Source of the DNA: Streptomyces endocoffeicus
GTDB taxonomy: Bacteria; Actinomycetota; Actinomycetes; Streptomycetales; Streptomycetaceae
Reading direction: 5' to 3'
Assembly (NCBI RefSeq): GCF_016741935.1
Contig: NZ_JAERRG010000007.1
Coordinates: forward strand, 310,001-374,000
Length of the DNA: 64,000 bases
Each line of letters opens with the position of its first letter. Position 1 is the first letter of the stretch. Of this stretch, positions 1 to 64,000 are shown in pieces. The position numbers and the translations under genes were made by a program. Below the pieces are notes generated by a model. That model did no database searches. It saw only the letters and a list, made by a program, of their open reading frames with translations, and was not told the DNA's origin.

Positions 1-1
1 T

Positions 2-505
2 CTGGAGGGACGGGCGATAGCCCTGCTCGCCCGGCAGCAGCCGGTCGCCACCGATCTGCGGATCGTGGTGACCAGCCTGCGGATGAGCGCCGACCTGGAG
101 CGCTCCGGCGACCTCGCGCAGCACGTCGCCAAGCTGGCCCGGCTCCGCTTCCCGGACTCGGCCGTGCCGCACGACCTGCACGCCACGATCCTGGAGATGG
201 GCCAGCTCGCCCAGCGGCTGATGGCGAAGGCCGCCGAGGTCATCATCACCAAGGACGTCGACCTCGCGCTCCAGCTGGAGCAGGACGACGACGCGATGGA
301 CACCCTGCACCGCGCCCTCTTCCAGCACCTGATGGACGACCGCTGGAAGCACGGCATCGAGACGGCCGTGGATGTCACGCTGCTCGGCCGCTACTACGAG
401 CGGTTCGCGGACCACGCGGTCTCGGTCGCCAAGCGCGTGGTCTACCTGGTCACCGGTGAGCACGCCGACGAGATGTCCCCGCAGGGGGACGTCGAAGGGG
501 CGTGA
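2..505 (+). CDS. phoU: Phosphate transport system regulator PhoU (5' end outside window)
   Basis: The reading frame is open from the left edge, so the N-terminus is missing. The visible 167 residues are the second PhoU helical domain: the stretch ATDLRIVVTSLRM is followed by DLERSGDLAQHVAKLA, the family's conserved D-x-E-R-x-G-D-x metal-binding signature, and a second copy near the end reads YYERFADHAVSVAKRV. PhoU is a cytoplasmic protein that links the Pst phosphate transporter to the PhoR/PhoP two-component system and holds the Pho response off when phosphate is plentiful. In Streptomyces it normally lies divergent from phoR-phoP, which would be off the left edge. The C-terminus is acidic and ends inside a small tandem repeat. 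The identification is secure. Confidence 0.95.
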   Translation: MEGRAIALLARQQPVATDLRIVVTSLRMSADLERSGDLAQHVAKLARLRFPDSAVPHDLHATILEMGQLAQRLMAKAAEVIITKDVDLALQLEQDDDAMDTLHRALFQHLMDDRWKHGIETAVDVTLLGRYYERFADHAVSVAKRVVYLVTGEHADEMSPQGDVEGA

Positions 506-561
506 CCGCCGAAGGGGCCGTGCCGGTCGAAGGGGCCGTGACCGTCGAAGGGCGCGAACGG
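491..561. repeat. Four tandem copies of a 17-18 bp unit at the phoU stop
   Basis: Units at 491-507, 508-525, 526-543 and 544-561 share the core TCGAAGGGGC-CGTGACC with a few changes. The first copy contains the last phoU codons and its stop. No function is apparent; it is probably a replication-slippage expansion. Confidence 0.7.
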
Positions 562-685
562 CTACGGGGCGTGAGCGTCTGCGACGGTGTGCACCAAAGC
601 GCCGTCGACGCGCCCCTGCGCTCGGCCGCCGGGTCGTCGGCACCATGAGCAGCAGATGACGTGACCCCTCCCGAGGAGGAGACGC

Positions 686-811
686 ATGGCGGACCTCTCC
701 AAGCCCGAACCCGCTCCGACCCACCCCGTCGGCGCATGCGGCTGCGGCTCGGGCTGCGGCTGCGGCTGTCAGTCCGGCGGCCCGTGCCAGTGCGGCGGCA
801 ACTGCGGCTGA
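686..811 (+). CDS. Cysteine-rich metallothionein-like small protein (41 aa)
   Basis: A short ORF starts with ATG after a strong GAGGAG ribosome site 6 nt upstream. The product has a plain 17-residue N-terminus and then a Gly/Cys tail with eight cysteines at positions 18, 20, 24, 26, 28, 34, 36 and 40, arranged as CGC, CGCGC, CQC and a final C. This CxC-rich pattern is what metallothionein-like metal-binding peptides look like, so binding of soft metals (zinc, copper or similar) in the cytoplasm is the natural inference. There is no signal peptide or membrane segment. It lies 180 bp after phoU on the same strand and is followed by a strong terminator, so it may be read from phoU or from its own promoter. 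The function is inferred from composition only. Confidence 0.75.
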   Translation: MADLSKPEPAPTHPVGACGCGSGCGCGCQSGGPCQCGGNCG

Positions 812-872
812 CCGGCGACGACCGGCTCGACCCGCTCGACCGATACGACCCGTATGTACGACCCGTATGACA

Positions 873-907
873 GAGGGCCTGGGACCGATGACCGGTCCCA
901 GGCCCTC
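873..907 (+). terminator. Perfect 14-bp hairpin after the Cys-rich gene
   Basis: GAGGGCCTGGGACC at 873-886 pairs with its exact complement at 894-907 around a 7-nt loop. There is no long T tract, which is usual for Streptomyces terminators. It ends the phoU/Cys-rich transcript. Confidence 0.8.
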
Positions 908-960
908 GCGCGTCGGCCACGATTTCGTCGGCGCGTCCCGCCCGAGGTGCGGTCGACGCC

Positions 961-1212
961 GTGAGCGGCGAGCCTGGTCGTATGGAGGACAAGACCCCGG
1001 CCCCGGCTCGCGTCGTGGTGGACGAACCGCTGGACGGCCGCCGCCGTGTGCTGATCGACGGCGCCGACGTCGGAGTGGTGGTGAGCCCGGACGAGTTCCG
1101 GCGGCTCCTGCACCGCGCGGGTGTGATGGAAGAGGACGCGCCCCTCGACAACCCCGAGCTGATCGAATGGCACGGTGGCGGCCCCGACGACTGGCCCGCC
1201 GCGCCCCGATGA
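961..1212 (+). CDS. Small hypothetical protein (83 aa)
   Basis: I do not recognise a named family. The product is a small, acidic, soluble protein with a two-strand start (ARVVVDEPL, RRVLIDGADVGVVVSPDEF) followed by a helix (FRRLLHRAGV) and a Trp-containing acidic tail (LIEWHGGGPDDWP). It has no signal peptide or membrane segment. The start is GTG at 961 or, seven codons later, ATG at 982; neither has a strong ribosome site, and the shorter form loses nothing that looks structured. A hairpin at 1329-1364 probably ends the transcript. Codon use matches the surrounding genes, so I take it as real. Confidence 0.6.
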   Translation: MSGEPGRMEDKTPAPARVVVDEPLDGRRRVLIDGADVGVVVSPDEFRRLLHRAGVMEEDAPLDNPELIEWHGGGPDDWPAAPR

Positions 1213-1328
1213 CACACGCCGCCCGGCTCACGCACGCGCCCTGCTCACGTACACGCCCGGCTGACGCACGCTCGGCTGACGCGCGCGCTCAGGTGACGTA
1301 GCAGAGACGACAGAACCGCCACAACGTC

Positions 1329-1364
1329 CGGCGCCGGTCCCTCCCCTCGTGGGGACCGGTGCCG
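1329..1364 (+). terminator. Hairpin terminator
   Basis: A 13-bp stem (1329-1341 with 1352-1364) carries one G-U pair and a 10-nt loop. It lies 117 nt after the small hypothetical gene. Confidence 0.6.
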
Positions 1365-1733
1365 AACGCTGGAGCGGTGCCGATCCGCGCCGTACGGCTG
1401 CGGATCAGGGGGCCGGATCCGTGGTCGATGCGACCGCCGCCCCCGAGGGGACCTGCTTCACGGATCTCCGGGGCTCACGCGACGCGCCCGCGCCCACCGT
1501 CTCGTGACCGAGACGAAAGCTGACCGAGAACATGCGGTGCCATGGGTTGTCTCTCCGTGCGCTGAGCTGATGGCCTGGCTGGACGGCTCGTGGTGGATGC
1601 GCTATCGCGCCATGATCCTGCCAGCTGTGCCTCCCACCGAGGAGGTTCCGGTATCACGCCGCCGGTTTCTCCGCTGGTCAGCCATATAAAGTGAGTTTTC
1701 CGGTCCGGATGTCCAGCGCGGGGGAAGTAAGGA
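1365..1733. other. Gene-free upstream region of the STAND-WD40 gene
   Basis: No convincing gene is present. A 61-codon GTG-started frame at 1504-1689 has no recognisable features and poor codon bias. A TATAAA-like box at 1685-1690 is the best candidate -10 element for the STAND gene, but no clear -35 is seen. An AAGGAG ribosome site sits at 1728-1733. Confidence 0.4.
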
Positions 1734-4700
1734 GTGGAGACCTTGAGTTCCGACTCGGGGGCACGCATAGCCTTCGCGGAACGCCTCGCACTGCTGTACA
1801 GGGAGGCCGGTAATCCTCCCCTCAAGAGCGTGGCCGAGGCAGTCGTCCGACTCCAGCGGACCGATGAGCGGGGGCGGCCCGTACGGGTCTCCGCCCAGCG
1901 GATCAGCGACTGGCGACGAGCAAAGAACGTACCCGCCCAGTTCGCCGCCCTCGCGGCCGTCCTGCATGTCCTGATACCCGACGCACGGCGCTCGCGGCCC
2001 GTACCGGTGTCCCCGGGCCTGTACGACATGTCCCGCTGGCAACGGCTGTGGGAGCGTGCGCTGGCCGACCCGGTCGGCGAACGCCCCGCGCCGGCCGCGG
2101 AAGAGGAGGAAGGGCCCCCGGCCGAGGGCCCGGCGGTCCCCGGCGGCGTATGCCCGTACCGGGGCCTGGCCTCGTACCGCCGGCAGGACGCCCGGTGGTT
2201 CTTCGGCCGGGAGCGGAGCACGGACGCCCTCGTCACCCAGCTGCACGCGGCGGAGCAGACAGGCGGCCTGGTCGTGCTCGTGGGCGCTTCGGGGGCGGGG
2301 AAGTCCTCGCTGCTGAACGCCGGTCTGGTGCCCGCGCTGCGCACCGGGGCACCGGGCGACGGGGACGGCCGGGCGAGGGGCGTACTGCAACTCGTCCCGG
2401 GCGGCGACCCGCTCGCGGAGCTGGCCCGCCACATCCCCGAACTCGCGCGCATGGTCCCCACGGCGGAGGAACCGGAACCGGACCAACCGGAACCAGACCA
2501 GCCGGAACCGGACGAACCGGAACCGGACGCGGACGAGCGGGCGGCTGACGGACCACCAGCAGACGCACCGACAACAGACGCGCCACCAGCAGACGCGCCA
2601 CCAACAGAAAAATCGGCAACAGACAAACCGGCAGCAAACAATCCAGCCACACACGAACCAGCCGCCGAGCCCGGCACCCCGCAATTCACCCACGCGGTCC
2701 GCGAGGCCGTCACCGCGTGGGCGGACCGCGAGACGTCGTCCTCCGACGCCCGCCCCGTCGTGATCGTGGATCAGTTCGAGGAGGCGTTCACCCTCGGCTC
2801 CGACGAGGCCGACCGGCGTACGTTCATCCAGCTCCTCCACGCCGCCTGCACCCCCGCCGGCCCCGGCGAGCCGCCCCCCGTGCTCGTCGTCCTCGGCATC
2901 CGCGCGGACTTCTACGAGCTGTGCCTGGGCTACCCCGAACTGGCCGACGCGCTCCAGCACCGGCACATGGTGCTCGGGCCGCTGACCACCGCCGAGTTGC
3001 GCGAGGCGGTGACCGGCCCGGCCAAGGCGGTGGGTCTGGAGCTCGAACCGGGGCTCGCGGAGCTGATCGTCCGGGAGGTGAGCGCCGACGGCCCCCGTGG
3101 GACGCATGACGCGGGCGTACTGCCGCTCCTCTCCCACGCCCTGCTCGCCACCTGGCAGCGGCGGAAGGGCGGACGGCTGACGCTGGCCGGTTACCGCGCG
3201 GCGGGCGGCATCCAGGGGGCGGTGGCGGCGACCGCCGAGCGGGCCTGGTCCAGCCTCGACTCCGAGGCGCGCACGGCCGCGAGGCTGCTGCTCCTCCGGC
3301 TGGTCCGGCTGGGCGAGGACACCCAGGCCACCCGCAGACGGGGGACACGGCACCAGCTGGCGAGGGAGTCGACGGATCCGGGCAAGACGGAGGAATCGCT
3401 CGAAACGCTGGTCCGCGCCCGCCTGGTGACCCTCGACGCCGAGACCGTGGAGATCACCCATGAGGCGCTGCTCCACGCCTGGCCACGGCTGCGCGACTGG
3501 ATCGACGAGGACCGCAACGACCATCTGGTGCGCCAGCGGCTGGAGGAGGACGGCCGGTCCTGGGAGGGCTCGAACCGCGACTCGTCCCTGCTCTACCGGG
3601 GCTCCCGGCTGGAGCAGGCCCACACCTGGGCGAAGGCCGCGGGTGGCACCTATCTGACCCGTAGCGCGGTGGAGTTCCTCGCCGCCTCGGTCCGGCTGCG
3701 CAAGCGCACGGTGTGGCTCCGCCGTGGCGCGGTGTCGGCTCTGGTCGTACTGGCGGTGCTGGCCGCCGGTACGGCGGTGGTCGCGTGGCAGCAGCGGGAC
3801 GACGCGGTGTTCGAGCAGGTGGTCACCGAGGCCGATCGCTACCAGAACACGGATCCGTCGCTGTCCGCCCAGCTCGCCCTGGTGGCACACGATTTGCGGC
3901 CGCACGACGAGGCCACCAGGAACCGGCTGCTGTCGGTGGTGAACGCGCCGCTGGCCACGCCGCTGCACGGGCACACCGGCGCCGTCTACCTCACCTCGTT
4001 CAGCCCGAACGGGCGGCTGCTGGCCACCGCCAGCTACGACCGGACCGTCCGGCTGTGGGACGTGCGGGACCGGGCCCGCCCCAAACCGCTGGGCAAGCCC
4101 CTCACCGGCCATAAGAGCTGGGTGAGCAGTGCGGTCTTCAGCCCGGACGGCCGCACCCTCGCCAGCGCGGGCGACGACGGCACGATCCGGTTGTGGGACG
4201 TACGGGACCCCCGCCATCCGCGCCCGCTCGGCGCGCCCCTCTCCCACCACGACGGCACGATCTATCTGCTCGCCTTCAGCCCGGACGGGCGCACGCTGGC
4301 CACCGCCACGGAAGGTCGCGTCGTTCGCCTCTGGGACATGAGGCGCCCGGACCGGCCGACGGCGATCGGCGCGCTGACCGGCGCCAACGCCGCCGTGCGC
4401 TCCGTGGCGTTCAGCCCCGACGGGCGCACGCTGGCGGCCGCCGGCGACGATGCCTCGATCAGGTTGTGGAACATGGCCGATCCGCGCCGTCCGAAGCGGA
4501 TCGGCAAGGTGCTGACCGGCCACAAGGACCTGATCCACTCCGTGGCGTTCAGCCCGGACGGCCGGACCCTCGCCAGCGGCAGCGCGGACAACACCATCCG
4601 GCTGTGGGACGTCGGCGATCCGCGCCACGCGGAGCCGCTGGGCTCGCCGCTCACCGGGCACATCGGCCCCATCTGGTCGGTGTCCTTCAGCCCGGACGGA

Positions 4701-5930
4701 TCCATGCTCGCCGCCGCCAGCCAGGACAGTACGGCGAGTCTGTGGAACGTCAGCGATCCGGCGTACCCGTCGCAGGTCGGCGAGCCGCTCGCGGGGAGCA
4801 GCGGTGAGATGTACGCCCTGGGCTTCAGCCCCGACGGGCGGACCCTCGCCACCGGGAGCGGCGACAACACGGTCCGGCTGTGGTCGATCCCGACGTCGGA
4901 CATGGTCGGCCGGATCGGGGTGTTCCGCCCGGACGGGCGGGTGCTCGCCACGGCCGGGCGCGACGAGAAGGTCCGGCTGTGGAACGTGAAGGATCCCAAC
5001 CGGCCGGTGCCGCTGGGCGAGCCGTTCGACCCCGGGGAGGGCACGGTGCGGGAGCTGACGTTCACCCCGGACGGCCACACCCTCGCGATGATGACCGGAG
5101 ACCGCCAGGTGCGGCTGTGGAACGTCACCGATCCGACCCGGCCCGTTCCGTACCAGCCGCCCCTCCCCCTGCGGACCAGGTTCGCGGGCGCGCTGGGCTT
5201 CACGCCGGACGGGCGCATGATGGCGACCGCGTACAACGACAACACCATCCAGCTGTGGAACGTCAGCGACCCGTCGCACGTCCGCCGGCTCGGCAAACCG
5301 CTCACCGGCCACCGGGGCTACGTCAACTCCCTCGTCTTCAGCCCGGACGGCCGCACGCTGGCCAGCGGCAGCGCGGACAACACCATCCGGCTGTGGAAGG
5401 TGACCGACCCGCGCCACGCCACCCCGCGGGGCGGGCCGGTCACGGGCCACCTCGGACCCGTCAACGCGCTCGTCTTCACCCCGGACGGCCATACGCTGGC
5501 CAGCGGCAGCGACGACAACACGGTCCGGCTCTGGGACGTCACCGACCCCGGCAGGGTGACCCGGCTGCGGTCCCCGCTCACCGGCCACACCGACGCGATC
5601 GTGTCGCTGACCTTCAGCCAGGACGGAAACACGCTCGCGAGCGGCGGCAACGACAACGCGGTCCGGCTGTGGGACGTCACCGTCCCGTCCAAGGCCACGT
5701 CCATCGGCCAGTCGCTGAGCCCCAACGCCAAGACCGGCAACTTCCTGTCGTTCAGCCCGCACAGCCAGATGCTCGGGGTGTCCAGCGGCGCGGACACGGT
5801 CCGGCTGTGGAGCCTGGACGTGGACGAGGCGGTGCGTCGCATCTGCTCGATGACGCGAGGTGTGCTGACCCCGGAGAAATGGGACGAATACCTCCCCCGG
5901 CTGTCGTATGCGCCTCCGTGCGGTCGGTAA
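1734..5930 (+). CDS. nSTAND NTPase with 14 C-terminal WD40 repeats
   Basis: A very large signalling-type protein of 1,398 aa. Residues 1-95 form a helical, HTH-like N-domain common in actinobacterial members. A STAND-type NTPase follows, with Walker A GASGAGKSS at about 184-192 and Walker B VVIVDQFEEAF at about 342-352. Between them lies a roughly 70-residue Pro/Glu/Asp/Ala-rich insert built of EPDQP and DAPP repeats. A single membrane segment lies near 665-685 (ALVVLAVLAAGTAVVAW), followed by 14 WD40 repeats from about 745, enough for two seven-bladed propellers. The propellers would face outside if the NTPase is cytoplasmic. Repeat 8 lacks its first strand and the usual GH. The GTG start at 1734 touches the AAGGAG site; TTG at 1743 has better spacing (9 nt) and may be the true start. 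The likely role is a ligand-sensing switch; the substrate is unknown. Confidence 0.88.
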   Translation: METLSSDSGARIAFAERLALLYREAGNPPLKSVAEAVVRLQRTDERGRPVRVSAQRISDWRRAKNVPAQFAALAAVLHVLIPDARRSRPVPVSPGLYDMSRWQRLWERALADPVGERPAPAAEEEEGPPAEGPAVPGGVCPYRGLASYRRQDARWFFGRERSTDALVTQLHAAEQTGGLVVLVGASGAGKSSLLNAGLVPALRTGAPGDGDGRARGVLQLVPGGDPLAELARHIPELARMVPTAEEPEPDQPEPDQPEPDEPEPDADERAADGPPADAPTTDAPPADAPPTEKSATDKPAANNPATHEPAAEPGTPQFTHAVREAVTAWADRETSSSDARPVVIVDQFEEAFTLGSDEADRRTFIQLLHAACTPAGPGEPPPVLVVLGIRADFYELCLGYPELADALQHRHMVLGPLTTAELREAVTGPAKAVGLELEPGLAELIVREVSADGPRGTHDAGVLPLLSHALLATWQRRKGGRLTLAGYRAAGGIQGAVAATAERAWSSLDSEARTAARLLLLRLVRLGEDTQATRRRGTRHQLARESTDPGKTEESLETLVRARLVTLDAETVEITHEALLHAWPRLRDWIDEDRNDHLVRQRLEEDGRSWEGSNRDSSLLYRGSRLEQAHTWAKAAGGTYLTRSAVEFLAASVRLRKRTVWLRRGAVSALVVLAVLAAGTAVVAWQQRDDAVFEQVVTEADRYQNTDPSLSAQLALVAHDLRPHDEATRNRLLSVVNAPLATPLHGHTGAVYLTSFSPNGRLLATASYDRTVRLWDVRDRARPKPLGKPLTGHKSWVSSAVFSPDGRTLASAGDDGTIRLWDVRDPRHPRPLGAPLSHHDGTIYLLAFSPDGRTLATATEGRVVRLWDMRRPDRPTAIGALTGANAAVRSVAFSPDGRTLAAAGDDASIRLWNMADPRRPKRIGKVLTGHKDLIHSVAFSPDGRTLASGSADNTIRLWDVGDPRHAEPLGSPLTGHIGPIWSVSFSPDGSMLAAASQDSTASLWNVSDPAYPSQVGEPLAGSSGEMYALGFSPDGRTLATGSGDNTVRLWSIPTSDMVGRIGVFRPDGRVLATAGRDEKVRLWNVKDPNRPVPLGEPFDPGEGTVRELTFTPDGHTLAMMTGDRQVRLWNVTDPTRPVPYQPPLPLRTRFAGALGFTPDGRMMATAYNDNTIQLWNVSDPSHVRRLGKPLTGHRGYVNSLVFSPDGRTLASGSADNTIRLWKVTDPRHATPRGGPVTGHLGPVNALVFTPDGHTLASGSDDNTVRLWDVTDPGRVTRLRSPLTGHTDAIVSLTFSQDGNTLASGGNDNAVRLWDVTVPSKATSIGQSLSPNAKTGNFLSFSPHSQMLGVSSGADTVRLWSLDVDEAVRRICSMTRGVLTPEKWDEYLPRLSYAPPCGR

Positions 5931-5950
5931 CGACGTTGCGCGAACGTTGC

Positions 5951-5964
5951 GTGATCGCGGTCAC
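5951..5964. promoter_or_regulatory. Crp-like binding site
   Basis: GTGATCGCGGTCAC is a perfect GTGA-N6-TCAC inverted repeat, matching the CRP-family consensus used by Streptomyces Crp. It lies just after the STAND-WD40 stop and about 60 bp before a TTACGCTTAGGTA segment and the hairpin at 6028-6067. Confidence 0.55.
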
Positions 5965-6027
5965 AACTGCTCCCGCGAGGGAGGAGTCGGCTTCCCCACC
6001 CCGGTGGCCGCGTTACGCTTAGGTACA

Positions 6028-6067
6028 GCCCGACCGCTGGTGCATCCCCCGTCGCCAGCGGTCGGGC
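6028..6067 (+). other. Perfect 13-bp hairpin with a C-rich loop
   Basis: GCCCGACCGCTGG (6028-6040) pairs with its exact complement (6055-6067); the 14-nt loop contains CCCCC. It could be the terminator of the STAND-WD40 gene 98 nt upstream. It is also preceded by a promoter-like TACGCTTAGGTA segment and a Crp-like site, so it could instead be the start of a structured leader or small RNA. Confidence 0.55.
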
Positions 6068-6072
6068 GCTTC

Positions 6073-6211
6073 CATGTCCGGGGCATGCTCGGGCCATGTC
6101 CAGGGCGTGCCCGGGGCCATGTCGGGGGGACACTGGGCACCGGTGCGGCGGCGCGACAGCGCACGAGACCGCACCCCGCACCCGCACCCCGCACCCCGCA
6201 CCCCGCACCCA
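6073..6211. repeat. Two tandem-repeat tracts in the leader of the FkbM gene
   Basis: 6073-6128 holds five degenerate 11-12 bp units starting CATGTCCGGGG. From about 6165 to 6211 there is a run of GCACCCC/GCACCC heptamers. They fill the space between the hairpin and the methyltransferase start. Confidence 0.65.
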
Positions 6212-6239
6212 AGAAGACACCTCCCCACCTGGAGACCCC

Positions 6240-7163
6240 GTGATCCGCAGGCTCGACCAGGCCGCTCTCGACCTCGGCCGTGAGTACGTACGCCACGCGC
6301 CCTGGAGCGCCGGAAAGCGGGCCCTGGTCGAGCGCCACCTCAACGCCGCGCTGCGGGACCGCCCCCTGCACCGCCTGGCCCGTACGCGCTTCGGCGCCAC
6401 CTTCGCCGTCGACACCCAGGACCTCATCCAGCGGTACCTCTACCTCTTCGGCGTCTGGGAGCCCCATATGACGCGGTGGCTCCAGCGCCGGCTGAAGCCC
6501 GGGGACGTCTTCGTGGACGTCGGGGCCAACATCGGCTACTACAGCCTCCTCGCCTCCCCCCTCATCGGGCGCGCCGGGACGGTGGTGGCGATCGAGGCCT
6601 CACCGACGTTCCACCAGCTCCTCCAGCGCCACGCCCGGCGCAACGACCGCACCAACATCCGCGCCCTCAACGCGGCCGTCTCCGACCGCGACGAGCAGCT
6701 GACCTTCATCCTCGCCAGCTCCCGCAACATGGGCGCCAACAGCGTCGTCCCCTACGACGGCCCCGCCGAGTCCACCTTCGAGATCGCGGCCCAGCCCCTG
6801 CCCGACCTCCTCACCGACGACGAGATCACCAACGCCCGGGTCATCAAGATCGACGTGGAGGGCGCGGAGGGCAGTGTGATCCGCGGCCTCGTCCCCCTCC
6901 TCGACAAACTGCGCCCCGACGCCGAACTGACCGTCGAGGTCACCCCCCAGCGCATGTCCGACCTGGGCGACTCCGTAGAAGACCTGCTGACCACCCTCAA
7001 GGGCCACGGCTTCCACGTCTACCGCCTGCCCAACGACTACGCGGCAGGCAGCTACCCCGACGCCCTGCGGCGCGCACCGGAGGTTCCGGTCCGCTGGCGG
7101 GGGCCGGTCACGGAGGAAAGCGACCTGGTCTTCTCGCGGGTCGACGCGGAGACCCTGCCCTGA
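6240..7163 (+). CDS. FkbM-family SAM-dependent methyltransferase
   Basis: The protein is 307 aa starting at GTG 6240; upstream in-frame sequence is low-complexity repeat, so longer starts are unlikely. The SAM-binding fold is clear: motif I FVDVGANIGYYSL (residues about 92-104), motif II VVAIEASP, and the family's late motif VIKIDVEGAEGSVIRGL that defines FkbM-type enzymes. These enzymes O-methylate sugars, polyketides or cell-surface glycans; the substrate cannot be read from the sequence. It stands alone with a repeat-rich leader and ends 12 nt from the convergent DHFR-family gene. Confidence 0.88.
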   Translation: MIRRLDQAALDLGREYVRHAPWSAGKRALVERHLNAALRDRPLHRLARTRFGATFAVDTQDLIQRYLYLFGVWEPHMTRWLQRRLKPGDVFVDVGANIGYYSLLASPLIGRAGTVVAIEASPTFHQLLQRHARRNDRTNIRALNAAVSDRDEQLTFILASSRNMGANSVVPYDGPAESTFEIAAQPLPDLLTDDEITNARVIKIDVEGAEGSVIRGLVPLLDKLRPDAELTVEVTPQRMSDLGDSVEDLLTTLKGHGFHVYRLPNDYAAGSYPDALRRAPEVPVRWRGPVTEESDLVFSRVDAETLP

Positions 7164-7175
7164 GGGCTCGGGCGG

Positions 7176-7790
7176 CTACTGGTCGCCCTGGGGCAGGTGG
7201 GTCTTGGCGTCCTCGTAGGTGGCGTCGGCGGTGGACTCGGCCGGGGCGTAGACGAGGTGCAGCACACCGGTGCTGAACGTGGCGGAAGAGAGCAGTTTCA
7301 GCGGAATCGTGGTCTCGGCCTCGTCGAACAGCCGCATGCCCTTGCGGACGGCGATCGGGTGGACCAGCAGGTGCAGCTCGTCCAGCAGGCCGTGCGCCAT
7401 GAGCTGCCGGACGACGGAGACCGAGCCGCTGAGGGCGATGTCCCCGCCCGGTTCGTTCTTCAGCGCGGTGACGGCGTCCGCGAAGTCGCCCTTGAACAGC
7501 TCGGAGTTCCGCCAGGTGAAGCTGAGGTCCTGGCGGGACAGGACGATCTTGCGGGCGTCGCCGAGCTTCTTGGCGAAGTGGGCGTCCTCACCGCCCGCCG
7601 CCTCGCGGTCCGGCCAGGCTCCGGCGAAGCTGTCGTAGGTCTTGCGGCCGATGAGGAGGGTGTCGGACGCGCCGAGGACCGCGTCGACGGCGGCGCCCAT
7701 CTCGTCGTTGAAGTAGGGGAAGTGCCACTGGTCGGGCGCCTCCACGACCCCGTCGAGCGAGATGAACAGGCTGGCGATGATCTTCCTCAT
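7176..7790 (-). CDS. Dihydrofolate reductase family protein (RibD C-domain type)
   Basis: A cytosolic protein of 204 aa opening with RKIIASLFISLDGVVEAPDQW, the typical start of YyaP/RibD-C-like proteins, then LLIGRKTYDSFAGAWP and the nucleotide-binding IALSGSVSVVRQLMAHGLLDELHLLVHPI. The fold binds NADPH, but members of this branch are usually not essential DHFRs and their substrates are unknown. It is a single gene, convergent with the FkbM gene and with about 100 bp between its start and the end of the glycosyltransferase gene. Confidence 0.88.
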   Translation of the reverse strand: MRKIIASLFISLDGVVEAPDQWHFPYFNDEMGAAVDAVLGASDTLLIGRKTYDSFAGAWPDREAAGGEDAHFAKKLGDARKIVLSRQDLSFTWRNSELFKGDFADAVTALKNEPGGDIALSGSVSVVRQLMAHGLLDELHLLVHPIAVRKGMRLFDEAETTIPLKLLSSATFSTGVLHLVYAPAESTADATYEDAKTHLPQGDQ

Positions 7791-7889
7791 GATGCCCCTC
7801 CGTGGGATCCGTGGGATGCGGTCGGTGAGCTCTTCCTCCTCTCAGACCGGGGAGGCCGCACAAACTCATCGGTGGGGGCGAGCGGGTTT

Positions 7890-8648
7890 TCAGCGGGTGT
7901 CGTAGCGCCAGCCGTCCATGGCGGCCAGGACCCGGGCCCGCGCCTCGACCACCGCGAAGCGTGCCGCGCGCTCGGCCGCGTCGGTATGGGCGGACTGGCT
8001 GGTGACCTGGCCGGGCCACTTGCGGTAGAGCAGACCCGTCTCGGCGGTGAACCAGCCGCGGCTGACCGCGTTGAGGGCCATGAGGAGGCCGGTGTCCTCG
8101 GAGGCGGGGAGGGCCATCCAGCCGCCGAGGGCGAGGAGCAGGTCCCGGCGTACGAAGAGGGTGGCGGGGTGGACCTGGGCGCGGTGGTCGTTCGCCCGCC
8201 AGAATTCGAGGACCGCGCCGCGTGCGACGGGCCCCTGCGGCGGGTCCCCCTCGAAGCCGACGGTGGAGCCGTCGGGCAGCAGATCCAGGGCGCGGGAGGT
8301 GGCCCAGCCGAGATCGGGGTGGTCGGTGAGCGCGCGGAGGTCGCGGGCGAGGGCGCCGGGGGTGAGCATGTCGTCGGCGTCCAGCACCTTGACGTAATCC
8401 CCCTCGGCCCGGGAGAGCCCCATCATGCGCGCCATCGCGGCCCGGCCGGCCCGCCCCTGACCGAAGCTGACCCGGGCGTCATCGGGTACGTAAGGGCGTA
8501 CGGCGTCGGTCTCGCCGTCCTCCTGGATCACCCACTGCCAGTCCCAGCCGTCCGGCAGTTCCTGCTCGCGCAACGACTTGTGGGCGTCCGGCAGATGCGC
8601 GGCACCCGGGGCGTGCACCGCGGTGATGACGGTGATCGTGTTCGGCAT
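7890..8648 (-). CDS. Family 2 glycosyltransferase
   Basis: The protein is 252 aa and starts at ATG 8648 behind GAGGAGGTGGTGACC. It carries ITVITAVHAPG at the N-terminus (GT-A fold strand 1), AAMARMMGLSRAEGDYVKVLDADD with the DAD-type metal/nucleotide-sugar motif near residues 88-92, and a C-terminal acceptor region. No membrane helices, so it is probably cytoplasmic. Its start lies 2 nt beyond the stop of the GntR regulator, so the two are translationally coupled and presumably co-regulated. The acceptor is unknown. Confidence 0.85.
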   Translation of the reverse strand: MPNTITVITAVHAPGAAHLPDAHKSLREQELPDGWDWQWVIQEDGETDAVRPYVPDDARVSFGQGRAGRAAMARMMGLSRAEGDYVKVLDADDMLTPGALARDLRALTDHPDLGWATSRALDLLPDGSTVGFEGDPPQGPVARGAVLEFWRANDHRAQVHPATLFVRRDLLLALGGWMALPASEDTGLLMALNAVSRGWFTAETGLLYRKWPGQVTSQSAHTDAAERAARFAVVEARARVLAAMDGWRYDTR

Positions 8649-8650
8649 GG

Positions 8651-9436
8651 TCACCACCTCCTCAGGGGCGTGGTGAAGACGAGTTCCGTACGGTCTCCGC
8701 ACAGCGTCACGTCGGAGACCTCGACGACCCGATCGCCGATGTCCGTGCAGATCTTCCGGAGAACGATCACCGACACTCCCTTCTTGAGGCCGAGCGCCTC
8801 CGCCTCCTCCACCGTCGGCGGCCGGGCCGTGATCCGTTCCGCTATGCGGTCCAGCTCGATGCCGATCGTGTAGAGCTGATTCTGCGTGCCGCCGGGCCAG
8901 GGCTCATGGGCGGCGTCGAGCAGGTCGGGGTTGACGGCCACGACATCGTGGACCAGGTAGGAGTGCACGAGCGCGAACGGCGCGTCCTCCTCGCGGCAGT
9001 TGGTGCGGTAGATCCGCTCCAGCAGCCGCGTGCCCAACGGGATCCCGAACACCGACGCCAGGTCCTCATCGGCCTTCGCGTCGCGGTACTCGGCGTGAAA
9101 GGCGAGGTCACCGACCTCCAGCCCGGTGTCGTGCTCGGTCGACCCGGTCCGCAGCCGCTCCGCCCTGGACCGGCGGGCCCGGTCCTTCTCCCACTGGTGC
9201 CGCTCATTGCTCCGCTCGACCCGCCGGCGCGGGGTCCGTACGAACGTCCCCACCCCGTGCCGCCTGTCGATCAGCCCCTCGGCCACCAGCTCCGACAGCG
9301 CCCGCTGAAGCGTCGGCACACTCGTCCGATACCGCGCCGCAAGCTTGTCCTCGGCCGGAAGCCGCTCCCCGGGACCGAGCTGACCTGCGCGGATGCTCTG
9401 ACGAAGGGCATCCGCGATCTGCTCGTACTTGGCCAT
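8651..9436 (-). CDS. GntR-family regulator with UTRA domain
   Basis: A 261-aa regulator with an N-terminal winged helix (YEQIADALRQSIRAGQLGPGERLPAEDKLAARYRTS...TLQRALSELVAEGLI, residues 4-60), a basic linker, and a C-terminal UTRA ligand-binding domain (about 95-260). It is the first gene of a two-gene unit with the glycosyltransferase. A near-perfect palindrome at 9487-9510, 50 bp before its start, is the likely autoregulatory operator and also lies upstream of the divergent DJ-1 gene. The ligand is unknown. Confidence 0.9.
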   Translation of the reverse strand: MAKYEQIADALRQSIRAGQLGPGERLPAEDKLAARYRTSVPTLQRALSELVAEGLIDRRHGVGTFVRTPRRRVERSNERHQWEKDRARRSRAERLRTGSTEHDTGLEVGDLAFHAEYRDAKADEDLASVFGIPLGTRLLERIYRTNCREEDAPFALVHSYLVHDVVAVNPDLLDAAHEPWPGGTQNQLYTIGIELDRIAERITARPPTVEEAEALGLKKGVSVIVLRKICTDIGDRVVEVSDVTLCGDRTELVFTTPLRRW

Positions 9437-9486
9437 GAGTGCTCACCGTCCTCGGTCGTACGGCCGCTGCGGACACTCTCAGCGTA

Positions 9487-9510
9487 AGTCCTAAAGACGT
9501 CTTAAGGACT
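9487..9510. promoter_or_regulatory. 24-bp GntR-type operator
   Basis: The 24-bp element is palindromic except for one mismatched pair and is centred on AGACGTCT. It can be read as two abutting GTC-N5-GAC boxes, GTCCTAAAGAC (9488-9498) and GTCTTAAGGAC (9499-9509). Its position between the divergent GntR and DJ-1 genes fits a site bound by the GntR protein. Confidence 0.7.
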
Positions 9511-9633
9511 GGTACTGGACCCCTACAGGACCGCCACCAAAAGGGCCACCACCCACCCATTGGCCCGTGCCCCGACCACAGCACACCTGAGAGGCTGAGC
9601 CACCCTGCCGTCGTCAAGGTCGAGGGAGATGTC

Positions 9634-10245
9634 ATGCAGCAGGTAGCCGTGGTCACCTTTGACGGATTCAACGAGCTCGACAGCTTCATCGCCTCGGCGC
9701 TGATCAACCGGTGCCGAAAGGACGGCCTGGAGGCGTTCATCACGACGCCGACGCCGGTCATCACCTCCATGAACGGCGTCGAGGTCACCGGCCAGCGCCC
9801 GATGGAGTTCGTGCCGGAAGCCGACGTCGTACTGATCGGCAGCGGCGTGAAGACACGCGACGTCGTCGCCGACGACCACCTGATCTCCAGGCTCCCCCTC
9901 GACCCGTCACACCAGCTGATCGGCGCCCAGTGCTCCGGCGCACTGATCCTCGCCAAGCTAGGGCTGCTCGACGACATGCCCGCCTGCACGGACATCAAGA
10001 CCCGCCCCTTCGTCGAAGCCGGCGGCGTCACCGTCCTGGACGTCCCCTTCCACGCCGAGGGCAACATCGCCACGGCGGGCGGCTGTCTGGCCTCCCAGTA
10101 CCTCGGCACCTGGGTCATCACCCGCACCCTCGGGGACGACGCCGCCCGCGCCGTCCTCGACTACGTGGCCCCGGTCGGCGAAAACGAGGAGACCGTCGAG
10201 CGCGCCCTACGAGCGGTCCACACGGGGGAAGCCGCCCTGAGCTGA
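9634..10245 (+). CDS. DJ-1/PfpI family protein
   Basis: A soluble protein of 203 aa; the ATG at 9634 follows GAGGGAGAT. The class-I glutamine-amidotransferase-like fold is seen in QVAVVTFDGFNELDSF at the start, the nucleophile elbow LIGAQCSGALILAKLGLL (Cys near residue 101), and a late ATAGGCLASQYLGTWVI. Members include amidases, isonitrile hydratases and stress proteins. It is divergent from the GntR gene across the 9487-9510 operator. Confidence 0.88.
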   Translation: MQQVAVVTFDGFNELDSFIASALINRCRKDGLEAFITTPTPVITSMNGVEVTGQRPMEFVPEADVVLIGSGVKTRDVVADDHLISRLPLDPSHQLIGAQCSGALILAKLGLLDDMPACTDIKTRPFVEAGGVTVLDVPFHAEGNIATAGGCLASQYLGTWVITRTLGDDAARAVLDYVAPVGENEETVERALRAVHTGEAALS

Positions 10246-10286
10246 CACCCTGCGCCCCACCCCGCGCAGCTGATTGGCGGACGGCG

Positions 10287-10892
10287 CTAGTCGTCGTCCG
10301 CTTCAGGGGGCAATGTGAGCTGGGGACGCTCCTGGTCGGGCAGCACAACAAGGCGGACGGCCATGTTGCGGGAGCCCGAAGGACGATCCCCCGGTTCGGT
10401 CGCGTACTTGCGCAGCAGCGTCTGGTACTCCTCGACAAACGCTGCCACCTGATCCTTGGTCATCCACAGGCCGGAGCGCTGGATCTGGTTCCAGCCTGCC
10501 GAGTTGTCATAGCCGGTGTACGCACTCACGACGAGACTCAGATCTTGCGTCATCTTGAGCGCGCCGATCTTCACCGCCGCTTCCCGTTCGTCGGCCGTCA
10601 TAACGAGCCCTGGAGGCGTGAAGATGTCCGTCATCAGCGACTTCCACCAGCGTTCACGGCCGCTGGACTTCTCCTCGATCTCGGCGATCAGGTTGAGTTC
10701 CGCGAGCTTGCGCAGGTGGTAGCTGGTGGTGCCGGTGCTCTCGCCGAGCGCCTTGGCGACGCTGGTCGAGTTCGCCTCGCCGTGCTCGCCGAGATAGCTC
10801 AGGATGTCTCGGCGCACCGGGTTGGACAACGCCTTGTAGAAGGCCTTGAGGTCCGGGCCGGTGAGAACCCGTGTCTCAGGACGCTCAGCCAT
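10287..10892 (-). CDS. Winged-helix (ArsR/HTH_20-type) transcriptional regulator
   Basis: A 201-aa protein whose residues 12-75 form a winged helix: LKAFYKALSNPVRRDILSYL, then TSVAKALGESTGTTSYHLRKLAELNLI. The rest is a helical domain with WNQIQRSGLWMTKDQVAAFVEEYQTLL, typical of HTH_20 proteins whose effectors are unknown. No cysteine metal site is visible. Repeated TGCAGA boxes immediately upstream (10905-10957) are a probable operator, controlling both this gene and the divergent small membrane protein. Confidence 0.85.
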   Translation of the reverse strand: MAERPETRVLTGPDLKAFYKALSNPVRRDILSYLGEHGEANSTSVAKALGESTGTTSYHLRKLAELNLIAEIEEKSSGRERWWKSLMTDIFTPPGLVMTADEREAAVKIGALKMTQDLSLVVSAYTGYDNSAGWNQIQRSGLWMTKDQVAAFVEEYQTLLRKYATEPGDRPSGSRNMAVRLVVLPDQERPQLTLPPEADDD

Positions 10893-10904
10893 GCGGCAAC
10901 CCTA

Positions 10905-10957
10905 CTGCAGAGAGTCTCTGCAGAGTTGCAGAGATTGTTTGCAGAAATCCTCTGCAA
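10905..10957. promoter_or_regulatory. Double operator of TGCAGA boxes
   Basis: Site 1 (10905-10923) is a perfect inverted repeat, CTGCAGAGA and TCTCTGCAG around one base. Site 2 has TTGCAGAG at 10926-10933 and CTCTGCAA at 10950-10957, with another TGCAGA between them at about 10940. The whole lies between the divergent winged-helix gene and the small membrane gene. Confidence 0.7.
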
Positions 10958-11041
10958 TAGCTAGCGTAAGGACAAAGGTGCGGACAGGCGGGCCGGACGC
11001 ACAGGCTGTGATGCCGCTTGCCCTTACACAGGGGGTTGTCC

Positions 11042-11314
11042 ATGTCTAACTCACTGGATACTCGGATACGCGACGAGATCGACGACCAAGTCGCGGAAGC
11101 GTTCGACGCCTATCTGGCGGACCGGCTTGCCGAACCGGGACCGCTACGCACAGCCCTCGCAACGAAGCGCAACGCCAAGGTGGTGCTGGGCACGATCGGG
11201 CTGGGCGCACTGACCACAGCCTTGGCCCCGGCGGACGTCACGGTGATCTGCTGGATCTGGGGCGCGATCGCCTCGATAGACGTCGCCTTCTTGTTGGGCG
11301 CCCGCCGCCGTTGA
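11042..11314 (+). CDS. Small membrane protein of unknown function (90 aa)
   Basis: I do not recognise a family. The first 45 residues are polar and acidic (DTRIRDEIDDQVAEAFDAYLADRLAEPG). Two hydrophobic segments follow (VVLGTIGLGALTTALAPA and VICWIWGAIASIDVAFLLG), ending in a basic GARRR, so the likely topology is a helical hairpin in the membrane. The ATG at 11042 has a GGGGG ribosome site. It is divergent from the winged-helix regulator across the TGCAGA operators and is the obvious candidate target. Confidence 0.7.
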   Translation: MSNSLDTRIRDEIDDQVAEAFDAYLADRLAEPGPLRTALATKRNAKVVLGTIGLGALTTALAPADVTVICWIWGAIASIDVAFLLGARRR

Positions 11315-11377
11315 TGTGTGGCAGTTGTACCGCCGCGCCGATGGCGCGGCGCCTTGAACGCGTGGGGCGGGCGCAAC

Positions 11378-11668
11378 TCACCCCCGGCGCCTGGTGCGTT
11401 CATGTTCCGCGTCGCCGATGATGGCCTCGGTGCCATCGATTTGGCGCCTGAGCTTGCTGAGGACGTCGGTGCGGGCCGACTCGATCAAATCCTCCGTGGT
11501 CGGGGTGGCGCCGGTCGCTGTTCCGGTGGGGACCCAGAAGGCCTTGTGGCTGTGGTCGCGGATGATGTCCTGGCAGGTGCGGATGACCCAGTTCATCGCC
11601 ACGGTGATCTCATCGCGGTGGAGCCGGTCGAGATCCGAGCTGCTGTTGGTCTCGGAGTGGACCGTCAT
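11378..11668 (-). CDS. Small hypothetical protein coupled to an ATPase gene (96 aa)
   Basis: Its ATG at 11668 overlaps the stop of the upstream ATPase gene in an ATGA, so the two are translationally coupled. The product is soluble and helical: DLDRLHRDEITVAMNWVIRTCQDIIRDHSH, then EDLIESARTDVLSKLRRQIDGTEAIIGDAE. No known domain is recognised. Its constant partnership with the ATPase suggests it modulates or delivers that protein. Confidence 0.7.
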   Translation of the reverse strand: MTVHSETNSSSDLDRLHRDEITVAMNWVIRTCQDIIRDHSHKAFWVPTGTATGATPTTEDLIESARTDVLSKLRRQIDGTEAIIGDAEHERTRRRG

Positions 11669-12069
11669 TGGGCCCGCCCCTGGGCTTGCGTTGCCTTGAC
11701 GGTGAACCAGACCGTCTTGCCGACCGTGTGCTCGATGTCGCCCCAGGCGTCCGCGAGTTCGCCTACGAGTAGCAGGCCGCGGCCGTTCTCGCTGTCCGTG
11801 CGCGGGGATTGGGCCGCCGGTCGGCCGGGGCCGGAGTCGCGCACTTCGATGCGTACCTCTTCCTCGGCTGCTTCGATCCGTACCCGGAACAGCCGGCCGG
11901 GCGGGACACCGTGCAGGAGGGCGTTGGTGGCGATCTCCGACACGCATAACTGGATCTCCTCCAAGCGATCTACGTAACCCCATTCGGAGAGCGTGCCGGT
12001 GACGAACTGTCGCGTTGCGCGAATGGATGGCTTACGTCGCGTGAAGAACTGCTGCCGCATCAGGGGCAT
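11665..12069 (-). CDS. Anti-sigma/SpoIIAB-like ATP-binding protein (HATPase_c_2)
   Basis: A single GHKL ATPase domain of 134 aa with N-box VSEIATNALLHG, G1 box EVRDSGPGRP and G2 box NGRGLLLVGELADAWG. Streptomyces has many stand-alone proteins of this type, some acting as anti-sigma factor kinases, most uncharacterised. It is first in a two-gene unit with the 96-aa protein and is divergent from the UTRA/GntR pair. Confidence 0.85.
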   Translation of the reverse strand: MPLMRQQFFTRRKPSIRATRQFVTGTLSEWGYVDRLEEIQLCVSEIATNALLHGVPPGRLFRVRIEAAEEEVRIEVRDSGPGRPAAQSPRTDSENGRGLLLVGELADAWGDIEHTVGKTVWFTVKATQAQGRAQ

Positions 12070-12227
12070 GGCGAGTCACCGCCTCAGAGCTGGGTGTGAG
12101 AGCGACATCACCTTACCGCTATTCGCGAAAGGTAGCGAGGTACTCTCTGGGGGTGATGGCCAAGGGGTCGCTTACTGTGTAAAGCGGCAAGGTCGGCGAG
12201 TGTCGATCACGCTTGAGGAGGGGCTCA

Positions 12228-12770
12228 GTGGCCAGCGATGCGTGGATCAGTTCCTCGATGCCCTATCTGCGGCCTGTTGAGGGCGATCGGGGCGACGCAT
12301 GGGGTGAGGAAGCGGCAGCGCGCGGCAGGCGTGGGACGCAGCGCATCCTGCATGCCGGGGAGGTTCCCACTCCGGCTGTCGTGGCCCGCCTTCTGGGGCT
12401 CGGGGACGGGGATACGGTCGTCGTACGGCGCCGGATCATGTACCTCGACGAGGAGCCGTGCGAGCTGACCGACTCCTACTACCCGGCGCATATCGCCGCA
12501 GGCACTGGCCTCGCGGGCACCGCGAAGATCCGAGGAGGAGCGGTGGCGCTGCTCGCCGAGCTGGGGCATGTGGGTCGCCGGGTGCGCGAGGACGTGACGG
12601 CGCGCATGCCGGACGCGCAGGTGCGGGAACTGCTGCGGACCGGCACGGAGGAACCGGTGCTGTGCCTGGAGCGGGTCGTGCTCGACGAGGACGAACGGCC
12701 CATTCAGGCCGACCTGATCACCATGCCCGCCCAACGCCAGCGCCTGCGCTACGAACTCAGGATGGGATGA
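12228..12770 (+). CDS. UTRA-domain protein lacking a DNA-binding domain
   Basis: The protein is 180 aa, starting at GTG 12228 after GAGGAGGGG. The body is a UTRA ligand-binding domain (GTQRILHAGEVPTPAVVARLLGL...VVVRRRIMYLDEEPCELTDSYYPAHIAAGTGL...QADLITMPAQRQRLRYELRMG), but the winged helix that normally precedes it is absent. The sequence upstream of the GTG is not coding, so this is a stand-alone sensor domain or the remains of a GntR gene. Its stop overlaps the ATG of a complete GntR-UTRA gene, so the two are made together and may form hetero-oligomers. Confidence 0.75.
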   Translation: MASDAWISSSMPYLRPVEGDRGDAWGEEAAARGRRGTQRILHAGEVPTPAVVARLLGLGDGDTVVVRRRIMYLDEEPCELTDSYYPAHIAAGTGLAGTAKIRGGAVALLAELGHVGRRVREDVTARMPDAQVRELLRTGTEEPVLCLERVVLDEDERPIQADLITMPAQRQRLRYELRMG

Positions 12771-13549
12771 CCGTGCCGAAGGCAGAACAGAACGCAGTCG
12801 ACCAGCGGTCGCTGCACGAACGGATCGCCGCCGACCTACGCGACGAGATCATGTCCGGCGACCTTCCTCCCGGCGCCAAGCTTCCCTCGACCGCCCAGCT
12901 CAAGGAGCGGTTCACCGCCTCGAACGCGACCGTACAGAAAGCCTTGCAGCTCCTGAAGGACGAAGGGCTGGCGGTCGGCCGCGCCGGAGCAGCCGTCACC
13001 GTACGCGAACACCGGCAGCGCACCATGCGCCCCGCCTCGTACATGGCCCCGGCCGCGCCCGGAGAGCCGTACCGATGGATCAGTGAGGCTGCGGCGGGCC
13101 ACCAGGCTCGCGGCAGCAGCCAGCTCCTCGACGTCACCGAGATCCGCCCACCCGCCGACGTGGCCGAAGCGCTGCGGCTCCCGGAGGACGGCATGGCGCT
13201 GCTGCGGGCGCAGGTGCTGCTCCTGGACGACGAGCCGGTGGAACTGGTGAAGTCGTACTACCCGCTGGAGCTGGCTCGCGGGACGGCGATGATGGACCGC
13301 CGCAAGATCAAGGGCGGCACCCCGGCTCTCCTCGCGGAGCTGGGCTACCCACCCCGCCTCAGCGTCGACAAGGTCTCCGCGCGCGTACCGACGCAGGAGC
13401 AGTACACGGTGCTCGGCCTGCCGGGGAACCTTCCCGTCCTGCGAACGCTGCGCGTCGTCTACAGCGATGGCGAGCGCCCCATCGAAGCGACGGTGATGAC
13501 CAAGGCCGGGCATCTCTACGAGCTGCAGTACGAGTTCACTCCTTCCTGA
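12767..13549 (+). CDS. GntR-family regulator with UTRA domain
   Basis: A 260-aa regulator. The winged helix (LHERIAADLRDEIMSGDLPPGAKLPSTAQLKERFTASNATVQKALQLLKDEGLA) covers residues 14-68 and the UTRA domain about 95-260. The UTRA half resembles the upstream UTRA-only protein (both carry SYYP and KI(R/K)GG motifs), so the pair probably arose by duplication. Translation is coupled through ATGA. This two-gene layout suggests a repressor whose activity is tuned by a DNA-binding-deficient partner. Confidence 0.88.
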   Translation: MTVPKAEQNAVDQRSLHERIAADLRDEIMSGDLPPGAKLPSTAQLKERFTASNATVQKALQLLKDEGLAVGRAGAAVTVREHRQRTMRPASYMAPAAPGEPYRWISEAAAGHQARGSSQLLDVTEIRPPADVAEALRLPEDGMALLRAQVLLLDDEPVELVKSYYPLELARGTAMMDRRKIKGGTPALLAELGYPPRLSVDKVSARVPTQEQYTVLGLPGNLPVLRTLRVVYSDGERPIEATVMTKAGHLYELQYEFTPS

Positions 13550-13579
13550 CCGTCTCCTGAGGGTGCCCGGCCGATAGAC

Positions 13580-14125
13580 CTACGCGCTGATGGGCAACTC
13601 CCGTGCCCGCTGGCGTGCTTGAGCCCGCAGTTCCTTCAGGCGGCTGTGGAATGCGTTGTGGCCGTTCTGGTCGAGGTTCAGCGGTAGGTCGAGTCGGGAG
13701 ATGAGCTGTGTCTCCAAAGCCCATGGCTCCTCCTGCTCAAGCCAGCACACTCGGGCGTTGTCCGCCATCCACTGGCTCAGGGTGGCCTCGCCGACCTTGC
13801 CGAAGGTCATCCGCTTACCGCTGCCCACGCGGCGCAGCTCAAGTCCGAGCAGGCAACCGAGCGTGAGCCGCAGCGTCGAGCCGGCCGCATTGCCTCGGTA
13901 GTGATACCGCACCCGCTTGCGCAGGTTCTGGGTGCTGGTGCGGTTCGCCATGTACCGCGGCGCTATGCCGACGTAGAGCAGGCATCGGGCGTCCAAGTCC
14001 GGGTGGGGCGGCTGCTCGAAGTACCACCCGTAGACTCCCGCGACCGCCGGGACAGAGCTTGGGCGCGTCAGGACCTCCTGCGCCGACCACAACCGGTCGG
14101 GGCTGGTGAGAGCGGTAGCTTCCAC
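13580..14125 (-). CDS. GIY-YIG nuclease family protein
   Basis: A compact 181-aa protein. The family's two motifs are GVYGWYF (about 30-36) and LLYVGIAP (about 49-56), followed by the conserved Arg in NLRKRVRYHYRG, and the late Glu in WALETQLISRLDLPLNL with the PLN motif. All expected catalytic positions (Tyr, Tyr, Arg, Glu) are visible, so it is probably an active endonuclease domain without an extra DNA-binding module. It is divergent, across 130 bp, from an OGG-fold gene. A role in DNA repair, restriction or a mobile element is possible; no methylase or integrase lies nearby. Confidence 0.8.
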   Translation of the reverse strand: MEATALTSPDRLWSAQEVLTRPSSVPAVAGVYGWYFEQPPHPDLDARCLLYVGIAPRYMANRTSTQNLRKRVRYHYRGNAAGSTLRLTLGCLLGLELRRVGSGKRMTFGKVGEATLSQWMADNARVCWLEQEEPWALETQLISRLDLPLNLDQNGHNAFHSRLKELRAQARQRARELPISA

Positions 14126-14255
14126 GAAACCTCCAGGCGCGCCACGGCTGACAGTCCCAGGCTATTGCTCGGCGCCGACAAACCACTCCTGGCCTTTCCT
14201 CCCATACGCTATGGCGCACGTCACGCCACGCCGTCGCCGTGGCCCCGGGGGGATC

Positions 14256-14951
14256 ATGATGGAGCAGCTTCAGAAGCTCGTTGACCGCTATCGCGATTGC
14301 AGGCAGGAGCCAGTGCGCTTCCGCCCAAGCACGTGGCGCCCACGGCTGGAGCCGTACGGAGCGGCGCACGTACTCGATATCGGCGTTGAATCTGTGAGCG
14401 GGCGGAGCGGAGACCGTCTCATCAGCCGGGGCGACCTGGTCGACCTCCGTGACCACGTCGGCGACGATCCTGACGGTCTACGCGACCTGTTCGTGGCTGT
14501 CATGATCTGGGGCTCGGGTACTACGAACGGACGCGGCCCGCGATACACCGAGGCTGCCCTGTCCGATGCCCGCCTGCCTGCTGTCCTCCGGACCACGCGC
14601 CAGTCGGTCCGAAGCGGTGACCTGAGCGGGGCCTACAGGCAGTTCGTCCTCAACGGGGTGGGGCGCTCCTTCTTCACCAAGTGGTTCGCGGCCGTCGACG
14701 ACCGCGACGCCGGATGTGACCGGGCCCTGATCCTGGATGCTCGAGTCTTTCACTCACTGAATGCCCATAAGTGGTTCAGCTGGGAGGCGGCCGGCACGCG
14801 TCATTGGCCAACCCGTTACGCCACCTACGTCAGCACCATGCACGAGTGGGCCTCGTTCCTCGGAGTCACAGCCAACCGGCTTGAGTGGCTCCTCTTCCAT
14901 CTGAACGGCCACATGGACGGGCCCTGCCTTTGCGCATCACGGGACGATTGA
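14256..14951 (+). CDS. OGG-fold (8-oxoguanine glycosylase-like) protein
   Basis: The start ATG at 14256 follows GGGGGGATC; product 231 aa. The middle to C-terminal part has the helix-rich layout of the actinobacterial OGG-fold family: LRDLFVAVMIWGSGTTNGRGPRY, LNGVGRSFFTKWFAAV, CDRALILDARVFHSL, WPTRYATYVSTMHEWASFLG and NRLEWLLFHLNGHM. These resemble the helix-hairpin-helix glycosylases without a clear catalytic Lys-Asp pair, so I infer DNA binding or base recognition rather than proven glycosylase activity. It is divergent from the GIY-YIG nuclease gene, which suggests the two may act together on DNA. Confidence 0.6.
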   Translation: MMEQLQKLVDRYRDCRQEPVRFRPSTWRPRLEPYGAAHVLDIGVESVSGRSGDRLISRGDLVDLRDHVGDDPDGLRDLFVAVMIWGSGTTNGRGPRYTEAALSDARLPAVLRTTRQSVRSGDLSGAYRQFVLNGVGRSFFTKWFAAVDDRDAGCDRALILDARVFHSLNAHKWFSWEAAGTRHWPTRYATYVSTMHEWASFLGVTANRLEWLLFHLNGHMDGPCLCASRDD

Positions 14952-15159
14952 ACGCGGCGCCGCCTCCAGCCCCACGTCCCAGCCTCGTCCTGCCGGTGCA
15001 ACCATTCCGGGGGTTCGGCAGTCGTCTTCCGTGCCGTCCGGGCACCGAGCGGATGAGGCCGCCTTTACCCGGAGGAGTCGGCCTCCCCTGCGTCGGATGC
15101 GCCTCGCCGGTTTTGGTCCCGGACCTCCCGGGGCCATCAGAGTGTGGGGGAACACACTT

Positions 15160-15954
15160 ATGCGTAAGCGCGCCACCGTGGCCGCCGTTGCCAGCGCCCT
15201 GGCCCTGTCCGCGTTCGTTGTTCCAGGCGCCGCCCAGGCGGATGAGGCCGTGGGCGACACCGAAATCACCAAGGTGGTCGTCAACGGCGGGTCCAACATC
15301 GTCCTGGGCACCACGAACCCGAAGACCTTCACCATCGCGGTGACCGCCACCGACGACTCGGGTATCAAGGAGGACTACACCTTCCCCGTACTGTGGCACG
15401 GGCCCGGCCAGAAAATGCCCGACGCCCCCTACGGGCTGGTTATCCCCGACGACGTGTCCGGTGACTGCGTGGCTCACAGCACCACCACGACCACCTGCAC
15501 CTACGCCTTGACCATGAACCCGCGGATCGACCCTCAGGACAACACCACGGCCGGAACCTGGAAGGTGTGCGCCAGCGCCAGTGGCAACGACTGGGACTAT
15601 GTCAGCAAGGACGTCGCCGCCACGGTGAAGGTCAGGCGCTACGCCAAGCTGACGGTCAACGCCTCGCCGGAGCCGGTGAAGAGGGGCAAGACCCTCAGTG
15701 TCACCGGCAAGCTGACCCGCGCCAGCTGGGAGACCTACAGGTACGCCGGCTACACCGGCCAGCCGGTGAAACTGCAGTTCCGCAAGAAGGGCACCAGCAC
15801 CTACACCACCGTCAAGACGGTGACCACGGGTACCGGCGGCGCTCTGAAGACCACGGTCAAGGCCGCCACCGATGGTTACTGGCGCTGGTCATTCGCCGGC
15901 ACCTCCACCACCGGCACCGCCACCGGCACCGCCGACTACGTCGACGTTCAGTAA
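15160..15954 (+). CDS. Secreted beta-sandwich protein of unknown function
   Basis: A 264-aa protein with a Sec signal peptide (KRATVAAVASALALSAFVVPGAAQA, cleavage after AQA at about residue 27). The mature part is Thr/Val-rich. The N-terminal half resembles an Ig-like domain with one cysteine pair (SGDC and TTCTY), and the C-terminal half (YAKLTVNASPEPVKRGKTL to the end) is the Ig-like repeat often found in secreted Streptomyces proteins. No catalytic motif is seen; an adhesive or matrix role is possible. It stands alone, with about 200 bp of non-coding sequence upstream. Confidence 0.75.
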   Translation: MRKRATVAAVASALALSAFVVPGAAQADEAVGDTEITKVVVNGGSNIVLGTTNPKTFTIAVTATDDSGIKEDYTFPVLWHGPGQKMPDAPYGLVIPDDVSGDCVAHSTTTTTCTYALTMNPRIDPQDNTTAGTWKVCASASGNDWDYVSKDVAATVKVRRYAKLTVNASPEPVKRGKTLSVTGKLTRASWETYRYAGYTGQPVKLQFRKKGTSTYTTVKTVTTGTGGALKTTVKAATDGYWRWSFAGTSTTGTATGTADYVDVQ

Positions 15955-16040
15955 GCGACGAGGAAGGGGGCGATGCAGGTCCGTGAGGTTTGCGCGGCAG
16001 CCGTCGCGTTCTCCGGCACGTTTCGGCTTGGAAACGAGGT

Positions 16041-16133
16041 GACGGCGAGGTGGGTCTTGCCGGTGCCCGGTGGGCCGAGCAGGATCACGCTCTCGCGGGC
16101 GTGGAGGAAGTCGAGCTGTCCGAGGTGCTCGAC
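16041..16133 (-). pseudogene. Fragment of an istB (IS21-family) ATPase gene
   Basis: Only about 31 codons survive: VEHLGQLDFLHARESVILL followed by Walker A GPPGTGKTHLAV. This is the unmistakable IstB/DnaC-like core around the P-loop. No start, downstream motifs or terminal repeats remain. The fragment abuts the 3' end of the VOC gene in another frame and has replaced its last codons, so it marks an old IS21 insertion followed by deletion. Confidence 0.75.
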
Positions 16134-16537
16134 GGATCCATCCACATGACCTGCCAGCCGTGGCCGTCGAGGTCGTAGAAGCTGCGTGAGTACATGAAGC
16201 CGTGGTCCTCGGGGCCATCCGCCTCGGAGCCGCCCGCGGCAAGCGCGGCCTCGGCGACCGTGTCGACCTCATCGCGGGCTGACACGCTGAAGCAGTAGAG
16301 CGCCAGCGTGTGCGTGGTGGGATCGGCCATCGGCAACTTCGCGAACTGCGCGAACTTCTCGTGGCTGAGCAGCATGACGGAGGCTTGCTCGCCGACCAGC
16401 ATGCAGGCGGCGGTCTCATCGGTGAACATCGGGTTGTAGCCGAACCCGAGCCGCGCGAAGAACGCCTTGCTGCGCTCGATGTCCGCCACGGGCATGTTCA
16501 CGAACAGCATGCGACCGGCGTGTGCGGGAGTGGTCAT
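16085..16537 (-). CDS. VOC (glyoxalase/bleomycin-resistance) family protein with altered C-terminus
   Basis: A 150-aa protein. The domain is complete from MLFVNMPVADIERSKAFFARLGF to WQVMWMDP (metal-site-like positions in the repeated beta-alpha-beta-beta-beta units), the usual end point for this family. The last 15 residues, SSTSDSSTSSTPARA, are read out of frame through the istB fragment, so the natural stop has been lost and replaced. The core fold should be intact. A divalent-metal enzyme or resistance role is known for the superfamily; the substrate is unknown. Confidence 0.85.
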   Translation of the reverse strand: MTTPAHAGRMLFVNMPVADIERSKAFFARLGFGYNPMFTDETAACMLVGEQASVMLLSHEKFAQFAKLPMADPTTHTLALYCFSVSARDEVDTVAEAALAAGGSEADGPEDHGFMYSRSFYDLDGHGWQVMWMDPSSTSDSSTSSTPARA

Positions 16538-16640
16538 GGTGAGTCTCCAGTCCGAGGTCCGATGGTGTACGACGGGGTAGACCGGCCAAGTCCGCGGAAC
16601 TCATCGGTGGAATACGGAACCGGCGTCAGCGGGCACGAAA

Positions 16641-16679
16641 ATGCCTCCCACTCGCACCGTAAGTGCGGGTGGGAGGCAT
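16641..16679 (-). terminator. Terminator of gpmA
   Basis: A 16-bp stem (16641-16656 with 16664-16679, one G-T pair) and a 7-nt loop lie 12 nt beyond the gpmA stop. It may also protect against read-through from the other side. Confidence 0.85.
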
Positions 16680-16690
16680 GATCACAAAGG

Positions 16691-17452
16691 CTACTTCTTC
16701 TTGCCCTGGTTCTTGACCGCCTCGATGGCGGCCTTCGCGGCGTCCGGGTCGAGGTAGGTGCCGCCCGGGTTGACCGGTTTGAAGTCGGCGTCCAGTTCGT
16801 AGGAGAGCGGGATGCCCGTCGGGATGTTCAGGCCCGCGATGTCGGCGTCGGAGATGCCGTCCAGGTGCTTGACCAGGGCGCGGAGCGAGTTGCCGTGGGC
16901 CGCGACCAGGACCGTCTTGCCTGTGAGGAGGTCCGGGACGATGCCGTCGAACCAGTACGGGAGCATGCGGACGACGACGTCCTTGAGGCACTCCGTCTGC
17001 GGGCGCAGCTCCGGCGGGAGGGTCGCGTAGCGCGGGTCCGCGAACTGGGAGTACTCGGCGTCGCGGTCCAGCGGGGGCGGCGGGGTGTCGTAGGAGCGGC
17101 GCCACAGCATGAACTGCTCCTCGCCGAACTCGGCGAGGGTCTGGGCCTTGTCCTTGCCCTGGAGGGCACCGTAGTGGCGCTCGTTGAGGCGCCAGGAGCG
17201 GTGGACGGGGATCCAGTGGCGGTCGGCGGACTCCAGCGCCAGCTGGGCCGTGCGGATCGCGCGCTTCTGGAGCGAGGTGTGGACCACGTCGGGGAGCAGG
17301 CCGGCGTCCTTCAGCAGCTCACCGCCGCGGACTGCCTCCTTCTCGCCCTTCTCGTTCAGATTGACGTCCACCCAGCCGGTGAACAGGTTCTTCGCGTTCC
17401 ACTCGCTCTCGCCGTGGCGGAGGAGGATCAGCTTGTACGGTGCGTCGGCCAT
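16691..17452 (-). CDS. gpmA: 2,3-bisphosphoglycerate-dependent phosphoglycerate mutase
   Basis: A 253-aa glycolytic enzyme interconverting 3- and 2-phosphoglycerate in the cytoplasm. The phosphohistidine motif [12 protein letters not shown] lies at residues 7-18, followed by [24 protein letters not shown], and the second histidine in [14 protein letters not shown]. The length and the KKK tail match Streptomyces orthologues. The ATG at 17452 (ADAPYKL) is the conserved start. It is monocistronic, with a strong terminator. Confidence 0.97.
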
Positions 17453-17567
17453 GCCGTCGAGCCTACTGGACCGGTCTGAGGGGGTCGGTTGACGGACCCC
17501 GTCAATTGACTGGCGGGGTGGGGGCCGTATCGGTAAGTTGCGCATGCTGGTTGCACCACTTACAGGC

Positions 17568-17615
17568 TGCGCCGCTCATGGGGTGCGCCGCTTATGGGAT
17601 GCGCCGCTCACCGGG
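17568..17615. repeat. Three 16-bp tandem repeats upstream of the MFS gene
   Basis: Units at 17568-17583, 17584-17599 and 17600-17615 read TGCGCCGCT(C/T)A and close variants. They sit just before the MFS ribosome site. Confidence 0.7.
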
Positions 17616-17641
17616 TGTGGCATTCACAGGGGGAGTCGTCC

Positions 17642-19078
17642 GTGTCCGTCGTCCGACTGAGGCAGGCCGCGAAGGAGAGTGTCTCGGGGCTGCCCCGGGA
17701 GTTCTGGTGGCTGTGGACCTCCACGCTGGTCAATCGGCTGGGCGGGTTCGTGGCCACCTTTCTTGCCATGTACCTGACCGTGGATCGCGGCTATTCGGCG
17801 ATGTTCGCCGGGCTGGTCGGCGCGCTGCACGGGCTGGGCGGGGCCGTGTCGGCCGTCGTCGCCGGGGTGCTGACCGACCGGCTGGGGCGGCGGCCCACGC
17901 TGCTCGTCTCGCAGCTGTCGACCGCGGTCACGGTCGCCGTGCTGGGGTTCGTCCAGAACCCCGTCGCCATCGCCGTCGTGGCCTGCCTGGTGGGCATGAC
18001 CAGCAACGCGTCACGGCCCGCGGTGCAGGCGATGATCGCCGACATCGTCCCGCCCGGGGACCGGGTGCGGGCCTTCGCGCTCAACTACTGGGCCATCAAC
18101 CTCGGCTTCGCCGTCTCCGCGGCGGCGGCCGGGCTGATCGCGCGCCATGGCTATCTCACGCTCTTCCTGGCGGATGCCGGGATGACGCTGCTGTGTGCGG
18201 TCATCGTCTTCGGCAAGGTTCCGGAGTCCCGGCCCGAGCGCGAGCCTGCCGCCGAGGGGGCGGCGGTGGAGCCGGAGCGCGAGGTCGGCTTGGGCACGGT
18301 GCTGCGGGACCGGCGGTTCATGGCCGTGGTCGCGCTGTCGTTTCTGGTCGCGACCCTCATCCAGCAGGCGTTCGTGGCGCTGCCCGTGGCGATGGGGGCG
18401 GACGGGCTGTCCAGTACGGACTTCGGCGTCGCGATCGCGACGAACGGCGTACTGATCGTGGCCGTACAGATCCCGGTGACGCGGTTCCTCGAGCATCGCG
18501 ATCCGGCGCCGCTGCTGATGGTGTCCGCGCTGCTGACCGGCGCCGGCTTCGGGCTGACCGCCTTCGCCGGGTCGGTCGGGATGTACGCGCTGGCCGTGCT
18601 GGTCTGGACGATCGGCGAGATCATCAGCTCCCCCACCCAGATGGGGCTGGTCGCCCGGCTCTCCCCGACCCATGGGCGCGGCCGCTATCAGGGGATGTAC
18701 ACCCTGTCGTGGTCCCTCGCCTCGCTCGTCGCCCCGCTCGCGGGCGGGGCGGTGATGGACCGCTTCGGGGCGGACGCGCTGTGGGCGGCCAGCGCGGTGG
18801 TGGGGGTGGTGGCGGCCGGGGGGTACGCGGCGCTGGGGCGCGCCCTGCGGAGCCGGCCTGCGGCCGGGGAGTGCGGGGGTGGAGTGGGTGCGGTTGCGGC
18901 TTCGGTTGCGGCTTCAGCCTCGGCTTCGGTTGCGGCTTCGGGTTCGGCTTCGGTTGCTGCTTCGGTTGCGGCCTCGGCTTCGGCTGGTGAGGTTGGTGAG
19001 GTTGGTGCCGTCTCTGGGGGTGGGGTGGGTGCTGCTTCCGGTGGTGGAGTGCCTGCGGTTGGGGCGGGCTCCTCATAG
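17642..19078 (+). CDS. MFS transporter with low-complexity C-terminal tail
   Basis: The start GTG at 17642 follows GGGGGAG; product 478 aa. About 12 membrane helices are visible, with the family A-motif region GVLTDRLGRRPTLL after helix 2. The overall type is a drug/proton antiporter of the inner membrane. Residues after about 415 are a non-membrane tail of Ala/Ser and Gly/Val/Glu repeats encoded by a GC-rich tandem repeat at 18891-18986; it is dispensable-looking and probably a slippage product. It is convergent with the M48 protease gene. Confidence 0.88.
   Translation: MSVVRLRQAAKESVSGLPREFWWLWTSTLVNRLGGFVATFLAMYLTVDRGYSAMFAGLVGALHGLGGAVSAVVAGVLTDRLGRRPTLLVSQLSTAVTVAVLGFVQNPVAIAVVACLVGMTSNASRPAVQAMIADIVPPGDRVRAFALNYWAINLGFAVSAAAAGLIARHGYLTLFLADAGMTLLCAVIVFGKVPESRPEREPAAEGAAVEPEREVGLGTVLRDRRFMAVVALSFLVATLIQQAFVALPVAMGADGLSSTDFGVAIATNGVLIVAVQIPVTRFLEHRDPAPLLMVSALLTGAGFGLTAFAGSVGMYALAVLVWTIGEIISSPTQMGLVARLSPTHGRGRYQGMYTLSWSLASLVAPLAGGAVMDRFGADALWAASAVVGVVAAGGYAALGRALRSRPAAGECGGGVGAVAASVAASASASVAASGSASVAASVAASASAGEVGEVGAVSGGGVGAASGGGVPAVGAGSS
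18891..18986. repeat. Short tandem repeats of GGTTGCGGCTTC type inside the MFS gene
   Basis: Units of 6 and 12 bp such as GGTTGCGGCTTC encode the VAASVAASASAS tail. All are multiples of three, so the frame stays open. Confidence 0.7.
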
Positions 19079-19104
19079 CGGGGCTGTGCTGTCTCCGGTG
19101 AGGA

Positions 19105-21099
19105 TCAGGGGGTGGATCTCGGGATGACCGGCGCGATGTGGATGCTCGGCACTGAGCCTGAGGGCAGGTGGTACGCCGGGGGCGTCGGCCACGCCGGGAA
19201 GGTGGGCCGCTGGTACGTCGGGAACGGAGTGGGTTCCGTTCCCGTGCCGCCGCCCGGCTGGTAGCGGTCGTTCCAGCGGGTCACCGGGGTGCCGGGGTAG
19301 CTCGGCTCGTCCCGGTTCGCCCATAGGACGAACGTCAGCCCCGTCAGCCCCAGCAACACGGTGAGCGCCAGCGCGCGTACGGCGGTGATGCGTTGGCGTG
19401 CGGGGCCGGTGACACCGGGTGAGATGCTGATCCGTCGTGCCTTCTCCCCCGGCACCGGCCCGTCCGCCGTGCCCCCTGCACTGCCGGCGGTGGGCAGCGG
19501 TGCGCGTTCGTCCACGCCCAGGGCGGCCAGGTGCAGCCCGAGCCGCTGGGTCTGGCCGGGGAGCCGTACGGCGGTGTCGGCCCAGGTGCGGATGGTCTCG
19601 GGGGCGATGCCGTCGGGCGGTACGAGGATGCTGGGGCCGGTCCAGTTCATGGCCCAGTAGGCGGTCCCCCGCGCTACCAGTTGCGCCCCGATCAGTACGG
19701 CCAGGGCCCCGGCCAGGGGGGCGAGCGGGTCCTGTTCGGTCTGATCGCCACGGGGCATTCGCTCGCCCTCGGGCAGCCGGGCGTTGAGCGCGCGCGCCAG
19801 CGGCATGCGGCGGCCGCCGTCCAGCAGTCGCAGCACCCGGTGGATTGTCAGCCTCTCCGGCTCCCCGTCCGGCTCCGCCTTCTTCCATACCATCGCCTCC
19901 GTCTCCTCCACCCCGCGCACCGCCTCCGCCAGCGGGGTCAGGATTCGTGCCGCGCGGTGCTCCGCCAGCTCGGTGAGCCAGTCCCGCCAGGGCATCCTCG
20001 TGCCCGCGTCCGGGCCGGACAGCAGGACGCGGCCCAGCGCGACCGCGTACCGCGGCTGTACGGAGAGAGGCTCCGGGGAGGGGAAGGGGTCCGTTCCAGG
20101 CCCCCGCGCGGGCAGGCGTGACAGCCGTTCCAGCCGGACGGCCAGGGCCGGATGCGCGTCATCCGGGTCCGCGGGCCGCTCGACGGCTCGGGCGCGCAAC
20201 GCGGCCATCGGCTCCCGCAGTTCGGGCGCCTCGACCATATGGGCGAAGGCGCGGAACGGATCGTCGGGGATCCGGCCCGTCGCCCGGCGCATCGGGGCGA
20301 GGAAGTCCGCAAGGAACTCCTGCCACGCCGCCTCCAGCGCCGCCGTGGAGCACAGCGCGTCGGCTACGGCGCCCGGACCGGCCACCCGCGCCGCCTCGCG
20401 ATCGGCCTCCAGCTCCTGCCGCCGCCGGACCGGGCGGGTGAGCCAGCGGAAGACGTGGGTGTAGAGGCCGAGCAGCAGCAGCGGTACGCCCGCGTACAGC
20501 CGCACCAGGTCGTTCGCGGCCGACGCGTCCTGGATCGCCTGCCGGGCGGCGACCAGGCCCGCCGCGCCCCGGTGGGCGACCGCGCCGAAGCGGCTGTGGC
20601 GGCCGGAGTAGTGGCCCAGCTCGTGCGCGAGGACGGCGCGCAGTTCGGCGGGCGACAGACCGGCCAGCAGGGGCAGTCCCAGGTAGAGGACACGTCGGCC
20701 GGGGGCCAGGCCGAGGAGCGGTGCGTCCTCGGTGACGGAGGCGTTGACCTCGGCGGTCAGCTTGATGTGGCCGGGCGGCCGGGTGCCGACCTCGAGGGCC
20801 AGCTCCTCGACCGTGCGCCATAACTCCGGCGCCCCGCGCCGGGTCACCGTCACCGCGTCCGCGCGCGGGGCGGCGGGGCGGGCGGTGCGGATCACCGCCC
20901 ACACCATGCCGAAGACGATCGGGGCGAACGCCGCGCAGGCGGTGACGACGGTGGTGGGCGGCGTCGTGGCCTCCGGCGTTCCCGCGGTCCATAAGGCGGC
21001 CACGAGAAAAGCCGCCCAGAGCAGCGCCATGGCCGCGACCAGCGCGTAGAAGACGGCGAGCAGGGCGAGGGCGAGGAGCGCGCGGGCGGTGGCGATCAT
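19105..21099 (-). CDS. M48-family membrane metalloprotease
   Basis: A 664-aa protein starting at ATG 21099, which overlaps the stop of the sigma-factor gene. Two N-terminal membrane helices (LLALALLAVFYALVAAMALLWAAF and a second before about 80) precede the protease domain with zinc motif AVLAHELGHYSGRHSR (about 205-220) and the third ligand in QELEADREAARVAG. A third membrane helix is near the C-terminus (ALALTVLLGLTGLTFVLW), followed by a Pro-rich tail. It resembles HtpX/Ste24-type proteases that cleave membrane or misfolded proteins. Co-transcription with an ECF sigma factor suggests a role in envelope stress. Confidence 0.9.
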   Translation of the reverse strand: MIATARALLALALLAVFYALVAAMALLWAAFLVAALWTAGTPEATTPPTTVVTACAAFAPIVFGMVWAVIRTARPAAPRADAVTVTRRGAPELWRTVEELALEVGTRPPGHIKLTAEVNASVTEDAPLLGLAPGRRVLYLGLPLLAGLSPAELRAVLAHELGHYSGRHSRFGAVAHRGAAGLVAARQAIQDASAANDLVRLYAGVPLLLLGLYTHVFRWLTRPVRRRQELEADREAARVAGPGAVADALCSTAALEAAWQEFLADFLAPMRRATGRIPDDPFRAFAHMVEAPELREPMAALRARAVERPADPDDAHPALAVRLERLSRLPARGPGTDPFPSPEPLSVQPRYAVALGRVLLSGPDAGTRMPWRDWLTELAEHRAARILTPLAEAVRGVEETEAMVWKKAEPDGEPERLTIHRVLRLLDGGRRMPLARALNARLPEGERMPRGDQTEQDPLAPLAGALAVLIGAQLVARGTAYWAMNWTGPSILVPPDGIAPETIRTWADTAVRLPGQTQRLGLHLAALGVDERAPLPTAGSAGGTADGPVPGEKARRISISPGVTGPARQRITAVRALALTVLLGLTGLTFVLWANRDEPSYPGTPVTRWNDRYQPGGGTGTEPTPFPTYQRPTFPAWPTPPAYHLPSGSVPSIHIAPVIPRSTP

Positions 21100-21842
21100 C
21101 GACGCCCCCGGATGCCGTCGCGGGCGCGGTTCGGGGCAATGTTCCGGACGTCGTCGCGGGCCCCGTCGCGGCCTCCGCCTTCGCCCCCGCCTTCGCCCCC
21201 GCCTCGCAACGCCCGGTCCTCGCCGCTGAACCCGGCCGACAGCCACTCCGCGGCCCCGTACAGGGCCACGCTCAGTGGGTCCTTCGGGGTGCGGGTCAGG
21301 AGGCGGTCGGTCGCGCGGCCGAGTTCCGGGGAGACGTCGAGCAGCAGGCTGAGCCGGGCGCGGGCCTTGTGGAGGTTGCTGCCGACGCTGCCTACGGAGA
21401 TCCCCAGCTCAGCCGAGATCGCCTGGTAGCTCATGCCCTCGAGCGAGTGCATGACGACCACCTGGCGCTGGCGCGGCGGCAGCGTGCCGAGGGCGCGCAG
21501 GGCGGCCAGCGCCTCGGCGGTCTCCTCCACGCTCGCGGTCGTGGCGGCCGGGACGGTCATCTCGGCCGGCTTCCAGCGGAACCACCAGCGCCGCCCGTCC
21601 CGCGAGAGCTTGCGCCGCATGGTGGTGGTCACCCATGCCTCGGGCGAGGCGCACGCCCTGACCTCGGGCCAGCGGCGCATCGCCTCGATGTACGCCTCCT
21701 GCACCGCGTCCTCGGCGTTCTGCCGGTTGTCGCTGAGCATCACCGCGCGGGCGGCCAGCCAGGGGTAGGTGCGGGCGTAGAAGGCGTCGAACTCCTCCTC
21801 GGGCCGCCCGCCGCGCGTAGTCTCCTCGACGGTGTCGCTCAT
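21096..21842 (-). CDS. ECF-type RNA polymerase sigma factor
   Basis: A 248-aa protein. Sigma region 2 runs FDAFYARTYPWLAARAVMLSDNRQNAEDAVQEAYIEAMRRW and region 4 LPPRQRQVVVMHSLEGMSYQAISAELGISVGSVGSNLHKARARL. A roughly 75-residue C-terminal extension rich in Gly/Arg/Glu follows. No obvious zinc anti-sigma gene is adjacent; instead a 92-aa membrane protein lies upstream (overlapping) and the M48 protease downstream (ATGA overlap). The three genes form one operon and the small membrane protein may be the regulator of this sigma factor. Confidence 0.88.
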   Translation of the reverse strand: MSDTVEETTRGGRPEEEFDAFYARTYPWLAARAVMLSDNRQNAEDAVQEAYIEAMRRWPEVRACASPEAWVTTTMRRKLSRDGRRWWFRWKPAEMTVPAATTASVEETAEALAALRALGTLPPRQRQVVVMHSLEGMSYQAISAELGISVGSVGSNLHKARARLSLLLDVSPELGRATDRLLTRTPKDPLSVALYGAAEWLSAGFSGEDRALRGGGEGGGEGGGRDGARDDVRNIAPNRARDGIRGRR

Positions 21843-22117
21843 TCCGATCGACCCCCGTCCCGCTCGCCGCGCTCGCCCCGCCCGTCCCGCTCGCCTCGCT
21901 CCTCCGGCCGCCGCCGTATCGTCAGCGCCGCGCCGTCGGGGCGGCGGTCGGTGAGGACCGTGCCCGGCTCCGTTCTGTTCACCAACTCGGCCAGCGTGCG
22001 CGCTCGGAGCCGTTCGCCCGAACGCGCCGCCAGCCAGCGGATGACGTCCCCCATCAGCCGTAGCACCCCCACCGTCACGACCGTTGCCACCGTGAGCCAC
22101 GGATTGTCCATGAGCAC
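21839..22117 (-). CDS. Small membrane protein, first gene of the sigma/M48 operon (92 aa)
   Basis: GTG at 22117 has a GGAG site 8 nt away; ATG at 22111 is an alternative. One hydrophobic segment lies near the start (WLTVATVVTVGVLRLMGDVIRWL), followed by a soluble part (TLAELVNRTEPGTVLTDRRPDGAALTI) and a charged Arg/Glu/Gly tail. It overlaps the sigma-factor start by 4 nt. I do not recognise a family. The position suggests an anti-sigma or sensor role, which is only inference. Confidence 0.7.
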   Translation of the reverse strand: MLMDNPWLTVATVVTVGVLRLMGDVIRWLAARSGERLRARTLAELVNRTEPGTVLTDRRPDGAALTIRRRPEERGERDGRGERGERDGGRSE

Positions 22118-22130
22118 CGTTGTGTCTCCT

Positions 22131-22170
22131 CTTCATGGTTCCCGGCCGCCGGAGCCGGTTCACCATGAAG
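22131..22170. promoter_or_regulatory. Inverted repeat before the sigma operon
   Basis: CTTCATGGT (22131-22139) and ACCATGAAG (22162-22170) form a 9-bp inverted repeat around a 22-nt GC-rich spacer, directly abutting the ribosome site of the first gene. It could be an operator or a leader hairpin. Confidence 0.45.
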
Positions 22171-22286
22171 AGCCCTCATGGACCGTATTTCTTCACCGCG
22201 TTTCTCACCGTGTTTTCCGGGAGGTGTCGGCGGGAGGTGTCAGTGGGGGGTGGTGTCGGCGGTGATGTCAGTGGGGTCTCAGTGGC

Positions 22287-24029
22287 TCAGTGGAGGGCGC
22301 GCTGCGCCTCGTAGAGGTTGCGGGGGTGGACCGCCTCCGGGTGGCCGTAGGACTCGATACGGGAGTGGAGCGGACCGGTGAAGTCCGGGACGTCGATCTG
22401 GCCGAACTGCCGGACCTCGCTGATCCCGACCGTCGCGCTGTACGGCGCGATGTCGTCGATCCTGACGCACCCGGCCCGCTGATTGGTGACCGTGACGTTC
22501 CAGTGGGCGAACCGCGCACCGTAGAGCGGACCGGCGCTCGCGTCGCCGCCGTGCGACCCCGTGTTGTCCACGGTGATCTCCGTACGGACGTTGGCGAAGG
22601 GCATCCCGCGGTGAGTGTCGAAGGTGCCCATCTCCATCCGGCCGCGCGACCAGACGTTGTAGCTGGACAGCCCCTCCACGTTGATCCCGTGCAGCTGGGT
22701 CCCGGCCGGGGCCGGGACGGTGCGCTGGGCCAGGACGAAGTCCTCCACGAGGTTGTCGTGCGAGCCCTCACGGCAGCAGTAAGGATGGTGGCTGCCGCGG
22801 CCCGTCACCCGGGTGCGGCGCAGGGTGCACGCCTTGGCGGCGACGAGCAGAAAGCCGTTGTCGACGTTGTTGACGGTTACGTCGTCCACCCAGCAGTCCC
22901 ACGCACACTGCAGCGCGACGCCGTTGTACCCCTTGTCCAGCAGGTGCTGCGACTGCGGGGTCTCGACGACGTCGAGGGTGATGCCCTCGACCCCGGAGCC
23001 GGTGACCGGCCGCACCAGCGTGGTGAACCGGGGCTTCCAGGCGGACCGGGCGTCGAGCGGCAGCGGGCGGTCGAGGGTCACCCGGCGGCGGCGCCGGTCG
23101 ACGGCGACGACGCGGCACGGCCACTCGTAAGGGACGTACGAGGTGAGCTTGGTCTTGTCGGCCCAGACGTAGTCGGCGGCGCCCTCGACATCACCGGCCA
23201 TATGGGCCAGCAGCGAGTGCGCGTCGTCGTCGGTGAGTTGGAGCAGCACGCGGTCGCCGCGGCGCAGGGCGGACGGGTCCTCGACGGTCACCGTCCAGTC
23301 GCCGCGGCGGGCGGGGGCGGCGAAGTCGGTAAGGGTGTGCCATTCGTCGCGCCGGTTGCCGGTCCAGCCCTCGAACGGCCACGCCTGGGCCCGGATCGCG
23401 TCGGTGAGGGAGCGCCAGCGGGCGTCCGGGCAGATCCAGATGAGCCCGCCGGCCCAGGACCAGGACGACTTGTTGCCGCCGTAGCGGCTGCCGTACGGGC
23501 CGATCAGCTCGGTGAGGTTACGGGTCGCGTGGAGAGTGGTGCGGCCACTGCCCGCGCCGCGCAGTACGACGTTGTCGTAGCCGAGGCGGATGACGTCGTC
23601 CACGCGGTACGTCCCGGGCGGCACCAGCACCGTGCCGCCGCCGCGGCGGCCGGCCGCCACGATGGCGCGGTTGATCGCGGGGGCGGCGTCCGCGGAGCCG
23701 TCGGGCCGGGCGCCGAAGGCGCGGACGTCCGCGACGACGGGCAGGCGGGGGAAGCTCGTGCGGCCGCCGAGGTATCCGGCGCGGCCGACGTAGGGGATCT
23801 GGGGGTGGGTGTACGGGCGGGCGCGGAACTCACGCCAGAGGGCGGACGTACGGGCCTCGCCGGACGTGCCCGTCCCGCCGGACGTACGGGCCCCGCCCGG
23901 TGTAGGCGGTGCGACCGCCGCCGCGTCCGTGGCGGTCAGGAGCGGGGCCCCCGCCCCCAGGAGCGTGGCGCCCGCCGCCAGTCCCATCGCACCGCCGAGC
24001 AACTGCCTTCTGCCGATCTCCGTGCCCAT
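22287..24029 (-). CDS. Tat-exported right-handed beta-helix protein (pectate-lyase-like)
   Basis: A 580-aa protein whose N-terminus GRRQLLGGAMGLAAGATLLG is a twin-arginine signal. After a Gly/Thr-rich spacer, VVADVRAFGARPDGSADAAPAINRAIVAAG is the classic opening of Pectate_lyase_3-type beta-helix domains, and later repeats (VEGITLDVVETPQSQH, WVDDVTVNNVDNGFLLVAAKACTLRRTRVTGRG) fit parallel beta-helix coils. The protein is secreted folded and likely cleaves or binds a polysaccharide; the catalytic residues are not assignable. It is monocistronic. Confidence 0.85.
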   Translation of the reverse strand: MGTEIGRRQLLGGAMGLAAGATLLGAGAPLLTATDAAAVAPPTPGGARTSGGTGTSGEARTSALWREFRARPYTHPQIPYVGRAGYLGGRTSFPRLPVVADVRAFGARPDGSADAAPAINRAIVAAGRRGGGTVLVPPGTYRVDDVIRLGYDNVVLRGAGSGRTTLHATRNLTELIGPYGSRYGGNKSSWSWAGGLIWICPDARWRSLTDAIRAQAWPFEGWTGNRRDEWHTLTDFAAPARRGDWTVTVEDPSALRRGDRVLLQLTDDDAHSLLAHMAGDVEGAADYVWADKTKLTSYVPYEWPCRVVAVDRRRRRVTLDRPLPLDARSAWKPRFTTLVRPVTGSGVEGITLDVVETPQSQHLLDKGYNGVALQCAWDCWVDDVTVNNVDNGFLLVAAKACTLRRTRVTGRGSHHPYCCREGSHDNLVEDFVLAQRTVPAPAGTQLHGINVEGLSSYNVWSRGRMEMGTFDTHRGMPFANVRTEITVDNTGSHGGDASAGPLYGARFAHWNVTVTNQRAGCVRIDDIAPYSATVGISEVRQFGQIDVPDFTGPLHSRIESYGHPEAVHPRNLYEAQRALH

Positions 24030-24202
24030 GAGCCAGCCCCGCCTTCCATGGATGTGAACGCAGTTCAGGTGAGAGACGGCGTGAGAATGCCATGGGGCAG
24101 GGGCGCGCGGAAGGGGTCGCGTCAGGATGGGCTTAGGTCACATGGGCGTAGGTCAAGCAGAAAGGTCGGGGTCGGGCGAAGATCGGGCCGGGGCCCGGTC
24201 GT

Positions 24203-24832
24203 TCACTTCGCCGCGCCCCGGGTCAGATTGCTGAACGCCTCAAGATTCCGGGTCGATTCGCCCCGCGCGGTACGCCACGCGTACTCCTTGCGAATGGCCG
24301 TGGCGAAGCCCATCTCCAGCAGTGTGTTGAAGCTGCCGTCCGCGTTCTCCAGCACCGTGCCGAGCAGCCGGTCCACTTCCTCCGGGGTGACGGCCACGAG
24401 CGGCAGCTTGCCCACCAGATAGATGTCGCCGAGCTGGTCGATCGCGTAACTCACCCCGTACAGCCGGGTGTTGCGCTCCAGCAGCCAGCGGTGGACCGCC
24501 TCGTGGTTCTCATCCGGGTGACGGACGACGAAGGCGTTGACCGAGAGGGAGTGCCGGCCGACCCGCAGTGAGCAGGTGGTCGACAGCTTGCGGGTGCCCG
24601 GGAGCGTGATGACGTAGGTGCCGTCCTCCGGACTCTCCCACTCCAGTTCGGCGTCGTTCAGCGTCCGTTCGATGACGGCCCGGGGGTCGCCCTCGGGGGC
24701 GGTGTCGGCCTTACGGTCACCCTCCGGGGCGGTGTCGACCGTGGTATCGGCCTTACGGTCGGCCTCGGCCGTGGTGTCAGCCTTACGGTCAGCCTCGGGC
24801 TCGGCCTTGGGGTCAGCCTTGGGGTCAGCCAT
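24203..24832 (-). CDS. YbjN domain-containing protein
   Basis: A 209-aa protein. The first 50 residues are a hydrophilic run of ADRKADTT and APEGD repeats, and the remainder is a complete YbjN domain ([27 protein letters not shown]... [19 protein letters not shown]...[10 protein letters not shown]). YbjN proteins resemble type III secretion chaperones and influence motility and stress in E. coli; the actinobacterial role is unknown. The start overlaps the end of mshA by 8 nt, the usual Streptomyces arrangement, so it is co-expressed with mycothiol synthesis. Confidence 0.9.
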
Positions 24833-26186
24833 GGGCCGATCGTAGGCGACGCCGCTCGCGCATCGCCTCCGTGTACACCTCCGCCGTCGCCGCGGCGGCC
24901 GTGTCCCACCCGAAGGACTCGGCGTGCCGCGCCGCCGCCGCGCCCATCCGGTCCACCCGCCCCGGGTCCTGTACGAAGGGGCGCAGGGCGCGGGCGTAGT
25001 CGGCGGGGTCGTGGCCGTCGATCAGCGTGCCGCTGACCCCGTCCCGTACGGCCACCGGAAGGCCGCCCACCGAGGCCGCCACGACCGGGGTGCCGCATGC
25101 CTGCGCCTCGATGGCCACCAGCCCGAACGACTCGCTGTACGACGGCATGACCAGCACGGACGCCGCCCGGTACCAGTCCGCGAGCTCGTCCTGCGCACAG
25201 GGCGGCCGGAACCGGACCACATCGCAGATCCCGAGCCGCGCCGCCAGCTTGTGCAGCCCCTCGGGCTTGGCCATGCCGCTGCCGCTGGGGCCGCCGACCA
25301 CGGGCACGACCATGCGCTCGCGCAGCGAGGGGTCCTCCTCCAGGAGGTGGGCGACGGCGTGCAGCAGGATGTCGGGGGCCTTCAGCGGCTGTATGCGCCC
25401 GGCGAACAGGGGTATGAGCGCGTCGGCCGGGAGCCCCAGCCGGGCGCGGGCGGCGGCCCGGCCGTCGGCGGGCCGGAAGCGGTCGAGGTTCACCCCGGGG
25501 TGGACGACCGCCACCAGCTCGCGCGCCGCCTCGTAGTGGCGCACCAGTTCCTCCGCCTCCTCGGTGGTGTTGGCGATCAGCCGGTCGGCGGCGCGGACGA
25601 TCTGCTGCTCGCCGATGACGCGGGCCGCGGGCTCGGGGGTGTCGCCCGCCGCCAGCGCGGCGTTCTTGACCTTGGCCATGGTGTGCATGGCGTGCACCAG
25701 CGGCACTCCCCAGCGCTCGGCGGCCAGCCAGCCGACGTGCCCGGAGAGCCAGTAGTGGGAGTGGACGAGATCGTAGTGGCCCGGCCGGTGCCCGGCCCAC
25801 GCCTGCATGACGCCGTGGGTGAACGCGCACAGCTGTGCCGGGAGGTCCTCCTTGGCCAGCCCCTCGTAGGGCCCGGCGTCCACATGCCGGACGAGCACCC
25901 CGGGGGCCAGTTCGACGGCCGGGGGCAGCACGGCGGTGGTGGCCCGGGTGAAGATCTCCACCTCGATGTCGATGGCGGCCAGGCGCCTGGCCAGCTCCAC
26001 GATGTAGACGTTCATGCCACCGGCGTCGCCGGTGCCGGGCTGATGCAGCGGCGAGGTGTGGACGCTGAGCATCGCGATCCGCCGCGGCCGCCGTGGAATA
26101 CGACGTAGCCGCTGGTGGGACGGGGCGCCGAACGGTATATGGGACCGGCCTCGCAGGCCGCCGAGCCGGGACGCGTGCTGGCTCAC
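24825..26186 (-). CDS. mshA: D-inositol-3-phosphate glycosyltransferase (mycothiol synthesis)
   Basis: The enzyme joins GlcNAc from UDP-GlcNAc to 1L-myo-inositol-1-phosphate, the first step of mycothiol synthesis. The start GTG 26186 sits behind a very strong AAGGAGG; length 453 aa. GT-B features include the loop [21 protein letters not shown] (about 42-62), [38 protein letters not shown] and the C-terminal donor motif [23 protein letters not shown]. The 35 basic N-terminal residues are typical of streptomycete MshA. The 5' region carries a GGAAC-N5-GTTCC palindrome at 26236-26250. Confidence 0.96.
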
Positions 26187-26303
26187 CGCGCGTTACCTCC
26201 TTGCCGGGGCGGGCTCCCTCCACGGCGTCAACACCGGAACGTATGGTTCCCATTTCCGCTTTGCCAAAGCGTGACGTTCTGATGTCCGAGGGCCACCCCC
26301 CGG

Positions 26304-26464
26304 CCGCCCCGGCATGGGCTCCCCGACCGCCCCGGCATGGGCTCTCCGCCTGCCCCGGCATGGGTTCCCCGCCTGCCTCGCCACAGGCTCAGCGTCCGCC
26401 CCGGCACCGGCTCCCCCTCCGCCCCGCCACAGGCTCAGCGCCCGCCCCGGCATAGGCTCAGCGC
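26304..26464. repeat. Seven tandem 23-bp repeats between mshA and the methyltransferase
   Basis: Units start at 26304, 26327, 26350, 26373, 26396, 26419 and 26442, each exactly 23 bp, with a core CCGCCCCGGCATGGGCTC that varies in its second half. The array ends one base before the methyltransferase ATG, so it fills its leader. It has no spacers and is not CRISPR. Confidence 0.85.
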
Positions 26465-26465
26465 C

Positions 26466-27278
26466 ATGCCCGCCCGCGTTCCCCCGCCGTCCCGCCCGAT
26501 CGGTTCGGCGACCCGCGGGACCACCAACCCCAACCGGCTGCGCCGGATGGACCGGTGGATCGCGGCGGCGCACGGGCCCGCGCTGCGCCGGGCCGCGGAC
26601 GCGCCGGTGGCGGTGGATCTGGGCTACGGGGCGGCCCCCTGGACCGCCGTCGAGCTGCTGGACCGGCTGCGGATCGTACGGGCCGGGGCCCGCGTCGTCG
26701 GGGTCGAGATCGACCCCGGGCGCGTGCTCGCCGCGCGGCCGTACGAGCGCGAGGGGCTCACCTTCGCGCACGGCGGTTTCGAGGTGCCGCTGCCCGGCGG
26801 GGCCCGCCCGGTGCTCATCCGGGCGGCCAATGTGCTGCGGCAGTACGAGGAGGGCGAGGTCGCCGCCGTGTGGCGGCGGCTGTGCGCCCGGCTGGCGCCC
26901 GGCGGGCTGCTGGTGGAGGGCACCTGCGACGAGATCGGGCGGCGGCACGTATGGGTCGCGCTGGACGCGGCGGGCCCGCGCACCGTGACCTTCGCGGCCC
27001 GCCTCGGCTCCCTGGAACGCCCCTCCGACCTGGCCGAACGGCTCCCCAAGGCGCTGATCCACCGCAATGTGCCGGGCGAGCCGGTGCACACCTTCCTGCG
27101 CGATTTCGACCGCGCCTGGGCGGCCGCCGCCCCGTACGCGCCGCTCAGCGCCCGTCAGCGCTGGATACGCAGCGCCCAGTCGCTGCGCGCCGAGGGCTGG
27201 CCGCTCACCGACGGCCCGCGGCGCTGGCGTCAGGGCGAGGTCACGGTGCGGTGGGAGGCGTTGGCGCCCCGGGGCTGA
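26466..27278 (+). CDS. Class I SAM-dependent methyltransferase
   Basis: A 270-aa protein. Motif I is VAVDLGYGAAPWTAVEL (about 47-63), acidic motif II VVGVEIDPGRV, and PVLIRAANVLRQYEEGEV with APGGLLVEGTCDE marks motifs III-IV. The gene is commonly found next to mshA in Streptomyces, divergently oriented as here, but its substrate is not known. The ATG 26466 directly follows the 23-bp repeat array and has no good ribosome site. Its last 38 nt overlap the convergent permease gene. Confidence 0.85.
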   Translation: MPARVPPPSRPIGSATRGTTNPNRLRRMDRWIAAAHGPALRRAADAPVAVDLGYGAAPWTAVELLDRLRIVRAGARVVGVEIDPGRVLAARPYEREGLTFAHGGFEVPLPGGARPVLIRAANVLRQYEEGEVAAVWRRLCARLAPGGLLVEGTCDEIGRRHVWVALDAAGPRTVTFAARLGSLERPSDLAERLPKALIHRNVPGEPVHTFLRDFDRAWAAAAPYAPLSARQRWIRSAQSLRAEGWPLTDGPRRWRQGEVTVRWEALAPRG

Positions 27279-28821
27279 CGGCGCCGTTGGGGCCATTCGG
27301 GCCGTCCGAGCCATTCGGGCCGTCCGAGCCGTTCGGGCCATCCGAGCCGTTCGGGCCATCCGGGCCGTTCCCCGTGCCCCGGGTGCCCCCTTCCGTGTCG
27401 GGGTCGGCCCCGGCCGCGTACTCCTCGCTGATCTCCTTCGGGCCGAACGGCCACACCTTCTCCATCCGCGCCCACAGCACGAACGCCACACACCCCGCCG
27501 CGACCCAGGCGAGCGACCATTCGATGGGGTGCCGCCCGGGGGAGTTCTTGTCCGCGTAGCCGTAGATCACCAGCCAGCCCACCAGCGCCACCACGCTCGG
27601 CAGCGGATAGAGCCACATCCGGTACGGCCGCCGCAGGCCGGGCTGGCGGCGGCGCAGCACCGTGACGGCGACGACCTGCGCCAGGGCCTGCACGATCACC
27701 ATGACCGTGGTCAGCAGCTGGATGAGGGTGGCCAGATCGGTGTGGCGGCCGATGAGGAAGCCGATCGCCGTCACGACACCCATCGTGGCCAGGCCCAGCA
27801 CGGGGAAGCGATGGCGCGGGTGGAGCGTGCCGAACGGCCGGAAGAAGACCCGGTCGCGGGCGGCGTCGTACGGCACCCGGGAGCCACCCAGCAGCCCGGC
27901 GAAGACGGACGCGAAGGCCGTGATGAGGATGAGCACGGTGACGACGTCGGCCGCGCCCTTCCCCCAGGTCTCCTCCAGCACCGCCGAGGCGACGGACTGG
28001 GCGGCCACCGAGTCGGGGTCGGTCATCTCGTGCCAGTCGACGACGCCGAGGGTGCCGATCTGCAGCAGCAGATAGATCCCCATGATCCCGGCGATCGAGG
28101 TGACGATCGCCCGCGGCAGGGTGCGGCCGGGGTCCTTGATCTCGGCGCCCATGTACGCGGCGGTGTTGTAGCCGAGGTAGTCGTAGATGCCGATGGTCAG
28201 GCCCGCGGCGAACCCGGTCCAGAAGTGACCGCTGGTCAGCTCGAAGGCGTGGTCCGGATAGGTGAACGCCTGCCCCGCGTCGAAGTGGCTGAAGGCCGCC
28301 ACGATCACCAGGACCACGGAGGCGATCATCACGCACCACATGACGGCCGTGATCCGGGCGATGTGCTCGACGCCCCGCCACAGCAGCCCGATGACCAGAA
28401 CGATGACGCCGAGCCCGACCAGATCGCCCTGGGTCTGCGTCATATCCGGCCACAGATAGCCCAGATACTGCACCAGACCGACCACACCCGTGGACATGAT
28501 CAGCGGGATGAACAGCATCGCCGTCCAGACGAACAGGAACGGCATCAGCTTGCCGCTGCGGTACTGGAACGCCTGGCGCAGATACGCATAGCTGCCCCCG
28601 GCCCCGGGCAGCGAGGCGCCCAGCTCGGCCCAGATCAGCCCGTCGGCGAGCGCGAGCACCGCGCCCGCGACGAAGCCGATGACGGCCTGTGGTCCGCCGA
28701 AGGCGGCGACCATGAGGGGGATCGTGACGAACGGCCCGATGCCGCACATCTGGCTCATGTTGATGGCGGTCGACTGGAACAGGCCGATACGGCGGACGAA
28801 TCCGCCCTCGGTGCCGGACAT
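27241..28821 (-). CDS. APC-family amino-acid permease
   Basis: About 12 membrane helices. The N-terminus GLFQSTAINMSQMCGIGPFVTIP carries the APC substrate/Na-site unwound-helix signature, and the first helices continue with AGGSYAYLRQAF. ATG at 28821 (SGTEGGF) has GGAGG 6 nt upstream and is preferred over ATG 28833. The C-terminal 70 residues are cytoplasmic and end with a DGPNGS repeat encoded by 18-bp units. The specificity is unknown. It is convergent with the methyltransferase gene. Confidence 0.9.
   Translation of the reverse strand: MSGTEGGFVRRIGLFQSTAINMSQMCGIGPFVTIPLMVAAFGGPQAVIGFVAGAVLALADGLIWAELGASLPGAGGSYAYLRQAFQYRSGKLMPFLFVWTAMLFIPLIMSTGVVGLVQYLGYLWPDMTQTQGDLVGLGVIVLVIGLLWRGVEHIARITAVMWCVMIASVVLVIVAAFSHFDAGQAFTYPDHAFELTSGHFWTGFAAGLTIGIYDYLGYNTAAYMGAEIKDPGRTLPRAIVTSIAGIMGIYLLLQIGTLGVVDWHEMTDPDSVAAQSVASAVLEETWGKGAADVVTVLILITAFASVFAGLLGGSRVPYDAARDRVFFRPFGTLHPRHRFPVLGLATMGVVTAIGFLIGRHTDLATLIQLLTTVMVIVQALAQVVAVTVLRRRQPGLRRPYRMWLYPLPSVVALVGWLVIYGYADKNSPGRHPIEWSLAWVAAGCVAFVLWARMEKVWPFGPKEISEEYAAGADPDTEGGTRGTGNGPDGPNGSDGPNGSDGPNGSDGPNGPNGAVSPGAPTPPTAP
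27299..27370. repeat. Four 18-bp tandem repeats in the permease tail
   Basis: Units at 27299, 27317, 27335 and 27353 read GGGCCGTCCGAGCCATTC with single changes and encode the NGSDGP-type hexapeptide repeat on the minus strand. Confidence 0.8.
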
Positions 28822-28961
28822 CCGGACCTCCATTGCCCTCTCGCGCCACTGGCGCCACCGTGGGAGGAAATGAAAGTAAGGAAAGTTTCCAGTCGCGTCA
28901 AGGAGGTGGGACGCGGCAAAAAGGGATCGCGTCCCGGGCCGTCAGCGGCCGCCAGTGGCCC

Positions 28962-29810
28962 TCAGGCCACCGCCGCCGCGCCCGCCAGCACCTTCAGCGC
29001 CTCCGCCGTCGCCGACCCCTCGTCGGCCGTATAGGTACACAGCATCTGCCCCGGATCCGCGGGCAGCACGAACGCCTCGAACCGCAGCACCAGCTCCCCC
29101 GCCCCCGGATGGCGGAACCGCTTGACGCCCCGCGTCCGCTCCTGCACCCCCTGCGCCTCCCACCGCCGCCGGAACTCCTCGCTCCGCTCCAGCAGCTCAT
29201 GGGTCACCCGGCACACCCGCGAACTGCCCGGGTGGCGGCCGGTCTCCGCGCGCAGCCCGGCCACCGTGTCATCGGCGACCTCGGCCCAGTTCGGATGGAG
29301 CTCCCGCAGCCGGGGGTCGAGGAAGACCAGCAGCGGGCCGTTGCGCCGCTCCTCGGGGATCGCGGCGTAGTCGATGCCGAGCCGGGTGCCGAGGGTGTTC
29401 CAGGCCAGGATGTCCATCGCCGGTCCGTAGACATAGGCCGGGACGGTGCCGTCCATCGCGTTCAGCAACTGCTGGATCTCCGGCCGCACCCGCGGCCGCG
29501 GGTCGGGGTCGGGCTCCCCGGCGCGCCGCCGGGGCAGGGTGATGTTGCGCAGATAGGTGTGCTCGGACGGGGTCAGCCGCAGCGCCCGCGCCAGTCCGTC
29601 GACCACCGAGTCCGATATGGCCGGGGCCCGGCCCTGCTCGATACGGGTGTAGTAGTCGACGCTGATCCCGGCCCGCTGAGCGACCTCCTCACGGCGCAGA
29701 CCGCGCACCCGGCGCCGGACGACCCCGTCCGGCAGCCCCAGCTCGGCCGGGTCGAGCGCGGCGCGGCGCGTCTTGAGAAACCCCTTGATCTCCGGTTCGG
29801 AATGGCCCAT
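28962..29810 (-). CDS. XRE-type regulator with MmyB-like ligand-binding domain
   Basis: A 282-aa protein. The N-terminal helix-turn-helix is FLKTRRAALDP...RRRVRGLRREEVAQRAGISVDYYTRIEQGR (residues 10-62). The rest is the MmyB-like PAS-type domain (VPAYVYGPAMDILAWNTLGTRLG...FLDPRLRELHPNWAEVA...FRRRWEAQGVQERTRGVKRFRHPGAGEL), which in this family binds small hydrophobic ligands. It is divergent from the aldo-keto reductase gene across 192 bp, the common regulator-target layout for this family. The start ATG 29810 matches the conserved GHSEPEIKGFL opening. Confidence 0.92.
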   Translation of the reverse strand: MGHSEPEIKGFLKTRRAALDPAELGLPDGVVRRRVRGLRREEVAQRAGISVDYYTRIEQGRAPAISDSVVDGLARALRLTPSEHTYLRNITLPRRRAGEPDPDPRPRVRPEIQQLLNAMDGTVPAYVYGPAMDILAWNTLGTRLGIDYAAIPEERRNGPLLVFLDPRLRELHPNWAEVADDTVAGLRAETGRHPGSSRVCRVTHELLERSEEFRRRWEAQGVQERTRGVKRFRHPGAGELVLRFEAFVLPADPGQMLCTYTADEGSATAEALKVLAGAAAVA

Positions 29811-29924
29811 CGCTCCATTATCCCGGGAACGCCGGATTCTGGGCCGGACAGGTGGTTCTGGCAGACCCAGGTTGAGCCGGGCCTGGTGAGGTCCCCGCCC
29901 GGCGCCGAGGCTGAAGGCGCAGGA

Positions 29925-29988
29925 CGCCACAGAAGGCAAAGGCCACGGAAGACAAAGGCCGCAGAAGGCAAAGGCCGCGGAAGGCAAA
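29925..29988. repeat. Four 16-bp tandem repeats before the aldo-keto reductase
   Basis: Units at 29925, 29941, 29957 and 29973 read GGCCGCAGAAGGCAAA with small changes. They lie in the divergent promoter region just upstream of the ribosome site. Confidence 0.8.
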
Positions 29989-30002
29989 GGAAGGCAGCTG
30001 CC

Positions 30003-31028
30003 ATGAAGCGCAGGATCCTGGGCGGAACCGGCATCTCGGTGAGCGAGTACGCCCTGGGCGCGATGATGTTCGGCGCCCTGGGCAACGCCGATCATGAGGA
30101 CTCGGTACGGATCATCCACCGCGCCCTCGACGCGGGCGTCAACTTCGTCGACACCGCCGACGTCTACTCCGAGGGCGAATCCGAGGAGATCGTCGGCAAG
30201 GCCCTCAAGGGCCGCCGTGACGACATCGTCCTCGCGACCAAGGCCCATTTCCCGATGGGCGACGACCCCAACCACGGCGGCAACTCACGGCGCTGGATCA
30301 CCCATGAGGTGGAGAACAGCCTGCGCCGTCTGGGCACGGACTACATCGACCTCTACCAGATCCACCGGCCGGACCCGACGACGGACGTCGACGAGACGCT
30401 GTCGGTCCTGTCCGACCTGGTCAGGGCGGGCAAGGTGCGCGCCGTCGGCTCCTCCACCTTCCCGGCGGAGCAGATCGTGGAGGCCCAGTGGGTCTCCGAG
30501 CGGCGCGGGCACGTGCGGTTCCGCAGCGAGCAGCCGCCGTACTCGATCCTGGCGCGCGGTGTGGAAGCGGCGGTGCTGCCGACCGCGCGGAAGTACGGGA
30601 TGGGCGTGCTGAGCTGGGGTCCGCTCTCGGCGGGCTGGCTCACGGGCCGCTACACCAAGGCGTCCGACATCGATCTGTCCGGCGGCCGGGCGGCCGTGGA
30701 GAGGCACAAGTTCGACCCGTCGCTGCCCGACAACGCGCGCAAGCTGGAGGCGGTCGGCGCGCTGGCCGAGCTGGCCTCCGACGCCGGGCTCTCGCTGCCG
30801 CACATGGCCATCGCCTTCGTACGGGCGCATCCGGCCATCACCTCGGTGATCATCGGCCCGCGCACGATGGAGCACCTGGAGGATCTGCTCGCCGGGTCCG
30901 AGGTGGAGCTGAGCGAGGACGTCCTGGACCGGATCGACGAGATCGTCCCGCCGGGTACCGACCTCAACCGGGCGGACAACTACTACGTGCCGCCGTCGCT
31001 CGCGGACAAGAGCCTGCGCCGACGCTGA
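30003..31028 (+). CDS. Aldo/keto reductase
   Basis: A 341-aa NADPH-dependent oxidoreductase with a TIM barrel. The catalytic tetrad is visible: Asp in FVDTADVYSEGESEE, Tyr four residues later, Lys in IVLATKAHF and His in YQIHRPDP. The cofactor-binding end is present as AITSVIIGPRTMEHLEDLL. It belongs to the AKR subgroup acting on aldehydes and ketones. It is probably the target of the divergent MmyB-type regulator, which would link it to detoxification of a small ligand. Confidence 0.93.
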   Translation: MKRRILGGTGISVSEYALGAMMFGALGNADHEDSVRIIHRALDAGVNFVDTADVYSEGESEEIVGKALKGRRDDIVLATKAHFPMGDDPNHGGNSRRWITHEVENSLRRLGTDYIDLYQIHRPDPTTDVDETLSVLSDLVRAGKVRAVGSSTFPAEQIVEAQWVSERRGHVRFRSEQPPYSILARGVEAAVLPTARKYGMGVLSWGPLSAGWLTGRYTKASDIDLSGGRAAVERHKFDPSLPDNARKLEAVGALAELASDAGLSLPHMAIAFVRAHPAITSVIIGPRTMEHLEDLLAGSEVELSEDVLDRIDEIVPPGTDLNRADNYYVPPSLADKSLRRR

Positions 31029-31056
31029 GCGTCTGCCTTTGAGCAGACACCGCTGA

Positions 31057-31085
31057 CCGGCCGGGGGGTCACTCCATCCGGCCGG
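31057..31085. terminator. Possible terminator between convergent genes
   Basis: CCGGCCGG at 31057-31064 and again at 31078-31085 can pair around a 13-nt loop. It overlaps the last codons of the MocR gene, and a small 6-bp hairpin precedes it at 31031-31048. Confidence 0.35.
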
Positions 31086-32466
31086 CGGAGGAGGACGCGG
31101 CGAGTGCGATCAGCTCGGCGATCTCGTCGAGCGGCGTCCCGTCCCGGGTCAGCCTGCTGGTGGCGACCCTCACATGGGGACGCGCGTAGGAGACGCAGAA
31201 CCGGCTGCCCGGCGAAACGGTGATTCCCCGGGCGGCCAGGGTGACCAGCGCGGAGGTCTCGTCCACCACCGGCACCCACAGCATCAGACCGTCCCGGTTG
31301 GCGGTGTGCACCCCACGCTCGGCCAGTCGTACGGCCAGCGCGGACCGCCGGGCGTCATAGCGCCGGGCGGCCTCGCGCACGCACCGGCCCGCCTCCTCGT
31401 CGGCGAGCAGATGCGCCAGGGCGTCCTGAAGGATGCGGCTGGTCCATCCCGTGCCGAAGGTGCGCAGCACCCGCGCCCGTTCGATCATCTCCCGCGGGCC
31501 TCCGACCACGGCGATCCGCAGATCCGGGCCGTATGCCTTGGAGTACGAGCGGACCAGGGCCGTCCGGTGCGGCAGACGGGCGCCGAGGACGGCGGCCGGG
31601 CCGGTGGTCAGGGGGCCGAGGCCGTCGTCCTCGACGATGACGACGTTCGGCGCCCCCTCCAGCACCCCGGCCAGCTCGGCGGCCCGTTCGGGGCCGAGCG
31701 ACCAGCCGCAGGGCACCTGGGCCCTGGACTGGTGCAGGTAAAGCGCCGGGCGGGCCCGCAGCGCCTGGGCCAGTGAGTCGGCAAGCGGCCCCTGGTCGTC
31801 GCAGGCCACGGGCACGGTCTGGGCATCCAGCGCCTCGAGGATGTCCAGCAGCCGCGCCGCCGTCGGATCTTCCACCGCCACCCGGTCCCCCGGCACCAGC
31901 AGGGCCTGGCAGAGCAGTTGCACCCCCTCGTAGCCACCGCCCACCGCCATCCAGGCGTCCGGCCGGTAGGGCCAGGTGTCCCGTACCGCCGCCAGCAGGC
32001 CGTCGGTGATGGCCGTGCGCGCGTAGTCGTTGAGCCGCGGGGTCCGGGCCCCCGCGAGCAGGGCGTTCTCCAGCGGGGGCAGCAGGGCGGGGTCGGGGGC
32101 GGCGACGGCGAGGTCCAGTGCGAGATGGTCGCCGAAGTCCCCGACGCGTTCGTAGCGGGTGGGATGCGGAACGGTCGGCGGACCGCTGACGACGCTGCCG
32201 CGGCGGCCGAGTGTGGCGATCATCCGGTGCTTGCGCAGCACCGCCCATGCCTCCGCCACGGTGCCGGGGCTCACCCCCAGCCCGGCGGCGAGCGCGCGCA
32301 CGGTGGGCAGCGCACTGCCCGGCGCCAGCTCCCCGGCCCGGATGAGATCGGTCATGGCGGCCGCGATACCGCGTGCGCTGGTGTCCGGGATACGGGCGGC
32401 CAGCCCGGCCACGGAGGCCGGATTCCCCGGCCGGGTGGCGGCCGGATCCGCGGTGTTCTCCTGCAT
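31069..32466 (-). CDS. MocR-type regulator (GntR winged helix fused to aminotransferase fold)
   Basis: A 465-aa protein. Residues about 25-95 are a GntR winged helix (AAAMTDLIRAGELAPGSALPTVRALAAGLGVSPGTVAEAWAVLRKHRMI). The remainder is a fold-type-I aminotransferase domain with the PLP lysine in VRSYSKAYGPDLRIAVV and the phosphate/aspartate region NVVIVEDDGLG. MocR proteins use PLP as a cofactor to sense amino compounds and usually control adjacent transport or catabolic genes. It is divergent from the five-gene binding-enzyme/nitrilase/ABC operon. Confidence 0.92.
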   Translation of the reverse strand: MQENTADPAATRPGNPASVAGLAARIPDTSARGIAAAMTDLIRAGELAPGSALPTVRALAAGLGVSPGTVAEAWAVLRKHRMIATLGRRGSVVSGPPTVPHPTRYERVGDFGDHLALDLAVAAPDPALLPPLENALLAGARTPRLNDYARTAITDGLLAAVRDTWPYRPDAWMAVGGGYEGVQLLCQALLVPGDRVAVEDPTAARLLDILEALDAQTVPVACDDQGPLADSLAQALRARPALYLHQSRAQVPCGWSLGPERAAELAGVLEGAPNVVIVEDDGLGPLTTGPAAVLGARLPHRTALVRSYSKAYGPDLRIAVVGGPREMIERARVLRTFGTGWTSRILQDALAHLLADEEAGRCVREAARRYDARRSALAVRLAERGVHTANRDGLMLWVPVVDETSALVTLAARGITVSPGSRFCVSYARPHVRVATSRLTRDGTPLDEIAELIALAASSSAGRME

Positions 32467-32530
32467 CGGCGCACCCCTCGTCGGTCTGTCGGCCGGCGGC
32501 CGGTCAGCAGGTTACGACACGGAAAAACTA

Positions 32531-32574
32531 TGTTCGGTAACAAAACAGATCTTGTCTGGTCGATTCCCTGAACA
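32531..32574. promoter_or_regulatory. AT-rich divergent promoter/operator of the MocR locus
   Basis: The 180-bp gap between the MocR gene and the operon contains a locally AT-rich stretch flanked by TGTTC (32531-32535) and GAACA (32570-32574), with AACAGATCTTGT in the middle. It is the natural site for MocR binding and for both promoters. Confidence 0.45.
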
Positions 32575-32646
32575 ATAGCCTGCCTGGCATCGCGCAGCCG
32601 AATGCGAGCTTTGCGCCGAAAATGCCATGTGCAAGGAGTGCGTACT

Positions 32647-33621
32647 GTGTCATCTCCCGTGATACGCCTGGGACTTCGCGACTGGGACCATCTGGTTCCC
32701 CTCGCCTCCGGGCTCGTCGAGATCCCCGGCTTCACGGTCCGGATCGATGCGCGGGACGTCACCCCCGACGTCCTCACCGAACCCGGTCTCGACGGCGGTG
32801 AGACCTCGTTCAGCCGCTATGTCCAGGCCCGCGCGGCGGGCGACGACCGTCTCGTCGGGCTCCCCGCGTTCGTGATGCGCGGCTTTCGCCACCGCTGCGT
32901 ACTGGTCCGCGAGGACAGCCCGCTGCGCTCCATCGGACAGCTCGCCGGGGCCCGCGTCGGGCTCACCGGCTGGCCCGACTCCGGCAACACCTGGACCCGG
33001 GCCCTGCTGCGCGGCGCCGGAGTGGACCTCGCGGGCATCCAGTGGCTGATCGGACCGCTGACCGCCGACGAGACCGGCAAGGACCGGGTGGGCAATCGGC
33101 CGCTGCCCGCCAATGTCTCGGTCATGGCCGAGGGCGAATCCCTGGTGGACGAGCTGGCCGCGGGCCGGCTGGACGCGCTGCTCTCCCCCTTCATGCCGCG
33201 GGAGCTGTTCACCAGGACCAGCCGCTTCCGCCATCTGCTCGACGACCACCGCGCCGAGGAGCGCGCCTACTGGGAGGCCACCGGGTTCGTCCCCGGCATC
33301 CACCTGGTGACGCTCAAGCGGGAGGTCGTCGAGGCCCATCCGGCGCTGCCCGCCGCCCTGCTCACGGGCCTGGAGGAGTCCAAGCGCCGGTGGCTCGGCA
33401 GGCGCCGGCTGCTCGCCGACACCACACCGTGGCTGCTGCACGAGCTGACCGAGTCGGCGCGGCTGTTCGGCGACGACTGGATGCCGTACGGGACGAAGAG
33501 CAACGCGGAGATGACCCGGGCCTTCTGCGAGGAGCTGTACGCCCAGGGCGTCTGGCCCGAGCCCATAGACCCCGATGTGGTCTTCCCCGACCCCACCCTC
33601 GCCGCCGTTCCCGCGCTCTGA
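32647..33621 (+). CDS. Binding-protein-fold enzyme (dihydroxyphthalate decarboxylase-like)
   Basis: The start GTG at 32647 is 8 nt after AAGGAG; product 324 aa. It has a type-2 periplasmic-binding fold without any signal peptide, so it is cytoplasmic. The pattern IRLGLRDWDHLVPLASGLVEIPGFTV...GGETSFSRYVQARAAGD...LPAFVMRGFRHRCVLVRE...LAGARVGLTGWPDSGNTWTRALLRGAGVDL matches the 4,5-dihydroxyphthalate decarboxylase/NMT1-like family. A decarboxylase role is possible, but the actual substrate is not known. It is the first gene of an operon with a nitrilase and an ABC transporter, under likely MocR control. Confidence 0.75.
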   Translation: MSSPVIRLGLRDWDHLVPLASGLVEIPGFTVRIDARDVTPDVLTEPGLDGGETSFSRYVQARAAGDDRLVGLPAFVMRGFRHRCVLVREDSPLRSIGQLAGARVGLTGWPDSGNTWTRALLRGAGVDLAGIQWLIGPLTADETGKDRVGNRPLPANVSVMAEGESLVDELAAGRLDALLSPFMPRELFTRTSRFRHLLDDHRAEERAYWEATGFVPGIHLVTLKREVVEAHPALPAALLTGLEESKRRWLGRRRLLADTTPWLLHELTESARLFGDDWMPYGTKSNAEMTRAFCEELYAQGVWPEPIDPDVVFPDPTLAAVPAL

Positions 33622-33707
33622 CCCCCGCCCCCCGCCGCCGTTCCCCCACTCCGCACCCCGTCCCCCACCGCCCTTCCCGCACTCTGAACCGCTCCGGAGC
33701 ACCCCAT

Positions 33708-34517
33708 ATGCGCATCGCCGTAGGACAGTTCGCCGCCTCCCCCGACTGGAAGGACAACCTGGCCGCCTGCCAGGAGCTCACCGCCGAGGCGGTGCGGGGC
33801 GGCGCGGATCTGCTCGTCCTCCCCGAGGGCGTGCTGGCCCGCTTCACCGAGGACCGCCACCGCATCCGCGAGGTGGCCCAGCCCCTCGACGGCCCCTTCG
33901 TCACCGAGATGCTCGCCGCCACCGCCGGGTCCGCCGTCACCGTGGTGGTCGGCATCCATGAGCCGTCCGAGGACGGCCGGGTGTTCAACACCCTGGTGGC
34001 GCTGCGCGACGGTGAGCTGATCGCCCGCTATCGCAAGATCCATCTCTATGACGCCTTCGGCGATCTGGAGTCGGCCAACGTCCGCCCGGCGGACGAGCCG
34101 CCCGTCGTCATCGATGTGGCGGGCACCAAGGTGGGCCTGATGACCTGCTACGACGTCCGCTTCCCCGAGCTGGCCAGGCTGTTGGTGGACGCCGGTGCCG
34201 AGGTGCTGGCCCTGCCCGCGGCGTGGGTGCGCGGCCCGGCCAAGGAACGGCACTGGGAGGTCATGGTCACCGCACGGGCCCTGGAGAACACCTGCTGGGT
34301 GGCGGCGAGCGGCGAATGCGGTCCGCGCAACATCGGCAACAGCCTCGTCGTCGACCCGCTCGGCACCGTCCGCTCCCGCCTCGCCGCCGCCCCCGGGCTG
34401 GCCTGGGCGGACGCCGCTCCCGACGCCACCGCCGCGGCCCGTCGCACCCTTCCCGTCCTGGCCAACCGCCGGTTCGCCGTCGACCCCACCGTCATCCCCC
34501 TCGGAGCGCCCCAGTGA
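33708..34517 (+). CDS. Carbon-nitrogen hydrolase (nitrilase superfamily)
   Basis: A 269-aa amidase-type enzyme. The catalytic Glu is in LLVLPEGVLARF, Lys in IARYRKIHLYDAFGD and Cys in GLMTCYDVRFPELARLL, so the Glu-Lys-Cys triad is complete. It resembles deaminated-glutathione amidase and similar omega-amidases. Within this operon it could hydrolyse an amide imported by the downstream ABC transporter. Its stop overlaps the GTG of the binding lipoprotein gene. The 86-nt gap before it is a C-rich low-complexity run. Confidence 0.9.
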   Translation: MRIAVGQFAASPDWKDNLAACQELTAEAVRGGADLLVLPEGVLARFTEDRHRIREVAQPLDGPFVTEMLAATAGSAVTVVVGIHEPSEDGRVFNTLVALRDGELIARYRKIHLYDAFGDLESANVRPADEPPVVIDVAGTKVGLMTCYDVRFPELARLLVDAGAEVLALPAAWVRGPAKERHWEVMVTARALENTCWVAASGECGPRNIGNSLVVDPLGTVRSRLAAAPGLAWADAAPDATAAARRTLPVLANRRFAVDPTVIPLGAPQ

Positions 34518-35458
34518 GCATCCCCATGAGACGTCCCCTGGCCACCGCGGCCACCGCCCTGTCCTGCTGTCTCGCCCTGGCCGCCTGCGGGGCCAACCCG
34601 CCCCAGGCGGAGGGCGCCACCGACTCCGGCGGCTCCAAGGCGGTATCCGCCAAGCTCCCCGAGGACAAGGCGCTGCACGCGCGGCTGCCCGCGAAGAACC
34701 GCACCTCCGGCACGCTGGTGTCGGTCAACAACGGTTCCTTCCCGCCCTACGAGATCGCCGGTTCGGACGGCCACAGCCTCACCGGGGCCTCCGCCGACCT
34801 CGCCGATGCACTCGGGCAGGTCCTCGGCGTGAAGATCCGGCATGTGACCACGGACGGGCTGCCCAGCCAGCTCACCGGCATCAAGGCGGGCCGCTACGAC
34901 TTCGCCCTCGGCCCCGTCGGCGACTTCAAGGACCGGCAGGGCGCGAACGACTTCGTCGACTGGGTGCGGGAATTCGTCGTCTTCGCCGTGCCCAAGGGCA
35001 ATCCGCACCACATCAGCTCCCTGGCCGACACCTGCGGGCAGCGGATCGCGGTGATGGCGGGCGGGTCCGCCGAGGGCGTCATCAAGAAACAGGCGCTCAC
35101 CTGCGAGAAGGACGGCAAGGAGGCCGTGAAGGTCCAGTCGTACAAGGACCAGCCCGGCTCCATCCTGGCGGTGCGCTCCGGCCGCGCGGACGCCTTCTTC
35201 TCCTCCCAGGCGCCGCTGACGTACTTCGTGGCGCAGGCCAAGGACCAGCTCGAACTGACCGGCACCGGCAAGGGCAACGGCTTCGACGACCTCTACCAGG
35301 GCGCGGTCGTCGCCAAGGGATCCCCGCTGCGCGATGTGCTCCTCAAGGCGCTCGGCAAGCTCATCGACGACGGCACCTACGGAAAGATCATGAAGAAGTG
35401 GGGCCTGTCCGCCAACACCCTCGACAAGCCGGGCGTCAACCTCGGCGGCGAGTCCTGA
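34514..35458 (+). CDS. Polar amino-acid ABC transporter, substrate-binding lipoprotein
   Basis: A 314-aa protein. The lipoprotein signal LATAATALSCCLALAACGAN has the lipobox LAAC, so the mature protein is anchored outside the membrane. The rest is a family-3 solute-binding fold (GTLVSVNNGSFPPYEIAG, LTGIKAGRYDFALGPVGD, RADAFFSSQAPLTYFVA). The GTG at 34514 overlaps the nitrilase stop; ATG at 34526 is an alternative. It delivers substrate to the permease and ATPase encoded next. The ligand is probably an amino acid or amide. Confidence 0.92.
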   Translation: MSIPMRRPLATAATALSCCLALAACGANPPQAEGATDSGGSKAVSAKLPEDKALHARLPAKNRTSGTLVSVNNGSFPPYEIAGSDGHSLTGASADLADALGQVLGVKIRHVTTDGLPSQLTGIKAGRYDFALGPVGDFKDRQGANDFVDWVREFVVFAVPKGNPHHISSLADTCGQRIAVMAGGSAEGVIKKQALTCEKDGKEAVKVQSYKDQPGSILAVRSGRADAFFSSQAPLTYFVAQAKDQLELTGTGKGNGFDDLYQGAVVAKGSPLRDVLLKALGKLIDDGTYGKIMKKWGLSANTLDKPGVNLGGES

Positions 35459-35482
35459 TCCTGTGAGGAGGTGAGCCCACCC

Positions 35483-36477
35483 ATGGCCACCACACAACCG
35501 CCGGCCACCCGGGACGACCCCGGGAAGGCCGAGCTCCCGCCCGGTGCCGTCCCCGTCGTCGACGTGGCCGGGGCGTCCCCCGTCCGCCATCCGCTGCGCT
35601 GGCTCGCGGTCCTGCTCCTCGCGGTCCTCGGCGCCCAGCTCGTCCACTTCCTGGTCACCAATCCGCACTTCGAATGGGGGACCGTCGGCGCCTACTTCGG
35701 GGCCCAGGTCATCGGGCAGGGCATCGTCACCACGGTCGAACTGACCGCGATCGCCATGCTCATCGGCATCGCCGGCGGGGTGCTCGTCGCGGTGGGGCGG
35801 ATGTCGGAGAACCGGGTGCTGAGCACGGTCTGCGGCGCCTACGTCTGGTTCTTCCGCGGCATCCCGGTCCTGGTGCAGCTGGTCTTCTGGTACAACCTCT
35901 CGGCGCTGCTGCCGAGGATCTCCTTCGGGGTACCGTTCGGCCCCGAATTCATCAGCGGGCACACCAACACGCTCATCACCCCCTGGCTCGCCGCCATCCT
36001 CGGCCTCGGGCTCAATGAGGCCGCGTACATGGCCGAGATCGTGCGCGGCGGTCTGCTGGGTGTCGACCAGGGCCAGACGGAGGCCGCCGCCGCGCTCGGC
36101 ATGGGCCGCGCGAGGATCCTGCGGCGGGTCATCCTCCCGCAGGCCATGCGCTTCATCATCCCGCCGACCGGCAGCCAGGTCATCAACATGCTGAAGGCGA
36201 CCTCGCTGGTGAGCGTGCTCGCTCTGGCCGACCTGCTCTACACCGTCCAGTCGATCTACAACCGCACCTTCGAGACCATCCCGCTGCTGATCGTGGCGTG
36301 CCTGTGGTACCTGGTCATGACGTCCGTGCTGTACGTCGGCCAGTCGTTCATCGAGCGGTACTACGCGCGCGGGGCGACCCGCCACGCCCCTCAGGGGTTC
36401 TGGAACTTCGCGCTCTTCCGCCGACGCCCGGACGCCCCGTCCCCGGCGGCGGACAGCCCCCTCGCCAAGGAGGAGAC

Positions 36478-36481
<4 letters not shown>
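35483..36481 (+). CDS. Amino-acid ABC transporter permease
   Basis: The ATG at 35483 lies 9 nt beyond GAGGAGGTG, so it is preferred to GTG 35471; product 332 aa. About six membrane segments are seen, with the HisM/GlnP-type EAA loop [43 protein letters not shown] that contacts the ATPase. The first 45 residues are a cytoplasmic Pro-rich lead. Its stop overlaps the ATPase start. Confidence 0.93.
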
Positions 36482-37290
<809 letters not shown>

Positions 37291-37299
37291 GGCTGTCGT

Positions 37300-37782
37300 T
37301 CAGGACGGCCGCAGGGCGTGCAGCAGCGCGTCGATGAGGGTGCGGTCGTGGTCGTAGGTGAGGCGGCGGCGGGCCGCGTCCGGGGGCAGCCAGACGAGGC
37401 GGTCGACCTCGCGGTTGGGCACGAAGACCTCGTCGTGGTCGACCGCCTCCGCCGCCCAGTAGCGGACCTGTTTGGGGCGGCCCTTGGCCATGTAGTGGAG
37501 GGTGGGCAGCGCCTCCCCCGGGGCGCAGCCCATACCGGTCTCCTCGGCGACCTCGCGCACCGCGCCGTGCAGCGCTTCCTCGCCGTGCTTCAGCTTGCCC
37601 TTGGGATGGGACCAGTCGTCGTAGCGGGGGCGGTGGACGAGGGCGACCTCGAGCCCGCCACCGCGCGGGGACCGGCGCCACAGCACACAGCCCGCCGCCA
37701 GAACCGTTCCGGTGTCCATTCCGGTATCCGTTCCGGTATCCGTCCCGACCAGCCCGTCATCGCGGGAATTCCGCCGGTTCAT
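37300..37782 (-). CDS. NUDIX hydrolase
   Basis: A 160-aa protein. The complete NUDIX box GKLKHGEEALHGAVREVAEETGM has all glutamates of G-x5-E-x7-REUxEExGU. The N-terminus is a DTGTDTG-like repeat encoded by GGTATCC/GTTCC units, so the real domain starts around VLAAGCVLWRRS. It hydrolyses a nucleoside diphosphate-linked substrate, possibly a diadenosine polyphosphate, given its place downstream of CHAD and ppk. Several starts are possible in the repeat. Confidence 0.88.
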   Translation of the reverse strand: MNRRNSRDDGLVGTDTGTDTGMDTGTVLAAGCVLWRRSPRGGGLEVALVHRPRYDDWSHPKGKLKHGEEALHGAVREVAEETGMGCAPGEALPTLHYMAKGRPKQVRYWAAEAVDHDEVFVPNREVDRLVWLPPDAARRRLTYDHDRTLIDALLHALRPS

Positions 37783-37851
37783 CCGCCGTCTCTCCCTCCC
37801 CGGTTCTGTTGTGTCGTGGTGTCGTCCGCCGTTTGTACGGGCCGTAGGCCG

Positions 37852-39648
37852 TCAGGAGGGTCTGGCGGCGGACACGCGCCGCCAGATCCGGCCGAACGCG
37901 AAGCGGGCCGCCTCGACCTCATGCCGCTGATCGGCGTGGAGCACCCCGAGGGCGTACGCCGTCGCCGGGGCGATCCGGGGCGTACGGGCGGCCGCCGCCG
38001 CGGCGGCGGCCGCCTCGGCCGCGTCGCGATGGCGCTCCAGCGCCTGCCCGGCGGCCAGCAGCCGCACCGACAGCGGCGGCTCGGCGTCCACGGGACCGGA
38101 GCCGCCCGGCCCGGAGCCGCCCGGAACGGAGCCACTGGGCCCGGATCCATTGGGCCCGCTCGCCCCGTCCGGCTGCTGCCACGCCTGGTCGAGCACCTCC
38201 AGCGCGTACCGCCGCAGCCGCAGCAGATGGCGCACCTGGTGCCAGGGGGCGTCCTGGCGCTCGCTGGCGGGCGGGGCGTCCGCCGCGGGAGTCGCCGCCA
38301 GGCCGTGGACCAGCGCCTCCGCGTTGTACGGATGCCCGGCGCGGACCAGTGGCAGCGCCTCCACCGACTCGGCCAGCCGCCGGTTCGCCAGTTCGGCGAG
38401 CGGCGGCAGCACCTGCCCGGCGGGGCGGGCGGCGTTGGCCTCGTCGAGCGGGACATCGGAGGCGAGCAGGGCGACGGTGTCGGCGACCGCGTGGAAGCGG
38501 GAGGAGCCGAGCGCCTCCAGGCCGGCGGTGTGGGCCCGGGTCCGGGCCAGCGTGAGCTGGCGCTCCAGCAGCGCTCCGGCGCGGGCCGCGCCCACGGTCA
38601 GCGCCCCGCCGCGGGCCTCCTCCTCGGCACCGGCCCGCTGGTGGGCCGCGCCCGGCTGGCCGGACCGCTCGCCCTTCTCGCCCTTGGCGCCCCGGCCGCT
38701 CTTGTCGCCGCGCTCGCCGCGGCGCCGTCCGGCCGCCCGGCCCTCGTCCCGGTCTCGATCCCTGTCCCGGTCCCGGTCCCTGGTCGTTCCGGTCGCGCCC
38801 TCGGCACCACCGCCCGCTTCGGCCGGACCGGGCCGCGCACCCTGCCCCCCGACAGGGTCCGCGGCCCCGCCTCCCGGCGCACCGGCGGCCAGGGAGACGC
38901 TGCGGCGGGAGGCACGGGTGGAGCGGGGAATCGGGCCCGCGGTGCCGGAGGGGCCGCCCGCGCCGTCGACCGCGAGCGTGACCCCGCCGCGCGCGGTGCG
39001 CGCGGCGCTCGTGGCATGCGCCGCGTTCACAGGCTGTGTGTCGGAGGATCGCTCACCCGGGCGCGCGCTCTCGGCGGCCGTTCCCTCGCCCTGCCCCCCG
39101 CCCTGTCCCTCGCCCTGCGCTGAGCGGTCCGAGGGGCCGCCCGCGCCCGAGAGCCGGTGCAGGGCGCCGCGCAGCCGGTCCAGCCGCTCCGCGTAGGCGT
39201 GCTCCCGCGCCAGCGTGCCGGACAGCCAGGCCAGCTCGGTGCGCAGCTCATCGGACCAGGCCGTGTCGGTGATCGGGCGGTAGACGTAGAGCGCGCCGCT
39301 GATCCGCCGCGCGGCGCGGCGCAGCAGCCGGGCGGCCTCGGCCGCCTCCTGGACGTCGGAGCCGCTCTCGCGGTGCAGCCGCAGGCTGCGCAGGAAGTCC
39401 CCGGCCTGGCCGTGCAGATACACCGACAGCACCTCCCCGGCCGTCGCCGCCTCCCACGCAGGCGCGCCCGAGGCCCCCGAACCCGCGGCGGATGCCGAAC
39501 CCGCCGAAGCCGCGGAAGGCGCCGTCGTGGCCTCCGCCGCCCGGTCCGTCACGCCGTCGGCCCCTGGGCCGGACGGGCCGGACGGGCCGGCGGCCGGGTC
39601 CGCGGCGCCCGTCATCCCGGCCGGCGGCAGGTCATGTCGTTGAACCAC
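37852..39648 (-). CDS. CHAD domain protein with a long low-complexity insert
   Basis: GTG at 39648 has GGAGG 7 nt upstream and overlaps the end of ppk by 17 nt; product 598 aa. The helical CHAD domain is split: the first half ([46 protein letters not shown], about 65-165) and the second half (about 330-598, with VHGLAATP and [15 protein letters not shown]) are separated by roughly 170 residues of Gly/Arg/Asp-rich sequence including an RDRDRDRD run. CHAD domains bind inorganic polyphosphate through conserved basic residues. Coupling to ppk supports that role here. Confidence 0.88.
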
Positions 39649-41986
39649 GCCGTCGCCTCCGGGCGTCGATGAGCATCTCCTGAACGTTCCGCAGCGGCTG
39701 GCCGTCCGCGTCCGTGGCGTGCCGGGTCCACTCGCCGTCCGGGCCCAGGTGCCAGGAGGAGGTGGAGTCGGCCATCCCGGTCTCCAGCAGGCGGTTGAGG
39801 GCGGCGCGGTGGCCGGTGTCGGTGACCCGCACCAGCGCCTCGATGCGGCGGTCGAGATTGCGGTGCATCATGTCGGCGCTGCCGATCCACACCTCCGGCT
39901 CGCCGCCGTTCCCGAACGCGAACACGCGCGAATGCTCCAGGAAGCGTCCGAGGACCGAGCGGACCCGGATGCTCTCCGAGAGCCCGGGGACGCCCGGCCG
40001 CAGCGCGCAGATGCCGCGCACCCACACATCGACCGGCACCCCGGCTTGCGAGGCCCGGTAGAGGGCGTCGACGACGGCCTCGTCGACCATCGAGTTGACC
40101 TTGATCTTGACGTAGGCCGGGCGCCCCGCCCGATGGTGGGTGATCTCCTTGTTGATCCGGGTGATCAGCCCGTCGCGCAGCGACTTGGGGGCGACCAGCA
40201 GCCGCCGGTAGTTCTCCCGCCGGGAGTAGCCGCTCAGCCGGTTGAAGAGGTCGGAGAGGTCCGCGCCGACCTGGGAGTTCGCCGTCAGCAGCCCCAGGTC
40301 CTCGTACAGCCGGGCGGTCTTGGGGTGGTAGTTGCCGGTGCCCACGTGCGAGTAGCGGGTGAGGGTGTCGCCCTCCTGGCGGACCACCAGCGACAGCTTG
40401 CAGTGGGTCTTCAGGCCCAGCAGACCGTAGACGACGTGGCAGCCGGCCTCCTCCAGCTTGCGCGCCCACTTGATGTTGGCGTGCTCGTCGAAGCGGGCCT
40501 TGATCTCGACCAGCACCAGCACCTGCTTGCCGGATTCGGCGGCGTCTATGAGCGCGTCGACGATCGGCGACTTGCCGGAGGTGCGGTACAGCGTCTGCTT
40601 GATCGCCAGGACGTCCGGATCGGCGGCCGCCTGCTCCAGGAACGCCTGCACGGAGGTGGAGAAGGAGTCGTACGGGTGGTGGAGGAGGACGTCCCGCTCG
40701 CGCAGCGCCGCGAAGATGTCCGGCGGGGAGGCGGACTCCACCTCGGCGAGGTCCCGGTGGGTGCCCGCCACGAACTTGGGGTACTTCAGCTCCGGCCGGT
40801 CCAGCGCGGCTATGCCGAACAGGCCGGTGAGGTCGAGCGGCCCGGGCAGCGGATAGACCTCCGCGTCCGAGACCTTCAGCTCGCGCACCAGCAGGTCCAG
40901 CACATACGGGTCGATGGACTCCTCGACCTCCAGCCGCACCGGGGGCCCGAAGCGGCGCCGCAGCAGCTCCTTCTCCAGGGCCTGGAGGAGGTTCTCGGCG
41001 TCGTCCTCCTCGACCTCGAGGTCCTCGTTGCGGGTGACCCGGAACATATGGTGCGCGAGCACCTCCATCCCCGGGAACAGCGCCTCCAGATGCGCCGCGA
41101 TCACGTCCTCGAGCGGCACGTACCGCTGCGGCGACGCCTCCAGGAACCGGGAGAGCGACGGCGGAACCTTCACACGTGCGAAGTGATCATGCCCGCTGAC
41201 GGGGTTGCGTACCACGACCGCGAGATTCAGCGACAGCCCCGAGATATACGGGAAGGGGTGTGCCGGGTCCACGGCGAGCGGGGTCAGCACCGGGAAGATC
41301 TGCTGCCGGAAGAGGGTGAAGAGGCGGGACTGCTCCTTCTCGGTGAGATCCGGCCAGCGGACCAGATGGATGCTCTCCTCCGCGAGCGCCGGGGCGACGT
41401 CCTGCTGGTAGCAGGCGGCATGCCGGGCCATGAGCTCACGGGACCGGTTCCAGATCAGCTCCAGCACCTCGCGCGGCTGCAGCCCGGAGGCCGAGCGGGT
41501 GGCGACCCCGGTGGCGATGCGCCGCTTGAGGCCGGCGACCCGCACCATGAAGAACTCGTCCAGATTGCTGGCGAAGATCGCCAGGAAGTTGGCCCGCTCC
41601 AGCAGCGGCGTGGACGGGTCCTCGGCCAGCTCCAGCACCCGCTCGTTGAACGCGAGCCAGCTGCGCTCCCGGTCCAGGAACCGCCCCTGCGGCAGCTCCC
41701 CGCCCTCCGTGCCGGGCCCGGTGCCCTCCTCGTACGAGTCCAGGTCGGCGTCGAGATCGGGGTCGAGCGACCGCACCGGTGCGGCGACAGCATGCGGCCG
41801 GTGGGCCGCGATGGACCCGACCGAAGGCTGCGAGTGGGGCTGGGGCTGCGGGGAAACCGATGCCTGACCGCTTGTGTGGCTCATGAACTCATTGTTCCGC
41901 GCCGGAGGTGAATACGGCGTGGCGGAAGCGGGTGCGGAAACGGCACGGAGCCTCCGGTTCGACGAATTCGGCACAGCGGGCTGCAT
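39632..41986 (-). CDS. ppk: Polyphosphate kinase
   Basis: The enzyme makes polyphosphate reversibly from ATP. From ATG 41986 it has 784 aa; ATG 41884 (SHTSGQ, 750 aa) is an alternative, and neither has a strong ribosome site. The N-domain opens with [22 protein letters not shown]. The catalytic half holds [60 protein letters not shown] and the autophosphorylated-His region [20 protein letters not shown], with a final [13 protein letters not shown]. It leads an operon with CHAD and NUDIX genes. PHO-box-like repeats lie just upstream, in line with the known PhoP control of Streptomyces ppk. Confidence 0.96.
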
Positions 41987-41991
41987 TCAGT

Positions 41992-42024
41992 GATGCTCGC
42001 AACCAAGGTTGAATCGCCGGTAAC
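41992..42024 (-). promoter_or_regulatory. PHO-box-like direct repeats before ppk
   Basis: On the minus strand, three consecutive 11-nt units begin GTTACC, TTCAACC and TTGCGAG, resembling the PhoP direct-repeat unit GTTCACC with 11-nt spacing. They start 6-40 nt before the distal ppk ATG. The match is partial. Confidence 0.45.
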
Positions 42025-42111
42025 GGACACATGGCGCGTAGGAAATCGGGACCCATCCCCCAGGGGTCCCGCCCTCTTCACGCCCCCGGGGCCCCCTTCA
42101 CGCCCCCGGGC

Positions 42112-42177
42112 TCAGGTCCCGCTCAGATCCCGCCCAGGTCCCGCCCAGGTCCCGCTCAGGTCTCGATCAGGTCTCCG
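42112..42177. repeat. Six tandem 11-bp repeats at the mshD stop
   Basis: Units at 42112, 42123, 42134, 42145, 42156 and 42167 read TCAGGTCCCGC with small changes. The last contains the mshD stop codon. Two copies of CTTCACGCCCCCGGG precede the array at 42076 and 42096. All lie between mshD and ppk. Confidence 0.8.
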
Positions 42178-43099
42178 TCCGATACATCAGATCCGTCTCA
42201 TGGGTGACGAAGCCGAGCCGCTCGTAGACCGCGACCGCGGCGAAGTTGTCGGCGTCCACATAGAGCATCGCGGTCGGCAGCCCCCGGGCCGCCAGATGCC
42301 GCAGCCCGATCGAGGTCAGCGCCTTGCCGAGGCCGCCGCCCTGCGCGTCCGGCCGCACCCCCACGACGTAGACCTCCCCCAGCCGCTCCTCGGCATGCAC
42401 CTTCGTCCAGTGGAACCCGACGATCTCCCCACCCCGCTCGGCCAGGAAGAACCCCTCCGGGTCGAACCACGGCTCACCCTTGCGGTCGTCCAGGTCACGC
42501 TGGGTGAGCGAACCCTGCTCGGGGTGATGGGCGAAGGCCGCCGCGTTCGCCGCCAGCCACCCGGCGTCGTCCACACCCGGCCGGAAGGTCCGTACGGTCA
42601 CCCCCTCCGGGAAGGTGGGCTCCGGAAAACCCAGCTCCGCGAGCGACCCCAGCGGCCGCCGCATCTGCCGCAGCTCCCGGAACAGCGTCAGCCCCAGCAC
42701 CTGCGCGAGATGGCGCGCCGAGGCATGCCCCCCGTGCGCCCAGATCCGCAGCCGCTTCCCCGACTCCCTCAGCAGCGTCACCCCCAGCGCCCGGCCGTGC
42801 CCCTGCCCGCGGTGCCCCGGATGCACGACCAGCTCCGCGGCCGGAGCCTCCACCGGGTCGGTGTCCTCCAGCTGCGCGTACCCCACGAGCTCCCCGCTGG
42901 GCTCCCGCACCGCCAGATGACGCACCCCCTCCCGCCGCCCCCGCAGCTGCAGCCGCCCCTGCTCGGACACCGCCTGCTGCCCATCGGCCCGCGCGGACTC
43001 CGCGATCAGCCGCAGCACACCCTCCACCTCGGCCGACGTCAACTCCTCCAGCACATCGAGCCGCCGGGCACCGGATGTCTCATTCACCACGTCATTCAT
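42167..43099 (-). CDS. mshD: Mycothiol synthase
   Basis: The enzyme acetylates Cys-GlcN-Ins to complete mycothiol. From ATG 43099 it has 310 aa and two GNAT domains. The acetyl-CoA motif of the first is AELVVHPGHRGQGHGRALG; the second, catalytic domain has VYVVGVRPDAQGGGLGKALTSIGLRHL and ends with MLYVDADNFAAVAVYERLGF. The start chosen is the first Met of MNDVVNETSG; longer frames run into a palindrome. A 27-bp perfect palindrome lies 23 nt upstream over a TAATAA promoter-like box. Confidence 0.95.
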   Translation of the reverse strand: MNDVVNETSGARRLDVLEELTSAEVEGVLRLIAESARADGQQAVSEQGRLQLRGRREGVRHLAVREPSGELVGYAQLEDTDPVEAPAAELVVHPGHRGQGHGRALGVTLLRESGKRLRIWAHGGHASARHLAQVLGLTLFRELRQMRRPLGSLAELGFPEPTFPEGVTVRTFRPGVDDAGWLAANAAAFAHHPEQGSLTQRDLDDRKGEPWFDPEGFFLAERGGEIVGFHWTKVHAEERLGEVYVVGVRPDAQGGGLGKALTSIGLRHLAARGLPTAMLYVDADNFAAVAVYERLGFVTHETDLMYRTET

Positions 43100-43121
43100 G
43101 GGGCCGAGCCTACGGCGGCCC

Positions 43122-43148
43122 AATTGTGCAGCAAGCTGCTGCACAATT
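43122..43148. promoter_or_regulatory. Perfect palindrome (12-bp arms) in the mshD promoter
   Basis: AATTGTGCAGCA (43122-43133) and TGCTGCACAATT (43137-43148) flank AGC. The palindrome overlaps the minus-strand -10-like TAATAA at 43148-43153 and lies 23 nt before the mshD ATG, so a protein bound there would block mshD. It is partner to the site at 43285-43307. Confidence 0.7.
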
Positions 43149-43284
43149 TATTACCGGCGAGTCACCCGGCTGCCCCATCCCCGTCGAGGATGTCATCGGC
43201 GCACAGCCTTCCCGAACCAGCGGAGTTTCGGTGCGCGGAATCTCAAGTACATGCAGCAGATGGCCCGAACATGGCCCGAACAAA

Positions 43285-43307
43285 TTGGGCAACAAGCTGT
43301 TGCCCAA
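43285..43307. promoter_or_regulatory. Second, covarying palindrome in the mshD/5'-nucleotidase gap
   Basis: TTGGGCAACA (43285-43294) and TGTTGCCCAA (43298-43307) flank the same AGC centre as the first site. It differs from the first at two positions per arm, each compensated in the other arm. It lies about 147 bp before the 5'-nucleotidase start. Confidence 0.65.
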
Positions 43308-43348
43308 CTGCCCTGGGGCGACCCTCGGGATCCAGCTCCATCCACACC

Positions 43349-43381
43349 GTTGACCATCGGCCACCAGCTCTTAACCTCATG
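43349..43381 (+). promoter_or_regulatory. PHO-box-like direct repeats before the 5'-nucleotidase
   Basis: Three 11-nt units, GTTGACCATCG (43349), GCCACCAGCTC (43360) and TTAACCTCATG (43371), follow the PhoP direct-repeat spacing. They lie about 75 bp before the start of a secreted phosphatase, a typical Pho-regulon gene. Confidence 0.55.
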
Positions 43382-43453
43382 CCCCTGCCCCGCTACGCGC
43401 GTTGACCGTAAGCTGCGCTCCACCATCCACCACGGTGCACACAAGGGGACGAC

Positions 43454-45277
43454 ATGCCAGCGAGACCTCAACGGCGCGGGGCGGGACGCCGGTTGGCCAC
43501 GGGAGTCGCGGTGCTGGCCGCCGCGGCCGGGGTGCTGACCGCTGTGAGCCCGGCGGGTGCGGACACCGGCGCCGCCGCCTCGGACAAGCACCGGCCCGGG
43601 CGCACCGTAGACGTGCAGCTGCTGTCCTTCAACGATCTGCACGGAAACCTGGAGCCCCCGCAGGGCTCCTCGGGCACCGTCACCGAGACCCAGGCGGACG
43701 GCACCACCAAGGCCATTCCGGCGGGTGGCGCCGAATACCTCGCCACCTCTCTCCGTAACGCCCGTAAGGGTCACGAGTACTCGGTCACCGCCGCCGGTGG
43801 CGACATGATCGGGGCCAGCCCGCTGCTGTCCGGGCTCTTCCACGACGAGCCGACCGTCGAGGCGCTCAACAAGCTGGACCTCGACGTCACCACGGTCGGC
43901 AACCACGAGTTCGACGAGGGCCGCGCCGAGCTGAGCCGGATGCAGAACGGCGGCTGCCACCCCAAGGAGGGCTGCTACGAGAAGGGCAAGACCTTCCCGG
44001 GCGCCGACTTCCCCTACCTCGCCGCGAACGTCACCGACGAGAAGACCGGCAAGCCCATCCTCAAGCCCTACACCGTGTGGGAGCACAAGGGCGTGAAGAT
44101 CGGCTTCATCGGGGTCACCCTCGAGGGCACCCCGGACATCGTCACCGCCGAGGGCGTCAAGGGCCTGAAGTTCCACGACGAGGTCGAGACGATCAACAAG
44201 TACGCCAAGGAGCTCCAGGGCAAGGGCGTGAAGTCGATCGTCGCGCTCATCCACGAGGGCGGGCTGCCCGCCTCCCCCTCGTACAACTACGACTGCGACA
44301 ACGGCGGTGCGGGCAAGGGCGTCTCCGGCCCCATCGTCGACATCGCCAAGAACATCACGCCCAAGGTCGACGCCCTGGTCACCGGCCACACCCACCAGGC
44401 GTACAGCTGCACCGTCCCGGACCCGTCCGGCACCCCGCGCACGGTGACCTCCGCGGCCTCCTTCGGCCGTCTCTACACCGACACCACGCTCACCTACGAC
44501 CGCCGCACCGGCGACATCGTGCGGACGAACGTCAAGGGCGCGAACGCGGCCAACCACGTCGTGGACCGCGAGCAGCCCAAGGCCCCCGACATGACCTCGC
44601 TCATCGGGCGCTGGAACAAGCTGGCCGCCCCGGTGGCCAACAAGCCGGTCGGCTACATCTCCGCCGACGTCAACGGCCGCGGCTCCACCGCCTATGAGAC
44701 GCCCCTGGGCGACACCATCGCCGACGGCCAGCTCGAAGCGCTCGCCCCGGCCGACAAGGGCGGCGCCCAGCTCGCCTTCATGAACCCCGGCGGCATCCGC
44801 TCCGACCTCGCCTACAAGGCGTCGGGCAGCGAGGGGGACGGGGTGGTGACCTACGGCGAGGCGTTCACGGTCCAGCCGTTCACCAACATGATGAACGTGA
44901 TCGACCTGACCGGCTCCCAGCTCATCACCGCGCTCCAGCAGCAGGTCAGCGGCTCGAACGAGGCCTCCCCGAAGATCCTCCAGGTCTCCAAGGGCCTCAC
45001 CTACACCCTGGATCTGACCAAGTCCGGCAAGGACCGGATCGTCACGGACTCGGTGAAGCTGAACGGTGCGGCGATCGACCCCGCCAAGACCTACCGCGTC
45101 GCGATGAACGAGTTCATCGCGGGCGGCGGCGACGGCTTCCCCGTCTTCAAGGACGGCAAGAACAAGCTCGTCGGCGCCTCCGACCTGGACGCCTTCACGG
45201 CGTACCTGGGCGCGCACTCGTCGCAGTCCTCGCCCCTGGACCCGCCGAAGGCGGACCGCATCACGATCGTGAAGTAA
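43454..45277 (+). CDS. Secreted 5'-nucleotidase / metallophosphatase
   Basis: A 607-aa protein with a long Sec signal (RRLATGVAVLAAAAGVLTAVSPAGA, cleavage near residue 36). The metallophosphoesterase domain has the metal-binding motifs LSFNDLHGNLEP, AAGGDMIGASP, VGNHEFDEG, LIHEGG and GHTHQAY. The C-terminal 5'-nucleotidase domain has FMNPGGIRSDL and YGEAFTVQPFTNMMNVIDLTG. It releases phosphate from extracellular nucleotides. The upstream PHO-box-like repeats fit phosphate-starvation control. A strong bidirectional terminator follows. Confidence 0.94.
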   Translation: MPARPQRRGAGRRLATGVAVLAAAAGVLTAVSPAGADTGAAASDKHRPGRTVDVQLLSFNDLHGNLEPPQGSSGTVTETQADGTTKAIPAGGAEYLATSLRNARKGHEYSVTAAGGDMIGASPLLSGLFHDEPTVEALNKLDLDVTTVGNHEFDEGRAELSRMQNGGCHPKEGCYEKGKTFPGADFPYLAANVTDEKTGKPILKPYTVWEHKGVKIGFIGVTLEGTPDIVTAEGVKGLKFHDEVETINKYAKELQGKGVKSIVALIHEGGLPASPSYNYDCDNGGAGKGVSGPIVDIAKNITPKVDALVTGHTHQAYSCTVPDPSGTPRTVTSAASFGRLYTDTTLTYDRRTGDIVRTNVKGANAANHVVDREQPKAPDMTSLIGRWNKLAAPVANKPVGYISADVNGRGSTAYETPLGDTIADGQLEALAPADKGGAQLAFMNPGGIRSDLAYKASGSEGDGVVTYGEAFTVQPFTNMMNVIDLTGSQLITALQQQVSGSNEASPKILQVSKGLTYTLDLTKSGKDRIVTDSVKLNGAAIDPAKTYRVAMNEFIAGGGDGFPVFKDGKNKLVGASDLDAFTAYLGAHSSQSSPLDPPKADRITIVK

Positions 45278-45293
45278 CCGCCCGGCACCTGCC

Positions 45294-45326
45294 GATGGCC
45301 CGGCCGCCACAAGCGGCCGGGCCATC
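45294..45326. terminator. Bidirectional terminator, perfect 14-bp stem
   Basis: GATGGCCCGGCCGC (45294-45307) pairs with 45313-45326 around the loop CACAA. It lies between the convergent 5'-nucleotidase and glycosyltransferase genes and can serve both. Confidence 0.9.
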
Positions 45327-45332
45327 GTCGTG

Positions 45333-46517
45333 TCAGCGCAGCGCTTCTTCGATCAGATCGGCCGCCCGCCCGGTGCCGCCCTCGGCCCGCACCTCGTCCC
45401 GCAGCCGCGCCGAGGTGCGCGCGACCTCCGGGTCCGTGGTGAGCTCGAGCAGCGCGGCACGCAGCACCTCGGCCGTGGCCTCCGCCGTCTCGAGGCGACG
45501 GGCCACGCCCAGTTCGACCAGCCGGTCGGCGTTCATCGGCTGCTCGGCACTCTGCGGTACGGCGATCATCGGCACCCCGGTGTACAGCCCTTCGCCGCTG
45601 CTGCCCATCCCGGCATGGGTGACGAAGGCGTCAGCCTCGTTCAGGATCGCCAACTGCGGCACCCAGCGGCGCACCTCGACGTTGCCCGGGATCTCCCCCA
45701 GCTCGGCCGGGTCGACGTACTTCCCGATCTGCAACACCACATGCCATCCGGGCAGCTCCCCGAAGGCCGCCACGCACTCCCGGTAGAAGCCGGGCTGCCG
45801 GGTGAAGGCCGAGCCCAGCGAGACCAGCAGCACCTTCTCCGCCCCGGCGGGCCGTTCCCACCGGCCCTGCCCGGCCCGGTCCCCGAGGCACGGCCCGACG
45901 AACGTCACCACCTCCTCGTCCACCCGGTCCGCGTTCGGCTGCATGGCCCGGGGGATCACCGCGACGGCCCGTTCGGGCCGCCCGCTGAAGACGTCGGGGT
46001 CCAGCGTGGTCGCCCCGCAACCCGCCAGCCACGACGCGAACTTCTCCTGATACGCGTCGGCCCCCGGCAGCGCCTTGAGCGCCGCCCCGACCTCCTCCAT
46101 GTAGCCCTCCCAACCCACGAAGGACGGCGAGAGCTGCAGCGTCGGCCGACCCTGCGCCTCGGCCAGGGCACGCCCGGCGTAGCCGCCGATGTCGTAGAGG
46201 TAGAGGTCGGCCGGATCGTCGTCATACGCGGCGCGCAGCTGCGGCAGCGCCTGGATCGCGTCGTCCAGGAAGACGGTGCCGGCGGCGATGGGGTCCTCGG
46301 GCCAGCTGTTGTCCGCGACGGGCAGCGTGGACCGGTACGGCACCAACGCGGCACCGGTGGGCTCGATGACGTCCGCGACGAAGGGATCGTTGGCGTAGGT
46401 CACCCGGTGACCGCGCGCCACGAGCTCGCGGATGACCTCGAGGCTGGGCAGGGTGTGGCTGATCGCGGGGATGCCGACCATGGCGATATGGGCACGGCGA
46501 CGGGACGGGCGTGACAT
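45333..46517 (-). CDS. Macrolide-type glycosyltransferase (OleD/MgtA-like)
   Basis: A 394-aa GT-B enzyme of the GT1 MGT family. The N-domain has HIAMVGIPAISHTLPSLEVIRELVARGHRVTYA with the catalytic His near residue 21, and the C-domain carries VLLVSLGSAF, NVEVRRWVPQLAILNEADAFVTHAGMGSSGEGLYTGVPMIAVPQSAEQPMNADRL, the UDP-sugar-binding signature. Characterised relatives inactivate macrolides by glycosylation. Its ribosome site (GAGTGATC, 4 nt before ATG) lies at the end of a long hairpin whose other arm is a nine-codon ORF, suggesting induction by translational attenuation. Confidence 0.9.
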   Translation of the reverse strand: MSRPSRRRAHIAMVGIPAISHTLPSLEVIRELVARGHRVTYANDPFVADVIEPTGAALVPYRSTLPVADNSWPEDPIAAGTVFLDDAIQALPQLRAAYDDDPADLYLYDIGGYAGRALAEAQGRPTLQLSPSFVGWEGYMEEVGAALKALPGADAYQEKFASWLAGCGATTLDPDVFSGRPERAVAVIPRAMQPNADRVDEEVVTFVGPCLGDRAGQGRWERPAGAEKVLLVSLGSAFTRQPGFYRECVAAFGELPGWHVVLQIGKYVDPAELGEIPGNVEVRRWVPQLAILNEADAFVTHAGMGSSGEGLYTGVPMIAVPQSAEQPMNADRLVELGVARRLETAEATAEVLRAALLELTTDPEVARTSARLRDEVRAEGGTGRAADLIEEALR

Positions 46518-46525
46518 GAGAGATC

Positions 46526-46633
46526 ACTCGTTTCAGGTCTACGGCGATATGGACACGACGAGCCGGCGCACGGGCGTGGTCACCGGTGCGCCGGAGAGAG
46601 CGGCGTGTCAGCCGTAGATCTGAAGAAACGAGT
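46526..46633 (-). promoter_or_regulatory. Attenuator-like hairpin in the leader of the glycosyltransferase gene
   Basis: On the minus-strand mRNA the segment 46633-46611 pairs with 46545-46526: a 9-bp outer block (ACTCGTTTC), a small bulge, 2 bp, one mismatch and an 8-bp inner block (TCTACGGC), about 19 bp in all. Inside lies a second GC-rich hairpin (46563-46571 with 46586-46594). The 5' arm is coding sequence of a nine-codon leader ORF, and the 3' arm contains the GAG of the gene's ribosome site. This is the layout of erm-type translational attenuators. It is inferred from sequence alone. Confidence 0.7.
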
Positions 46634-46637
46634 CCAT
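46608..46637 (-). CDS. Leader peptide MDSFLQIYG
   Basis: An ATG-started ORF of nine codons ends in TGA, 91 nt upstream of the glycosyltransferase ATG. Codons 2-9 lie in the 5' arm of the attenuator hairpin, so a ribosome paused there would free the downstream ribosome site. TACCGT lies 7 nt before the ATG and could be a -10 box, making the mRNA leaderless for this peptide. The sequence does not match the known IFVI, IAVV or RLR stall motifs exactly, so the stalling signal, if any, is new. Confidence 0.6.
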   Translation of the reverse strand: MDSFLQIYG

Positions 46638-46802
46638 GCGCGGAACGGTACCCCGGCCGGTCATCCCGCCGCCGCCCCTTTTCCTCCCGCCCCGCGGCCC
46701 GACTCAGCCCCGCGTAAGCACCCGCTCAGCGCCGGACCCTAGAGTCACGGAACGCGACGGGCCGTCTGTTCTCCCCCCCCTCTGACGGGCCGTCGCGCCT
46801 TA

Positions 46803-47063
46803 CTACGCCCAGTCCTCCTGGATGCGATCGAACGCACCCGCCTTGGCCCCCCGTATGAAGGCGCGCAGGGCGGCGGGGGTGGTGGTCAGGACGACGTCGG
46901 GGTCGTCGCTCTCGCGCAGCGCTATGCCGTTGCCGTCGGCGGCGACGTTCACGCAGTTGCCCGCGTCCCCGCTGTAGGAGGACTTCCGCCACGCGATCGC
47001 AACGTTGACGCAGTTGGACGAGTCTCCGCTGTACGAAGACTTCCGCCACTGGTACGTGGACAC
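46803..47063 (-). CDS. DUF397 protein with duplicated signature
   Basis: Start GTG 47063 after AGGGGAG; product 86 aa. DUF397 proteins carry one WRKSSYSGxxxNCVEVA motif; here it occurs twice in tandem 19 residues apart (WRKSSYSGDSSNCVNVA at 6 and WRKSSYSGDAGNCVNVA at 25), before the usual ALRESDDPD and PAALRAFIRG. These small proteins pair with XRE-type WhiJ-like regulators in Streptomyces and are thought to act as antagonists or partners. It follows the XRE gene directly and is presumably co-transcribed. Confidence 0.88.
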   Translation of the reverse strand: MSTYQWRKSSYSGDSSNCVNVAIAWRKSSYSGDAGNCVNVAADGNGIALRESDDPDVVLTTTPAALRAFIRGAKAGAFDRIQEDWA

Positions 47064-47074
47064 TCTTCTCCCCT

Positions 47075-47926
47075 TCACATGGTGCGCAAGATGCCATGGA
47101 TGAAGTCCCGCGACTCTCGCGGCTTGAGGGCGGTCATCTCCATCCGTTCCAAGACAGCCCGATACTTGGCCAACTCGGCCTCCGCGTCCATGAACTGGGT
47201 CCCTTGGGCAGAGTCGAGCTGCACTGTGTCGAGTTGCGGTACAGGTCCCACGACATAGTCGAACGATTGCCCGGTCCCGGGGAAGGTCCCGCCGCCGAAC
47301 GGAATCACCCGGATGGTGACGTTGTTCATCTCGCTCATGGCGAGGAGGTGCTCAAGCTGGACGCGGACCGTGTCCATCCCGCCGAACTCCATCCGCAGAG
47401 CGGCCTCATGGATGATCGCGGTGTACGGCACCGGCCTGTCGCCGTAGAGGATCGCCTGCCGCTTCATCCGGTGCGACAGCCGATGCTCCACTTCGTATGC
47501 CCGCAACGGTGGAGCTACTTCCCGGATCACCGCGCGGGCATGGTCCACGGTCTGGAGCAGGCCCGGGATGTGGATGACCAGCGCGACGCGCAGCCCTCGG
47601 GCCCGGTGCTCCAACTCGGCCATATCCGCGAAGCTGGCCGGGAGGTGTTCCCGGTACTCGTCCCACCAGCCCCGCGCGCGGCCACCCGTCATGTCCGCCA
47701 GCGCGTCCACAAGGTCCTCATCCGCACACGAGTAGGTGCGAGCCATCACGCGCACACGATCGCCACCCACGGCGTACCGGCCCGCCTCGATCATGCTTAC
47801 GCGGGCCTGCTGGACACCCAGCTCGGCGGCGGCCGCAGTGGAGGTCAGACCCGCGCGCTCACGAAGCTTCCGCAACTCGGCTCCGAGTCGTCGCTGCTTG
47901 AGCGTAGGACTACTGGTGGTCGCCAT
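47075..47926 (-). CDS. XRE-family regulator with DUF5753 (WhiJ-like)
   Basis: A 283-aa protein. The helix-turn-helix lies at about 10-65 (LGAELRKLRERAGLTSTAAAAELGVQQARVSMIEAGRYAVG). The DUF5753 domain follows (ALVIHIPGLLQTVDHARAVIREVAPPL, RQAILYGDRPVPYTAIIHEAALRMEFGG, VTIRVIPFGGGTFPG). Such genes form clusters with a DUF397 gene and an ATPase gene that influence development and antibiotic production. A GTTAG-AA-CTAAC palindrome in the divergent gap is a likely operator. Confidence 0.93.
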   Translation of the reverse strand: MATTSSPTLKQRRLGAELRKLRERAGLTSTAAAAELGVQQARVSMIEAGRYAVGGDRVRVMARTYSCADEDLVDALADMTGGRARGWWDEYREHLPASFADMAELEHRARGLRVALVIHIPGLLQTVDHARAVIREVAPPLRAYEVEHRLSHRMKRQAILYGDRPVPYTAIIHEAALRMEFGGMDTVRVQLEHLLAMSEMNNVTIRVIPFGGGTFPGTGQSFDYVVGPVPQLDTVQLDSAQGTQFMDAEAELAKYRAVLERMEMTALKPRESRDFIHGILRTM

Positions 47927-47981
47927 CGGTCTCCCTTGTCACCCACACGAGGGCAATCGTGAGCCATATCTCCGTATCGAC

Positions 47982-47993
47982 GTTAGAACTAAC
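47982..47993. promoter_or_regulatory. Candidate operator GTTAGAACTAAC
   Basis: A perfect 12-bp palindrome lies between the divergent XRE and ATPase genes, 56 bp from the XRE start. It is AT-rich against its surroundings and is the best candidate binding site for the XRE protein. Confidence 0.5.
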
Positions 47994-48052
47994 ACGACTG
48001 GCCCTACTGTGTGGCGCAAGTGCCCCAACTCCACCCGACCGAGGGAGACTCC

Positions 48053-48547
48053 ATGGCCAACGTACCGCCGCCGTCCTCCGACCCCTGGACGTACTCCCTC
48101 CGCCTCCCCAACGATCCACGGGCCGCACGCATCTCACGCGCCACCCTCCGGGCGGTCCTCTCCTCCCACGGCATGACGGAACTGACCGACACGGCGGAAC
48201 TCCTCACCTGCGAGCTGGTCACCAACGCCGTCCGCCACTCCGACGGCCCGGCCCAACTCCGCATCCGACACCTCTGCGAAAGCCGCCTCCGCGTGAGCAT
48301 CTGGGACACCAACCCCACCATCCCCGCCCCGTTCGACGCCCCGCCCAGCCCCCTCGACCGTTTCACCGCCCTCACCGAGGCCGCCGCCAACCTGGACGCG
48401 ACCTCCGGCCGGGGCCTGCTCATCGTCCGGCTGTGCGCCGACAACTGGGGCGGTTACCCCCTCGCCGACGACCTCTTCGGCATCAGCGGCAAGCTGCTCT
48501 GGTTCGAGCTCACCCCTCAGCAGCACGCGTACGAGATCGCCGCCTGA
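48053..48547 (+). CDS. Anti-sigma-like ATP-binding protein of the WhiJ-type triad
   Basis: A 164-aa protein; the ATG 48053 follows GAGGGAG. It has a GHKL ATPase fold with N-box CELVTNAVRHS, a degenerate G1 box (VSIWDTNPTIP instead of D-x-G-x-G) and G2 TSGRGLLIVRL. It is the third member of the XRE/DUF397/ATPase set. The weak G1 box suggests altered or lost ATP turnover. Confidence 0.85.
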   Translation: MANVPPPSSDPWTYSLRLPNDPRAARISRATLRAVLSSHGMTELTDTAELLTCELVTNAVRHSDGPAQLRIRHLCESRLRVSIWDTNPTIPAPFDAPPSPLDRFTALTEAAANLDATSGRGLLIVRLCADNWGGYPLADDLFGISGKLLWFELTPQQHAYEIAA

Positions 48548-48630
48548 CCCCACACGGGCCTTTCCCCCAATCGGGTGATCACCGGTCATTTGCCCCGAGC
48601 ACATGCCCCGATGACCCTACGTTCACCCAC

Positions 48631-49509
48631 ATGGTCAGTTCGCGGCACGAGGCCGCACATCGCATCTTTCAAGAACGACCGGAGTTACTCGCGCCGGTAT
48701 TCCGGATATTGGACGTCCCGCTGCCAAAGGAAGCAGCCGTCGAGGTGCTCACCCCCGACGCCACGGAGATCCGCCCGCTGGAGCGGCGCGTGGACAGCGT
48801 GCTGCGCGTCGATCCGCCTGATGGTGGCGGCTTCCTCCTGGCGATCGAGGCACAGGGTCGTCCCGACCCGGACAAGGCCGTCAGCTGGGCCTACTACCTG
48901 GCGTTTCTCAAGGCGAAGCACAAGCGCCCGGCGCTTCTCCTGGTGGTCTGCCAGGACAAGTCAACCGCCGACTGGGCGGCGGGGCCCTTCCAACTCGGCC
49001 TGGACGACTGGACGGCGCTGTCCGTACATCCACTGGTCCTGGGCCCTGGGAACGTCCCGGTGATCCTCGACCCGGACGAGGCCGCCCAGGACCTGACCCT
49101 GGCGACCTTCTCGGCCCTGACACATGGCAGCCACCGGGACGCCCCGGCCATACTGAAGGCATTGGCTCGCGCCATGGGAACGGCCGACCCGGAGTCCGTC
49201 AGCTACTACTCGGAATTGCTGGAGATCGGCCTGGAGGGCTTCCCGGCCAAAGAAACTTGGAGGAACGAGATGAGCGTGGGTACCTACTTCCCCGGCCGTG
49301 GCACCCTCATCGAGGAGACCTTCCTGAAGGGGAAGGCAGAGGGTGAAGCCCATGGGGTCTTGCGCGTCCTGGAGAAGCGAGGCATCACCATCCCCTCCGA
49401 AACCCGCGACCGCATCACCGACTGCACCGACCTCGACACCCTCGACCGCTGGTTCGACCGCGCCTTCACCGTCTCCCAGGCGAACGAACTCTTCGATGTG
49501 GATGACTGA
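48631..49509 (+). CDS. Rpn-like PD-(D/E)XK nuclease protein
   Basis: A 292-aa protein. The N-terminal 200 residues resemble the Rpn/PDDEXK transposase-like nucleases: RRVDSVLRV gives Asp55 and FLLAIEAQGRPDPDKAVSWAYYLAFLKAKH gives Glu73-x-Gln75, the E-x-Q variant typical of Rpn proteins. The C-terminal part (LIEETFLKGKAEGEAHGVLRVLEKRGITIPSETRDRITDCTDLDTLDRWFDRAF) matches the DUF4351-like tail. In E. coli, rpn genes encode toxic nucleases linked to phage defence that are inhibited by an intragenic C-terminal product. An internal ribosome site plus ATG at 49270 suggests the same here. A GGTGATCACC palindrome lies at 48574-48583. Confidence 0.7.
   Translation: MVSSRHEAAHRIFQERPELLAPVFRILDVPLPKEAAVEVLTPDATEIRPLERRVDSVLRVDPPDGGGFLLAIEAQGRPDPDKAVSWAYYLAFLKAKHKRPALLLVVCQDKSTADWAAGPFQLGLDDWTALSVHPLVLGPGNVPVILDPDEAAQDLTLATFSALTHGSHRDAPAILKALARAMGTADPESVSYYSELLEIGLEGFPAKETWRNEMSVGTYFPGRGTLIEETFLKGKAEGEAHGVLRVLEKRGITIPSETRDRITDCTDLDTLDRWFDRAFTVSQANELFDVDD
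49270..49509 (+). CDS. Possible intragenic C-terminal product of the Rpn-like gene (79 aa)
   Basis: An in-frame ATG at codon 214 of the long gene is preceded by GGAGG with a 6-nt spacer, a near-ideal ribosome site in the middle of coding sequence. The product would be MSVGTYFPGRGTL and the whole DUF4351-like tail, without the nuclease domain. The downstream gene at 49515 starts at the equivalent position, which supports this being a real domain boundary and start. It is analogous to RpnS, the inhibitor encoded inside E. coli rpn genes. Confidence 0.55.
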   Translation: MSVGTYFPGRGTLIEETFLKGKAEGEAHGVLRVLEKRGITIPSETRDRITDCTDLDTLDRWFDRAFTVSQANELFDVDD

Positions 49510-49514
49510 CAACA

Positions 49515-49778
49515 ATGGCCGTAGTAGGTAGCTATTTCCCCGGTCGGGGGACCCTGATCGAGGAGACCTTCCTCAAGGGCAAGGCCGCAGGGAGAGCCGA
49601 GGTGCGTGCGAAGATCGTGCTGCGCATCCTGAAAGCTAGGGGGATCCCCACCTCGGACGAGACACGCGACCGCATCACCAACTGCACCGACCTCGACACC
49701 CTGGACCGCTGGTTCGACCGCGCCATCACCGTCGCTACCGCCGACGAGCTCTTCGCGGAGGAGGAGCCGGGCCAGTAG
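49515..49778 (+). CDS. Stand-alone copy of the Rpn-like C-terminal domain (87 aa)
   Basis: The ATG lies 5 nt after the stop of the long gene, with no strong ribosome site of its own, so translation is probably coupled. The protein is nearly the same as the C-terminus of the upstream product: GSYFPGRGTLIEETFLKGKA, then LRILKARGIPTSDETRDRITNCTDLDTLDRWFDRAITV, then a different acidic end. It could be a leftover of a tandem duplication, or a separately encoded antitoxin-like inhibitor. The divergence is modest and the frame is intact, so I favour a functional gene. Confidence 0.65.
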   Translation: MAVVGSYFPGRGTLIEETFLKGKAAGRAEVRAKIVLRILKARGIPTSDETRDRITNCTDLDTLDRWFDRAITVATADELFAEEEPGQ

Positions 49779-49790
49779 CCGCCGTACGGC

Positions 49791-49822
49791 GGGAGGGGGT
49801 GTGGTCGCTCCCACCCCCTCCC
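49791..49822 (+). terminator. Terminator after the Rpn-like genes
   Basis: GGGAGGGGGTG (49791-49801) pairs exactly with CACCCCCTCCC (49812-49822), loop of 10 nt, 12 nt beyond the stop. Confidence 0.75.
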
Positions 49823-49956
49823 AGCGCCCCCGGGCTGAACTCGGGCCGGGCAGGCTCCTGCGCCACCGGGCCGCGGTCGCCGACGCGGCGGGAGGGGGCG
49901 GGGTCGGAGGGGTGGTGTCCTGGACGCTCGGGGTTCCCCATGCCGAAGGCCAGGGG

Positions 49957-50019
49957 CGTATTTGTGGCGCCAATCTCCGGCCCACGCAAGCCCCCGGCCA
50001 ATGGCGCCGTAAATATACG
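49957..50019. repeat. Imperfect inverted repeat with GGCGCC cores
   Basis: A 24-nt arm starting CGTATTTGTGGCGCCA (49957-49980) is mirrored by an arm ending TGGCGCCGTAAATATACG (to 50019), around a 13-nt spacer. It is locally AT-rich at both outer ends, unlike the flanks. Confidence 0.55.
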
Positions 50020-50039
50020 GTCCAGGGCGCCGCCCCGGA

Positions 50040-50175
50040 GGCCCCGCCCCCGGCACCACCCACGCACCCCAGGCGCACCACCCACGCACCCGCACCCAGC
50101 GGACCCCGCGCCCCGCGCCCCCCGCACCCGCACCCGTCACCCGCACCCGCACCCGCACCCGCACCCGGCAACGCA
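50040..50175. repeat. C-rich microsatellite, mainly CGCACC hexamers
   Basis: Runs of CGCACC, CACGCACC and CGCGCCC fill this stretch; 50125-50168 is nearly pure CGCACC/CCCGCA repeat with one interruption. Confidence 0.75.
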
Positions 50176-50318
50176 CCGCAACCACCGCCCGGCGCACCCG
50201 CCCCGTGCCACCGGCCGCCCCCGGAACCCACGCCGAACCCCCACCCATCCGGCACCGACCGTGCCTACCCTGGTGGCTTCTGAACGGCGAACAACAGTCA
50301 CCGGGGGGACGGGGCCTC

Positions 50319-52775
50319 ATGGATCCCGCAGCCATAGCCACACTGGTCCAGGAACTCTTCGTCGCCGACGGGCCGGTGGACCGGCCCGTCCGCATCGCCT
50401 CCCTCGTCGCCTTCCAGGGCGACCACCGCACGCTCACCGAACGGGACCTGCCCCGGATCGCCTCCGCCCTCGTCGAGGACGTCGCCAAGGAGATCGACGA
50501 AGAGATCACGGATCAGGCGCGGCCCGAGCTGACCGACGCGCTCGCCCGCACCCTCCACACCCTCGGCACCGTCGACCTGGACGACCTGCGGGCAGTCCGG
50601 CTCGGCCCCGAAGCCTTCGCCCGGCACCTGGCCGTCGGCGCGCCCGACGCCGACGAGGGGCTGGACGCGGCCGACGCCCGGACGCACGCCGCGCTGCGGG
50701 AGGCCGTCTGCGCGCACCTGCTGCGCTTCCTCACCATCCGCTCCCCCTTCGTCGCGGCCGCCGAGGACGCCGGGTTCGAGGAGCGCTACGCCCGGGACAT
50801 CGTGGCCGCCCACGACCATCTGACGATCTACGGCATCGATCTGACCCACTCCCCCGACAGCTGGCCGCTGGACGCCGCCTATCTCAGCCTGGAGACCGAG
50901 ATCGACGGGGGCGGCCCCAGCGCCCCCGCCGAGCAGGCCCTCGCCGGGCGCACCCGGGTGCTGCTGTGGGGTGTGGCGGGGTCGGGCAAGACCACGCTGG
51001 TGCAGCGGCTCGCGGTGTCCGTGGCGCGCGGCGACCTCCCGGCCCCGCTGGAGGGGTTGCGCGGGCGGGTGCCGTTCGTGCTCCCCGTGCGCCGGTTCCG
51101 CCGCGACGGCTTCCCGGAGCCGGAGGGCCTCCTCTCCGCCGTCCGCTATCCGCACGCCGCCGCGCAGCCGCCGGGCTGGGCCGAACGGGTGCTGTCGCGC
51201 GGGCGCGGGCTGCTGCTCGTGGACGGCGTGGACGAGGCGCCGGAGGACGAGCGGGAGCGGCTGCGGGAGGCGCTGCGCGAGCTTCCCGCGCGCTATCCGG
51301 GAAATGTCTGGCTGGTCACCTCGCGCCCCTCGGCCGTACGGGAGAACTGGCTCGCCTCGGAGCGCTTCACCGAGCTGAAACTCTCCCCGCTCAGCCGCGA
51401 GGGCGTCACCGCGTTCATCCGGCGCTGGCATGCGGCGGCCCGCCAGGACATCACCGACGGGGCCGATCTGGACCGGCTCAGCGGTTACGAGGAAACGCTG
51501 CTGGACGCCGTAAGGATTACCCGGGACCTCGGGCGGCTGGCCACCAATCCACTGATGTGCGGTCTGCTGTGCGCACTGCACCGGGACCGCCGCGGCTATC
51601 TGCCGCGCGGCCGGAAGGCCCTCTATGACGCGGCCCTTTCCATGCTCCTGGAACGGCGCGACCGCGAGCGCGCCATGCTGTCGCCGGATGGAATCGACCT
51701 CCCTCAGGAACCGAAGATCCAGCTGCTGCAGAAGCTGGCGCACTGGATGCTCGTCAACGGCCGGTCCGAAATGGACCGGGCCACCGCCCTCGAGACGCTC
51801 GGCCGGTACATCCCGGCCATTCCGCACGCGGAGCGGCAGGGCGGGCCGGAGGAGATCTACCGCCATCTGCTCAACCGGACCGGTCTATTGCGCGAGCCCA
51901 CACCCGGTTCGGTCGATTTCGTGCACCGAACGTTCCAGGACTATCTCAGCGCGAGAGCGGTCGTCGAACGGCACGATTTCGACTTCCTGATCGACCACGC
52001 GCACCTGGACGACTGGGAAGAAGTGATCAGAATGTCCGTCTCTCTCGCCCGTCCCGATGAATGCGCCTACCTCCTGGAGGGGCTGCTGGCGGCCCGTAAG
52101 GACGCCCGGCCGGTCCATGCCCGCCATCGCAAACTCCTGGCGGCCGCATGTCTGGAACACGCTACGGAGCTGGACCCCGAGGTACGTTCCCGGGTTCATC
52201 GCTATACCCGTGATCTGGTACGCCCGACCTCGCTCGAAGGAGCCCGTGCGCTGGGCTGGATCGGGCCTATCGTGCTGGAAATGCTGCCCGATCCCGGCGC
52301 GGTATCCGATGAGGAAGCCCATCGGCTGGCCGTCACCGCCACCTCGATAGCCGACGACCGCGCGATCGACTATCTGGTCCGGCTGCGGGACCGCGCCTCC
52401 TGGGCGGTACGGGCGCGGCTCGCGGGCGCCTGGCGGCGATATGACACCGACCGTTACGCCGAGGAAATCATCGCCCATCTCGATGAGCGGGAACTCGACT
52501 TTCCGGTGTCGGACCTGGAGGAGCTGCGGGCGCTGCGCCGGCTCGGCGGCCGCCCCTGCGTCCAGATAGCCGGGGCGTTCACCCCGGAGCAGCTGGCCGA
52601 GGGCCTGGTGGCCGAGCGGCTGACCGAGCTGTGGCTCGCCTACGACCTGGGCCCGGACCTGGACCTGAGCTGGCTGGCCGTCTTCCCGCGGCTGGAGATC
52701 CTGCGGCTGAGCCACCGCAACGCGGAGGTGACCGGGGTCCCGGAGGGCGTCCAGGTCATCGTGGCGGGCGCGTGA
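50319..52775 (+). CDS. NACHT-domain NTPase (bacterial NLR-like)
   Basis: An 818-aa protein. Residues 1-200 are a helical N-domain (TLVQELFVADGPVDRPVRIASLVAFQGDHRTLTERDL...) that I cannot assign to a known effector. The NACHT domain has Walker A LLWGVAGSGKTTLVQRL (about 215-230), Walker B LLLVDGVDEAPEDER (about 298-312), the sensor WLVTSRPSA and the winged-helix region with DFVHRTFQDYLSARAVVE. Helical repeats and a short leucine-rich-like end (LTELWLAYDLGPDLDLSWLAVFPRLEILRLS) follow. Bacterial NACHT proteins include anti-phage defence systems. It lies next to the Rpn-like genes, suggesting a small defence island. Confidence 0.88.
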   Translation: MDPAAIATLVQELFVADGPVDRPVRIASLVAFQGDHRTLTERDLPRIASALVEDVAKEIDEEITDQARPELTDALARTLHTLGTVDLDDLRAVRLGPEAFARHLAVGAPDADEGLDAADARTHAALREAVCAHLLRFLTIRSPFVAAAEDAGFEERYARDIVAAHDHLTIYGIDLTHSPDSWPLDAAYLSLETEIDGGGPSAPAEQALAGRTRVLLWGVAGSGKTTLVQRLAVSVARGDLPAPLEGLRGRVPFVLPVRRFRRDGFPEPEGLLSAVRYPHAAAQPPGWAERVLSRGRGLLLVDGVDEAPEDERERLREALRELPARYPGNVWLVTSRPSAVRENWLASERFTELKLSPLSREGVTAFIRRWHAAARQDITDGADLDRLSGYEETLLDAVRITRDLGRLATNPLMCGLLCALHRDRRGYLPRGRKALYDAALSMLLERRDRERAMLSPDGIDLPQEPKIQLLQKLAHWMLVNGRSEMDRATALETLGRYIPAIPHAERQGGPEEIYRHLLNRTGLLREPTPGSVDFVHRTFQDYLSARAVVERHDFDFLIDHAHLDDWEEVIRMSVSLARPDECAYLLEGLLAARKDARPVHARHRKLLAAACLEHATELDPEVRSRVHRYTRDLVRPTSLEGARALGWIGPIVLEMLPDPGAVSDEEAHRLAVTATSIADDRAIDYLVRLRDRASWAVRARLAGAWRRYDTDRYAEEIIAHLDERELDFPVSDLEELRALRRLGGRPCVQIAGAFTPEQLAEGLVAERLTELWLAYDLGPDLDLSWLAVFPRLEILRLSHRNAEVTGVPEGVQVIVAGA

Positions 52776-52862
52776 GGGGAGCCCCGGAGGGTTCGACGCG
52801 TCCGGCCTCCCAGGACGTCACAGGGCCCCTCAGGCCGCGCCTGCGCGGCACCAGCACAAAAG

Positions 52863-52901
52863 GGGGCCGCCCCGGACCGGGAAACGGTCCGGGGCGGCCC
52901 C
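52863..52901 (-). terminator. Terminator of clpC, perfect 17-bp stem
   Basis: GGGGCCGCCCCGGACCG (52863-52879) pairs with 52885-52901 around GGAAA. It lies 22 nt beyond the clpC stop and also faces the end of the NACHT gene. Confidence 0.9.
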
Positions 52902-52922
52902 GAGGCGACGGACGGCTACGCG

Positions 52923-55448
52923 TCACGCCTCCTTGCTGAGGTTCGGGCCCGCGCCACCGGCGGCGGACTCGATCGGCGGGGTGTCCGGCAGTGCCGACTT
53001 CTCCTCGCCGCGGAAGGTGAACTTCTTCTCCTCACCCTCACCCTCGGTGTCCACGACCACGATGTGGCCCGGACGCAGCTCCCCGAAGAGGATCTTCTCC
53101 GAGAGCACGTCCTCGATCTCGCGCTGGATCGTCCGGCGCAGCGGCCGGGCGCCCAGCACGGGGTCGTAGCCCCGCTTGGCCAGCAGCTTCTTGGCGACGC
53201 CACTGAGCTCGATGCCCATGTCGCGGTCCTTGAGCCGCTCGTCCACCTTGGTGATCATGAGGTCGACGATCTGGATGATGTCTTCCTCGGTGAGCTGGTG
53301 GAAGACGACGGTGTCATCGACACGGTTCAGGAACTCGGGGCGGAAGTGCTGCTTCAGCTCCTCGTTGACCTTGTTCTTCATCCGCTCGTAGCCGGTCTTC
53401 ACATCGCCCTGGGCGGCGAAGCCCAGGTTGAAGCCCTTGGAGATGTCCCGGGTGCCGAGGTTGGTGGTCATGATGATCACCGTGTTCTTGAAGTCCACGA
53501 CCCGGCCCTGGGAGTCGGTCAGCCGACCGTCCTCCAAGATCTGCAGCAGCGAGTTGAAGATGTCCGGGTGGGCCTTCTCGACCTCGTCGAAGAGGACCAC
53601 GGAGAACGGCTTGCGGCGCACCTTCTCGGTGAGCTGGCCGCCCTCCTCGTAGCCCACGTATCCGGGCGGGGAGCCGAAGAGCCGCGAGACGGTGTGCTTC
53701 TCGCTGAACTCCGACATGTCGAGCGAGATCATCGCGTCCTCGTCGCCGAAGAGGAACTCGGCGAGGGTCTTGCTGAGCTCGGTCTTACCGACACCGGACG
53801 GGCCCGCGAAGATGAACGAGCCACCGGGGCGCTTGGGGTCCTTGAGGCCCGCACGCGTGCGCCGGATGGCCTGGGAGAGCGCCTTGATGGCGTCCTTCTG
53901 GCCGATGACGCGCTTGTGCAGCTCGTCCTCCATGCGCAGCAGCCGGGAGGACTCCTCCTCGGTGAGCTTGAAGACCGGGATGCCGGTGGCCGTGGCCAGG
54001 ACCTCGGCGATCAGCTCCTCGTCCACCTCGGCGACGACGTCCATGTCGCCGGCCTTCCACTCCTTCTCCCGCTTCGCCTTGGCGGCCAGGAGCTGCTTCT
54101 CCTTGTCGCGCAGGCCCGCGGCCATCTCGAAGTCCTGCGAGTCGATCGCGGACTCCTTCTCCCGGCGCACATCGGCGATCTTCTCGTCGAATTCGCGCAG
54201 GTCCGGCGGTGCGGTCATCCGGCGGATCCGCATCCGGGAACCGGCCTCGTCGATCAGGTCGATCGCCTTGTCCGGCAGGAAGCGGTCCGAGATGTAGCGG
54301 TCGGCCAGGGTGGCGGCCGCGACCAGGGCCGAGTCCGTGATCGAGACGCGGTGGTGCGCCTCGTAGCGGTCCCGCAGGCCCTTGAGGATCTCGATGGTGT
54401 GCGGCAGCGACGGCTCGGCGACCTGGATGGGCTGGAAGCGGCGCTCCAGGGCCGCGTCCTTCTCCAGGTACTTGCGGTACTCGTCGAGCGTGGTCGCGCC
54501 GATGGTCTGGAGCTCGCCCCGCGCCAGCATCGGCTTCAGGATGCTCGCGGCATCGATCGCGCCCTCGGCGGCGCCCGCACCCACCAGGGTGTGGAGCTCG
54601 TCGATGAACAGGATGATGTCGCCGCGGGTGCGGATCTCCTTGAGCACCTTCTTCAGGCGCTCCTCGAAGTCACCGCGGTAGCGGGAGCCGGCGACCAGGG
54701 CGCCCAGGTCCAGGGTGTAGAGGTGCTTGTCCTTGAGGGTCTCGGGCACCTCGCCCTTGACGATGGCCTGGGCCAGTCCCTCGACGACCGCCGTCTTGCC
54801 GACGCCGGGCTCGCCGATGAGGACCGGGTTGTTCTTGGTGCGGCGCGAGAGCACCTGCATGACCCGCTCGATCTCCTTCTCGCGCCCGATGACCGGGTCG
54901 AGCTTGGATTCGCGGGCGGCCTGGGTGAGATTGCGGCCGAACTGGTCCAGGACGAGCGAGGTGGAGGGAGTGCCCTCCGCCGGGCCGCCGGCGGTGGCGG
55001 CCTCCTTGCCCTGGTAGCCGGAGAGCAGCTGGATGACCTGCTGCCGCACCCGGTTCAGATCGGCGCCCAGCTTCACGAGGACCTGGGCGGCGACGCCCTC
55101 GCCCTCGCGGATCAGGCCGAGCAGGATGTGCTCCGTACCGATGTAGTTGTGGCCGAGCTGAAGGGCCTCGCGGAGCGACAGCTCCAGGACCTTCTTGGCA
55201 CGGGGGGTGAAGGGGATGTGCCCGGACGGGGCCTGCTGGCCCTGCCCGATGATCTCCTCCACCTGCTGGCGGACCGCCTCGAGCGAAATCCCGAGGCTCT
55301 CCAGGGCCTTAGCGGCGACACCCTCACCCTCATGGATCAGGCCCAGGAGGATGTGTTCGGTGCCGATGTAGTTGTGGTTGAGCATCCGGGCTTCTTCCTG
55401 AGCCAGGACGACAACCCGCCGCGCGCGGTCGGTGAACCTCTCGAACAT
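52923..55448 (-). CDS. clpC: ATP-dependent Clp protease ATP-binding subunit ClpC
   Basis: An 841-aa AAA+ unfoldase that feeds proteins to ClpP. The start ATG 55448 ([12 protein letters not shown]) follows GAGGAG. Two Clp N-repeats (both with [16 protein letters not shown]-like text) cover 1-145. AAA-1 has Walker A GEPGVGKT, a UVR linker ([22 protein letters not shown]) lies in the middle, and AAA-2 has [12 protein letters not shown], then [14 protein letters not shown] and [15 protein letters not shown]. The C-terminal tail after about 810 is Gly/Ala/Pro-rich. A ClgR-type site lies upstream, fitting known ClgR control of clpC in Streptomyces. Confidence 0.98.
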
Positions 55449-55955
55449 CGTTAATCGCTCCTCAGAGCGGTCAGAAAGATCGGGGACGATCCCCTCCCTG
55501 TCCTTCCGCATGCTAGTCCCGCAACCCGGGACAGCTCATTCCAACTGCCGACAACCGTCCGGATCACCCCCGCTCGCACGGGGCAAACAGCCACTGCCTC
55601 CTGCCCGAACAGCCGACAACTGCTTCAACCCGATGGTGCGAGACGATGTTCCCGCAGGCCAGGCATCTACGCCCACCGTCAGTACGCCGATGGCGAACGC
55701 CGCTTTCTCCCGACACGCGGACCGCCCCTCCCCACTAGGGATGTCTTACCCGCAAGCACAGATACTCCATGCCGTGGGGGCCGGTTCCATCCGCTATGGG
55801 CGAACAACCTTGCGCCCGTTCACCGGCCCTGCAGCACCCCTTACGGGCACGGGGCGCGCACGGGCCGGTACGGAACGTCATCGCGTACGGAGATCATCAC
55901 GTACGAACGTGACCGCCCGCGTAACCGAGCGGGCGGGCGGGGAGTTCTGCTGGGC
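55449..55955. other. Intergenic region between clpC and the divergent prim-pol-like gene
   Basis: About 500 bp without a supported gene; frames crossing it have no codon bias. It contains the clpC ribosome site, long AC-rich stretches, and the ClgR-type site at 55792-55805. Both promoters must lie here. Confidence 0.6.
55792..55805 (-). promoter_or_regulatory. ClgR-type binding site
   Basis: On the minus strand the sequence is GTTCGC-CCATA-GCG, matching the ClgR motif GTTCGC-N5-GCG reported for Streptomyces clp and lon promoters. It is 344 bp before clpC, which implies a long leader or a distal promoter. Confidence 0.6.
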
Positions 55956-56549
55956 ATGATCCTCAGGGCCCACGGCGCGGAGCCGTCCGCACCGGCCGCC
56001 CGGTCACGCTGGTACGAGCGGGAGCTGGGCTGGCCGACGGCCGGCAGCGATCCCGTCGAATTGCTCACGGGGGTGGCATTCGACGTCATCGAACTGCCGG
56101 CCGTGGCCGGTTTCGCGATGCTGCGGCGCGTACCGCGGACCGGTCCGGTCGCGGTGGAGGGCGCCTGGATGCGGCTCCTGGTGGCCGCGGGCAGCGCGGA
56201 CGAGCTGCCAGGGCTGCTCGACTGGCTGGAGTGGGGCGGTGTGGCCCTGGACCTGGGCGCGATCGGCGCCGGAGGCCGGATCACCGCGCCGTGCCCCGCC
56301 CGTTCCCGGCCATCGTCCCTGGCCGCCGGGGCGCCCGGTGAGCGATGCCCGCAGGAGGTCGCCGTATGGCTGCGACCTCCCGATACGAGGGGCGAGGTGG
56401 AGCCGACGCTGCCGAGGGCAGGCTTCGGGGGCGATGGGGGCGCCCCCGATCTCGTACGGCTCGTGAGCACGGCGGCCACGGAGTGCCACCGAGCCCGGTT
56501 GGTGCGCGCCCTGCCACTGCCCAGGCAGCGGCGAGCCGGGGAAGGGTGA
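55956..56549 (+). CDS. Small prim-pol-like protein
   Basis: A 197-aa protein. The pattern WYERELGWPTAGSDPVELLTGVAFDVIELPAVAGFAMLRRV...GPVAVEG...LLVAAGSADELPGLLDWLEWGGVALDLGAIGAGGRITAPCP resembles short actinobacterial proteins annotated as bifunctional DNA primase/polymerase (N-terminal) domains. The catalytic acidic residues are not convincing, so activity is doubtful. The gene is conserved between clpC and lsr2 in Streptomyces. It is convergent with lsr2, the stops being 5 nt apart. Confidence 0.6.
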   Translation: MILRAHGAEPSAPAARSRWYERELGWPTAGSDPVELLTGVAFDVIELPAVAGFAMLRRVPRTGPVAVEGAWMRLLVAAGSADELPGLLDWLEWGGVALDLGAIGAGGRITAPCPARSRPSSLAAGAPGERCPQEVAVWLRPPDTRGEVEPTLPRAGFGGDGGAPDLVRLVSTAATECHRARLVRALPLPRQRRAGEG

Positions 56550-56554
56550 CGCGC

Positions 56555-56893
56555 TCAGCCGTTGGCCTTCTCGTACGCCTCACGGACGGTCGCCGGAACA
56601 CGGCCGCGGTCGTTGACCTCGTAGCCGTTCTCCTTCGCCCAGGCGCGGATCTTCGCGGTGTCCTGACCGGCGCCACCCGCCGCCGCCCGCGCCTTGCCCC
56701 GGCCGCCGGAGGCCCGGCCACCGGTGCGCCGGCCGCCCTTGGTGAACGGCTCCAGGGCGTCACGGAGCTTGTCCGCGTTGGTGGTGGTGAGGTCGATCTC
56801 GTAGCTCTTGCCGTCCAGAGCGAACGTCACGGTCTCGTCCGCCTCGCCGCCGTCGAGGTCGTCGACAAGAAGGACCTGAACCTTCTGTGCCAT
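56555..56893 (-). CDS. lsr2: Lsr2-family nucleoid-associated protein
   Basis: A 112-aa protein that binds AT-rich DNA and silences acquired genes. The N-terminal dimer domain is VQVLLVDDLDGGEADETVTFALDGKSYEIDL; the C-terminal domain is IRAWAKENGYEVNDRGRVPATVREAY with the minor-groove RGR hook. The middle linker is Gly/Arg/Ala-rich. The promoter region (56894-57114) is the most AT-rich DNA nearby and may be bound by Lsr2 itself. The AT-poor accessory genes in this window may therefore not be its main targets. Confidence 0.97.
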   Translation of the reverse strand: MAQKVQVLLVDDLDGGEADETVTFALDGKSYEIDLTTTNADKLRDALEPFTKGGRRTGGRASGGRGKARAAAGGAGQDTAKIRAWAKENGYEVNDRGRVPATVREAYEKANG

Positions 56894-56982
56894 GGGGTTC
56901 CTTTCAGGGAAAACGGGGGGCTCGGGGGCGCGGCGTTAGCCGCTGATGACTCACCCCCCAGGTAATTACACTACGAGAGAAT

Positions 56983-56999
56983 AGGAAACCGCTTTTCCT
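56983..56999. promoter_or_regulatory. Inverted repeat in the lsr2 promoter
   Basis: AGGAAA and TTTCCT are spaced by 5 nt, within an AT-rich segment (GGTAATTACACTA to GGAAAAACACAAA). It lies 90-106 nt before the lsr2 start. Confidence 0.4.
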
Positions 57000-57114
57000 G
57001 GAAAAACACAAACCCCCCGCGAAGGTTCGACCGATCCGCCAAGCGGGAAGCCTCATGGAAGGTCATGTTCCGGAGCTATGTGATAGGGGAGCGATTCGGA
57101 CATAGGGCCCGCGA

Positions 57115-57636
57115 TCACAGTTGCAGAAGCATCCGGCTGTTGCCAAGGGTGTTCGGCTTCACCCGTTCGAGACCTAGGAACTCGGCGACACCCTCGTCAT
57201 AGGAACGCAGGAGCTCGCTGTAGACATCGCCGTCGACCGGCGTCTCGCCGATCTCCACGAAGCCGTGCTTGACGAAGAAGTCGACTTCGAAGGTGAGGCA
57301 GAAAATGCGCCGCACGCCCAGCCAGCGTGCGGTCTGCAGCAGCTTGTCAAGCACCAGATGCCCTACACCGGTGCCCTTGAGAGTCCGATCGACGGCGAGA
57401 GTGCGGACCTCCGCGAGGTCTTCCCACATGACGTGCAGCGCTCCGCAGCCAATGAGCTCAGCGTCCTCGTCGCGCTCGGCGACCCAGAACTCCTGGATGT
57501 CCTCGTAAAGCGTCACGGTCGCTTTGTCGAGCAGGATGCGATCGTCCACGTACGAGTCGATGAGGCGACGCACCGCCCGAACATCGCTGGTCCGGGCACG
57601 GCGGACGGTGACTACTTTTGATAGTGGGGAGGACAT
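57115..57636 (-). CDS. Amino-acid N-acetyltransferase (GNAT, ArgA-like)
   Basis: A 173-aa protein. The GNAT fold has VRRARTSDVRAVRRLIDSYVDDRILLDK, IGCGALHVMWEDLAEVRTLAVDRTLKGTGVGHLVLDKLL (acetyl-CoA loop GTGVG) and FCLTFEVDFFVKHGFVEIG. This is the short N-acetylglutamate synthase type found in actinobacteria, so a role in arginine synthesis is likely. The first Met 57636 is used; no operon partners are seen. Confidence 0.85.
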   Translation of the reverse strand: MSSPLSKVVTVRRARTSDVRAVRRLIDSYVDDRILLDKATVTLYEDIQEFWVAERDEDAELIGCGALHVMWEDLAEVRTLAVDRTLKGTGVGHLVLDKLLQTARWLGVRRIFCLTFEVDFFVKHGFVEIGETPVDGDVYSELLRSYDEGVAEFLGLERVKPNTLGNSRMLLQL

Positions 57637-57658
57637 GAGCGGACGCTATCGCCCCGGG

Positions 57659-58054
57659 TCATCGCCCCGACTCACCGGGGCTCTCCCCCGGCTCCCCCAG
57701 TTGTGCGACACGCATGGCATCCCGTAGTGCGTCGCGCTGCTCTTCGGACATCATCCCGAAGAACGCGACGAGTGCGGCCGCGGGGTTGTCACTGGTCGAC
57801 CACGCTTCGTTCATCAGTGCGGCCGAGTAGGCGGCGCGCGTGGAGACCGCGGCATATCGATAGGCGCGGCCTTCCACCTCACGGCGCAGCCAGCCCTTGT
57901 GATGCAGGTTGTCCATTACGGTCATGACCGTCGTGTAGGCGATCGAGCGTTCCCGCTGAAGGTCTTCCAGGACTTCCCGGACCGTGACCGGGCGGTTCCA
58001 CTTCCACACCCGCGTCATGACCGCGTCTTCGAGATCTCCCAATGGCCGAGGCAC
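57659..58054 (-). CDS. BlaI/MecI-type regulator
   Basis: A 131-aa protein. The winged helix is PRPLGDLEDAVMTRVWKWNRPVTVREVLEDLQRERSIAYTTVMTVMDNLHHKGWLRRE, characteristic of BlaI/MecI/CopY repressors, and a helical dimer tail follows. GTG 58054 is the likely start, because TATTAT lies 7 nt upstream, implying a leaderless mRNA. No BlaR-type sensor or beta-lactamase is adjacent, so the target is elsewhere or unknown. Confidence 0.88.
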   Translation of the reverse strand: MPRPLGDLEDAVMTRVWKWNRPVTVREVLEDLQRERSIAYTTVMTVMDNLHHKGWLRREVEGRAYRYAAVSTRAAYSAALMNEAWSTSDNPAAALVAFFGMMSEEQRDALRDAMRVAQLGEPGESPGESGR

Positions 58055-58166
58055 ACCGAGAATAATAGTGGGAGATGTCCCGAATGTCCGGAGGGTTGGA
58101 CGGGAAATGCCGCACGCCCCGGGACGCGACGCGTCCACGGGGCGTGATCCGGCGTGATCGATCCGG

Positions 58167-58349
58167 TCAGGAGGTCTCGCGCTCCGGCGCCGGGCGCTCG
58201 GCCTCGGCGCGGGCCGCCAGCGCGGCGTCCACCGCGGCGTCCTCCTTGGACTTGTTGGCGCCGCCCTGGCTCTTCACCATCGTCACGATGAGCGCGGTGA
58301 AGGCCACGGCCATCACCACGGGCGGGACCAGCGCGGAGACGTAATCCAT
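58167..58349 (-). CDS. Small single-span membrane protein (60 aa)
   Basis: The ATG 58349 has AGGAGG with an 8-9 nt spacer. One membrane segment (LVPPVVMAVAFTALIVTMV) is followed by an Ala/Glu-rich cytoplasmic tail (KSKEDAAVDAALAARAEAERP). No family name is recognised. It is small, conserved-looking and follows the hypothetical gene upstream on the same strand by about 100 bp. Confidence 0.75.
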   Translation of the reverse strand: MDYVSALVPPVVMAVAFTALIVTMVKSQGGANKSKEDAAVDAALAARAEAERPAPERETS

Positions 58350-58452
58350 TGCTCTCGGCCTCCTTTTGCTCGAGACCACCAGATTACGCGGCGCGCCGCG
58401 GCCTCCCGGAGCCGGGCACCGGTCCCGGGCGGGGCGCCCCGGGGACGCCAGG

Positions 58453-59349
58453 TCAGGCGGAGCGGACCCCGGCGCCGGGCGCGAGCCTCGACTCGTGCTC
58501 CGGGGGCGGCGAGGGACGGCGGCGCTTGGGCGGGAAGACCTCCGCCGGCGTGGGCACCGGACGCCCCGGGCGCGGCGCCCGGCGGCCCGGCTCCCTCCGC
58601 TTCGGCTCCTCGCGGTCGCCGTGCTCCGGCGGCGTGGGCTTCTTACGGGGCTCACGCTTCGGCTCGCCGGACTGGAGCACGGCCTCCCGCGCGCCCTCTG
58701 GCCCCTTCCGGGCGGCGTGCTCAGGCCCCTTCCGGGCAGCGTGCTCAGGCCCCTTCCGGGCGGCCTCCTCGGACCCCTTCCGGGCGGCCCCCTGCGCGGC
58801 CGTCCCGGGCGCCGCCGAGACCCCGCCGGGCAGGGCGCGCAGCCGGGGCGCCACGGGGCGCGTGCGCGGCTCCACGACGGCGCCGACGACTCCGGAGCGC
58901 TCCGCGAGCCGGGCGCGCACGCCCCGCTCGGCAAGGCGCTCGCAGTGGCTCAGCAGCGCGCGCCGGCGCGTCGTCTCACCGCCCCCGGCGGCCGACCCGC
59001 ACAGCGCGCGGAGCGCGGCCAGATCCTCGGCCAGCGGCTCGTAACCGGCCTCGAGGGCGCCCTGGAGCTGCTCGAGATAGCCAACGGCGGCGCCGGGCAG
59101 GGCGGCGCGATAGCGGGCGAGCTCGTCGAGCAGGAACGCTCGCAGCCGCCCGCCCTCGCGGACCGCTTCGTCCACGGCCTCGGCGAGCCGGAGACAGTCC
59201 TGGACCTCCTCCGCCCGGTCCGGGCCGAGGCGGCCGGCGGAGGGGGTGACGGGGTCGGGTTGGAGGGCGATGGCGAGGGCGCGTCGGAGCACACGCAGCT
59301 CATCCGCACTGAACGCCATTCCGCCGCGGGATCCATATGGCGTGGGCAT
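58453..59349 (-). CDS. Hypothetical helical protein with repeat-rich tail (298 aa)
   Basis: I do not recognise a named family. The first 165 residues are helical (ADELRVLRRALAIALQP, VQDCLRLAEAVDEAVREGGRLRAFLLDELARYRAALPGAAVGYLEQLQGALEAGY). The rest is disordered, with three copies of ARKGPEHA encoded by 24-bp repeats and a Pro/Arg-rich end. There is no signal or membrane segment. Confidence 0.75.
   Translation of the reverse strand: MPTPYGSRGGMAFSADELRVLRRALAIALQPDPVTPSAGRLGPDRAEEVQDCLRLAEAVDEAVREGGRLRAFLLDELARYRAALPGAAVGYLEQLQGALEAGYEPLAEDLAALRALCGSAAGGGETTRRRALLSHCERLAERGVRARLAERSGVVGAVVEPRTRPVAPRLRALPGGVSAAPGTAAQGAARKGSEEAARKGPEHAARKGPEHAARKGPEGAREAVLQSGEPKREPRKKPTPPEHGDREEPKRREPGRRAPRPGRPVPTPAEVFPPKRRRPSPPPEHESRLAPGAGVRSA
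58701..58789. repeat. 24-bp tandem repeats in the hypothetical gene
   Basis: Units at 58701, 58725 and 58749 and a partial one at 58773 share GCCCCTTCCGGGCGGC. They encode the AARKGPEH repeat on the minus strand. Confidence 0.85.
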
Positions 59350-59440
59350 GGGGCGACTTTAAGTGCTAAGCGGACAAATTTCGCTCAGCGCCGGACGGTG
59401 CGGCGCGTTGCGGACGCCGAGCGGCCATACGGGGGAAGCG

Positions 59441-59474
59441 CCGGACGGGACCGCGCCGAGGCGGTCCCGTCCGG
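59441..59474. terminator. Terminator with a perfect 14-bp stem
   Basis: CCGGACGGGACCGC (59441-59454) pairs with 59461-59474, loop of 6 nt. It lies 237 nt beyond the coaX stop and before the hypothetical gene, so it probably ends the panC-nadB-nadC-coaX transcript. The stretch 59350-59710 holds no supported gene. Confidence 0.75.
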
Positions 59475-59710
59475 ACCCGACACCCGGGGGCGGACCGTCG
59501 CATCCGGGTGCCGGTGTACATGGTCGACGGCCGTTCCGCTTGTCAATACGGAATTCGCTGTGCCGTCTTTCCCTTGACCGCCCCTTGCCCCATTGGCGAA
59601 GAGCGATCAGTTGCGCAGGACGAATCCCGAGTGCGGGAATTCGTTTCGGAATGCCGTCAATGCGGTCGAGCACCCGGGTGAAGAGCAGGTGAAGAGCTGA
59701 TCGCCGGTGC

Positions 59711-60508
59711 TCAGCCGCGCGAGACGTTCCGCTCGTAGACCAGTCTGAGGCCGATCAGGGTCAACCAGGGCTCATGCTCATCGATCACTGAGGATTCTCC
59801 TAGCACCATGGGCGCCAGCCCACCGGTGGCGATCACGGTGACATCCTCCGGGTCCTGGGCGAGCTCGCGCGCCATACGCCGGACGATTCCGTCCACCTGG
59901 CCCGCGAAGCCGTAGAGGATGCCGGACTGCATGGCCTCCACCGTGTTCTTCCCGATCACGCTGCGTGGGCGGGCCAGCTCGATCTTGCGCAATTGCGCCC
60001 CGCGTACGCCCAGCGCCTCGACCGAGATCTCGATGCCCGGCGCGATCACCCCGCCCACGTACTCCCCGCGCGCGCTGACCGCGTCGAAGGTCGTCGCGGT
60101 GCCGAAGTCGACCACCACGCACGGGCCCTCGTACAGCTCCACGGCGGCCAGCGCGTTGATGATCCGGTCGGCGCCGACCTCCTTGGGGTTGTCCACCAGG
60201 ATCGGCACACCGGTCTTCACGCCCGGCTCGACCAGGACGGACGGCACATCGCCGTAGTAGCGGCGGGTCACCTCGCGCAGCTCGTGGAGGACGGAGGGGA
60301 CGGTGGAGCAGATGGAGATGCCCGCGATGCCGTCGCCCAGCTCCTCGCCGAGCAGCGGGTGCATGCCCATCAGGCCCTGCAGCAGGACCGCGAGCTCATC
60401 GGCGGTGCGGCGGGCGTCGGTGGAGATCCGCCAGTGCTCGATGATCTCGTCGCCGTCGAAGAGGCCCAGCACCGTATGGGTGTTCCCGACGTCGATGGTC
60501 AACAGCAT
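59711..60508 (-). CDS. coaX: Type III pantothenate kinase
   Basis: A 265-aa enzyme for the first step of coenzyme A synthesis. Key parts are MLLTIDVGNTHTVLGLF (phosphate 1), DELAVLLQGL, VGADRIINALAAVELYEGPCVVVDFGTATTFDAV (phosphate 2) and GVIAPGIEISVEAL. The ATG 60508 is the conserved start. It is last in the operon with panC, nadB and nadC. A partial second copy of its start lies just upstream at 60584-60612, separating it from nadC by over 100 bp. Confidence 0.96.
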   Translation of the reverse strand: MLLTIDVGNTHTVLGLFDGDEIIEHWRISTDARRTADELAVLLQGLMGMHPLLGEELGDGIAGISICSTVPSVLHELREVTRRYYGDVPSVLVEPGVKTGVPILVDNPKEVGADRIINALAAVELYEGPCVVVDFGTATTFDAVSARGEYVGGVIAPGIEISVEALGVRGAQLRKIELARPRSVIGKNTVEAMQSGILYGFAGQVDGIVRRMARELAQDPEDVTVIATGGLAPMVLGESSVIDEHEPWLTLIGLRLVYERNVSRG

Positions 60509-60612
60509 GGGCGGCACCGCTTCCGGTCGGGCTCACGGCCGAGGGCGAGCCCTGGGGTGGTGGGTGGGACGACGGGCGGGCGGGCATTGCCGACGTCGAT
60601 GGTCAGGAGCAT
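60499..60612 (-). pseudogene. Partial duplicate of the coaX start, between nadC and coaX
   Basis: An ATG 3 nt after the nadC stop opens a 37-codon frame whose first nine residues are MLLTIDVGN, identical to CoaX, but encoded with four different codons. The frame then runs through unrelated Pro-rich sequence and stops inside the true coaX start (overlap of 10 nt). It is where coaX would be expected to start in related genomes. It looks like the leftover of a tandem duplication or a recombination with diverged DNA; it may now couple coaX translation to nadC. Confidence 0.7.
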
Positions 60613-60615
60613 CGC

Positions 60616-61647
60616 TTACTTCTCCTCGGCCTCGCGCAGGTCCAGGCCGATGTCCAGGATCGGGGAGGAGTGGGTGAGCGCGCCGACCGCCAGATAGTCG
60701 ACGCCCGTCTCGGCGTACGTACGGGCATTGGCCAGCGTCAGCCGTCCCGAGGACTCCAGCGCGGCGCGCCCGGCGACCAGCTCGACGGCCTCGCGGGTCC
60801 GCTCCGGGGTGAAGTTGTCCAGCAGGATGAGATCCGCGCCCGCCGCCAGGACCGGCGGGATCTGCTCCAGGGTGTCGACCTCCACCTCGATCGGCACATC
60901 CGGGAACTCGGCCCGTACGGCGCCGAACGCCTCCGCGACACCGCCCGCCGCGATCACGTGGTTGTCCTTGACCAGCGCGGCGTCCGAGAGCGACATCCGG
61001 TGGTTGACCCCGCCACCGCAGCGCACCGCGTACTTCTCCAGGGCGCGCAGCCCCGGGGTGGTCTTACGGGTGTCACGGACCTTGGTCTTCGTCCCCTCCA
61101 GGGCGTCGGCCCACGCACGGGTCGCGGTCGCGATGCCGGAGAGCCGGCACAGCAGGTTGAGCGCGCTGCGCTCGCCGGTGAGCAGATCGCGGGCGCGGGT
61201 GCGGACGCTGAGCAGCTTCTGGCCGGGCTCCACCCGGTCGCCGTCCGCCACATGCCGCTCGACCTCGAACTCGTCCGTGCAGACCACGGACAGGATCGCC
61301 TCGGCGATCCGCAGCCCCGCGACGGTGCCCGCCTCACGGGCCGTGAAGTCGCCGGTGGCGAAGGCGTCCTCGGGGACGGTGGCCACCGTGGTGACGTCCA
61401 CGCCCTGGTCGAGGTCCTCCTCGATGGCCATATGGGCGATGTCCTCGACCTGGATGGGGTCGAGTCCCGCGCGGATCAGCAGCTCGGCCAGGTCGGGGTC
61501 CAGACCGCACTCCATCGGGTCGAGTTCACCGTCGTCACCGCCGCAGCCGCAGGCATCGCCGCAACCGCCCCCGTCGCCGGGGCCGCCGATCTGGAGCAGC
61601 GGCAGGGACACGAGTGGCTGGCGGTCTTCGGAAGTGCTGCTGCTCAC
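60616..61647 (-). CDS. nadC: Nicotinate-nucleotide pyrophosphorylase (carboxylating)
   Basis: A 343-aa enzyme converting quinolinate and PRPP to nicotinate mononucleotide. GTG 61647 overlaps the nadB stop. An N-terminal Gly/Cys segment (GGGCGDACGCGGDD, four cysteines with PMEC after it) is an actinobacterial addition. The core has DVTTVATVPEDAFATGDF, LLCRLSGIATATRAW, DTRKTTPGLRALEKYAVRCGGGVNHRMSLSDAALVKDNHV and VEVDTLEQI, followed by ILLDNFTPE. It acts with NadB in de novo NAD synthesis. Confidence 0.97.
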   Translation of the reverse strand: MSSSTSEDRQPLVSLPLLQIGGPGDGGGCGDACGCGGDDGELDPMECGLDPDLAELLIRAGLDPIQVEDIAHMAIEEDLDQGVDVTTVATVPEDAFATGDFTAREAGTVAGLRIAEAILSVVCTDEFEVERHVADGDRVEPGQKLLSVRTRARDLLTGERSALNLLCRLSGIATATRAWADALEGTKTKVRDTRKTTPGLRALEKYAVRCGGGVNHRMSLSDAALVKDNHVIAAGGVAEAFGAVRAEFPDVPIEVEVDTLEQIPPVLAAGADLILLDNFTPERTREAVELVAGRAALESSGRLTLANARTYAETGVDYLAVGALTHSSPILDIGLDLREAEEK

Positions 61648-63503
61648 GGGTGGGACTCCGTCTCGGCTCGGGGGGTGGTCGATGGGGGAAACGCTTCGGA
61701 GTCCGTGGAACGGACGTCGAGGGCGCCGTCCGGGCGGAGAGTGACCAGCAGATGGCGGCGCCAGGCGGCGTCGTCCCGCTCGGGGCGGTCCTCGCGCCAG
61801 TGGCAGCCGCGGGTCTCCTCGCGGCGGAGCGCGGCGGCCACCAGGACCCGGGCGACGAGATGGAGGTTGGTGGCCTCCCACGTCTCGACCCCGGGCTCGG
61901 CCGTCTTGCCGTCCCGCCGCAGCTGCGCCGCGGCGTCGTCCTGGACGCGCTCCAGCCGGTCGGCGGCGCGGGCCAGGCTCTCGGCGGAGCGGAGCACCCC
62001 GGCGCCGTGGGTCATGATGTGCTGGATCTCGTAGCGGGCCTCCGAGGCGAGCAGGGGCGCGTCGCCGGAAGCAGCGGGAGAAGCGGGAGAAGCGGCGGGA
62101 GCCGATGGCCCGGTCCGCCCCGCGGGCCGCTCGCGTCCCCCGGCCCCGGCGGACACCGCCCCAGAGGACTCCGGCCCGGCGGACTCCGTCCCAGCGGACC
62201 CCGGCCCGGCAGGCTCCGACTCAGCGGTGATGTCCTCCGCGATGCGCTCCGCGAAGACCAGGCCCTCGAGAAGGGAGTTGGAGGCCAGGCGGTTGGCGCC
62301 GTGGACGCCGGTGCAGGCGACCTCCCCACAGGCGTAGAGACCGGGCACGGTGGTGCGGCCGCGCAGATCGGTGCGGACCCCGCCGCTCGCGTAGTGCGCG
62401 GCCGGGGCGACCGGGATGGGCTCGGTCACCGGGTCGATGCCATGGGCGCGGCAGGCGGCGAGGATGGTCGGGAAGCGCCGCTCCCACATCTCGGCCCCGA
62501 AGTGGCGCGCGTCCAGGTACATATGCTCGGCGCCGCGCTCCCCCATCCGCCGCATGATGCCCTTGGCGACGATGTCACGGGGCGCCAGCTCGGCCAGCTC
62601 GTGCTGCCCGAGCATGAACCGCACCCCGTCGGCGTCGACGAGATGGGCGCCCTCGCCGCGCACCGCCTCCGAGACCAGCGGCTGCTGGCCCTCCGCCTCG
62701 GGGCCCAGCCACAGCACCGTGGGGTGGAACTGCACAAACTCCAGATCGCTGATCTCGGCCCCCGCGCGCAGCGCGAGCGCGACGCCATCGCCGGTGGAGA
62801 CGGCGGGGTTGGTGGTGGCGGAGAAGATCTGGCCCATGCCGCCCGTGGCGAGCACGACCGCGTCCGCCGAGACCGCGCCCACACCGTCCCGCTGGCCCTC
62901 GCCCATGACGTGCAGGGTGACCCCGGCCGCCCGGCCGGAGCCGTCCCTGAGCAGATCGAGCACCAGGGCGTTCTCCACGGTCTCGATACCGGCCGCGCGG
63001 ACCGCGTCGACCAGGGCCCGGGAGATCTCCGCGCCGGTCGCGTCGCCGCCCGCGTGGGCGATCCGGCGGCGGTGGTGGCCGCCCTCGCGGGTCAGCAGGA
63101 TCTCGCCCGTGGCGTCGTCGGCGTCGAAGCGGGCGCCGGTGGCGATGAGCCGGCGCACCGCGTCGGGCCCCTCGGTGACCAGCGCCCGTACGGCCTGCTC
63201 GTCGCAGAGCCCGGCACCGGCCACCAGCGTGTCGTCCAGATGCTGCTCGGGGGTGTCGCCCTCGCCGAGGGCGGCGGCTATGCCGCCCTGGGCCCAGCGC
63301 GTGGAGCCGTCGTCCAGGCGGGCCTTGGTGACCACGGTGACCTTGGCCCCGGCCGCGGCGCAGCGCAGCGCCACGGTCAGCCCGGCGACCCCGGAGCCGA
63401 CGACCACGACATCGGCCTCGGTGGCCCAGCCGGGGGCGGGGGCGCGCAGGGCGGCGGCGGGGGCGGTGGCCCCGGCCGCCGGGCGCCCGGTCGGACGGGT
63501 CAT
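61644..63503 (-). CDS. nadB: L-aspartate oxidase
   Basis: A 619-aa flavoenzyme oxidising aspartate to iminoaspartate. The FAD fold begins [30 protein letters not shown]; the active-site region is [13 protein letters not shown] and then [15 protein letters not shown]; later [48 protein letters not shown]. The linker before the C-terminal helical domain is a 50-residue Ser/Gly/Ala-rich expansion. ATG 63503 overlaps the panC stop. No nadA is seen in the window. Confidence 0.96.
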
Positions 63504-64000
63504 CGGGCGGCTCCGATCCACAGGCGGATGTTGTCTATCAGGCGGGTGGCGCCGACCTTGGCGGCGACGGCCAGCACGGCCTCGCCAGTGTGTCCGTCGG
63601 AGACGTCGGTGAAGTCGGCGGGGTCGACCAGGGCCAGATAGTCCAGGACGAGCGGCGGTTCGAGCCCCGCCGCCTCGTCGAGCACCGCCCGCGCCGCGGA
63701 CCGCACCGCGGCGGGCGACGCGACCCGTATGAGCTCGTGCTCCTCGGACCCGGCCGGGCCCTCCCCGGCCGCCAGCAGCCCCGCGTCGCGCCCCGCGAAC
63801 AGCGCCCGGGACAGGGCCAGCGCGGTGTCCCGCTCCTGGGCCGTCAGATAGCGGTTACGGCTGGAGAGGGCGAGCCCGTCGCCCTCCCGGACGGTGGGGA
63901 CGCCGACGATCTCCACGGGGAAGTTCAGGTCGTGGACCATCCGGCGGACCAGCGACAGCTGCTGGGCGTCCTTCTCGCCGAAGAAGGCGATGTCGGGGCG
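63500..64000 (-). CDS. panC: Pantothenate synthetase (5' end outside window)
   Basis: The frame is open at the right edge, so the N-terminus is missing. The 166 visible residues start [39 protein letters not shown] and include [12 protein letters not shown], the ATP-binding signature of pantoate-beta-alanine ligases. It makes pantothenate from pantoate and beta-alanine. It is the first visible gene of the operon and overlaps nadB by ATGA. Confidence 0.95.

Follow-up and report, generated by a model that had tools for sequence, protein, structure and literature searches.

The window, a 64,000-nucleotide stretch of Streptomyces endocoffeicus DNA, carries on its minus strand a gene for a glycosyltransferase of the enzyme family common to the OleD and Mgt macrolide glycosyltransferases. 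The product passes the curated model of the macrolide glycosyltransferase family (TIGR01426) with 390.8 bits against a cut-off of 260, and its closest solved structures are oleandomycin glycosyltransferases (OleD). It misses the cut-off of the macrolide-inactivating Mgt model (NF033129; 524.3 bits against 700). The enzyme probably inactivates macrolide antibiotics. Its start codon at 46517 is preceded by a leader of 120 nt, the features of which are collected in Table 1. The positions first given for the short open reading frame (ORF), the arm complementary to it, and the GC-rich inner hairpin agree with the sequence and its fold.

Table 1. Features of the glycosyltransferase gene, its leader, and its promoter (positions are those of the window).
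Feature	Position	Strand	Basis
GT-B glycosyltransferase, macrolide (MGT) family, OleD-like	45333..46517	minus	TIGR01426 score and nearest solved structures
Ribosome site region ACGAGTGATCTCTC ahead of the start codon	46518..46531	minus	Many relatives have a GAGTGA-type sequence close to the start codon; others have the AAGGA type
3′ arm GCCGTAGACCTGAAACGAGT, which can pair with the leader codons and extends into the ribosome site	46526..46545	minus	Sequence and fold; an arm like GCCGTAGANCTG could be anchored in 51 of 57 relatives
CGTGTC, second-helix partner of GACACG	46552..46557	minus	Paired in 81.7% of cells across 25 leaders
GC-rich inner hairpin in the loop	46563..46594	minus	Fold; sequence not conserved among aligned relatives
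5′ arms of the conserved helices: CAGATCTACGGC (codons 6–9, 46622–46611) and GACACG over the stop (46609–46604)	46604..46622	minus	Alignment and column counts
Leader ORF MDSFLQIYG-UGA, ATGGACTCGTTTCTTCAGATCTACGGCTGA	46608..46637	minus	Read from the sequence; ORF of the same kind in 60 of 77 homologues
-10 box TACCGT, 7 nt ahead of the leader ATG	46645..46650	minus	Leaderless transcript predicted
WblC/WhiB7-like box GAAAAG, separated by 3 nt from a weak -35, CGGCGG (46674–46669); 18-nt spacer	46678..46683	minus	8/10 against the published consensus

A search of 392 Streptomyces genomes provided 77 homologues (in 76 genomes) that are at least 69% identical among the matches listed. Conservation of the ORF among orthologues had been set beforehand as the test on which the preliminary description could fail. 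An ORF of 7–10 codons lies upstream of 60 of the 77, which argues that the window ORF is not there by chance. Where more than one start was possible (3 of the 60), the longer, box-bearing one was taken. Every one of the 60 stops at UGA, and 59 end in YG; the ends are [Q/P/E]-[I/L/F]-Y-G-stop, with the single exception REIY-stop. Among 15 homologues of 60–66% identity (from the genus sample, among the matches listed), none has the leader.

The wider distribution was scanned in 84,980 genomes with a pattern consisting of a -10 box, an ATG, any 6–18 nt, and CAG[A/C]TCTACGGCTGA. It matched 81 loci, all of them in frame despite the free choice of gap. The glycosyltransferase lies within 400 nt of the leader at 75 of these, one has an apparent remnant, and five end too soon. 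Twenty-three of the first 80 loci have the same leader and promoter as one of the 60 homologues; 57 remain, and the gene is seen in 53. The 81st (L239, S. murinus) was checked and stands outside the overlap count and the counts of promoters (118) and peptides (73) used below. Four loci (L180, L188, L191, and L200) have the leader though their glycosyltransferases are only ~61–67% identical. The hosts are mainly Streptomyces, and leader and gene are both found in Frankia, Parafrankia, Micromonospora, Nocardia, Nocardiopsis, Sphaerimonospora, and Sphaerisporangium; in Protofrankia the leader matched, and the locus ends after it. In Streptomyces sp. RKAG290 (L217) the leader MRFLQIYG is kept, and translation yields apparently only fragments of the glycosyltransferase. 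With a less strict codon pattern, F-x-Q-[NTN]-Y-G-stop, 33 matches were obtained in 392 genomes against one for its reversed control; 30 of the 33 precede the glycosyltransferase, and the remaining three look like chance. The leader-plus-ATG pattern, applied without the -10 box to 396 genomes of the phylum (12 from the genus), matched twice, both times in this family.

The 73 distinct leader peptides are 7–10 residues long, mainly 8–9, and their C-termini are nearly uniform, with Q in 70, I or L in 71, Y in 72, and G in 72. Position -6 is F, L, I, or M in 57 of them, position -5 and the N-terminus are variable, and the consensus is [F/L/I/M]-x-Q-[I/L]-Y-G-stop. The known arrest motifs of erm-type leaders are IFVI (that of ErmCL), IAVV, and RLR. 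None of them occurs in the 73 peptides, which have QIYG-like ends instead, so the lack of these motifs claimed for the window peptide extends to its relatives.

In all 60 homologues a TANNNT box starts 13 (40 leaders) or 12 (20 leaders) nt before the leader ATG, leaving 6–7 nt between box and ORF; the other positions tested from -20 to -7 have none. Only the 60 homologues count here, since the scan loci were chosen by their -10 box. In the available excerpts of a study of WblC targets, these have the form GAAAWY, 3 bp, TKGMNN, 16–19 bp, TANNNT, and most transcripts start 7–8 bp past the -10 element (PMC7157823). Together with the position of TANNNT, this distance places the predicted transcription start at the leader ATG, and the mRNA is therefore probably leaderless, as had been suggested from the window box alone. 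A transcript start that would cut the ORF out of the mRNA, the other condition set to refute the preliminary description, is thus not what the promoter sequences predict. Leaderless leader peptides are known for amino-acid genes of S. lividans, according to the excerpted text of PMC8079986. When 2–4 nt were tolerated from box to -35, a WblC-like score of at least 8/10 was reached by 85 of 118 distinct promoters of relatives, against 0.9% of shuffles, and one of at least 9 by 33 of the promoters. Judged by motif, the promoter fits the WblC/WhiB7-activated type.

The leader codons are complementary to an arm that reaches the ribosome site of the gene. The 138 nt round the window leader fold with a minimum free energy of -63.7 kcal/mol, compared with -44 (sd 3.8) for 200 dinucleotide shuffles, none of which is as low (z -5.18). 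In the fold, most of the ORF pairs with 46545–46526 beside the ribosome site, so that the hairpin of roughly 19 bp proposed at first is borne out as a long stem with three nucleotides bulged. Pairing and folding were tested on 57 leaders, three of the 60 being dropped because the gene start could not be assigned. The last four sense codons, CAGMTCTACGGC, face GCCGTAGANCTG in the arm; four of the 51 anchored arms lie 36–58 nt from the start codon and are probably misplaced. The arm and a following AA end exactly 14 nt ahead of the start codon in 32 of the 51, and 11 of the 12 positions of the helix pair in 39–51 of them (position 4 in just 12).

In a MAFFT alignment of 25 leaders, drawn from 34 chosen references, the 18 named pairs are formed in 78.4% of cells, compared with 25–47% when slid by 1–3 columns. 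Compensatory changes in the core helix, counted on the named structure in these 25 leaders, do not exceed those of shuffles; the leader arm hardly varies, and so no covariation is visible in its columns. RNAalifold found no long-range structure in the same alignment, owing to the variable loop length and four rows with divergent arms. Pairing a leader with its own arm gives -23.0, versus -21.2 with permuted arms (z -5.8), and 2 of 20,000 permutations are as good in a non-redundant set of 13. For the variable N-terminal half of the leader alone, 1 of 20,000 is as good (34 of 20,000 when non-redundant). Covariation is claimed solely from these permuted-partner tests, as the named structure has no compensatory change in excess of shuffles. 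Of the stem expected in orthologues, then, the pairing held, but the compensatory changes did not appear beyond shuffles.

The predicted exposure of the ribosome site rises when a ribosome is parked on the leader stop, from a mean of 0.35 to 0.42 across the 57 leaders, compared with 0.45 to 0.46 in shuffles (p 0.0015); the mean with the parked ribosome remains under the shuffled level, and the gain is above that of shuffles in just 39 of the 57. The window leader goes from 0.07 to 0.35. Exposure of the start codon is not raised by the parked ribosome (from 0.53 to 0.51 on average and from 0.68 to 0.28 in the window), and ribosome-site exposure does not differ significantly between leader-type genes and 16 operon-type relatives without a leader (0.436 vs 0.472, p 0.26). 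The erm-attenuator geometry seen at first stands as to the conserved ORF and helix, but the conserved pairing is limited to the final four codons and a few nucleotides beyond the stop, and the predicted sequestering of the ribosome site is stronger in the window (0.07) than in most relatives (mean 0.35).

From the ORF, its conservation, the placement of the promoter, the complementarity, and the link to the gene, we infer that the leader is likely a translational attenuator under WblC-type control, with ribosome stalling, the stall site, the drug, and induction as its putative parts. WblC-type activation, suggested by the promoter motif, would start a leaderless mRNA at the leader ATG. Without drug, ribosomes would complete the peptide of 8–9 codons and depart, and the leader codons would base-pair with the arm next to the ribosome site, so that less glycosyltransferase would be translated. 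If a macrolide occupied the exit tunnel, synthesis of the chain ...[F/L/I/M]-x-Q-[I/L]-Y-G would be arrested while Gly is in the P site and UGA in the A site. By covering the conserved helix, which runs from the Gln codon to a few nucleotides beyond the stop, the stalled ribosome would free the ribosome site, and the drug-inactivating enzyme would be made. The preliminary description was right to offer drug-dependent induction with caution.

The stall is likely at termination, given that the conserved motif (QIYG-stop) is C-terminal. The narrow length range, the fixed stop codon, and a helix fixed to the stop likewise point to a ribosome held there after 8–9 residues, a chain length at which macrolides act. 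Judging by the usual size of a ribosome footprint, a ribosome on the stop codon would cover the conserved helix and one on the start codon only part of it. An improbable alternative is that the leader senses another ribosome drug (a lincosamide, streptogramin A, or pleuromutilin) by stalling at the start codon, as reported for are5scL1 and tiaAL of S. coelicolor. Such Streptomyces uORFs exist according to the excerpted text of PMC12421871, and vat and ABC-F genes adjoin many of these glycosyltransferases. Against this, the conservation is C-terminal, the helix keeps its position with respect to the stop and not to the start, and are5scL1 is described in the same excerpts as just three codons long (PMC12421871).

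Macrolide arrest at a stop codon has a direct precedent. In the available part of PMC10314930, macrolide arrest on MsrDL (MYLIFM) occurs at termination, with the last residue in the P site and the stop in the A site, and the type of stop matters. In that account MsrDL acts on a Rho-independent terminator, with a preference for UAA, whereas the window leader has an unrelated peptide, UGA in 60 of 60 relatives, and no terminator that could be found. For ermC, the excerpted account (PMC10219788) describes a stalled ribosome on a short leader ORF (ErmCL) that changes mRNA pairing and exposes the ribosome site of the resistance gene. The window leader resembles ErmCL in its short ORF, and a putative stalled ribosome on it would likewise change the pairing and expose the ribosome site. 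It differs in that its ORF is predicted to be leaderless, its own codons are the direct partner of the arm next to the ribosome site, its C-terminus is QIYG-UGA rather than IFVI, and the controlled gene encodes a drug-modifying glycosyltransferase. The best reading by analogy is that it would work like an erm or msrD attenuator with a different arrest motif; membership of the erm class is not claimed, since the motif differs and stalling is only inferred.

Attenuation of transcription, by a terminator and anti-terminator or by Rho, has about the same slight probability as start-codon sensing; of all the alternatives, the sensing of other drugs at the start codon and the Rho-dependent form most deserve to be kept in view. 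Other antibiotic-responsive leaders of Streptomyces and Firmicutes use transcription attenuation, as the excerpts of PMC12421871 and PMC10314930 describe. The uORFs of whiB7/wblC and the are5sc and tiaA uORFs of Streptomyces are actinobacterial antibiotic-responsive uORFs, as the window leader would be (PMC12421871 and PMC11550727, in excerpt). They are described there as transcription attenuation, and the are5sc and tiaA peptides (MLV and MVGDDDISG) are unlike QIYG. In the window, however, no intrinsic terminator was found at positions 46450–46800, and the T runs in the 57 leader–gene spacers do not exceed four, which argues that these spacers have none either. An attenuator with an intrinsic terminator was accordingly rejected, as no hairpin with a T run lies between leader and gene. 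Rfam returned no family at its gathering score for 46000–47100 of the window and nothing on the leader strand. A strong inverted repeat at 46728–46798, in the stretch that separates the leader from the small gene upstream of it, may be a terminator; a sub-threshold match to 6C RNA lies on the plus strand at this repeat (23.5 bits against a gathering score of 47).

That the conserved nucleotides form an RNA or protein-binding element, with the ORF incidental, is less probable still. The segment CAGMTCTACGGCTGA is almost invariant in nucleotides, and Gly has no synonymous change. The final codons of the 60 leaders are CAG in 57, ATC in 45, CTC in 13, or TTC in 1, TAC in 59, GGC in 59, and TGA in all, so that CAG-MTC-TAC-GGC-TGA is nearly invariant and GGC serves 59 of 59 Gly codons. 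The leader ORFs were searched for on translated sequence and synonymous codons were thus permitted. In the glycosyltransferase genes themselves, only 56% of Gly is encoded by GGC, and 27 of 35 stops are TGA; both are commoner in the leaders, and so the nucleotides are constrained too. RNA rather than peptide may be the cause of part of the conservation. An incidental ORF is nonetheless at odds with the 81 scan matches, all in frame in ORFs of 7–10 codons, with an Ile/Leu codon that varies mostly among hydrophobic residues, with F, L, I, or M at position -6 of 57 of 73 peptides, and with a start codon at the predicted transcript end in 60 of 60. As an observation apart, all 59 Gly codons of these leaders are GGC, even where unpaired, and the P-site tRNA or the stop context may matter for arrest. 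Least probable of all is induction mainly by WblC-type transcription with a leader that only sets a constant level by reinitiation or coupling, which would suit the WblC-like box in 85 of 118 promoters and the small predicted exposure gains but leaves the conserved QIYG-UGA and the complementary arm beside the ribosome site unexplained.

The attenuator reading would make the leader a drug-specific layer under the general WblC response. Chances are about even that [F/L/I/M]-x-Q-[I/L]-Y-G-UGA represents an undescribed family of arrest peptides, on which macrolide-bound ribosomes would be held at termination on a leaderless mRNA, gating translation of a glycosyltransferase with WblC-type transcription as a second key, in many Streptomyces and seven other actinobacterial genera that have leader and gene. 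Macrolide resistance in Streptomyces lividans is reportedly inducible, as a 1991 title by Jenkins and Cundliffe has it. No report of the leader, its motif, or leader control of macrolide glycosyltransferases was found in the open-licence literature searched. A peptide of 8–9 residues with a nearly fixed QIYG-UGA would be a ready substrate for structures of macrolide-blocked termination.

The glycosyltransferase gene alternates between the leader and resistance operons. Of the 17 homologues without a leader, one is unreadable in the leader region. All 16 readable ones follow another resistance gene: in 13 it is a vat-like acetyltransferase (in one of them a remnant, judged by eye) and in three an ABC-F gene. 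The glycosyltransferase gene there is apparently read as part of another resistance operon. A vat gene is also upstream of 15 of the 60 leader-bearing homologues, with the leader lying in between. At one locus each, the acetyltransferase reaches 245 with the Vat_ABCDEFH model, whose cut-off is 300, and the ABC-F protein 383 with model NF000355, whose cut-off is 380. The order at L003, L047, L050, and L145–L158, all in other Streptomyces, is vat–glycosyltransferase, ABC-F–glycosyltransferase, or ABC-F–vat–glycosyltransferase, a compact multi-drug resistance operon. A TetR-like sequence lies beside some of these vat/ABC-F/glycosyltransferase loci by eye. Unlike the window gene, the OleD-type homologues (57–61% identity, 20 loci) are without the leader. 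Most of these 20, read by eye, have a palindromic, operator-like ACGAGACGTCTCGT near the start codon, and this palindrome (L009–L028) suggests repressor control in place of the leader.
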